Shown here piece by piece: positions 1-38,606 of a DNA stretch of 38,606 nucleotides; the first letter of the stretch is position 1, and each line of letters starts with the position of its first letter. The notes beneath the pieces are model-generated. The model worked only from the letters and a program-made list of their open reading frames with translations, was not told the DNA's origin and searched no databases. The stretch covers positions 1 to 38,606 of the forward strand of contig JANQJH010000110.1 of NCBI GenBank assembly GCA_028281705.1, written 5' to 3'. Origin of the DNA: Verrucomicrobiales bacterium (GTDB taxonomy: Bacteria > Verrucomicrobiota > Verrucomicrobiia > Verrucomicrobiales > DEV007). A program made the translations under genes and the position numbers.

Positions 1-1172
1 GAAGAATAATGATCGAAGATCAGTCTCGTTCCCTTCTCGCCGTGCATCCACCCCCCGCCCGGCCGCATCTCATCCCAGCGCAGGGCCGGTTCGTGCGCCT
101 GCAAGGCGAAATCGCCCCAGAGAAAGCCGAGCAAGTCGGGATCCCGCGGGCTGGTCATTCTGAAATTCTGATAGAGCAAGCGAAAGAAGCGCACCGTGTC
201 GTCGCCGATGGACAATTGCCTGACAAAGTCCGGATACTTTTTCCGAAAGTCAGCGCGTTTCAATTCGCCTAACAAATGGAACTGCTTCGTTTTCTCGGAC
301 GCCAATAGCCCGCTGGCATCGTAGCCCGGCTCCATGCCGCCATGGTTGCACTGCACATAGTTCTCCCCGCACCCCAAAAAGAGTGCCACAGGGAGAAAGT
401 CGTAGATCCGGGTCACCTTCTTGTATTGAAAGGCCCGGCCGTACTTGTAGACGCCCTCCTTCACAAATCCATATTCCAACACCATCTTGAGATCTTCGTG
501 ATTTCCCCGAACCAGCCAGACGCGCTCCGGGTTCGCCAGCTTGAGGCGGAGGATGGTGTAAATGACTTCCACCCCGTAGAGCCCTCGGTCCGTGTAGTCG
601 CCGAGAAAGACCATGTAGGTGTTCGGCTTGGTGATCTTAAATCCGTCCAGATAGCCCCGCTCGTTCAAGGCCCGGACCCCGCGGACCAGGGAGCGGATAT
701 CCCCGTGCAAATCTCCGTGCAGAATCACTTCCGAGCCCGGTGGCACGTTCAGACGCTGGACAAAGGGCTCGAAAGGCCCATCCACGGACGGTGTCAGGCG
801 GGTATTGAAGAAGGTCGCATCGGAAGGCCGATTGCCATGCCAGCGCTCGGCGGCAGCCAGCGGCCCGTCCTTGCAATGCTGCAAGAAAGCATCGATCACC
901 GTCTCGAATTGGGCGTATTTCGGCAAGGGCAAAAGCGCTCTCGGAGGCCATCTCAAGGGCTCTCTCCGATTGGAGGGCACATCCTTGCACTTTTCAAACC
1001 ACTGGGCGAAGGGCCAGGTGAGGGACGAGGACTCCGGCTCGGGCGAGTCGGCACGCGCCCCGAAGAATCCCATCGCCAGAACGGCACCGGCAATCAACAC
1101 CGGCCACAGGCGCAGAACGGCACCCAAAGCACCACGCTGCCGCTCAACCTGGGATTCAGGGTTTTGGTTCAT
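1..1172 (-). CDS. PPP-family metallophosphatase, membrane-anchored, 3' end missing
   Basis: Reading leftward from the ATG at 1172, 390 codons stay open to the window edge, so the C-terminus is missing. The signatures of the PPP serine/threonine phosphatase superfamily occur in order: GDLHG (153-157), GDYTDRG (191-197), GNHE (223-226) and HGG (277-279). Their Asp, His and Asn residues bind the two catalytic metals. Residues 16-37 form one hydrophobic segment (signal anchor or signal peptide), so the catalytic domain probably lies outside the cytoplasm or at the membrane. The start overlaps the 3' end of fxsA by 17 nt, which suggests an operon with coupled translation. The substrate is unknown: phosphoprotein, nucleotide and cell-wall phosphate are all possible. 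The fold is confident; calling it a protein phosphatase is inference. Confidence 0.85.
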   Translation of the reverse strand, partial: MNQNPESQVERQRGALGAVLRLWPVLIAGAVLAMGFFGARADSPEPESSSLTWPFAQWFEKCKDVPSNRREPLRWPPRALLPLPKYAQFETVIDAFLQHCKDGPLAAAERWHGNRPSDATFFNTRLTPSVDGPFEPFVQRLNVPPGSEVILHGDLHGDIRSLVRGVRALNERGYLDGFKITKPNTYMVFLGDYTDRGLYGVEVIYTILRLKLANPERVWLVRGNHEDLKMVLEYGFVKEGVYKYGRAFQYKKVTRIYDFLPVALFLGCGENYVQCNHGGMEPGYDASGLLASEKTKQFHLLGELKRADFRKKYPDFVRQLSIGDDTVRFFRLLYQNFRMTSPRDPDLLGFLWGDFALQAHEPALRWDEMRPGGGWMHGEKGTRLIFDHYS

Positions 1173-1644
1173 CGGGTACGGGATCGATCACTTTCGCTTC
1201 AACGACACGTTCATGGACCGCCTCAGACGCACCTCCATGTTCATGAGGGCTCGCTCCCATCGGAGCACCTCCTCCGATGACGTGCACCCGCCCCTTCAAG
1301 GCCTTCCCTAATCGCTGCCGGACCACCCCGCGCACGCTGGGAACGAGCAAGAGAAAGCCCACGGCATCCGTGAGAAAGCCCGGCGTGAGCAAGACCGCTC
1401 CGGCCACGAGGATCATGAGGCCGTCCATGACCTCCCGATGCGGTAGCCGCCCTTCCGCCAAGGCCTGCTGATACCGCGTCAACGTCCGCAGCCCCTGAGC
1501 CCGGGTCAACGCAGCCCCCACAATCGCCGTGATCACGATGATTCCCAGCGTCGGTGCCGGACCAATCCGGGCACCCACGCGCAAGAGCAGCATGAGCTCA
1601 ATGAACGGAACCGTGATGAAGAGAAGGAGCAAACGGCCAAACAT
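1156..1644 (-). CDS. fxsA: FxsA family membrane protein
   Basis: This 162-residue protein matches FxsA, a small inner-membrane protein. The E. coli member, when overproduced, relieves F-plasmid exclusion of phage T7; its normal role is not settled. The N-terminus has two hydrophobic stretches (about residues 4-21 and 31-48) and a longer one at about 72-100 containing the family-typical segment LLTPGFLTDAVGFLLLVP. The tail is polar, rich in His and Gly, and probably cytoplasmic. It is the first gene of a leftward pair, and its last codons overlap the start of the phosphatase gene. It diverges from the acetyltransferase gene across 121 bp. Confidence 0.88.
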   Translation of the reverse strand: MFGRLLLLFITVPFIELMLLLRVGARIGPAPTLGIIVITAIVGAALTRAQGLRTLTRYQQALAEGRLPHREVMDGLMILVAGAVLLTPGFLTDAVGFLLLVPSVRGVVRQRLGKALKGRVHVIGGGAPMGASPHEHGGASEAVHERVVEAKVIDPVPDEPKP

Positions 1645-1765
1645 ACCGGTATTTCAGATTGGAACAGGCCGCCCATGGTTGCAAATCGAGTTCCTCTCGC
1701 AAAGCAAGCTTTTCTTCAAGCGGAGCTGCGCCAATCTCTGGAAAGACAACGTCAGACCCCACCCC

Positions 1766-2296
1766 ATGATCATCATTCGCCACGCTGAGGAAACCGATCT
1801 TCCCGCCATCGTCGACATCTACAACCAATCGATTCCCGCAGGCCGCTCCACCGCGGACACCAACCCGATCCCGGTTTCCCAGCGGGAGGCATGGTTCCGG
1901 CGTTTCGATCCCGAAAAGCGCCCCATCTGGGTCGCCCTCGACGGGGAAACGGTCGTCGGCTGCGTCTACCTCTCCTGGTTCTACGAAGGCCGGCCCGCCT
2001 ACGATAAGACGGCCGAAATCAGCACCTACATCGCCACCGGCTATCAGGGCCGCGGCCTGGGCACGCGACTGAAGAAAGAGATGATCGCGGCCTGCCCCAA
2101 GCTCGGCGTGGAGAACCTTCTCAGCCTCTATTTTGATCACAACGAAGCGACGAAAAAGATCAATCAGAATCTCGGCTTCGAAGTGGTGGGACACCTCCCC
2201 GAGATCGCCGAGGTCTTTGGCAAGAAACGCGGCCTCATGATCGGCCTCCTCCGCCTAACCAAACAGGCCGAGGATCCAAGAGACAGCAATGACTAA
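1766..2296 (+). CDS. GNAT N-acetyltransferase, phosphinothricin acetyltransferase-like
   Basis: The protein has 176 residues from the ATG at 1766. The open frame extends further upstream, but that part runs antisense to fxsA and has no family similarity. The N-terminus MIIIRHAEETDLPAIVDIYN is typical of the PAT/YncA group of GNAT enzymes. The acetyl-CoA binding motif appears as GYQGRGLGTRL (motif A, about residues 92-102), followed by a DHNEA segment and a GFE motif. Relatives acetylate small amines such as phosphinothricin, methionine sulfone or other amino-acid analogues; the acceptor here cannot be read from sequence. It appears monocistronic, with 413 bp before the next gene. Confidence 0.85.
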   Translation: MIIIRHAEETDLPAIVDIYNQSIPAGRSTADTNPIPVSQREAWFRRFDPEKRPIWVALDGETVVGCVYLSWFYEGRPAYDKTAEISTYIATGYQGRGLGTRLKKEMIAACPKLGVENLLSLYFDHNEATKKINQNLGFEVVGHLPEIAEVFGKKRGLMIGLLRLTKQAEDPRDSND

Positions 2297-2709
2297 CAAA
2301 GGTTCGATTTTACAAACTGGCACGGTGCTCGCCTCACCTCACCTCACTCAAGCGCGAACTCGGAGTCAGACGGATGGACGAACGCCGCCATGAAAGGCAT
2401 CAATTCTCGCACAGAGGCGCTGCTGACGGATTGGTTTTCCTTTTACCCTGGTGACCCTGGCATCCGAATAACTGCTTTCACTAGAAACTTTCATACAAAT
2501 ATGTCGGTCGCGAGCGTTTAACTAATCGGCTATGTGCAAGTCGAGAGGTAGGTTTACGTTATCCCGGAAATATACAGCGTTCTTGGCCGGGTTTAAGGGA
2601 GCTTGACCGGTGGGAAAATATCCTAAAATCTAGCCAAACACGAAGATCATTTCCTCCTTTTCCCCCGCCTGAACTGCCTCCAATATCCGCTCAATCGACA
2701 AGGACTACC
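2297..2709. other. Intergenic region upstream of the giant dehydrogenase gene
   Basis: I see no credible gene in these 413 bp. The region holds a short imperfect CCTCA tandem run near 2330-2347, a duplicated ACCCTGG around 2444-2459, and AT-richer sequence from about 2460 onward. A possible promoter lies at 2603-2629, and a clear ribosome binding site AAGGA sits just before the ATG at 2710. Confidence 0.6.
2603..2629 (+). promoter_or_regulatory. Possible sigma-70-type promoter
   Basis: TTGACC at 2603-2608 is followed, after a 15-bp spacer, by TAAAAT at 2624-2629. The spacer is shorter than the usual 17 bp. The position, about 80 nt before the ATG at 2710 and in locally AT-rich sequence, is plausible for the promoter of the large secreted dehydrogenase. 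Confidence 0.3.
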
Positions 2710-5700
2710 ATGCCGGCCTCACAAATTCTGAAGACACTCAGAACCTTGCTCGTACTCGGCCCTCTCATAGCCACTGTTTCCGGTCAGCAGCCGGGACTGG
2801 ACAGCGCGCCTCCGGTGGCACCGTTCCTCAATGGAGTGTTTCCCTCGCAAACACCGCAGGCGACCGGCGACTGGGAACTGGTCGAGGCATTTCCCAATCT
2901 CACCATCGTCAATCCCCTTCAGATGCTGCCTGTTCCTGGATCGAACCGGCTCATGGTTGCCGAAAAATCCGGCCGCCTCATCGTTTTCCAGAACGAGGCG
3001 AACACCGCCCAGAAGACCATTCTGCTAGACATTGGGGATCAGGTAGGCGACAGCGGCGACAGCGGCATGCTGGGCTTCGCTTTTCATCCGGAGTTCGGCC
3101 AGCCAGGATCTCCCAATAACGAGTATCTCTACATCTATTATCGATACACGCCTGACACTTCCGAAAACGACAAGGCCTACTGCCGCCTTTCCCGGGTGAC
3201 GTGGAATCCTGCTAGCAACAGCATCAACCCTTCCACTGAACTCGTGATGATCAATCAATATGACCGCCACAACTGGCACAATGGCGGCGGGATCCTTTTC
3301 GGTAACGACGGTTTTCTCTACCTGAGTATCGGCGACGAAGGCGCGGCAAACGATTTCTATGACTCCGGCCAGAAGACCGATGTGGGTCTCTTGTCGGGGG
3401 TCTTCCGCATCGATGTCGACCAGCGAGGCGGCGCCATCAGCCACCCCATCCGTAGACAACCCCAAAACCCTGACAATCCACCGTCCGGCTGGCCCGATTC
3501 CTACTCCCAAGGCTATTACATTCCCAACGACAATCCCTGGCTGGATCCCAATGGTTCGGTGCTCGAGGAATTCTGGGCATTGGGCACGCGAAGCCCGCAC
3601 CGGATGACGATCGACCGCTCCACCGGAGATATTTATCTCGGGGACGTCGGGCAGAACAGCCGGGAAGAAGTCAGCCTGGTCGTCGAGGGCGCCAATCTCC
3701 AGTGGCCCTATCGCGAAGGCAGTATCAGCGGTCCCAAGTCGAAACCCTCGCCGCTGACCGGATTCGATCAGCCGCCTCTCTACGACTACCCCCGATCCGA
3801 GGGCAGCTGCGTCTGCGGTGGCTATGTCTACCACGGCCAGACTCACGCCCTCAGTCTGGCGGGGAAATACATCTTCGGCGATTACTCCTCCGGAAAAATC
3901 TGGGCCATGTCCCGCGATGAGGGCAATGTCACCGTCGAGTTGCTTGTGACCCTGCAGTCCACCCATTCGCAATCCGGTCTCGTCGGATTTGGTCTCGATG
4001 CGAATGAGGAAATCTACGTGCTGAGTCTCTACGGGCCCGACCAGGACGATGGAGGCCTTTACAAGCTCGTTCGAACCGGTTCCGGCACGGAGGAACCCCC
4101 ACTAACGCTGAGCCAGACCGCAGCGTTTAGCAATCTGGCAACACTAACGCCTTCGCCGGGACTGATCCCCTACCGCGTCAATGCAGCGCTGTGGTCGGAT
4201 GGAGCGGACAAGCAGAGGTGGATGGCGATCCCCAACGACGGAAACCCGGATCAACTGAGCGAACAGATCGTCTACTCGGAAACGGGCAACTGGGAGTTTC
4301 CCGAGGGAACGGTGCTCGTGAAACAGTTCACGCTGGGTAACCGCCGTCTGGAAACCCGATTCCTCGTGCTCGGAGACGACGGGAATTGGTATGGAGTGAC
4401 CTACAGGTGGCGGAATGACCAGAGCGATGCCGATCTTCTGTTCACCAGGGAGGCAGAGACTTTCGACATCGGAGGCGAAATTTATGAGTGGCGTTTTCCG
4501 TCCCGGGCGGACTGCATGCGATGTCATACGGGGAGCATGGGGCGGGTGCTCGGCCTGCGGACCCGTCAACTGAACGGGGATCAATTCTACCCCACGACGG
4601 GACGGACTGCCAACCAGCTGCTAACATTGAACCGTCTCGGTTTCTTGACGCCTTCGATCGATGAATCGGCGATCCCCAACCTCCTGACCTCTGTCGCGAT
4701 CGACGACGAGCAAGCGAGTGGGGAGTTGAGGGCGCGGTCGTATCTGGATTCCAATTGCGCCCACTGTCACAACCCGGCGGAGGAGATCCGGAACTTCGAC
4801 TTGCGGTTATCGACTCCGCTGAATCTATCGGGGGTGATCAATGCGCCGGTGCAGAACAACTTCGGGATCACGGGAGCTCGAGAGATCGTGCCGGGAGATC
4901 CGGCGCGGTCGATGCTGTGGGTGCGGCAGAACACCACGGTTGAGGCCATGAAGATGCCGCCCCTCGGAAGACACCGGATCGACACCGAAGCCGTCAGTGT
5001 GCTCCACGACTGGATCCAGAGCCTCGAACCCGGAGGCGGCCCGGCGATGGCGAACCTCGTCGCCCATGTGGCCTTTGAGGAAGGGTCCGGAACCAGCGCT
5101 GCCGATAGCTCCGGGAACGGAAACAACGCGCAGCTGATCCCCAACGCCTCCTGGGTCACCGGCCATTTTGGTTCCGGTGTGGTGACGGACGGCCAGGACG
5201 GTCTGGTGCGGATCGATCACTCCCCATCCATCCATCTCGGTGGCAATGACGAAGACTTCACGGTGGCGATGTGGGTCAATCTTCAGGAGGGATTCACCGG
5301 CAGTTGGCGCGGGCTCGCCGGAAAAGGCGAGAGTTGGAACAAGCGCGGATTTGCGCTTTTCATGCGCCCCACCAGCAATCGGATCAATTATTCGGTCTCC
5401 ACCACCAGCGCGCGGGAAAGCGGCAATTCCTCCGGATTGCTGCCCGTCGGTCAATGGACTCACGTGGCCCTCGTGCGGCAGAGCTCGCTCCTCAGTCTCT
5501 ACCTCGGAGGCCAATTCGACAGCAGCTTCACCCTCTCGGCGCCGTTGCCTGGAAACACGGAAGATCTATTCCTCGGACGGGCTGCCGGGAGCGCCGATCC
5601 CGTCCCGGCGCAGTTCGACAATCTGCTGATCTACAACCGCGCCCTCGATGCGGGTGAAATCCAGGCGGCTCGAGACTGGGACGGATCCGGTGGAACGCCG

Positions 5701-7041
5701 CCGCCGGTGAACACCCCGCCCACGGTGGATGATCAGCTCTTCAGCGTGGAGGAAAGCAGCGTCAACGGCACGGTGGTGGGAACGATTCAGGCGAGCGATC
5801 CCGACACCGGCGCGGAAGGAACGCTCGCTTTCTCGGTCACTGGAGGATCGGGCGCCGCCGTGTTTGCCGTGGATCCGGCCGGCGGAGTCATCACGGTAAC
5901 CAATAGTGCCCAGGTGACTGCGGCCAACGCACCGTTTGCCCTGAATATCACCGTAGCCGACGGGGGCAGTCCATCCCTGGAAGACAGCGCAGTGGTCACG
6001 ATCAATGTCTTGAGCAGTGGCGGCGGACCGGATCTGCCGGCGGGATTGACGGCCTGGCTACCCTTCGAAGATCAGATCGGAACCACCGCGACCGATGCCT
6101 CGGGCAATGGCCACGATGGAGAGCTCCTCGACGGGGCGGCATGGATCGCCGGACGGAACGGAGGAGGCGGGATCGAAACGGACGGGACCAGCCTGCTCCG
6201 GATCGAGCACACTCCGGAAATTAATCTTGGCGGCAATGACGAAGATTTCACGGTCGCCATGTGGGTCAATCTTCAGGAGGGATTCACCGGCGGCTGGCGC
6301 GGGCTGGCCGGAAAAGGCGAGAGCTGGAACAAGCGCGGGTTCGCACTCTTCATGCGCCCCAACACGAATCGGATCAACTATTCGGTCTCCACCACCAACG
6401 CCCGGGAAAGCGGCAGTTCCTCCGGATTGCTGCCTGTCGGCCAATGGACCCACATCGCTCTCGTGCGGCAGGGTTCTCTCCTCAGTCTCTACCTCGGAGG
6501 CCAATTTGACAGTAGCTTTACTCTCACGGCGCCGCTGCCCGGAAATACGGAAGATCTGTTTCTCGGACGGGCTCCCGGGAGCGCCGCTCCCATCCCGGCA
6601 CGGTTCGACAGCCTGCAGGTTTACAACCGCGCCCTCACCGGGGCGGAGATCCTGCAGTCGCGAGACATCGACGATACCACCGGCACCGCGGGCGACACCA
6701 GCAGCGGACAGATCACCGCCTTCTCCTTCAGCCGTTTGCTCGCGGCGAGCGATCCCGATACGATCGATACGCCCGACACGGATGAGGCCAACCCGCCGCC
6801 AGTCGACTCGAAGACAGGTTCAAGCTCCGTCTTCTCGATCAATCAGGTCATGCTTGAGGGCGGTTCGATCACCATCGATTGGCCGAGTCAGGTCGGAATC
6901 ACCTACGACGTGCAATTTAGCAATGATGCCAGAGATTGGCACACGGTAAGTTCCGTGATCGGAGAGAGAATTCGAACGGAATATTCCGAGAAACTACCGC
7001 AGTCTTCGAGAGGATATTATCGTGTCCGGATTCAACGATGA
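2710..7041 (+). CDS. Secreted PQQ sugar dehydrogenase / di-heme cytochrome / tandem LamG protein
   Basis: This 1443-residue protein starts at an ATG preceded by AAGGA and has an N-terminal signal peptide (about residues 1-25). Residues 55-455 form a six-bladed glucose/sorbosone dehydrogenase propeller of the PQQ type, with motifs HNGGGILFGNDGFLYLSIGD and LGTRSPHR. Residues 462-775 resemble the SO2930-type di-heme cytochromes and carry two heme-attachment sites, CMRCH (602-606) and CAHCH (683-687). Next come a LamG/concanavalin-like domain (about 780-990), a cadherin-like domain (about 1001-1101), a second LamG domain (about 1108-1318) and a C-terminal domain of the kind seen in large verrucomicrobial exported proteins. 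Known chemistry suggests periplasmic or surface oxidation of a sugar by PQQ with electrons passing to the fused hemes; the LamG domains probably bind glycan. Substrate and localisation are inferred. Confidence 0.88.
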   Translation: MPASQILKTLRTLLVLGPLIATVSGQQPGLDSAPPVAPFLNGVFPSQTPQATGDWELVEAFPNLTIVNPLQMLPVPGSNRLMVAEKSGRLIVFQNEANTAQKTILLDIGDQVGDSGDSGMLGFAFHPEFGQPGSPNNEYLYIYYRYTPDTSENDKAYCRLSRVTWNPASNSINPSTELVMINQYDRHNWHNGGGILFGNDGFLYLSIGDEGAANDFYDSGQKTDVGLLSGVFRIDVDQRGGAISHPIRRQPQNPDNPPSGWPDSYSQGYYIPNDNPWLDPNGSVLEEFWALGTRSPHRMTIDRSTGDIYLGDVGQNSREEVSLVVEGANLQWPYREGSISGPKSKPSPLTGFDQPPLYDYPRSEGSCVCGGYVYHGQTHALSLAGKYIFGDYSSGKIWAMSRDEGNVTVELLVTLQSTHSQSGLVGFGLDANEEIYVLSLYGPDQDDGGLYKLVRTGSGTEEPPLTLSQTAAFSNLATLTPSPGLIPYRVNAALWSDGADKQRWMAIPNDGNPDQLSEQIVYSETGNWEFPEGTVLVKQFTLGNRRLETRFLVLGDDGNWYGVTYRWRNDQSDADLLFTREAETFDIGGEIYEWRFPSRADCMRCHTGSMGRVLGLRTRQLNGDQFYPTTGRTANQLLTLNRLGFLTPSIDESAIPNLLTSVAIDDEQASGELRARSYLDSNCAHCHNPAEEIRNFDLRLSTPLNLSGVINAPVQNNFGITGAREIVPGDPARSMLWVRQNTTVEAMKMPPLGRHRIDTEAVSVLHDWIQSLEPGGGPAMANLVAHVAFEEGSGTSAADSSGNGNNAQLIPNASWVTGHFGSGVVTDGQDGLVRIDHSPSIHLGGNDEDFTVAMWVNLQEGFTGSWRGLAGKGESWNKRGFALFMRPTSNRINYSVSTTSARESGNSSGLLPVGQWTHVALVRQSSLLSLYLGGQFDSSFTLSAPLPGNTEDLFLGRAAGSADPVPAQFDNLLIYNRALDAGEIQAARDWDGSGGTPPPVNTPPTVDDQLFSVEESSVNGTVVGTIQASDPDTGAEGTLAFSVTGGSGAAVFAVDPAGGVITVTNSAQVTAANAPFALNITVADGGSPSLEDSAVVTINVLSSGGGPDLPAGLTAWLPFEDQIGTTATDASGNGHDGELLDGAAWIAGRNGGGGIETDGTSLLRIEHTPEINLGGNDEDFTVAMWVNLQEGFTGGWRGLAGKGESWNKRGFALFMRPNTNRINYSVSTTNARESGSSSGLLPVGQWTHIALVRQGSLLSLYLGGQFDSSFTLTAPLPGNTEDLFLGRAPGSAAPIPARFDSLQVYNRALTGAEILQSRDIDDTTGTAGDTSSGQITAFSFSRLLAASDPDTIDTPDTDEANPPPVDSKTGSSSVFSINQVMLEGGSITIDWPSQVGITYDVQFSNDARDWHTVSSVIGERIRTEYSEKLPQSSRGYYRVRIQR
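5239..6636 (+). repeat. Duplicated LamG-encoding segment (two copies, 990 bp apart)
   Basis: The segments 5239-5646 and 6229-6636 align without gaps at a constant offset of 990 bp. Most bases are identical, with long identical stretches such as that encoding MWVNLQEGFTG. Many differences are synonymous. The unit corresponds to most of one LamG domain, and the cadherin-like domain lies between the copies. This is an in-frame internal duplication within one gene. Confidence 0.9.
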
Positions 7042-7064
7042 GATCCAACACGTACCAACGATGA

Positions 7065-7080
7065 AGGGACCGAAATCCCT
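7065..7080. terminator. Weak hairpin between convergent genes
   Basis: AGGGA (7065-7069) pairs with TCCCT (7076-7080) around a six-base loop, in the 77-bp gap between the dehydrogenase gene and dusB. There is no T-tract. It may act on either strand, but the stem is short. Confidence 0.2.
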
Positions 7081-7118
7081 ACCACTTTCCCAACCGATAA
7101 TCTTGGTTCGATAGTTAG

Positions 7119-8114
7119 TTAGGCTGCCCGATGCCGCTGGGCGAGATAGGCCAGGTAATCCTCGGCGATCCCCTCCAACTCCATGAGGCTGGCCACGTGG
7201 GCAAAACAGGATCGGAGGCGTTTTCCGGAGGGGAATCCCTTGCTGTAGGCCATGAGCCGCGAGCGCATGGCTTGCATCGTGTGGCGTTCATCGCCGTAGC
7301 GCCCGCTCTTCAAAGCCAGACGCGCATGGCGTAAAATCAGTTGCCATCGATCTTCGATCGACACCTTGGGCAGTTGTTGGCCCGTCTTGAGATAGTGCTT
7401 GGCTTCGCGAAAGATCCAGGGATGCGACATGGCACTTCGTCCGATCATGACACCCCGGACCTTGGTCGTGTCCCGCCGGTGCTTGACGTCGGCGCCCGAT
7501 GCCAAATCCCCATTGCCGATCACCGGGATGGAAACGTGCTCCGCACAGGCGGCGATCACCTCCCAGTTCGCTTCGCCCGTATAACCCTGAGAACGCGTGC
7601 GCCCATGAATGGCCACCGCCTGGATGCCCACATCTTCCAAGGTTTGCGCCACTGTCAGGGCGTTCACCGATTGCTCATCCCAGCCGATCCGAATCTTGGC
7701 CGTCACCGGTATGGGGACGGCGCGGGCCACGGTCCCGGCGACCTCGGCCAACAGGGGACAGTCCTTGAGCAGGGAAGACCCGCCGTTCCGGCTCACCACC
7801 TTGTTCACCGGACAGCCGAAATTGATGTCGATGAAATCCGGTTGCTTCCAGTCGATCACCTTGCGCGCGGCCTCCGCCATGTTCTTCCCATTCGCCCCAA
7901 AGAGCTGTACCCCAACGGGCCGCTGGCCTTCATCGAACTCGGTGTATTTCCGCGTCCGGTCGTCACGGCGAATGATGCCCTCCGAGGAGACGAACTCGGT
8001 CACCATGACGTCCGCCCCCAGTTCCTTGCACAAATGGCGAAAGACCACATCGGTCACGCCCGCCATCGGCGCGAGATAGAGGGGAAATCGGTCCTCTTGG
8101 AACCAGGGCAACAT
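7119..8114 (-). CDS. dusB: tRNA-dihydrouridine synthase, DusB type
   Basis: This FMN enzyme reduces specific uridines in tRNA to dihydrouridine using NADPH. I chose the ATG at 8114, which gives 331 residues, the usual family length; the open frame continues upstream but that sequence is not family-like. The N-terminus reads FPLYLAPMAGVTD, the FMN-binding opening. The catalytic cysteine lies in DINFGCPVNKV. The substrate-loop segment AKIRIGWD, the HGRTR motif and VIGNGD further identify a Dus protein and favour DusB. It lies 68 bp downstream of the coiled-coil gene on the same strand and converges on the sugar dehydrogenase gene. Confidence 0.93.
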   Translation of the reverse strand: MLPWFQEDRFPLYLAPMAGVTDVVFRHLCKELGADVMVTEFVSSEGIIRRDDRTRKYTEFDEGQRPVGVQLFGANGKNMAEAARKVIDWKQPDFIDINFGCPVNKVVSRNGGSSLLKDCPLLAEVAGTVARAVPIPVTAKIRIGWDEQSVNALTVAQTLEDVGIQAVAIHGRTRSQGYTGEANWEVIAACAEHVSIPVIGNGDLASGADVKHRRDTTKVRGVMIGRSAMSHPWIFREAKHYLKTGQQLPKVSIEDRWQLILRHARLALKSGRYGDERHTMQAMRSRLMAYSKGFPSGKRLRSCFAHVASLMELEGIAEDYLAYLAQRHRAA

Positions 8115-8182
8115 GACGATTACTATGGTAGCGGCCGTTTCAATGGCAAGCGGCCAGAAACACCGGTGAACACCACCGGACG

Positions 8183-9052
8183 CTAGGCCCCTTTGGCCAG
8201 ACGCTGGTTGTACTGAATCGATTTCCGGAAGTAATTGATCCGGCCCACCAGATCCATGTGACGGCTGGTCGCCTTCTTCAATCCTGCGGAGCCATCCGGA
8301 TTGGCACTGAGAAAGAGCCCGATCTTGGACTGCAAATCGCGCCGCTCGCGATCGAAGGCGCCCACCTTGGCCATGCAATCCGCCAAACGCTTGGAGTTCT
8401 CGCCGATCTTTTGCGACACCCGAGCCGTGCGGATTCCAATCTCCTGCCGCTTCTCGTGGATCTGTTCATCAATCTTGAGGAGGCGCGCCTCGATCTCCTC
8501 GATCCGGCGATTCCGCTCGATCGTCTTCTCCTTGCGCTCGTTGAAATCCGCTCTCAGCTCTTTGAGAATGACCTGGATCTGATCCAGTTGCCCGGGATCA
8601 CCGCCGTTCTCTTTCAGCACCTTGTATTTCACTTTGTGCCCATCGAATCGATGGCGAATCTCCGCCGCTTCCTCGCGGATCTCTTCGATCTCCAGGAGGT
8701 ACTGGTCCACATCCGTCGCCACCGTGTTCCGCTGCCCGACCAGCTCGTCGATCTGATCGTGGACTTCGTCCGTGATATCGAAAATCTTATCCTCGAGATC
8801 ATCGTTCTCCGTCTTCAGACGCTCGATCTCGGCGTTCAGCGCTTCTTCCTGACCTTCGATGTTCTTCAATTGCCAGTACTCGCCCGTCAATTCCTCGACC
8901 TCATCGGCATCCTGCCAGGCCACACGCCCCAAGAGATCCTCGGCTTCTTTCAGCACTTGAAGCTCGCGATTCGCCACTTCCCACCGGCGCTTGGCCCGTT
9001 TAATCCCAAACTGCCAGAGCACCCGGCGGACAACATAACCAAAGGCGTTCAT
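8183..9052 (-). CDS. Coiled-coil protein of unknown function
   Basis: The 289-residue product is dominated by charged heptad-like sequence from about residue 25 to 245, rich in Glu, Lys, Arg and Leu, and should form a long coiled coil. The first 15 residues (MNAFGYVVRRVLWQF) are hydrophobic and amphipathic; they are too short for a convincing membrane span but could be a membrane-contact helix. The C-terminus is less charged. No catalytic motif is visible. The gene sits between acs and dusB on the same strand, 135 bp after acs. I do not recognise a named family. A structural or scaffold role is only a guess from the coiled coil. Confidence 0.75.
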   Translation of the reverse strand: MNAFGYVVRRVLWQFGIKRAKRRWEVANRELQVLKEAEDLLGRVAWQDADEVEELTGEYWQLKNIEGQEEALNAEIERLKTENDDLEDKIFDITDEVHDQIDELVGQRNTVATDVDQYLLEIEEIREEAAEIRHRFDGHKVKYKVLKENGGDPGQLDQIQVILKELRADFNERKEKTIERNRRIEEIEARLLKIDEQIHEKRQEIGIRTARVSQKIGENSKRLADCMAKVGAFDRERRDLQSKIGLFLSANPDGSAGLKKATSRHMDLVGRINYFRKSIQYNQRLAKGA

Positions 9053-9187
9053 CGATTACTCAGGACGAATTGACAAGTTTCAGAGAATTCCATGAAGATG
9101 AAGATCAAGAGACGAGACGAGGGACAACGGGAGATGCATACGCTCGTTTGGGGAACTCTAGCAACTCTTTCATGCGGGGAAACACTG

Positions 9188-11146
<1,959 letters not shown>

Positions 11147-11278
11147 GAGAATGCAAAAAAGACTATGTGCCGCTCGTGTTACGCGAAGGCATGCCGTTTA
11201 GCAAGTCCGAGGCGGTGAGGCGCTCCAAAGTTGATTTCACTTTACGACGAGCCGGTTCTAGGTGAAGACGCCTATCCC

Positions 11279-12085
11279 ATGGAGAATCGCATCGATGCCC
11301 TGTTTCAGCGCCTGAAATCGGAAGGGAAGAAAGGCTTCGTCGCCTACGTCTCGGCCGGAGACCCCGACATCGAACGCTCCAAGACGGTCGTCCAAGCCCT
11401 GGCCCGGGCCGGCGCGGATCTGATCGAACTCGGCGTGCCCTTTTCCGATCCCCTGGCGGACGGCATCGTCAACCAAATGGCCGCCCAGCGCGCGCTCGAC
11501 AGCGGCACCACGACGGCGAAGGTGATCCAGCTCATTCGCGATCTGCGTGACGAGGGCCTGGAACAGCCCATCATCCTCTTCACCTATCTCAATCCGATCT
11601 ACACCTTCGGATTCGAGGCCTTCCATCGCGAGGCCTCGGCTGCCGGCGCGGACGGGATCCTCACCCTCGATATGCCGCCGGAAGAGGCCGCCTGCCATCG
11701 CGAATTCGACTACCACGAGGGGCTGAAGCAGATTCGCCTCATCGCCCCCACTTCGCCCACGTCCCGGATCGAGTCCATCGCCGCCGCCAGCGAGGGCTTC
11801 ATTTACTATGTGTCCCGCGAGGGCGTCACCGGAGAACAGGACGAAGTGGCCTCCTCCATCGACGACCAGGTGGCCCTCATCCGGCGCCACACCTCGACCC
11901 CCATTGTCGTCGGATTCGGCATTTCCAACCCCGATCAGGCGAAAACCGTGGCCCAACTGGCCGACGGCGTCGTCGTGGGGAGCGCCATCGTGAAGATCGT
12001 GGGTCAGGAGGGCGACTCCCCCGATCTCGGCGAAAAGGTCCATGCCTTTGTGAAACCGCTTGTCGATGCCGTGAAGTCTGCGTAA
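11279..12085 (+). CDS. trpA: Tryptophan synthase alpha chain
   Basis: TrpA cleaves indole-3-glycerol phosphate to indole and glyceraldehyde 3-phosphate and passes indole to TrpB. I place the start at the ATG at 11279, giving 268 residues beginning MENRIDALFQRL, the standard family opening; the open frame begins at 11231 but the extra 16 codons are not family-like. Catalytic Glu50 and Asp61 are present in IELGVPFSDPLADG, and the phosphate-binding VVGSAIVK is near the C-terminus. Its usual partner trpB is not in the window. The gene instead leads a run of lysine and folate genes, with 49 bp to dapF. Confidence 0.95.
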   Translation: MENRIDALFQRLKSEGKKGFVAYVSAGDPDIERSKTVVQALARAGADLIELGVPFSDPLADGIVNQMAAQRALDSGTTTAKVIQLIRDLRDEGLEQPIILFTYLNPIYTFGFEAFHREASAAGADGILTLDMPPEEAACHREFDYHEGLKQIRLIAPTSPTSRIESIAAASEGFIYYVSREGVTGEQDEVASSIDDQVALIRRHTSTPIVVGFGISNPDQAKTVAQLADGVVVGSAIVKIVGQEGDSPDLGEKVHAFVKPLVDAVKSA

Positions 12086-12098
12086 GGAAGCCTCAACA

Positions 12099-12115
12099 GC
12101 TGAGCCCAGCTCAGC
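12099..12115 (+). terminator. Perfect 7-bp stem-loop between trpA and dapF
   Basis: GCTGAGC (12099-12105) and GCTCAGC (12109-12115) form a perfect stem with a three-base loop, 13 nt after the trpA stop codon. No T-tract follows, so it is not a classical terminator. It may partly attenuate transcription, protect the trpA 3' end or act as a processing site. Confidence 0.35.
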
Positions 12116-12134
12116 CCAGCCCGACTCTCAGGCC

Positions 12135-12959
12135 ATGCCTTTGACATTCACCAAAATGAATGGGGCCGGAAATGACTTCGTGGTCATGGACAACCGCGAT
12201 CAGTCCCGGTCTCTCAGCTCCTCGCAAATCGCCCAACTCTGCGATCGCCATCGCGGTGTCGGTGCCGACGGCTTGATGTTAGTGGAAAACCCGGAGAACG
12301 GCGCCACGGCCAAGATGCGCTATTACAACGCCGATGGCGGTGAAGCCGAGATGTGCGGCAACGGCGCCCGCTGCTTCGCCAAGTTCCTCAACCGGTTGCA
12401 CGACAATCAGTTCGACGAACTGACGTTTGAGACCATCGCAGGTGTCATCGGCGCCCGGTTCCCCGGCGACGAGGGTGCCGTCTGCGTCCAATTGAGTGAT
12501 CCCTTCGATCTGAAGCTGGGACAGGAACTCGAACTCGCCGACGGCGAGATGCACACCGTGCATTCCTTCAACACCGGCGTCCCCCATGCCGTGGTCTTCG
12601 CCAAGGCCATTGACCAGCTCAATCTCCTTTCCCTGGGGGCCAGCCTGCGCTACCACGAGGCCTTCGCGTCCGCCGGAACCAACGCCAACCTCGTTGAGGT
12701 CCTGGGCCCTCAGTCGCTGCACATCCGCACCTACGAACGGGGTGTGGAAGGCGAAACCCTGGCCTGCGGCACCGGCATGGCAGCCTGCGCTCTCATCCAC
12801 GCTGAACTGAACGGCGAGTCCTCACCCATTTCCGTGCGCGTCGCCGGGGGCGACACCTTGGTCATCGGCTTTGCCAAGACGGAAAACGGCTATCACGATG
12901 TCACCCTCACGGGACCTGCGGACTTTGTCTTCGAAGGCTCCATCACCCTATCAGAGTAA
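12135..12959 (+). CDS. dapF: Diaminopimelate epimerase
   Basis: DapF converts LL-diaminopimelate to the meso form, the direct precursor of lysine and a cross-linking residue of peptidoglycan. The 274-residue sequence has both catalytic cysteines in the expected contexts: Cys74 in MCGNGARC and Cys211 in ACGTGMAACA. The opening FTKMNGAGNDFVVMDN is diagnostic. It lies between trpA and dapA on the same strand with short gaps and is probably co-transcribed with dapA and dapB, which act earlier in the same pathway. Confidence 0.97.
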   Translation: MPLTFTKMNGAGNDFVVMDNRDQSRSLSSSQIAQLCDRHRGVGADGLMLVENPENGATAKMRYYNADGGEAEMCGNGARCFAKFLNRLHDNQFDELTFETIAGVIGARFPGDEGAVCVQLSDPFDLKLGQELELADGEMHTVHSFNTGVPHAVVFAKAIDQLNLLSLGASLRYHEAFASAGTNANLVEVLGPQSLHIRTYERGVEGETLACGTGMAACALIHAELNGESSPISVRVAGGDTLVIGFAKTENGYHDVTLTGPADFVFEGSITLSE

Positions 12960-12977
12960 TCCACCCTAACACCACGC

Positions 12978-13862
12978 ATGTTTGAAGGAGCCCACACAGC
13001 CCTGATCACCCCGTTCAAGGACCGCAAAGTCGATCAAGAAAGTCTGCGCGCCCTGGTGGAGAAACAAATCGTCGGCGGCGTCGCCGGCGTCGTTCCCGTT
13101 GGGACGACGGGGGAGTCCCCCACCCTTTCACACGAGGAACATCAAGCCGTCATCGAGACCACGATTGAAGCCGCCAACCGTCGCTGCCTCGTCATTGCCG
13201 GCACCGGTTCCAATTCCACCCGCGAAGCCATCGCCATGACCCAGGCGGCCGAAAGAGCGGGTGCCAGCGCTTCGCTACTCGTCGCCCCCTACTACAACAA
13301 GCCCTCACAAGAAGGCCTCTATCAGCATTTCAAAGCCATCGCTGAGTCCACCTCCCTGCCCCTCGTCCTCTATAGCATCCCCGGACGTTGCGGGATCGAG
13401 ATCGGCGTGGAAACCACCGCGCGTCTGCAGGCGACCTGCCCCAATGTCCGGGCGATGAAAGAGGCCGGCGGCACGCCCGAACGCGTCAGCCAGTTGAAAG
13501 CCGCTCTCCCCGATTCCTTCGACGTGCTCTCCGGCGATGATTCCCTCACCCTCCCTTTCATGTCCGTGGGAGCCGTGGGCGTCATCAGCGTGGCGGGAAA
13601 CCTCATTCCCCAAACGATGAGCGATCTCGTCCGCGCCGCCCTCGACGGCCGGTGGAGCGACGCCGTCGCCCTGCACGAAAAGTACTACCCCCTCTTCAGC
13701 GGCTTCCTCAAACTCGATACCAACCCGGTGCCGATCAAGGCCGCGATGCATCTGGCCGGCATCTCCGGCCCCGATCTGCGGCTCCCCATGGTGCCCCTGG
13801 CAGAGGCCAAGCGCGAAGAACTCAAAGCCATCCTCGATCGCCTCGACCTCCTACCCTCATGA
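12978..13862 (+). CDS. dapA: 4-hydroxy-tetrahydrodipicolinate synthase
   Basis: DapA condenses pyruvate with aspartate semialdehyde, the committed step towards diaminopimelate and lysine. The protein has 294 residues, a normal length. Key residues are visible: Thr44 and Thr43 in VGTTGESPTL, Tyr106 in APYYNKPS, Tyr132 and Arg137 in LYSIPGRCG, and the Schiff-base lysine Lys161 in RAMKEAGG. Its stop codon overlaps the dapB start codon in an ATGA arrangement, so dapB translation is probably coupled to it. Confidence 0.97.
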   Translation: MFEGAHTALITPFKDRKVDQESLRALVEKQIVGGVAGVVPVGTTGESPTLSHEEHQAVIETTIEAANRRCLVIAGTGSNSTREAIAMTQAAERAGASASLLVAPYYNKPSQEGLYQHFKAIAESTSLPLVLYSIPGRCGIEIGVETTARLQATCPNVRAMKEAGGTPERVSQLKAALPDSFDVLSGDDSLTLPFMSVGAVGVISVAGNLIPQTMSDLVRAALDGRWSDAVALHEKYYPLFSGFLKLDTNPVPIKAAMHLAGISGPDLRLPMVPLAEAKREELKAILDRLDLLPS

Positions 13863-14605
13863 GCGACGCACCACTGAAATTGTTAGTCACCGGCTCCCTC
13901 GGCCGCATGGGCCAGGCCGTCGTCAGTTGTGCCGCCGACGATGAGGCGGTCACCGTGGTTCACCAGATCGATGTCGGAGATTCGCTCCTCGCCGTGTTGC
14001 CCGCGTGCGACACCGTGATCGATTTCAGTTTCCACGCCTTCACCGAGGAACTCCTTCGAGGATGCGTCGATCTGGGGAAGAGCGTCGTCATGGGAACGAC
14101 CGGGCATTCCGATGCCGAATGGAAACTCGTCGAGGGCGCCTCCGCCAAGATTCCCATGGTCTGTGCGCCCAACTTCAGCGTCGGAGTGAACACACTTTTC
14201 TGGATGAGCCGCAAGGCCCCCGAAATCCTCGGTTCCGGCTTCGACATCGAGGTCACGGAGATGCATCACCGGCTGAAGAAAGACGCCCCCAGCGGCACGG
14301 CCAAACGGCTGGCGGAGATCCTCGCGGAGTCCCGCGGCCTGACCTACAACGAGCACGCCCAGCACGGCCGGGAAGGCATTGTGGGTGAGCGCCCCTCTCA
14401 GGAAATCGGCGTCCACGCCCTGCGCGGCGGCGACGTCGTGGGCGACCATACCGTGACCTACGCCGGCATGGGCGAACGCGTGGAGTTGACCCACCGGGCT
14501 TCCAGCCGGGATACCTTCGCCAACGGCGCCATCCGCGCCGCCAAGTGGCTCCACAGCAAGCCCGCCGGTCTCTACGACATGCAGGACGTGCTCGACCTCA
14601 AGTAG
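13859..14605 (+). CDS. dapB: 4-hydroxy-tetrahydrodipicolinate reductase
   Basis: DapB reduces the DapA product with NAD(P)H. The start is the ATG at 13859, overlapping the dapA stop by 4 nt; this gives 248 residues. A longer open frame exists upstream but lies inside dapA. The nucleotide-binding loop is GSLGRMG (12-18), and the catalytic motif HHRLKKDAPSGTA starts at His136, with Lys140 matching the catalytic lysine. APNFSVGVN is also typical. It acts directly after DapA and is in the same transcription unit. Confidence 0.97.
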   Translation: MSDAPLKLLVTGSLGRMGQAVVSCAADDEAVTVVHQIDVGDSLLAVLPACDTVIDFSFHAFTEELLRGCVDLGKSVVMGTTGHSDAEWKLVEGASAKIPMVCAPNFSVGVNTLFWMSRKAPEILGSGFDIEVTEMHHRLKKDAPSGTAKRLAEILAESRGLTYNEHAQHGREGIVGERPSQEIGVHALRGGDVVGDHTVTYAGMGERVELTHRASSRDTFANGAIRAAKWLHSKPAGLYDMQDVLDLK

Positions 14606-14629
14606 TTAGGCTCGTTCCTTCCCGCTGCC

Positions 14630-15145
14630 ATGAAAGTCACCGGAGCTTGGTTGGCCCTCGGGCTCGGCTCCAATCTCGGCCAGCGCCTCGAGAACCTCCG
14701 CTCCGCTGTCCGCGCCTTGCAAGCGTTGCCAGGCCTGGATCTCGAGGGCATCGCTCCGGTTTACGAAACGGAGCCCGTCGATTGCCCGCCGGGGTCACCC
14801 ATGTTCCTCAACACCGCCGTTGAAGGACACTACGCCGGCGACGTCTTTCAGTTGCTGCGTTCCACACAGGGCATCGAGGATCAGTTAGGCCGCACCCGCC
14901 ACACAAGGGCACGAAACGAAGCACGCCCGGTCGACATCGATCTCCTGATCATCGAGGGCGTCACATTGGACTCCACGGCCTTGACCCTGCCCCATCCCCG
15001 CATGGAAGAGCGCCTCTTCGTTCTCCAGCCCCTGGCCGACCTCCGCCCCGACCTCATCCTCTCGGACAACCGCCCAATCACTCAACTCATTCAACGGCTT
15101 TCTAGCGCTTCCACTAATGTGCGAAAGCTAGAGCGCACTCTCTAG
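14630..15145 (+). CDS. folK: 2-amino-4-hydroxy-6-hydroxymethyldihydropteridine diphosphokinase
   Basis: FolK transfers pyrophosphate from ATP to the pterin precursor in folate synthesis. The 171-residue sequence begins with the family pattern ALGLGSNLGQRLENL. It has VYETEPV, the PMFLNTAVEG segment, and the metal-binding PVDIDLLI followed by LPHPRMEERLFVLQPL, all in the expected order. It is the last gene of the trpA-dap run, 24 bp after dapB. Its stop codon lies inside a hairpin, and the next gene points the opposite way. Confidence 0.95.
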   Translation: MKVTGAWLALGLGSNLGQRLENLRSAVRALQALPGLDLEGIAPVYETEPVDCPPGSPMFLNTAVEGHYAGDVFQLLRSTQGIEDQLGRTRHTRARNEARPVDIDLLIIEGVTLDSTALTLPHPRMEERLFVLQPLADLRPDLILSDNRPITQLIQRLSSASTNVRKLERTL

Positions 15146-15173
15146 TCGCCTCGTGATGCGGACCCCTGTCCGC
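15128..15173. terminator. Two consecutive hairpins between convergent folK and sulfatase genes
   Basis: The first hairpin is CTAGAG (15128-15133) with CTCTAG (15140-15145), which contains the folK stop codon. The second is GCGGAC (15158-15163) with GTCCGC (15168-15173) around a four-base loop. Neither has a T-tract. Together they occupy most of the gap and could act as a two-way transcription barrier. Confidence 0.4.
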
Positions 15174-15181
15174 CCGTCCCG

Positions 15182-16696
15182 CTATCGGATTTTCTCATCT
15201 GGCAGCTCGCCCTTGATCCCTTCATCGAGCGGCATCTCGTCCTTTCCATCCGGGTGCGCTTCGGCAATGCGCCGATCCAGCTCCGCCCGAAGCTCCTGCA
15301 CCCGCGCCGCGTGCGCGGGATCGGCGATGAGGTTGCGGCGCTCCTCGGGATCGCTCGGCAAATGATAGAGCTCCGCCATGTGCTTGTCGGGCGAACCATC
15401 GCCATGTGGATAGCGGATGTACTTCCACTCATCGGTGCGCAGGGCGCGCACGTTCGGAGTGTAGGGAAACTGTACTTCGTAATTGTACTCGTAGTACCAA
15501 CTGGTCCGCCAACCGGGATCCCCTTCAGCGATGAGCTTCTTCCAAGATCGGCCCTGGGTCTTGGGCAAGGGAGGAGCCTCACAGATATCGAGAATGCTCG
15601 CCGCAAAGTCGAGGGTCAAGGTCTGGGCCTCGATCACCTTGGGCATCTTGGGCGACACCAGTTCCGGATAGCGCAAGACCAAGGGAATGCGGAGTGAGGC
15701 CTCGTGCGCCGTCCGCTTGTCCACCATGCCGTGTTCGCCCTCGAGCAATCCGTTGTCGCTCGTGAAAATGAACAGGGTGTTGTCCAGGGCATCCATGCGC
15801 TCGAGCTGACGGTAGAGCCGCCCCACGGAGTCATCGACGGAGAGCAAGGTCCCCCAGTAGGCCCTCACCATCTTCTCAAAGGCCACCATGCCGGCGGCCG
15901 AGGTATCGGGGAAATCCTTCCGCCAATCGAACAGAGGACCGTAAATCCCGTGCCAGGTGCTGAGCCGCTGCTTGATCCACGTCGGTTTGTCATCCAGCTG
16001 AAAAGCCGAATCCGGATAGGGAATGCGCACCTTGTCGAAGGCCGTGGCGTACTTCTTCTCCGGGAAATAGAAACTGTGTGGCGCCTTGTGGCCCAGCATC
16101 AGGAGAAAGGGCTGCTCCTCATCGCGCTCTTTCAGCCAATCAATCGCCATGTCAGTCACCACCGTCGTGTAATAACCCGGCACGACGGCCCGTTCCCCAT
16201 CATTGATGCGAAACTCGGTGTCGAAGTACTTTCCCTGACCGCGGTGGGTGACAAAGTGATCAAATCCCGGACGCTTGCTGTCATCCTTCTCACCCATGTG
16301 CCATTTCCCGATGTAGGCCGTGGCGTATCCCTCCTTCTGCAATTGCCGGGGAAAAGTAGGGAGGGATTTGGGATAGTCCGTGAAATTATTCACCACCCCA
16401 TGGGCATGCGCGTAGAGTCCCCCGAGTATGGATGCTCTGCTAGGGGAACAGAGGGAGGTGGTGCAAAAGTGATTCTTGAAGAGGACACCCTCGGCCGCCA
16501 AACGGTCAATGTGGGGCGTCTTGAGGTGCGGGTTGCCCATGCAACTGAGAGCGTCCCAACGCTGGTCGTCCGTGAGAACGAAGACGACGTTGGGCCGCTT
16601 CGCGCCCAGTGCCGGCAGGGCGAGCGTCACGAGGGTGGCGAGGAGAAGAATCGGGTGAGCCCACGAGGGGTTCCGTCGGAACAAGGAAAAGCGCAT
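15182..16696 (-). CDS. Secreted type I sulfatase
   Basis: The product hydrolyses sulfate esters, probably on sulfated polysaccharides. I chose the ATG at 16696 (504 residues), because it is followed by a clear signal peptide: positively charged MRFSLFRRN, a hydrophobic core, and ALPALGA. The metal-binding start is [13 protein letters not shown]. The formylglycine site is CSPSR (83-87), a cysteine-type site that must be oxidised by a maturase to become active; no maturase is in the window. GKWHMG and the downstream SDNG and GEHG motifs complete the active site. It is transcribed alone, convergent with folK. Confidence 0.92.
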
Positions 16697-17051
16697 GGCG
16701 ATACGGTCTGTGTCTGATGGAAATTGAGGATCTGCTGGCAGCCTGTCTCCCATCAAACGCATTCGGGGGCAAGGAGATTTCTCCCGGAAGCCGAACCGGG
16801 TGACATTGCGGAAAGTGACAGGGGGCGCCTCCACGCCAAACCCCCAAATCGCCTTGCCCCTGGGTCTGCGTCCGCCGGATTCCGATTCTCAGAAGTTCGC
16901 GCACGCCTGCGTCGCAAATGACCGAATCCGGCCCCGGCGCCAGCCTGGACACCGGCTTCTCGCAATTGAGCCGCGAACAAACGGACAACTTGTTGACGAG
17001 AGAATCTTTAACCGCGATTTATTATGACAATTATATTGATTACTAAAAATT
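16697..17051. other. Intergenic region with a 42-codon open frame before the metzincin gene
   Basis: The region separates the divergent sulfatase and protease genes. Its right third becomes AT-rich and promoter-like. An ATG-started open frame of 42 codons at 16918-17046 ends five bases before the protease ATG and closes in AIYYDNYIDY. I see no similarity to a known family and no good ribosome binding site, so I do not call it a gene. Nothing else is visible. Confidence 0.5.
16993..17025 (+). promoter_or_regulatory. Possible promoter for the metzincin gene
   Basis: TTGACG at 16993-16998 lies upstream of an AT-rich stretch containing TATTAT at 17020-17025. The spacing of 21 bp is long; ATTTAT-like alternatives lie two to three bases closer. 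The start codon at 17052 follows. Weak support. Confidence 0.25.
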
Positions 17052-20000
17052 ATGAGCGGAAGTCGCCCCACGAGACCCCGTAAACTTTCTCGGCTCTATC
17101 CTCTAGCCCTCGCCGTCTTCGCTGGCGTCGTCGGTGGAGCCGCTTTCATCAACAACAATCACTCCGTCGGCAACACCTTACGCGTCTACCGCATCGCCGT
17201 CGCCGCTACCGGCGAGTTCACCCAATACCACGGTGGCACCAAGGCGGGCGCCCTGGCCGCCATCAAGGCCATCGTGGCCAAGATCAATGCGGTCTATGAA
17301 CCCGAACTGGCCATCCGTTTTCAGCTCATCTCGGACGCGGAACAAAACAAGATCATTTACACTAACGAAAAGACCGACCCCTACTCCGCCGGAGACCGGG
17401 CGGCCCAGATCGATCAAAACCAAGCCAACCTTGATGCCGTCATCGGCTCGGCGAACTATGACATCGGCCACGTCTTCGGCCGCATGGCGATCGGCAGTGG
17501 AGGCTTGGCGGGTAGCGGGGTAGGCAAGTCGGGTTCCAAGGCCCGAGGCGTGACCGAGACGATCTCCCCCTCGGCGGCCAACGAAGGATTCCTCAGCGTG
17601 GTCATCCACGAGATCGGCCACCAGTTTGGGGCCAGCCATACCTTCAACTCGAATTCGGCCGGGACCTGCGCAAGCAATCGCATGGCCACCAATGCCTACG
17701 AACCCGGCAGCGGGACGACCATCATGAGTTACGCCGGCATTTGCGGCACGCACGATCTGCAGTCCGTTCAGGACCTTTACTTCCACGCCTCCAGCTTCGA
17801 GCAGATCAATCAGTACATCGCCGACCACGCCTACGCGGCTCCCTACGACACCGTCAACACGGGAAACAAGATCCCCACCGTAGATGCCGGTTCGGATTAT
17901 GTGATCCCGGCAAACACGCCCTTTGAACTCACGGCGACCGGTGCCGATGCCGACGGAGATCCTCTGACATACACCTGGGAACAGTTAGACCTCGGCGGCG
18001 CCTGGGGCCTTCCGTTGAGCGACGACGGCAACCGGCCCCTCTTCCGCTCCTTCAAGCCCTCCCCCAATCCCACCCGCACCTTTCCCAGATTGTCCAACTT
18101 GTTAGCCAACACCATCGATCCCGGCGAACTCCTGCCCACGACCAATCGCGAACTCAACTTCCGCGTCACCGTCCGCGATGGCGTCCCCGGAGGTGGCGGG
18201 GTCCACTCCAGCGATGTCGCCTTGCAGGTCGTCGACACCGGTACGGCGTTTGCCGTGACCTCGCCCAACGGCGGCCAGTCCTGGACTGGCGGCGCCAGCC
18301 GAACCGTCGAATGGCGCGTCGCCGGAACAGCGGGCAACGGGATCAACGCCTCCCACGTCAACATTCTCCTGTCGACCGACGGAGGTCAAAGTTTCCCCTT
18401 TCTCCTGGCCACGACAGCCAACGACGGCAGTGCCTCGATCTCTCTACCTAACATCACCACGTCCCGGGCGCGAATCAAGGTTCAGGGTGCGAGTAACATC
18501 TTCTTCGACATCTCCAACAACGATTTCGCCATCACGGCAAACTCCGCGGCCACCGGCGTGACCTTTACTCAATCCGGCGGCGACACCACCGCCACCGAGG
18601 ATGGCATCATCGATTCCTACGAGATCCATCTCAACACCAATCCCGGGGGATCCGTCACCGTGATTGCCACCGCGGATTCCCAATCTGAAATCAGCACCGA
18701 CGGGAACAGCTTTGCCAAGGCCGTCCCCTTGGTCTTCAACTCCACCGCCGCCAAAACCGTGTATATCCAGGCTATTGATGATGGCGAGCTCGAAGGAACC
18801 CACCCGAGCCGCATCAGCCATCACATTTCCACCAGTTCGAGCAACACCTACAAATCCAGCCTTGTCATCAATCAGTTGGAGGCACGCATTCTCGACAACG
18901 ATGCGCCTCGCGTTATTGGGGTCGACTTCAACTACGCTCTCTCCGACCCGTCCCCGGAGAATTGGAAGAGTCTCGTGCTCAACTCCGTCTCGACCAGTGT
19001 CTCCGATCTCCCCTTCGATGACGGCACTCCCTCCCCCATTGATCTGACATTGCAATACGACACTTCCGGCGGCCTCTCCTTCAGATATAGCACGGCCCCG
19101 GCCGACTCAAGTTCCAAGCCGCAGCATCATCCCAACCTCGATGAGATCGACGGGTTCAACTCGGGAACAGCCGAACTCACAGCCACCTGGCGGGATCTCG
19201 TTCCCGGCCGAACATACGGCGTCTACGTCCTCGGACTCGATGGGAGCGCTGATGAATATCACGGCCAGAGCGTCACCATCCGGGGATCGACGACCTTGCC
19301 CTCCTTCACGCAGAATCTCGTGAAGGATCAATTGCAGATCAATGACTCCGTGGGATCCCAAAATCAAAGCCTAGCTTCCTACGAGCAAACCGTCCCCGCC
19401 AATGCCGACGGTGAGATTACCATCGAGATCGCGCCCATGGCCAACACCGATATCGGACTAGCGGGACTCGCCCTTCGCGAGATCCTTCCCACGGAACCCG
19501 GGATCACTCTCACTCAGGCAACCGTTGCCGAAGGGGGCGACAGCGATACCTACCAGTTCAATCTCAATAGCGCCCCCAGCGGCACCATGGTGATCGACAT
19601 CGGTGCCGACGCCGACAGCGAGATCAGTCTCGACGGGATCAACTTCGCTCCTTGCCAGACCGTGACCGTTAACACCACCCGGCCCGTGATCGTCACCGTG
19701 CGCGCCATCGATGACACCGCCATTGAAGGAAACCACGCCAGCTCCATCACGCACACCATCATCTCGAGCACGAGCACCAGCTACCCGGTGGGCATGGCCC
19801 TCGAGACCTCCCTCGTATCGATCACGGATAATGACAGTTTCAGCCCGCTTCTGGGATTGGACTTCGATGAACAGGAAGCGAACACCCCGGCAAACTGGAA
19901 CCTGATGACTCGAAACGACTTCTTTGGGGTCCAGGACCTCAAGTGGGAAAATGGATCTAGCAGTAACATCGACTTTGTCAGCACGGTTTTCGGTTACTCC

Positions 20001-21551
20001 TACGGTCCCACGGTACCCCTGTCCTCAACCATTCCCATCCACTCGCCGGCGATCGACAAAATCGACTACACCCTCCTCGTCAGCGAGTTCCTCTCACCGG
20101 TCACCTACACCTGGAAAGACCTCGCCCCCAATCGCGTCTACAACGTCTACGTCTTTGCCGCGGAGAATTTCAGCGCCCCCTACGAGATCGATCAAACGGT
20201 GACGCTGACCGGCCAGGGCAACCCCATTGAGTTCACCCAGAAGAGCACGCTCAATCGGGAGCTGTGGATCAACGGACAGAGGGGATCGAGCGACCTCCCT
20301 CTGGAGTCTTATGCCGTTCCCATCTCCTCCAACGCCAGCGGGGAAATCGCCATGACCTTGGCTTCGAACGGCGTGCCCGCCATTGTCATGTCAGGGTTCG
20401 CCCTCCAGGAGGCTCCCGTCCTTTCGGGCATCACCGTCGATATCCGCAACGGCCTCGCCGTCGGCGAGAGCGGAGGCACGGACAGTTACACCATCGCCTT
20501 GCAAGCCGCTCCGGATGGCCCGGTGGAAATCACCGTGTCTGCCGATGCACAGAGCGAGGTCAGTTTGGACGGCAAGAACTTTGCCTCGACCGGGAAATTC
20601 ACTCGCAGCAACACTGATCCCATGACCATCGTCGTGCGCGCGATCGACGACGTCAATGCGGAAGCGGCCAAGCACACCAGCCGGATCTCGCACGCCATCA
20701 CGGCCAGCGGCGATACGGCCCGCTATCCCACCTCAACCGTCATTCCCAAGGTCTACGCCGTGATCGAGGAGAACGATTCCGCACAGGCTTCCAAAGTGTC
20801 CATCGCGGCCACGGATGCCAAAGGGCACGAGCCCTCCGACGATGCTGAATTCAAGATCTCTCTGACATCTGGTCATTCAGCGCCAGCCGGCGGTGTCACT
20901 GTCCACTTCACCGTCGGCGGCACCGCGACCGAGGGCTCGGACTACGCCGCCATCGGCGCCTCCGCCGTCATCGCCGCCGGGTCCAATGCCACCACCGTTC
21001 CCATTGATATCATCAACGACTCGGATACCGAACTTCCCGAGAGCGTGATCCTCACTCTGACCTCCACCAGCGTCGGCAATATCACCATCGCCGAATCTAG
21101 CAAATCAGCCAAAATCATCATCACGAGCGACGACCAGACAGTCTACCAACAATTCCTCACCGCCGCCTTCAGTGAAGAAGATCTCGTCGATCCTGCGAAA
21201 GAGGACACCCTCTGGGGACCGGAGGTGGATCTTGATCAGGACGGACTGGCGACGATCCAGGAGTACTTTCACAACCTCTCCCTCACGACACCGAACAACG
21301 ATCCCATCTCGTCCTCCACCGTCAGCGAGGGAGGCAAACAGTATTTGGATATCGTCTTCCCTCGACGCAAAGACTACACCGGCGTCGAATTCTGCATCCA
21401 AGGGGCGACCTCCCTAACCGAGGATTCATGGCAGATTTACACCGGCGCCGTCGAGACGGTGACTCCCCTCGACGCCGAGATCGACCAAGTCCGTTTCCGG
21501 TTCGATATCACAGGAGACACGCGCCAGTTCTGGAGACTCTGCCTCAATTGA
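17052..21551 (+). CDS. Giant secreted reprolysin-like metalloprotease with Calx-beta-like repeats
   Basis: The 1499-residue protein begins with a basic N-terminus and a hydrophobic segment (about 14-32), then enters an M12B-like metzincin domain almost at once (LRVYRIAVAATGEFTQYHGG at 43). The zinc site is HEIGHQFGASH (186-196) and the Met-turn is IMSYAG (224-229). It is followed by a PKD/Ig-like domain (about 273-390), another beta domain (about 400-496), three Calx-beta-like modules (about 502-615, 817-930, 1126-1243) alternating with two related modules of about 190 residues, a classical Calx-beta domain (about 1250-1355), an EF-hand-like DLDQDGLATIQEY segment and a C-terminal domain typical of large exported proteins. 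The role is probably extracellular proteolysis with adhesion. The long propeptide usual before this catalytic domain is absent. Confidence 0.87.
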   Translation: MSGSRPTRPRKLSRLYPLALAVFAGVVGGAAFINNNHSVGNTLRVYRIAVAATGEFTQYHGGTKAGALAAIKAIVAKINAVYEPELAIRFQLISDAEQNKIIYTNEKTDPYSAGDRAAQIDQNQANLDAVIGSANYDIGHVFGRMAIGSGGLAGSGVGKSGSKARGVTETISPSAANEGFLSVVIHEIGHQFGASHTFNSNSAGTCASNRMATNAYEPGSGTTIMSYAGICGTHDLQSVQDLYFHASSFEQINQYIADHAYAAPYDTVNTGNKIPTVDAGSDYVIPANTPFELTATGADADGDPLTYTWEQLDLGGAWGLPLSDDGNRPLFRSFKPSPNPTRTFPRLSNLLANTIDPGELLPTTNRELNFRVTVRDGVPGGGGVHSSDVALQVVDTGTAFAVTSPNGGQSWTGGASRTVEWRVAGTAGNGINASHVNILLSTDGGQSFPFLLATTANDGSASISLPNITTSRARIKVQGASNIFFDISNNDFAITANSAATGVTFTQSGGDTTATEDGIIDSYEIHLNTNPGGSVTVIATADSQSEISTDGNSFAKAVPLVFNSTAAKTVYIQAIDDGELEGTHPSRISHHISTSSSNTYKSSLVINQLEARILDNDAPRVIGVDFNYALSDPSPENWKSLVLNSVSTSVSDLPFDDGTPSPIDLTLQYDTSGGLSFRYSTAPADSSSKPQHHPNLDEIDGFNSGTAELTATWRDLVPGRTYGVYVLGLDGSADEYHGQSVTIRGSTTLPSFTQNLVKDQLQINDSVGSQNQSLASYEQTVPANADGEITIEIAPMANTDIGLAGLALREILPTEPGITLTQATVAEGGDSDTYQFNLNSAPSGTMVIDIGADADSEISLDGINFAPCQTVTVNTTRPVIVTVRAIDDTAIEGNHASSITHTIISSTSTSYPVGMALETSLVSITDNDSFSPLLGLDFDEQEANTPANWNLMTRNDFFGVQDLKWENGSSSNIDFVSTVFGYSYGPTVPLSSTIPIHSPAIDKIDYTLLVSEFLSPVTYTWKDLAPNRVYNVYVFAAENFSAPYEIDQTVTLTGQGNPIEFTQKSTLNRELWINGQRGSSDLPLESYAVPISSNASGEIAMTLASNGVPAIVMSGFALQEAPVLSGITVDIRNGLAVGESGGTDSYTIALQAAPDGPVEITVSADAQSEVSLDGKNFASTGKFTRSNTDPMTIVVRAIDDVNAEAAKHTSRISHAITASGDTARYPTSTVIPKVYAVIEENDSAQASKVSIAATDAKGHEPSDDAEFKISLTSGHSAPAGGVTVHFTVGGTATEGSDYAAIGASAVIAAGSNATTVPIDIINDSDTELPESVILTLTSTSVGNITIAESSKSAKIIITSDDQTVYQQFLTAAFSEEDLVDPAKEDTLWGPEVDLDQDGLATIQEYFHNLSLTTPNNDPISSSTVSEGGKQYLDIVFPRRKDYTGVEFCIQGATSLTEDSWQIYTGAVETVTPLDAEIDQVRFRFDITGDTRQFWRLCLN

Positions 21552-21644
21552 TCGATCCCCCACGGGAGAATTCCCGCACCGTCCGATAGTTTCGATTGAC
21601 CCCGTGATGGAACGGTGAAGTGTTGAACTCACCGACCCATCACT

Positions 21645-22064
21645 GTGAGTCACACCAGCAATCAGCAAGGCTTGATCTCTCTGGCGCAAAAGAGTGTGGC
21701 CATTCTTTGTCTGTTGGCCCTGTTCGACGCGCCTCTGGTGGGTCTGCAAACCTACGCCTGGATCAAGATGGTCTGGGACCGCTCGGAGTCCATGGGAGTG
21801 TCACAGGCGGTGATCGACGTCGCCGGCGGACAAGACCCGTGTGAACTCTGCCTTTTTGTCAGCCGGGAGCGGGAACCCGATGATCAAACAGGCCTCCGGT
21901 CGGGCCAGCGGACGAAAATGCAACCCATGGCCCTCCCGGACCGGATCGCCATCCGTCCCCATGTCTTGTTAGGAGAACACTCGTTTCCCGAACCGTCCGG
22001 CATTGGAGTTCGCCTTCATGAGTCGCCACCGGTTCCCCCTCCGGAGAAGATCGCGAGAATCTAG
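21645..22064 (+). CDS. Small membrane-anchored CxxC protein, function unknown
   Basis: The start is a GTG at 21645, giving 139 residues; there is no ATG before the conserved-looking part. One hydrophobic helix spans about residues 15-34. It is followed by QTYAWIKMVWD and a CELC motif (Cys66, Cys69), and the C-terminus is proline-rich (SPPVPPPEK). From memory, similar small verrucomicrobial proteins share the aromatic-rich segment, the CxLC motif and the proline-rich end, but I cannot search. The CxxC pair could bind metal or be redox active. It precedes the beta-barrel gene by 172 bp on the same strand, and together they may form a metal-handling pair; that is inference. Confidence 0.6.
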   Translation: MSHTSNQQGLISLAQKSVAILCLLALFDAPLVGLQTYAWIKMVWDRSESMGVSQAVIDVAGGQDPCELCLFVSREREPDDQTGLRSGQRTKMQPMALPDRIAIRPHVLLGEHSFPEPSGIGVRLHESPPVPPPEKIARI

Positions 22065-22236
22065 CCAGATCCATTTTCTCCGGGCACTCATCCACTGAGG
22101 CCTTCGCCGGACCGTGCGCTTCCGGCACGCCACGGAAATGGACACTCCTCGCGCCAAACACTAACACTAGCGCCGATTTCGCAATCCGCTCCGGCGCCGC
22201 TCTATTCTTATTAACATAATCACCTTTTTTCATTCC

Positions 22237-23319
22237 ATGAAATTCCGTTTCATCACCACTTCACTATCACTCACCCATCTAGCCACTTCATTTCTCCTCG
22301 CCGGCCCCGGCGACACCACCGCTCCACCACCCCTGGTGACCCTGGCCAATGAAGCTCCTGTGGATCTTTGGTCCTCGGCACGGCCCGACGGCCACGCGCC
22401 CATCGGCGTCATGGCCGACCACAGCCACGGACGCGGCGAATGGATGCTCTCCTATCGCTACGTCTACATGCCCATGGAGCAGAACTACGATGGCTGTTCG
22501 CGCATCGGAGACGCCGAAATCATCTCACCAGGCGGTGAGGGCTTTCTCGTCACCCCGCAATGGATGGACATGGAGATGCACATGTTCGGCCTCATGTACG
22601 CCCCCACGGATCATCTCACCATGATGCTCATGCTTCCCTATGCCCGGAAAGAAATGGGGCATCTGCGGAGGGACGGCGTCGAGTTCGTCACGGAATCCGA
22701 GGGCTGGGGCGATCTCAAGCTAACAGGTATCCACGAGCTCTACCACGGCCCCGGCCGGGCGCTCCTCCTCAACCTCGGGTTGAGTTTTCCCACCGGATCC
22801 ATCGACGAAGAGGATGAGATTCCCGGCCTCGGCCAGACGCGCCTGCCCTATCCCATGCAAATCGGTTCCGGCACCTGGGATCTCCTGCCCGGGATCACCT
22901 ACCTCGAGCAACAGGGCGATTGGTCGTGGGGCGCTCAGCTCTCGGGCGTTCTCCGGCTGGGGCGAAACGACGAAGGCTACAGCCTCGGGGAAACCGGCCA
23001 ACTCACGGCCTGGGGCGCCTACCGGGTGAATGACTCGGTGAGCACGTCGCTACGCCTCACCGGACGCGCCTGGGGAAACATCGATGGTCACGACGACGAT
23101 CTCCGAGTCCCTTCGACGGTGGTCCCCACCGCCGATCCCGACCTCCGGGGCGGCCGGCAGATCGATCTCTCCTGGGGAGTGAATTTCTACATGCGATCCG
23201 GCGTTCTCAAAGGGCAGCGCCTCGCGGTGGAAGCCGGCCTCCCCATCTATCGCGATCTCGATGGACCTCAACTGACCCCCGAATGGCAGCTCACCCTGGG
23301 CTGGCAGTGGGCCTTTTAA
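22237..23319 (+). CDS. Outer-membrane beta-barrel protein, metal-associated transporter-like
   Basis: The 360-residue protein has a signal peptide (about 1-22) and ends in WQWAF, with a terminal aromatic as expected for an outer-membrane barrel. The body shows many alternating amphipathic strands. Recognisable stretches are GEWMLSYRYVYMPM, MEMHMFGLMYAPTDHLT, LGLSFPTGSIDEEDEIPG, and PMQIGSGTWDLLPGITYL. These match a family annotated simply as transporter, often found near copper or heavy-metal efflux genes in other bacteria. The N-terminal third is rich in Met and His. The exact substrate is unknown. A strong terminator follows. Confidence 0.75.
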   Translation: MKFRFITTSLSLTHLATSFLLAGPGDTTAPPPLVTLANEAPVDLWSSARPDGHAPIGVMADHSHGRGEWMLSYRYVYMPMEQNYDGCSRIGDAEIISPGGEGFLVTPQWMDMEMHMFGLMYAPTDHLTMMLMLPYARKEMGHLRRDGVEFVTESEGWGDLKLTGIHELYHGPGRALLLNLGLSFPTGSIDEEDEIPGLGQTRLPYPMQIGSGTWDLLPGITYLEQQGDWSWGAQLSGVLRLGRNDEGYSLGETGQLTAWGAYRVNDSVSTSLRLTGRAWGNIDGHDDDLRVPSTVVPTADPDLRGGRQIDLSWGVNFYMRSGVLKGQRLAVEAGLPIYRDLDGPQLTPEWQLTLGWQWAF

Positions 23320-23360
23320 TCGAGGGAACCATTACAAGAACCCCCCTCCTCCTTTCCACG

Positions 23361-23403
23361 GACCGCGCCGGAGCAGACCCGGCGCGGTCTTTCTTTTTCT
23401 TCT
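23361..23403 (+). terminator. Strong rho-independent terminator
   Basis: GACCGCGCCGG (23361-23371) and CCGGCGCGGTC (23379-23389) make a perfect 11-bp stem with a seven-base loop. It is followed by the T-rich run TTTCTTTTTCTTCT. It lies 42 bp after the beta-barrel stop codon and before the CE15 gene, so it ends the upstream unit. Confidence 0.92.
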
Positions 23404-23463
23404 CCAGTCACACCGATTCGTACTCGCCAAGGCCAGCTGCAGACGCTCAGAGTTCCCAGGCCT

Positions 23464-24705
23464 ATGAAAGCCACGATCGCCCTACTTGCCTTCCTCACGG
23501 TTGGTCTCGCCAGCGTCGCTGCCCGGGAACCCAAGGAATACGACCGCGACGTCAATTACGATGAAGCCCGGCTGCCCAAGTATGACTTGCCGCCGTTGCT
23601 CGTCACGCCGGAGGGAAAGAAAATCACCTCGCCGGAGGAATGGCATCAGGTTCGAAGACCGCAGATCCTCGCACTCTTCAGCAATCTCATCTACGGAAAG
23701 GTACCGCAGCCGGCAGCGGCGATCGAACAGTCCTATGAAGTCGTGAAGACCGACCCCGAGTTCATGGAGGGCAAGGCCACGCGGAAAGACGTCAAGATTC
23801 GTTTCTCCAACGATCGCGGGGAAGTCGAGATGCACTTCCTCGTCTTCGTCCCTAACCAAGCCGAAAAACCGGTCCCGGCTTTTCTCAAGCACAGCTTCAA
23901 CAACACCCAATCCAAGGATTTCGACGCCTCCGCCATCCGTCCCGGAAAGCTGAGGAACGGATGGCCGTTGGGCGATTTCTTCGATCGCGGCTACGGCTTC
24001 TGCGCCGTCTATCAGCAAGACCTCGTGGGGCACAACGAAACCGAGTTCCTCAAAGGCATCCACAAGCTCTTCTACCCCGAGGGACAGAGTTTCCCCAAGG
24101 CCCATGAGTGGGGAGTGCTCTCCGCCGTCGCCTGGGGCGCGATGCGAGCCATGGACTATTTGGAAACGGACGACGACATCGATGCCACGCGCATTGCCAT
24201 CATGGGCCATTCCAAGATGGGCAAGGCCACGCTCTGGACCGCGGCCCAGGACGAGCGGATCGCGCTCGCCATCTCGGCCCAGTCCGGCTGCGCCGGCGCC
24301 GCTATCTGGCGCCGCAAATCGGGCGAAACCCTGAAGAAAATGGTCACGCGATTCCCCTACTGGCTCTGCCGCAACGCCTGGAAATTCGTCGAGCAAGAGG
24401 ACGATCTCCCCGTGGATCAACACATGCTTCTCGCCTGCATCGCCCCCCGCCCGGTCTACGTCCATAGCAGTATCGACGACACCTGGGCCGATAGTCGGGG
24501 CGAGTATCTCTCCGCCTACCACGCCAGCGAGGTCTACCGCTTGTTAGGCAAGAAGGGACTGGAAAACGAGGCATCCCCCGAACCGGGCGAACCCATCATC
24601 GAAAGTGATGTCGGCTACCACACCCGCGAGGGCGGGCATTCCATCGATCCCTATGACTGGGAGCGGTTCCTGGATTTCGCAGATTATCACTTGAAAAACG
24701 ACTAG
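23464..24705 (+). CDS. CE15-family glucuronoyl esterase-like protein, secreted
   Basis: The 413-residue protein has a signal peptide (about 1-20). It resembles bacterial carbohydrate esterase family 15, which cleaves ester links between lignin and glucuronic acid side chains of xylan. The nucleophile is Ser250 in MGHSKMGK; the family motif is G-H/C-S-R-x-G-K, so an Arg is replaced by Lys here. The downstream QSGCAGAAIWRR segment and the catalytic His392 in REGGHSIDPYDW fit the fold. It is followed after 10 bp by a dehydrogenase gene and is probably co-transcribed with it. The fold is confident; the exact substrate is not. Confidence 0.85.
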   Translation: MKATIALLAFLTVGLASVAAREPKEYDRDVNYDEARLPKYDLPPLLVTPEGKKITSPEEWHQVRRPQILALFSNLIYGKVPQPAAAIEQSYEVVKTDPEFMEGKATRKDVKIRFSNDRGEVEMHFLVFVPNQAEKPVPAFLKHSFNNTQSKDFDASAIRPGKLRNGWPLGDFFDRGYGFCAVYQQDLVGHNETEFLKGIHKLFYPEGQSFPKAHEWGVLSAVAWGAMRAMDYLETDDDIDATRIAIMGHSKMGKATLWTAAQDERIALAISAQSGCAGAAIWRRKSGETLKKMVTRFPYWLCRNAWKFVEQEDDLPVDQHMLLACIAPRPVYVHSSIDDTWADSRGEYLSAYHASEVYRLLGKKGLENEASPEPGEPIIESDVGYHTREGGHSIDPYDWERFLDFADYHLKND

Positions 24706-24715
24706 CGCCCGAGGC

Positions 24716-25606
24716 ATGAAAAGAGTTGGATTCGTTGGATTGGGCGACATGGGAATGGCCATGGCCCTAAACCTCATCAAAGAGGGATTCGAGGTGCGCG
24801 GCTACGACCTCCGCGAGGAGCGCCTGGACATGCTGGAAAAGGCCGGCGGCCACCGCGCCGCCTCCGCCGGCGCCACCGGGGAAAAGGCCGACGCCGTCTT
24901 CATCATGGTCATGACCGGCCAACAAGCCTGGGACGTCGTCTGTGGCGAGGACGGTCTGCTCAAGACCATGCCATCGGGGTCCACCATCATCCTCACGGCC
25001 ACGATCAAACCGGCTGAAGCGCGAGCCCTCGTCGCACCCGTCGCCGATGCCGGCATCCACCTCATCGATTCCCCGGTGAGCGGCGGCAAAGGCGGCGCCG
25101 ACAGCGGCACCCTCACACTGATGTCTGCCAGCCCCCAACCCGTTTTCCAGGCCAACCAGGATGTCATGCAAGCCGTGGGAGAGAAGATCTTCCACGTGGG
25201 CGAGGACATCGGCATCGGTCAGACGGTCAAGGCCTCCCTTCAGGCCCTCATCGGATCGACCTTCACCGCCATCTTCGAATCGCTCGTCCTCGGCAGCAAG
25301 GCGGGCGTCGATGGCAAAGTCCTGCACGAGGTCTTCACCGCCAGCGGCGTTGGCAGCCCTCTCCTGGCGAACTGCTCCAAACTCATCATGGACCGCGCCT
25401 TCAAGGGAACGGGAAGCCAGATTGGAACCATGTACAAGGACATGGGCATCAGCATGGACATGGCCAAGGAAAATGGCTGTGCCATGTTCACCGCCGCCGC
25501 GGCCTACGAACTCTTTCGCTCGGGAATCTCCCTCTTCCCCGAGGAAGACAACTGGTCCATCGTCAAACTGCTCGAGCAGATCGCCGACACCGAGGTGCGC
25601 TGGTGA
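24716..25606 (+). CDS. 3-hydroxyisobutyrate dehydrogenase-family NAD(P)-dependent oxidoreductase
   Basis: The 296-residue protein has the family layout: an N-terminal Rossmann domain starting GFVGLGDMG (5-13), the substrate-binding SPVSGGKGGADSGTLTLM, and the catalytic lysine Lys172 in GIGQTVKASLQAL, followed by an all-helical domain with KAGVDG and YKDMGISMD. Family members act on 3-hydroxyisobutyrate, tartronate semialdehyde, threonate or related beta-hydroxy acids. GAGG precedes the ATG as a ribosome binding site. The position 10 bp after the CE15 gene suggests a role in the breakdown of sugar acids, but this is inference. Confidence 0.88.
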   Translation: MKRVGFVGLGDMGMAMALNLIKEGFEVRGYDLREERLDMLEKAGGHRAASAGATGEKADAVFIMVMTGQQAWDVVCGEDGLLKTMPSGSTIILTATIKPAEARALVAPVADAGIHLIDSPVSGGKGGADSGTLTLMSASPQPVFQANQDVMQAVGEKIFHVGEDIGIGQTVKASLQALIGSTFTAIFESLVLGSKAGVDGKVLHEVFTASGVGSPLLANCSKLIMDRAFKGTGSQIGTMYKDMGISMDMAKENGCAMFTAAAAYELFRSGISLFPEEDNWSIVKLLEQIADTEVRW

Positions 25607-25632
25607 GCCTGTTCATCCCCCGCTGAGCCTAA

Positions 25633-26727
25633 CTATTGGCGCTTCAATTGCAGGGTGGCCTTCTGCCGGGCACTTTCCGACAAGCCGCTCCCGGGCAGCC
25701 AAGCCAGAAGCTCGTCCGGATTGCGCGAGGCCCATTCATTGGCTATTTGCAACAGACCTTCCTCGCGCAAAGCGCTGTCGTTGATCAGTTGGGCCCATGC
25801 GGTGATCGCTTTCAAATCTTCACTCGCCAGAACCCGAACGTGCGCCGCAATCGCGTGATCACGGGCCGTGGACTCTGGCATCGCCGCCAGGTATTTTCCG
25901 GCGCTCACACTGTCCATGCGAGACCATTCGGTCAGGGCGACGTTGATCGAACGCTTCATTGTTCCTTGGTTCGCCACGGAGGCCGTCCAATCGGCGGCGG
26001 CGGCGGGACTGACGCGTGACCACCGCAACGCGATTTCATCCATGGCCGTGTTTTTCATGGAGCCCTCCGGAAGTTTCGAGGCCCACTCTGCCGCCATCGC
26101 TGGATCACGCCTCACCTGTTCCAACGCGATGCTTCGAGCGAATCGATCCATTCCAGCCATTCCAGCCGATCTTCGATTGCTCAATACATATTCTGTCGCC
26201 GCATCAGGATCGTGTCGAGCCCAGCCATCGACGAGTGCCCAGTTGTAGAGCAAACGTTCCGCCGGCTTCAGTTTCGCTTCGATCCAAGCCTTGGCAGCGT
26301 TCGGGTCCTTGCTCGCCCAACCGGCAAAGGCTTGTGACAAAGCAGGAACTTTCGCCACGCTATGGTTGCCCATGATGAAGTCCACCGTGGCCTCACCATC
26401 GAGCGCGCCCCAAGCGTAACTGAACAATGACTGGCGTTCTTTCACTTCCGCCAGTTCGCCAGGGGTATTCCACAAGAGTTGTGCAGCCTCGAGAGCCTCG
26501 TCTGCTTTCATCTTCTCGAGATAACTCAAGAAACCCTTTCGAAAGGTAATCGGGTTGGAATCGCTGAGAATCTCCCGGAAAGAGCGGTCCTCCACGGCTT
26601 CTCTCCGAGAGGAAGCGGTGCCTTGCGGCGATTCTGGCTGGGGTGCGGAATGCCGGCCCAGGTAGTAGGTACCCACGAGGGCGGCGCCGATCGAGAAGAC
26701 TGCGGTGGCGATTCGAAGTGATTTCAT
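25633..26727 (-). CDS. Secreted helical-repeat protein of unknown function
   Basis: The 364-residue protein starts with a signal peptide or membrane anchor (about 4-24) and then a short linker rich in Ser and Pro. The body is made of about seven loosely conserved helical units of about 33 residues, each with a W-A-x-x-D/N-P-x-A-A-x-x-W-like pattern (for example GWASKDPNAAKAWIEAKL and EWASRNPDELLAWLPGSG). This suggests an alpha-solenoid similar in spirit to TPR/Sel1 proteins. No catalytic motif is seen. From memory, proteins of this pattern are common in Verrucomicrobiota, but I know no assigned function. It lies downstream of the thrombospondin-repeat gene on the same strand. Confidence 0.75.
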   Translation of the reverse strand: MKSLRIATAVFSIGAALVGTYYLGRHSAPQPESPQGTASSRREAVEDRSFREILSDSNPITFRKGFLSYLEKMKADEALEAAQLLWNTPGELAEVKERQSLFSYAWGALDGEATVDFIMGNHSVAKVPALSQAFAGWASKDPNAAKAWIEAKLKPAERLLYNWALVDGWARHDPDAATEYVLSNRRSAGMAGMDRFARSIALEQVRRDPAMAAEWASKLPEGSMKNTAMDEIALRWSRVSPAAAADWTASVANQGTMKRSINVALTEWSRMDSVSAGKYLAAMPESTARDHAIAAHVRVLASEDLKAITAWAQLINDSALREEGLLQIANEWASRNPDELLAWLPGSGLSESARQKATLQLKRQ

Positions 26728-26763
26728 TTTACAATGTCAGGGGGATGGAGTTTGGCGCCAAGC

Positions 26764-26787
26764 GGGCGCCGCCTTTCGGCGGCGCCC
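26764..26787 (-). terminator. Perfect 10-bp GC hairpin after the thrombospondin-repeat gene
   Basis: GGGCGCCGCC (26764-26773) pairs perfectly with GGCGGCGCCC (26778-26787) around a four-base loop. It sits 35 bp past the stop codon of the leftward repeat-protein gene and 37 bp before the start of the next leftward gene. There is no T-tract on the minus strand. A second palindrome, TTGGCGCCAA, follows at 26752-26761. It is likely a terminator or a processing/stability hairpin. Confidence 0.6.
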
Positions 26788-26822
26788 TTGATTCTGATTG
26801 GTTTCAGAGGACGAGACTTCGC

Positions 26823-29654
26823 TTACAAGAGTTCGAGCAGGCTCTTGTAGAGCTCGAGTTCTGCCTTGACGTGGTCCTTGGCTTGACCGTCCACCATCCA
26901 GTCTCTTGGCCGGCTCTCGCCGTCCACACGTTTGAGCGTGCCGTTGATCTGGTTGCATGCTGAGCCGTAGTGGCCGTTCCTCACCTTCTTACAAGCGCGG
27001 CGCACTTTCGATGCCAGTTGATGGCGCTTGATATGCTTGGACCACCAGTTCCACCAGCCCCAACCGTGATGGTTGCCCTGAAATTCGCTCAAGGGATAAC
27101 AGCGGATGGTGTGCGACAACGTGCACAGGCCCTGCTCGATGAAGTCACTGGGCACACCAGGATCGGTCGGCGTTGGGTCAGCACCGTCAAGGACGCCGTC
27201 ATCATCGGTGTCCGCATCGAGCGGGTTGCTTCCCTGATCGGCTTCGTAGCCATCGCTGGCGCCGTCGTCATCGCTGTCGGGGTCGAGCGGATCGGTCTCG
27301 AGGGCTTCTTCGTTGCCGTCGGTCAATCCGTCATTGTCACTGTCTTCGTTCAGCGGGTCCGTGCCGTTGGTGACTTCATCGCCGTCGTTGACGCCATCGT
27401 CGTCGGTGTCGGCTACCAATGGATCCGTTCCCTGCGTTCCCTCGTCAGTGTCGCTCAGGCCGTCGTTGTCGTCGTCGGTGTCAGCGTTGTCGCCGATCCC
27501 GTCGCCGTCGTTATCCGATGACTCGGCCGGATCGAAGGGGAACGCATCGTCTCCATCGAGGACACCATCGTTGTCATCGTCGGTGTCGGCGTTGTCGCCA
27601 GTGCCGTCACCGTCGTTGTCCGAAGACTCAGCTGGGTCAAGCGGGAAAACGTCAGTGGCGTCATCGACCCCGTCGTTGTCCGTGTCAGCGCTCAATGGGT
27701 TGGTCCCACCGTTGGTCTCGTCGGTATCGCTGAGGCCGTCACCATCGCTGTCGCTGTTGGGATCAAATGGATCGACGTCATCCACGTCTGACACGCCATC
27801 GTTGTCGTCGTCAATGTCAGCATTGTCGCCGAGCCCGTCGCCGTCGTTGTCCGACGACTCGTTCGGATCGAAGGGGAACGCGTCGTCGCCATCGAGCACG
27901 CCGTCGTTGTCGTCATCAAGGTCTGCGTTGTTTCCGGTGCCGTCACCGTCGGTGTCCGTGGTTTCGCTCGGATCGAACGGGAACGCGTCGTCCACGTCCG
28001 CGATGCCGTCATTGTCATCGTCGAGGTCGGCATTGTCGCCCACGCCATCGCCGTCGTTGTCCGATGACTCACTCGGGTCGAGGGGAAAGGCATCGGAGCC
28101 ATCCACCACGCCGTCGTTGTCGTCGTCGAGGTCGGCATTGTCGCCCACTCCGTCGCCGTCGTTGTCCGAAGATTCGCCTGCGTCGAGCGGGAAGGCGTCA
28201 CTGCTGTCATCGACCCCGTCATTGTCGTCGTCGAGGTCCGCATGGTTGCCAATACCGTCGCCGTCGGTGTCGATGTCTTCGTTGGGATCAAACGGGAAGG
28301 CATCGCTGACATCGGACGTGCCGTCGTTGTCATCGTCAATGTCGGCGTTGTCGCCAATTCCATCACCGTCGTTGTCGCTGGACTCGTTAGGGTCAAGCGG
28401 GAAGGCATCCGAGCCGTCGTCGACTCCGTCATTGTCGTCGTCGCTGTCGGCATTGTCGCCGGTTCCGTCGCCATCGGTGTCGGTGGTTTCGGCAGCATCA
28501 TTCGGGAAGGCGTCAGCACCGTCATTGACGCCGTCGCCGTCGCTATCGGGATTGAGGGGATCCGTGCCGCCAGTCGTCTCGGCGAGATCGCTCACTCCGT
28601 CACCGTCGCTATCGCTGTTCGGATCGTTGGGGTCGGCGTCCTGCCCGTTGGGCACGCCATCGAGGTCGTCGTCCTCCAGGCTATCGTCGCCGCAACCGAC
28701 TAACGGGAAGTCGAAGGCCGCTTCATCGTCATCGTCGCTGTTAATCGTCAGCGTGGCGCCCCGGACACCGCCGCCGCCCGGGGCAAACTCGACTTGGAAA
28801 GTCGCGGTGGTTCCCGCCGCGATGGAGCTTGGCGCGTTCAACACGCTGTAATCGGCAGCATGCGTGCCGCCTAGATCGATCGAACTGACGGTGAGATCGG
28901 CATCGCCGGAGTTGCGCACCGTGATGTCACGCGAAACGCTGGAACCAGTGGCAACCTTCCCGTAGTCGACCGGAGCTGCTTGGCCGTCGGTGAGTTCGGG
29001 ATCAGTCGTACCCGGTCCGTCGTAAACCTGGATCTCGGGAGCGGTCGACGGTGCATCGACAATGTTGCCATATTGCAGGTGATCGACCCACACATCCTCT
29101 GCGCCGCCCTCGGGGACAAACTCGAATTCACGTATTCCATCAGGATCGTGAAAGCCCCAGAAGGTGTTGGTGGACGGGTTGCGGTAGACTCGATTAAACC
29201 CCTGGGTTTCGTTGACTCCCCGAACGGTGAACCCGCCGATGTTCGTATTCGCATAGGTGATCACGATCCCTACCGCCGAAGGGTAATCGGGACCCGAGAA
29301 GGTGACTTTCACCCGTTTTTGGCCGCGGAAAGCGTATGTCTCCCCAGGAAGTGGAAACCGAGGCTGGATGTAGAGGTTGTTCGTCCCTGTTCCTCCATCG
29401 AAGGTCCGATCCTCGAAGTCCTCCAGGAAGTCGGCGCTGCCGCTGCCGAAAAATCCGGCAGGAACATCGGCGGGGGACGCATACGGCGTTCCGCGGTGCA
29501 CCAGAGTGGGCGCGCCGGTTGCAGACCACTGCAGGATGGATGTCGCTGCTACAATCAGCGGGACCAGACGGAGGAGTACCGATCTAAACGATTCTAGCAG
29601 GAATCTGAATCGATTCGGAGGTTTGTTCATTGCTTGTCTTATTCGGGCTATCAT
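26823..29654 (-). CDS. Exported thrombospondin type 3 repeat protein with basic C-terminal domain
   Basis: The 943-residue protein can start at the ATG at 29654 or at a second ATG eight codons on; neither has a clear ribosome binding site. Residues 20-47 are a signal peptide. The N-terminal domain (about 48-200) contains [13 protein letters not shown] and YVDHLQYG-like beta sequence. Residues 225-320 form an Ig/HYDIN-like domain. Residues 326-845 are extremely acidic thrombospondin type 3 repeats with DxDxDGxxD calcium-binding patterns. The last 100 residues are basic, with a Trp/His cluster ([14 protein letters not shown]) and four Cys. Known repeats of this type bind many calcium ions and stiffen. 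The function is probably surface or matrix structure. Confidence 0.85.
27444..28514 (-). repeat. Tandem 105-bp coding repeats (nine near-copies)
   Basis: Residues 381-737 of the thrombospondin-type protein consist of units of exactly 35 residues starting DAFP (or DVFP). Seven run head to tail from residue 381, then comes a divergent 42-residue unit, then two more. The core pattern is [21 protein letters not shown]. The unit length is constant, so copies could change in number by slippage or recombination without breaking the frame. Confidence 0.92.
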
Positions 29655-30168
29655 GGGTTTTAGGTGTTCGAGACCGGATTGGTCTGTGAGCTGGAGCGCC
29701 GGCGAGCAAGCGGAAATCCGGGGGAGAGTTCGGCTTCCAAAACGCGGTCGGCTTCCAGGGTTCTCGCTCTAAATGCCATTCGTTAACTTCCCACGACACG
29801 CGACGCCTCCGCGTTGGTCCGAAACAACGTGCCGCTCCCGAGGGCCGCTAAACAGCAAGTCGTTGAGAAGTCCTGAAAAGATCAAATAGAGAGTGTGTGC
29901 CCGTATCTACAACGTCCGCTCAAAACAGATTCTCGGATTTACGCTTTTTTTACTTTTCGCGATCCTCCAAAATCCCTGTCTCTTTGTTTGAGCGTCGTTG
30001 CTCGTTGTTCGTTCGCGGCACTGAATCGCTGAGTTGGCAAACTGTCATCCAAACGTCACCGCACGTTGAGATCCTGGTAGAGTCCAAACTCATCGTGAAC
30101 GCCATCCGGCAAAAGACCTCTCGCTCTGGTCGCCCCTCGATGGTTGGGACACCTCGATCCCTGCGTTA
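29655..30168. other. Intergenic region between the WD40 kinase and thrombospondin-repeat genes
   Basis: These 514 bp hold no open frame that looks like a gene. There is an AT-richer part near 29880-29960, including the plus-strand run CTTTTTTTAC, which may contain the promoter of the leftward repeat-protein gene. I found no convincing terminator for the kinase gene; the only symmetric sequence is a short GGGA/TCCC pair just past its stop. Confidence 0.5.
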
Positions 30169-33100
30169 CTACCTTCCCTGCCAGATGCAGATCTCGTGCC
30201 CGCCGGAAACAATGGTTTTACCGTCCTCGGATGCGGCCACGGCCCAGGCGTATCCCGATTGTCCTTCAAGGGTAATCAGCTCACGCCCGGATTCGGCGTC
30301 CCAGACTTTCACCGTCCCGTCGTCGCTGGCGGTGATCGCTCGTTTGCCATCAGCGGTGACATCAACCTCGTTGATGGAATCCAGATGTCCGCGGAGCACG
30401 TGCAATTCGCGGCCGGTTTCGACTTCCCAGATTCGGGCTAGATCATCATTGCCTCCCGAGAGAATTCGCTTTCCGTCGGGGAAAAAGACGGCGTCTCCGA
30501 TCCATCCCATGTGTTTGTCGAAGGTGAGCAAGGCTTCGCCCGACTTGAAATCCCAGATTTTGATCGAGTGATCGTCAGCTGCGGTGAGCATGCGTATTCC
30601 GTCAGGGGAGAACCTGACAGCATTCAGGCTGTGCTCCTGCCCGGTGGCGATCGACTTGATGAGAGCGCCCGTGCGCCGATCCCAGACGTTCGCGATCATG
30701 TTGTCTCCGACCGTGGCAATAAGCCTCTCGTCCCTAGAGACCCCAAAGCAAGAGATGCCGGCGCCCTGCCCCGATAGCGTTCGTTCCAACTCACCCGACA
30801 TGATATCCCAGATCTTCGCCGTGCCATCCTTACTACTGGAAAGGAGTTTGGCACCTCGATCCAAAAAACGCACCATACTGACACCTTTTTCGTGACCGGT
30901 GAACCGTTGTACTTCGGCACCGTTCATCGTATCGTAGATCCTCGCGATGGAATCATCTCCTCCAGCCGCGACATAGCGTCCGTCGGAAGTGACGGCCACA
31001 CTCTTGACGGGCTTTACGAAGCCCGTCATCCGAAAGCGTTTCAAATTGGAGACGCTCCAGAGCTTGATGGTGCCATCTTCGCTGGAACTCGCCAGCCACC
31101 GGCCATCCGGGGAAAACGCCACCGAGTAGACAAAGGAGAGATGTCCCTTCAATGGCATCACCGTGGACCTTGTTTCGGGATCCCAGATGCGGATGGCATT
31201 CCTCTCGTCCACCGAGGCAACATAGCGACCATCAGGAGAAAAAGCCGACATACAGGGCTTTGACGGGCGGATCTGGACATCGCGAAGAAGTTCTCCCGAG
31301 CTCGTATCGTAAATCGATCCCCCGAAGGCAATCCGGGTTCCATCTGAGGAAAATGCTGGAAGTCCCACGCTCCGATGGCGAGGCTCTTCCAGCTCCGCGA
31401 CAACGGTTCCTGAGGACCAGTCAATCAGTTGACGAGGGTAAGATACCAGTGCGAGATAGCGGCCATCGGGCGAAAATGCGCAGTTGCCCGAAAACTGGAT
31501 CGTTGCGTCCATCTCAATCTTGCCGGCCGGCCCGCCGGAGTGCAGATCCCATACCGAGATCGAGCCATCTTCCACACCAGCGATAAAATGATCCCTCCTA
31601 CCAGGAACAACCGCAACCGTTCGCACCGAGGCTTCATGATCCAGCCGAAACTCCGGAGTCCCGGAGCTGAGGTTCCACACCCGGACCGTCTTGTCCTTGC
31701 CCCCCGAAATCAGCTTCTTGCCGTCGGAGGCAAAACAAATGCAAAAGATGTTATCTTCATGTCCTTCCAAAACCGTACGTGTTCTTCCACTGGTCACGTC
31801 CCAGATGCGAATCGTTCGGTCATTGCCAGCGCTCGCGAGCCAACGTCCGTCCGAGGAGAAAGCAATGGCTGTGACTCCTTGGGAGTGACCAACCAATGTT
31901 CGCTCCGCGAGCCCAAGTTGAGCATTCCAATAGTGCCACTCAAACCCTCGCTGAGGATAGTTCTCGGTCTCATCGAGTAATCCCCGCATGCGTTGCAGTT
32001 GACCCTTTTCCCAGTCGTTCTGCAGCAGGCTCATGTTGGCGAAGTAGTGCAACCGCTGAGAGTCGGCGCGCTCTGCCTTGATTGTCTCGCGGCTCGAGTA
32101 GATATGGCTGACGAATCCGACTAGCAATACGATCGCAGCCAGGGTCGCTATCGAAATCGCTGGGTTCCTCCGGCACCAGCGATACGCAAGTTCGGCGGTG
32201 CCGACCGGCCGAGCCTTCACCGCCCTGCCTTCCGACCATCGCTCCAAATCTTCCGCGAACTCCGCCGCCGATTGGTAACGCCTGTCCGGTTCCTTCTCAA
32301 GGGACTTCAGGCAGACCGTCTTGAGATCGCGGTCTGTCCTGGCTTCGAGAAGAGAGCAGTCCACGGGGGATACGTCAGCCGATTTGTGAATGAGCTCAAG
32401 CGTGGATTCACCCTGCACGGGAGGTTGCCCCGTCACAAAGTGATAGAGCATCGCGCCCAGACTGTAGATGTCTGAAAGGATTCCCGCGGACGCCGCACCG
32501 CTACGGGCCACTTCAGGAGCCATGTAGGCGGGAGTCCCTAACACCGAGTTGTGAATGGTCAGATCTTCCTCGCCGCCCATACGCTTTGCCAGTCCAAAAT
32601 CGGAGACGTGCGGTTCGCCCTGGTCGTCGAGCAGAATGTTGGAAGGCTTGAGATCGCGGTGCAGCACGCCGCTCAAATGGGCGTAGTGAACAGCATGGGC
32701 CACTTTGATCAGGATTGAGACGAGTTTTCGATGCGTCTGGCGACTCGTCCCGCCGGGACCCGATGTGAAATCGGCCAGCCGCTCTCTCAGACTGCCGTTC
32801 TCAATGAGTTTCATCGTGAAGTAGGGTCGGCCGTCGGATTGCCCGACATCGTACACCGGCACGATGTTAGGGTGGTGCAGATTGGCCGCCGCTTCGGCTT
32901 CGATGCGAAAGCGCTCCCTGGCGAACGCACTCTGAAACGGACCGGAATGGATCATCTTCAGCGCGACCTCCCGATCCAGGCCGGCGTGGCGGGCCCGGTA
33001 GACCACTCCCATCCCCCCACGGGCGATTTCCCCCTCCAGTGTGTATCCCGCGATCCCGCCGTCGCTCTTGCTGGACTTGCGGTCATCCTCATCCGAGGGC

Positions 33101-33222
33101 AATTCCTCCGAGAACACGTCGAGGTCAGAGAAGACCGAACCGAGACACGTTCCGCACAATCCATGCCGGTCGTCCGGACCTAGCGGGGATTGGCACTGGA
33201 GACATTGAGAAAGCAATTCCAC
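30169..33222 (-). CDS. Membrane serine/threonine protein kinase with zinc ribbon and 14 WD40 repeats
   Basis: The protein has 1017 residues from a GTG start. The N-terminus has two CxxC pairs (Cys7/Cys10 and Cys23/Cys26), a likely zinc ribbon. The kinase domain (about 60-330) is complete: glycine loop GEIARGGMGVVY, catalytic Lys89, HRDLKPSN with Asp190, DFG at 208-210, and APE in AYMAPEVA. One membrane span lies at about 355-374. Beyond it, from about residue 440, I count 14 WD40 units (for example RTIRIWDVTSG and GTIKLWSVSN), enough for two seven-bladed propellers on the other side of the membrane. The sigma factor gene lies 120 bp upstream on the same strand; in Planctomycetes and relatives such kinase and sigma pairs are known, so a signalling link is likely. 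Confidence 0.93.
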   Translation of the reverse strand: MELLSQCLQCQSPLGPDDRHGLCGTCLGSVFSDLDVFSEELPSDEDDRKSSKSDGGIAGYTLEGEIARGGMGVVYRARHAGLDREVALKMIHSGPFQSAFARERFRIEAEAAANLHHPNIVPVYDVGQSDGRPYFTMKLIENGSLRERLADFTSGPGGTSRQTHRKLVSILIKVAHAVHYAHLSGVLHRDLKPSNILLDDQGEPHVSDFGLAKRMGGEEDLTIHNSVLGTPAYMAPEVARSGAASAGILSDIYSLGAMLYHFVTGQPPVQGESTLELIHKSADVSPVDCSLLEARTDRDLKTVCLKSLEKEPDRRYQSAAEFAEDLERWSEGRAVKARPVGTAELAYRWCRRNPAISIATLAAIVLLVGFVSHIYSSRETIKAERADSQRLHYFANMSLLQNDWEKGQLQRMRGLLDETENYPQRGFEWHYWNAQLGLAERTLVGHSQGVTAIAFSSDGRWLASAGNDRTIRIWDVTSGRTRTVLEGHEDNIFCICFASDGKKLISGGKDKTVRVWNLSSGTPEFRLDHEASVRTVAVVPGRRDHFIAGVEDGSISVWDLHSGGPAGKIEMDATIQFSGNCAFSPDGRYLALVSYPRQLIDWSSGTVVAELEEPRHRSVGLPAFSSDGTRIAFGGSIYDTSSGELLRDVQIRPSKPCMSAFSPDGRYVASVDERNAIRIWDPETRSTVMPLKGHLSFVYSVAFSPDGRWLASSSEDGTIKLWSVSNLKRFRMTGFVKPVKSVAVTSDGRYVAAGGDDSIARIYDTMNGAEVQRFTGHEKGVSMVRFLDRGAKLLSSSKDGTAKIWDIMSGELERTLSGQGAGISCFGVSRDERLIATVGDNMIANVWDRRTGALIKSIATGQEHSLNAVRFSPDGIRMLTAADDHSIKIWDFKSGEALLTFDKHMGWIGDAVFFPDGKRILSGGNDDLARIWEVETGRELHVLRGHLDSINEVDVTADGKRAITASDDGTVKVWDAESGRELITLEGQSGYAWAVAASEDGKTIVSGGHEICIWQGR

Positions 33223-33342
33223 GGGATCAAGGCATTCTCTTCTACAACAATCGAAAGAAATGGATTTCGAAATTATTCACGGCCTTCCTTCCTTTTTCGA
33301 AGAGCTTCCCGAAATGCGAGGAATGACGCACTCACTCCTGTT

Positions 33343-34059
33343 CTATTTTAGCAGTTCAACGACGTGGGCAATCTCGTCATCGATATCCCGGGGATCGTCC
33401 ACTAGCGAGGCCACTTCGATCCGAAGCAGCTCCCGGCATCGTAGACGGAATCGCCGGAGGGCACTCTTGAAACCAGCCAGGCTCATGCCCAAGTCGTCGG
33501 CTACCTCCGCATACTTGAGAGCGCTGGCGCCGGAGGAGACGGCCATCAGAGACTGGAACCGCGCTTCTTCACCCACAGCGGAGTACTCATCCTCGATCCT
33601 GCTCATCACCCTGTTCATGACAGCCTTGGCCCACTTCCTCTCGAACAGCACGTCGGGCTGCTCACCATCCAGATTCTCGTTCTGGTACCAGGCTTCAACT
33701 TCCGCGGCATCCAGTGAGATCAACCCATTTCTAGGCGATCGTTTTTCCCGATTCTGAAACTTCCATTCGTTGGCCAAGAAGTTCTCCATCGCACAAAGCA
33801 AGAACGTGCGGAAACGTCCCCGTTTTTGATCCGCCACGGAAAAAGACTTCTTGTGGAGCAGTTGGTGGAAGAAGCCCTGTGTCAGGTCTTCGATTTCGTC
33901 GGCGGAATGACCTTTCGATCGGACAAAGGCGTAGAGCGGGTACCAATACGACTGGCAAAGATTCTCCAGGGCGGCCAGTTGTTCCGGGGCACGGCTATCC
34001 GCAGCCTGGCGAATCAGGCTCCAGTGAGTCGTCTGAAATTGTTTTTGGTCGGGGGAGAT
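33343..34059 (-). CDS. RNA polymerase sigma factor, PVC-type ECF-like; start unresolved
   Basis: The conserved part begins THWSLIRQAADS (from 34032) and continues with WYPLYAFVRSKGHSADEIED, LTQGFF, QKRGRFRTFL and a C-terminal helix-turn-helix region (YAEVADDLGMSLAGFKSALR). This matches a group of ECF-like sigma factors common in Verrucomicrobiota and Planctomycetota, which bind RNA polymerase and -35/-10 promoter elements. The frame is open up to 34158 but contains no in-frame ATG, GTG or TTG before the conserved N-terminus. The first GTG is at 33837, which would remove region 2. I set the boundary at an ATC codon (34059) only as a marker; ATA at 34116 is another near-cognate. Either a rare start codon or a frameshift is implied. 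It probably acts with the neighbouring kinase. Confidence 0.75.
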   Translation of the reverse strand: MSPDQKQFQTTHWSLIRQAADSRAPEQLAALENLCQSYWYPLYAFVRSKGHSADEIEDLTQGFFHQLLHKKSFSVADQKRGRFRTFLLCAMENFLANEWKFQNREKRSPRNGLISLDAAEVEAWYQNENLDGEQPDVLFERKWAKAVMNRVMSRIEDEYSAVGEEARFQSLMAVSSGASALKYAEVADDLGMSLAGFKSALRRFRLRCRELLRIEVASLVDDPRDIDDEIAHVVELLK

Positions 34060-34129
34060 GGCGTCGAAATAGCGGTGGGACGTACCTGAACTCGCCGATC
34101 CAAGGAAACTACATATGGGATACTTGGAA

Positions 34130-34156
34130 ACTATAGCCGATCCGGCAGCGTTGCAA
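34130..34156 (-). promoter_or_regulatory. Possible promoter of the sigma factor gene
   Basis: On the minus strand TTGCAA (34156-34151) is followed after 15 bp by TATAGT (34135-34130). If used, transcription would start near 34123 and the message would contain no ATG in the sigma-factor frame. The spacer is short and support is weak. Confidence 0.3.
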
Positions 34157-34321
34157 TCTCAATACATTTTGCATCGGTAGTTCAAGGCTTAGTTTGACAC
34201 CTCCACGCGCCGTCGAAGACTGTCATTTTCGCGGTTTTTCTCACCATCTCGACGGTCTCCTTGCCCCTGCTGTCGGGCTGAATCCTTGCCAAGGAAGCCA
34301 CCAAGCCCATAGTGACGAACT

Positions 34322-34900
34322 ATGAGAACAATCGCGATCCTGGTGCTCCCGTGTCTTTTCCTGGCCACCGCCCTCGGCCAAGCCGCCGAGACCAAGCTCC
34401 ACGCCTCTCACAAAATCGCCGAAAAATATCTCACCGCGACGCATCTCCATCAGTGGAGCTACGCCGTGAAAATGATCGAGAAAAAGAGCCTGGAGAACCT
34501 CAAGCGCATTCAGAAGCGATTCCTCCAAAACGCTCCCACGATGTCTGCCGAAGAGGATCTCTTGCGCCTTCTCGGCATGACCGAGATCTCGGACATCGAC
34601 GGTCTCAGCGCCGAGGAAGTGTTCATCCGGCGGGCCAAGGCCAACACCGCGCGGCTTCCCGATCCCGAGAAGCGCATCGCCCGCATCAAGGCAACCCTCC
34701 AAATGCGCACCCTCAGCACCGCGGCTGAAGGCAGTGACATGGTTCACGCACTGGTACGCGTGCGCTACGAAACGGTTGACCGTTCCTTCTCCGAGCTCGC
34801 TCTCGTCTCCCTCACAAAGGAAGGCACCGTGTGGAAAGTGTCGCTCGACGCTCAAGAGCCCAAGATCGTTCGCATCGATCCCAAGAGCACGACGCCCTAA
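34322..34900 (+). CDS. Small secreted protein of unknown function
   Basis: The 192-residue product has a clear signal peptide (MRTIAILVLPCLFLATALGQ; cleavage likely near Gln20-Ala21-Ala22). The mature part has an N-terminal helical half rich in Lys and Glu and a C-terminal half with beta-like sequence (ALVRVRYETV, ELALVSLTKEGTVWKVSL) resembling small periplasmic folds such as NTF2-like or DUF-type domains; I cannot assign it. It is divergent from the sigma factor gene across about 160-260 bp and is followed after 15 bp by the dehydratase gene. Confidence 0.7.
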   Translation: MRTIAILVLPCLFLATALGQAAETKLHASHKIAEKYLTATHLHQWSYAVKMIEKKSLENLKRIQKRFLQNAPTMSAEEDLLRLLGMTEISDIDGLSAEEVFIRRAKANTARLPDPEKRIARIKATLQMRTLSTAAEGSDMVHALVRVRYETVDRSFSELALVSLTKEGTVWKVSLDAQEPKIVRIDPKSTTP

Positions 34901-34915
34901 CATCGCCACCGCCCT

Positions 34916-35893
34916 GTGAGCGATTTCCTTCCCACGCGCGATCAGATCGAGACCGCCTCGGCCTTGGTTCACCGAACCTTGCCTCCCACGGCGCATATTT
35001 GCTGGCCACAGCTCTGCCGGCGAGTCGGCGCCGAAGTCTGGGTCAAACACGAAAACCACCAGCCCGTCGGCTCCTTCAAAATCCGTGGCAGCCTCGTCTT
35101 GATCAACGATTGGTCACCTTCTCTCGCACCCTCAACAGATATCATCTCCGCCACGCGAGGTAATCACGGTCAGGGCCTCGCCTTCGCCACGAGGCAATTC
35201 GGCCTCAAGACCACCATCGTCGTCCCCCGCAAGAACAGCCGCGAAAAGAATGCCGCCATGCAGGCTCTCGGCGCCGAACTCATCGAACATGGCAATGATT
35301 TCGCCGATGCCTACGAACATGCCCAACACCTGGCGAAGGAACGTGCGGCGCCCTTCGCCCCCTCCTTCCACCCGCTCTTGATTCGTGGAGTCGCCTCCTA
35401 TTGGCTCGAGTTCTTCACCGCCCTGCCCGATCTCGACACCGTCTACGTCCCCATCGGCCTCGGCTCCGGGATCTGCGCCGGCATCGCCACCCGAGACGCC
35501 CTCGGACTGCGGACGGCCATCGTCGGCGTCGTCGCCTCCTCGGCGCCCACCTATGCCAGGTCCTACGCTCAAGGAGCCCCCGTCTCCCATCCGGTGGCAC
35601 CCACCCTCGCCGATGGCGTCGCCGTCCCCCATCCCGATCCCGCCGCCTTGGAACTCATCGCCCGCGGAGTCGAACGCGTCCTCGAAATCGACGAAGCATC
35701 CATCAAAGAGGCCATGCGCACCTACTTCATCGACACCCACAACGTCGCCGAGGGAGCCGCCGCCATTCCCCTGGCCGCACTCCTCCAGGAGCGCGACCAA
35801 CAACAAGGGAAAAAGATCGGCCTCATCCTCACAGGATCAAACGTCGACCACGAAATCTTCGCCGACGCCCTAACACTCAATCCCCTTTCGTGA
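34916..35893 (+). CDS. Threonine/serine dehydratase-like PLP enzyme
   Basis: The 325-residue protein starts at GTG 34916. It belongs to fold type II PLP enzymes: the PLP lysine is in VGSFKIRGS, the substrate loop is TRGNHGQGLA, and a glycine-rich phosphate loop GLGSG follows. This set is typical of threonine ammonia-lyase and serine dehydratase. Length matches the short catabolic form without a regulatory ACT domain. It is 15 bp after the small secreted protein gene. The last three codons and the stop lie in the first unit of the 35-bp repeat array, so the natural C-terminus may have been replaced by repeat sequence. Confidence 0.88.
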   Translation: MSDFLPTRDQIETASALVHRTLPPTAHICWPQLCRRVGAEVWVKHENHQPVGSFKIRGSLVLINDWSPSLAPSTDIISATRGNHGQGLAFATRQFGLKTTIVVPRKNSREKNAAMQALGAELIEHGNDFADAYEHAQHLAKERAAPFAPSFHPLLIRGVASYWLEFFTALPDLDTVYVPIGLGSGICAGIATRDALGLRTAIVGVVASSAPTYARSYAQGAPVSHPVAPTLADGVAVPHPDPAALELIARGVERVLEIDEASIKEAMRTYFIDTHNVAEGAAAIPLAALLQERDQQQGKKIGLILTGSNVDHEIFADALTLNPLS

Positions 35894-36025
35894 ATTCCGC
35901 GCCTTCCGTTGACCCCCCTTCTTTCGTGATTTCCGCGCCTTTCGTTGACCCCTCTCTTTCGTGATTTTCGCGCCTTTCGTTGACCCCTCTCTTTCGTGAT
36001 TTTCGCGCCTTTCGTTGACTCCTAC
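35885..36025. repeat. 35-bp tandem repeat, four units, filling a convergent gap
   Basis: Four head-to-tail units start at 35885 (36 bp), 35921, 35956 and 35991 (35 bp each). Units 2 and 3 differ by one base, and 3 and 4 by a few at the end. Each contains three TTTCG or TTCCG blocks and the segment GTTGAC. There are no spacers, so this is not CRISPR. The first unit contains the dehydratase stop codon, and the last reaches the stop codon of the oppositely oriented oxidoreductase. I see no hairpin within a unit. Confidence 0.93.
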
Positions 36026-37137
36026 CCAAGCGCCACGACCTCCCCGTTCCTCCCCGATTCAATCGCCGCGTTGACGATGGCGCAGATATCCCGCGCACCC
36101 CGCGCATCGAGAACCAATCCTTCATCTTCGCCACCCTCCAATGCCCTCACAAACTCCTCCACGAGAAGGAAATTGTTCTCCTCCGCCAGCCGTTGATGCC
36201 TGAACTCCAACGGCGGCTGCTCTCGATAGTGCAGCGCGACCTCCGGCCTGGCCTCCGAAATCACCAATCGGCCTTCACTTCCCAAGAGGTGCAGTTTGAT
36301 CTCCCCGATGTCCGGATGTGCCGCCGCCCCAATGCGCCCGAGACACAGCGTCCCCACGACGCCACCGGCCATTTCCAAGGTGACCGTCGCCAGATCATCG
36401 ACCTCGTTGTCGACGTTTGCCTGATGAAAGTGTGTCGCCGTCCGGGCAAATACTCTTTCGACCGCGAGACCACCGGTGAGCATTCGCATGTAAGCCAGCG
36501 GATAGATGCCTTCAATCTGCAACTCCCCCATCGGCAACACGCCCACCCCACCGTCGGAGCCGTCCGCATGGGCCTCCAATTGCCGCTCCAGCCAGTTGAT
36601 CGGAGGATCCCCCTCCCTGCGGCTCCCCTTTGGAGGACCGGCATCCTTGGAGAAATAGAAATCGCAATGGATCGCCTGCAAGGCCCCGATATCCCCCCGC
36701 GCCACCACATCCCGGACCTGGAGCAGCGCCGGAAGATAATTGCGATTCCACACCAAGCAACGCACCCTGTGCTTCTCCACCGCCTCCACCAGCCGATCAC
36801 ACTCCGCCAGCGTCGTCGAGAGCGGCTTGTCCACGATGATATGCAAACCGGCATGCGCGGCCCTCATCGCGAGATCGCAGTGCCGTTCCGCCTCCGAACT
36901 CACCACCGCCACATCAGCACCGCACGTATCGAAGGCGACCTGTGGGTCCTTGTGATAGGGAATCCCTAACTGATCCGCGTAGAGCTGGTTGCGCTGGTGG
37001 ACCCAGTCGGGACAAGCCGCATCGTCCGCCACCGCCACCACATCAAACCGCGGGTGGGCCGCCACGGCATTGGGCAAGTAATCGTGCTTCACCACGCTCA
37101 ATGCAATCGCCCGATAGCGCTTCTTCGCTTCCGTCAT
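36022..37137 (-). CDS. Gfo/Idh/MocA family oxidoreductase
   Basis: The 371-residue protein has the family plan: an N-terminal dinucleotide-binding domain with VVAVADDAA at the second strand, the VDKPLS version of the conserved EKP motif, and a C-terminal beta-sheet domain with a GVLPMGELQIEG stretch and several strands typical of the family. Known members oxidise or reduce sugars, inositols or related compounds with NAD(P). The first glycine loop is weak (IALSVVKHDYLP), so the N-terminal site may be altered. Its ATG overlaps the stop of the upstream gene by 4 nt, and it is the last gene of the MFS operon. The substrate is unknown. Confidence 0.87.
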   Translation of the reverse strand: MTEAKKRYRAIALSVVKHDYLPNAVAAHPRFDVVAVADDAACPDWVHQRNQLYADQLGIPYHKDPQVAFDTCGADVAVVSSEAERHCDLAMRAAHAGLHIIVDKPLSTTLAECDRLVEAVEKHRVRCLVWNRNYLPALLQVRDVVARGDIGALQAIHCDFYFSKDAGPPKGSRREGDPPINWLERQLEAHADGSDGGVGVLPMGELQIEGIYPLAYMRMLTGGLAVERVFARTATHFHQANVDNEVDDLATVTLEMAGGVVGTLCLGRIGAAAHPDIGEIKLHLLGSEGRLVISEARPEVALHYREQPPLEFRHQRLAEENNFLLVEEFVRALEGGEDEGLVLDARGARDICAIVNAAIESGRNGEVVALG

Positions 37138-37916
37138 GCCGCCGCCCCCTCGTCCAAGGATTTCTTCACCCGCCGGCCGATCTCTCGTGCCCGGTGCCAG
37201 TCTTCCATCGTCACGGCAAAGCCACGTTCTTCTTTCACCGCCCCGGCAAATGCCCGCAGCATGTCAACCAATCCCGTGTCACCCTCCGTCACTCGCATTC
37301 CCTGGCACCCCGTTTCATCGAACCGCAGATTCACATTGCGGTGGTCGTCCGCATAACCCGCGCCCTTCCCTCCGATGAGTGTCACCGACTCATAACCATC
37401 TCCAAAATGCCCCCCGGCGGCGTGATCGATGAGGGCCATACCGCCCTCACAAAATCCCAGATGACACTGCACGTAGCCGAATCGCGACACCGCATAGAGC
37501 GTCTCCGGCACGCCACCGAAGAGCCACGACGCCAGGTCGAGATCGGCCAAGAGCCGCGCCTTCTCCGTCCATCGATGGATGCGCAACACACCCGGTTCGC
37601 CCAGCTTCCCCTGCCGTAGCCGATCAGCCATCACCCGGATCGATTGCTGAAATCGCCACTCCGCCGCCGGCATCACCCGATCCTCGTGAGCCGGTTCCCC
37701 TCCTTTTTCCGCCTCATCCTCCTCCACCGGAGGCAACCACAGGAGAGGAAGGGAATGACCATCCCCACGCGTGGAAATCACCGCCTCAGCACTCGAATCA
37801 CTCTCGACGACGACGACTCCCCGAACGCGCTTTAGCGCCTCGGTATAGCGCCGTGCCTCTTCGCCCTCGAGATCGAGGAAGAGGCGCAATGGGGTGTTCT
37901 CTTGTTCCTTCGTCAT
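37134..37916 (-). CDS. Shortened Gfo/Idh/MocA-like protein lacking a normal NAD-binding loop
   Basis: I use the ATG at 37916, which overlaps the MFS stop in an ATGA arrangement; this gives 260 residues. A longer frame starts 13 codons earlier inside the MFS gene and is less likely. The C-terminal two thirds resemble the sheet domain of Gfo/Idh/MocA proteins, with RQGKLGEPGVLRIHRW, LDLASWLFGGVPETLYA, GGMALIDHAA and GAGYADDHRNV. The N-terminal part (VRGVVVVESDSSAEAVIST) is too short for a full Rossmann fold and has no GxGxxG. It may be a non-catalytic partner of the next gene, which it overlaps by 4 nt. Function is inferred. Confidence 0.7.
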   Translation of the reverse strand: MTKEQENTPLRLFLDLEGEEARRYTEALKRVRGVVVVESDSSAEAVISTRGDGHSLPLLWLPPVEEDEAEKGGEPAHEDRVMPAAEWRFQQSIRVMADRLRQGKLGEPGVLRIHRWTEKARLLADLDLASWLFGGVPETLYAVSRFGYVQCHLGFCEGGMALIDHAAGGHFGDGYESVTLIGGKGAGYADDHRNVNLRFDETGCQGMRVTEGDTGLVDMLRAFAGAVKEERGFAVTMEDWHRAREIGRRVKKSLDEGAAA

Positions 37917-38606
37917 GCCTGCATCGTCCGCTTTGAGGTGTCGGGAGCGAGCCATATCACAATCATGCCCAAGGCAAAGACCAAACTCGTCAACCTCCCA
38001 ATGTCGGCATAGCCGCCAATCATCGATTGCATCGTGGCCCCCGTGACGAACACGGTGAAGGCCGTGAGGATGCGCCCGAAATTAAAACTCACCCCCGCTC
38101 CGGTTGCCCGAACCTTGGTCTCAAAGAGTTCCGGGAGAAAAAAGGGCAACCAGCCAAAGTACAAGCCATTGAAAAAGCCTAACAACGCCACCATCCAGAG
38201 GAAGTTTCCCGCATCCGGAGTGGAAAACCAAAACGTGTACTGCGCCACAGCCAGGGCCCCCAAACTCGTGAGAAAATAAGTCCGCCGGCGCCCCACCCAG
38301 CAAGCGATGGTCCCGGCCAGTCCGCTTCCGATGATGCTCGTGATCGAGCGCGCCTGCAACACGTGCGCCTTGAGAAACTCGTCCCCCGTGGCCGCCCCCA
38401 CCTCTCCGGCCCAAGGAATCATCCAGTTGGCGCTTCCCCAGCCACCAACCAGCGGGATGGTGGCCAGGCCGATGCCAACCAAGGTGACCCAGCGGTACTC
38501 GCCGCGGAACACCTCCCAGGCCGATGACCGCGCGTCCCGTCCAGCGGCAGCCCGCGCCTGCCATTCGGGCGATTCCCTCACCATGAACCATGTCAAAACA
38601 CCCAAA
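37913..38606 (-). CDS. MFS transporter, C-terminal part (N-terminus beyond window)
   Basis: About 230 residues are visible and the frame runs off the right edge, so the N-terminal half is missing. The sequence has about six hydrophobic helices, the mid-protein loop MVRESPEWQ, the MFS-type loop GRRRTYFLTSLGA, and FETKVRATGAGVSFNFGR, typical of sugar/sialate-type major facilitator carriers. Its stop overlaps the start of the shortened oxidoreductase-like gene by 4 nt. The three genes form one translationally coupled unit, which suggests import and oxidation of a sugar or sugar acid. Confidence 0.88.
   Translation of the reverse strand, partial: LGVLTWFMVRESPEWQARAAAGRDARSSAWEVFRGEYRWVTLVGIGLATIPLVGGWGSANWMIPWAGEVGAATGDEFLKAHVLQARSITSIIGSGLAGTIACWVGRRRTYFLTSLGALAVAQYTFWFSTPDAGNFLWMVALLGFFNGLYFGWLPFFLPELFETKVRATGAGVSFNFGRILTAFTVFVTGATMQSMIGGYADIGRLTSLVFALGMIVIWLAPDTSKRTMQA

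Follow-up and report, generated by a model that had tools for sequence, protein, structure and literature searches.

The nearest parallel in behaviour to the repeat described here is that of the REP sequences with their RAYT transposases. For REPs, most reported positions are in gaps that separate tandem or convergent genes (PMC3733652). REP and REPIN sequences are, like the present repeat, short, dispersed and intergenic, they occur as singles and as inverted pairs, they are biased away from promoters, and a cognate nuclease gene, prone to horizontal transfer and flanked by the same repeat, is found in the same genome. MITEs and the solo terminal inverted repeats of insertion sequences share with it the inverted terminal units, the intergenic location, the multiple copies and the existence of solo and paired forms, and intrinsic terminators between convergent genes share its location. 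The GxxExxY proteins (PF13366 PDDEXK_3, TIGR04256) are common, yet no known function was found for them; the public entries of the family carry no link to repeats or mobility, and a link between GxxExxY and repeats was not found in the open-access literature, where papers naming the family mention it in passing. Intergenic repeats with a 9-nt period, in turn, are scattered in unrelated environmental bacteria, without explanation so far. In this study, we have analysed an array of such repeats in a 38,606-nt stretch of DNA from a Verrucomicrobiales bacterium (the window, at its full length) and we hold, with moderate confidence, that it consists of solo end-units, clustered in tandem, from a dispersed, GxxExxY-associated element family.

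A tandem array between two convergent genes

The left gene of the locus (34916–35893, plus strand) encodes a PLP-dependent, threonine dehydratase-like enzyme (Pfam PF00291, E=2.8e-62) and the right gene (36022–37137, minus strand) a GFO/IDH/MocA oxidoreductase (Pfam PF22725/PF01408). The gap between their stop codons (35894–36021, 128 bp) is filled by four units of a 9-nt-periodic TTTCGTG repeat on the plus strand, identified both by TRF and by the copies found genome-wide. TRF reports a single array at 35885–36023, with a period of 35, 3.9 copies, 94% matches, 0 indels and a score of 227. The 28-bp core of the unit, TTTCGTGnnTTTCGTGnnTTTCGTTGAC, itself has a period of 9 nt, with the layout TTTCGTGnn TTTCGTGnn TTTCGTTGAC; the T-rich strand of the array is the plus strand and the A-rich strand the minus strand. 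The four plus-strand cores lie at 35886–35913 (unit 1, TTTCGTGAATTCCGCGCCTTCCGTTGAC), 35922–35949 (unit 2, TTTCGTGATTTCCGCGCCTTTCGTTGAC), 35957–35984 (unit 3, TTTCGTGATTTTCGCGCCTTTCGTTGAC) and 35992–36019 (unit 4), with unit-to-unit spacings of 36, 35 and 35. The cores of units 3 and 4 are the same, that of unit 2 is off by one base and that of unit 1 by several. Thus, the array, the length of the gap and the near-identity of units 2–4 are as they had been given in a preliminary description of this DNA, and the low-complexity minus-strand peptide mentioned there is present as an 85-aa frame (35877–36134). Elsewhere in the window there is a coding tandem array (27460–28486), with a 105-bp period and about 9.5 copies, within the minus-strand frame 26823–29501.

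The same description claimed that the repeat supplies the stop codons of both genes and has replaced their natural ends. For the dehydratase the stop codon, TGA at 35891–35893, does lie within unit 1, which contributes just the last two codons (L, S) and the stop, whereas the TAG of the oxidoreductase, whose last base is 36022, lies 2 nt beyond the core of unit 4, so that the A-rich strand of this unit starts 2 nt past the stop codon, and touches the TRF extension only. The replacement of the gene ends was overstated: both proteins are full length, and in the alignment of the C-termini each ends within a few residues of its orthologues, which indicates that neither gene has lost any notable part of its natural end. 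The two genes stand side by side in none of the relatives found.

Dispersal, placement and form of the unit

The core is present in 49 copies on some 30 contigs of this 8.3-Mb genome (at most 3 mismatches), and the reversed-pattern control has 0 copies in the same genome. These counts strongly support the dispersed repeat family that had been suggested from the window alone, and they contradict the refuting outcome named there, a genome with no further copies. In 37 relatives, three congeners included, there is no copy (at most 2 mismatches). A related form, ending in TTTCGTGG, occurs in 18 of 289 genomes of the phylum, several with 10–35 copies, which bears out the earlier mention of similar repeats in this group. 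Near-identical 28-mers, mostly as inverted pairs, are found in unrelated bacteria (Methylobacter, Gallionella, Deefgea, Opitutae), and a scan of GTDB genomes with a looser pattern gave at least 119 stretches; among the matches listed, most are from Methylobacter, Methylovulum, Gallionella, Sideroxydans, Deefgea and Sulfuriferula, with single records from Bacteroidetes, Brocadiia, Deltaproteobacteria and Opitutae. The strict motif of this genome had no match in an exact-pattern scan of GTDB genome contigs, no array was found in a search of plasmids, no core pattern in a search of viruses, and Rfam held no credible match to the repeat.

The question raised earlier, whether other copies also sit between convergent genes, is answered in the affirmative for this genome, where such placement was found for 19 of 26 clusters, compared with 28 of 161 background gene pairs (Fisher p=3e-8); the other 7 clusters separate tandem genes, and no cluster separates divergent ones. 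The 26 scored clusters are those with a called gene on both sides and the background is about 216 kb of the same genome, the genes being called by a simple, crude codon-based caller, with long uncalled gaps in some of the tandem calls. The A-rich strand typically starts 2–60 nt past a stop codon. In another genome, G124, the related units are mostly between tandem genes, and the convergent bias is therefore not general to the repeat family.

In this genome, the unit often stands alone or in head-to-tail arrays, and paired forms are present on contigs C295 and C133. Elsewhere, the unit is usually paired, as inverted GTCCACGAAA...TTTCGTGGAC, in 61 of 87 clusters. The interiors of these pairs, of 1–379 bp, are unrelated, just 7 of 1830 interior pairs being similar. 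Within a pair, the 7-mers of the arms agree at 95% and the dinucleotide spacers at 43%, the latter no better than for arms re-paired between loci. As the 7-mers match while the spacers are at chance, the conserved feature is the 7-mer at 9-nt spacing rather than a hairpin, and such conservation of CACGAAA suggests that a protein recognises it. The inverted pairs enclosing these interiors in Methylobacter, Gallionella and others (loci L198–L277) often span the gap from about 10–30 nt after one gene to about 10–30 nt before the next. A comparison with an empty site, available for one orthologous pair (L252 and L259), gave no clean junction, the element-free site holding unrelated sequence, and no target-site duplication was found in that pair. 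There is also a second form (type B) in the genome of the window, at five loci (L107, L109, L111, L114 and L118, on C471, C605, C657, C299 and C228, respectively), where two units stand tail to tail in a near-perfect hairpin, TTTCGTG..GTGGACAAC..GTTGTCCAC..CACGAAA, flanked at either end by long conserved sequence, so that the whole resembles a larger MITE.

GxxExxY genes and their flanking repeats

Two loci that had been fetched for the repeat only, from a Methylobacter (L221) and a Gallionellaceae genome (L228), aligned across the space between the units, and the stretch common to them encodes a GxxExxY protein. Five GxxExxY genes were found when the whole genome of the window was searched. 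One of them (C164, 6111–6455) is followed by at least three tandem units, which start 9 nt past the stop codon and run to the contig end; the first two complete units equal those at C259 and C377 and have one mismatch relative to unit 2 of the window. Its protein is well above the family cut-offs (PF13366, E=2.7e-39, 134.6 bits, cut-off 22; TIGR04256, E=9.7e-39, 132.3 bits, cut-off 35) and keeps the catalytic residues of a PD-(D/E)XK nuclease, D63 and E73xK75. As the units are downstream only, and point the other way from those of the canonical right end, this locus departs from the textbook form of a complete element. With a profile made from four GxxExxY proteins of this genome, we detected GxxExxY frames in the repeat-selected loci L184, L146, L221 and L228, all adjoining units. 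At L221, the complete element spans about 440 bp and consists of a unit, 3 nt, the ATG, 126 aa, the stop codon, 6 nt and an inverted unit; L184, in G124, has the same layout. Inverted copies are close on both sides of a GxxExxY gene in Methylobacter and in an Opitutaceae-type genome. No GxxExxY gene lies beside the window array itself.

The Gallionellaceae copy beside the repeat (L228, 1537–1863) is frameshifted after residue 81, past the motif-2 region, and is probably dead for this reason; it was left out once the frameshift had been seen. The nearest relative of the C164 gene, at L353, has on each side a copy of a larger repeat, in direct orientation, with the CACGAAA unit at its start (ACCACGAAAGACACGAAAAACACGAAAGTTTTTTTGTTGCGGCAAA...). 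Structure prediction from the single L221 sequence gave a mean pLDDT of 33.9 and no usable fold, and a profile search of solved structures with GxxExxY found nothing.

The association is also seen outside the loci chosen for the repeat. PF13366 genes are present, at least one each, in 51 of 115 sampled genomes of this phylum, from which a sample was drawn with one gene per genome and with the repeats disregarded. In the flanks of these unselected genes, among lags from 5 to 21, self-similarity is highest at lag 9, and, in a set of 30 that includes three genes of this genome, the inverted repeats formed by the upstream and downstream flanks, often of 9-nt period, exceed the 95th percentile of control windows from the same loci in 23 genes; in 17 they exceed even the largest control (Mann-Whitney p=1.7e-9). 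The repeat types of the flanks differ (CACAGAG, CACGGAG, CGCCAAG, CGCTAAT and others). Tandem CRCGRAA motifs flank the genes of 16 of 30 proteins similar to that of C164 and of 0 of 29 remote ones (p=1.9e-6; both groups were partly collected by similarity search and are not independent genome samples), and 4 of the 112 distal windows taken from these loci have the tandem motif. When placed on the protein tree, the repeat label requires 13 changes, compared with a shuffled mean of 18 and with 0 of 500 shuffles as low, so that repeat type and clade are correlated, not strictly linked. The C164 protein groups with proteins of Methylobacter and Gallionellaceae (100/92) and with that of L353 (99/82), all of them flanked by CACGAAA units, and judging from this grouping with proteobacterial proteins the gene and its repeat type appear to have crossed phyla together. 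Two more GxxExxY genes of this genome, at L317 (C168) and L319 (C489), have different 9-nt-periodic repeats (CGCCAAGAC / CTTTGCGTGAG and CACGGAGGC, respectively), as expected if each GxxExxY clade has its own repeat.

Origin of the array and comparison with known systems

We build a model from what was observed: the unit is dispersed and has a preferred placement, GxxExxY genes are bracketed by it, and the type of repeat goes with the protein clade. A complete element would comprise GTCCACGAAAnnCACGAAAnnCACGAAA, the gene of the GxxExxY nuclease (PD-(D/E)XK, PF13366) and TTTCGTGnnTTTCGTGnnTTTCGTGGAC, with the inverted units bracketing the gene. The nuclease would recognise the 9-nt-periodic CACGAAA motif, and cutting followed by repair, or an unknown recombination step, would copy or move the ends, with or without the gene, into intergenic DNA. 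Solo units would survive where they are harmless, chiefly just past stop codons between convergent genes, and some of them would then expand locally head to tail, as units 2–4 of the window may have done. We infer from the sequences that GxxExxY proteins bind, recognise and cut the repeat and thereby mobilise it, and that the window array derives from an element whose gene survives on C164; the data thus suggest that the repeat is the end of a mobile element of a kind not yet described, dispersed through the genome. More tentatively still, and at a little below even likelihood, GxxExxY proteins at large could be the enzymes of very widespread, undescribed mobile elements of about 440 bp, in each of which a single PD-(D/E)XK nuclease gene would have an array of three 9-nt repeats on either side, in inverted orientation; every clade would have its repeat type (CACGAAA, CAGAGGCA, CGCCAAGA and others), and the many 9-nt-periodic intergenic repeats of environmental bacteria, those of the window included, would be non-autonomous remains. 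We count against an element the low number of copies, only about 50 in 8.3 Mb, and the unrelated interiors of the paired units, unlike those of an ordinary MITE.

Other explanations account for parts of these data. The identity of units 3 and 4, the near-identity of unit 2 and the absence of the unit from the congeners would fit a recent local duplication, but a private slippage repeat without wider meaning is very improbable and, as a full explanation, is refuted by the dispersed copies (49 on some 30 contigs, with none for the reversed control) and by the near-identical 28-mers of other phyla; slippage can account for the head-to-tail expansion in the window and not for the unit itself. A bidirectional terminator or barrier, selected between colliding transcripts, would explain the strong convergent bias (19 of 26 clusters) and the usual start of the A-rich strand 2–60 nt past a stop codon, and the pyrimidine-rich T-rich strand might resemble Rho loading sites. 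This explanation, raised in the preliminary description, is nevertheless unlikely: the array RNA has no stable fold (z of -0.59 on the plus and +2.47 on the minus strand), just a few dozen convergent gaps carry the unit, with 0 of 28 in the background sample, the units of G124 are mostly between tandem genes, and the chance-level match of the arm spacers in pairs elsewhere indicates that a hairpin is not what is conserved. A hairpin terminator was likewise rejected, as there is no G+C-rich stem with a T run and the plus strand has only about two weak 5-pair pattern hits, and a transcription barrier of the usual form is left unsupported on either strand.

It is rather improbable, too, that a RAYT (Y1 transposase) has spread the unit as a REP-type element or that the unit is the MITE of some classical insertion sequence, even though the dispersed, intergenic, 3'-end location resembles that of REPs (PMC3733652) and the inverted pairs and type-B hairpins of this genome look MITE-like. 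None of the four Y1_Tnp (PF01797) genes of the genome has the unit in its locus of about 2–3 kb, by which a RAYT link was discarded; the unit is not palindromic and lacks a GTAG or CGTC tag, and the pair interiors are not conserved. We regard as similarly improbable a binding site for a host nucleoid or regulatory protein, with GxxExxY genes merely located in repeat-rich intergenic DNA. The conserved 7-mer at 9-nt spacing, with two variable spacer bases, is what such a site could look like, but the congeners have no copies, the tandem motif is rare in distal windows (4 of 112), and chance co-location would not be expected to place inverted repeats a few nucleotides from both sides of the gene, with a type that tracks the protein clade.

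Set beside the described systems, the GxxExxY-associated element family that we favour differs from REP/RAYT in its enzyme, which would be a PD-(D/E)XK nuclease where RAYTs are HUH Y1 transposases, in its unit, made of three 9-nt direct repeats and not of a palindrome, and in its consensus GTCAACGAAAGGCACGGAAATCACGAAA, without GTAG or CGTC at the ends; no RAYT lies beside any copy tested. Inverted terminal repeats that bracket an element, as in MITEs, are found at L221 and L184, in the 61 of 87 clusters and in the pairs on C295 and C133, whereas the unrelated interiors and the lack of any DDE transposase found with such ends set these forms apart from MITEs. The array transcript has neither the stable stem nor the U tract of an intrinsic terminator. 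By profile score, the C164 protein and the other flanked proteins are members of the GxxExxY family with the catalytic residues kept; bracketing of the gene by 9-nt-periodic inverted repeats is seen at L221 and L184, with an inverted repeat in 23 of 30 unselected genes, and is one-sided at C164 and absent at the window. The link between GxxExxY and repeats gives both a testable function, that of a nuclease recognising and spreading the repeat on its own flanks. Such a system, if confirmed, would solve the problem of RAYTs and REP sequences a second time and by unrelated means, and it would supply gene ends with stop codons, spacer DNA and small reading frames of low complexity.
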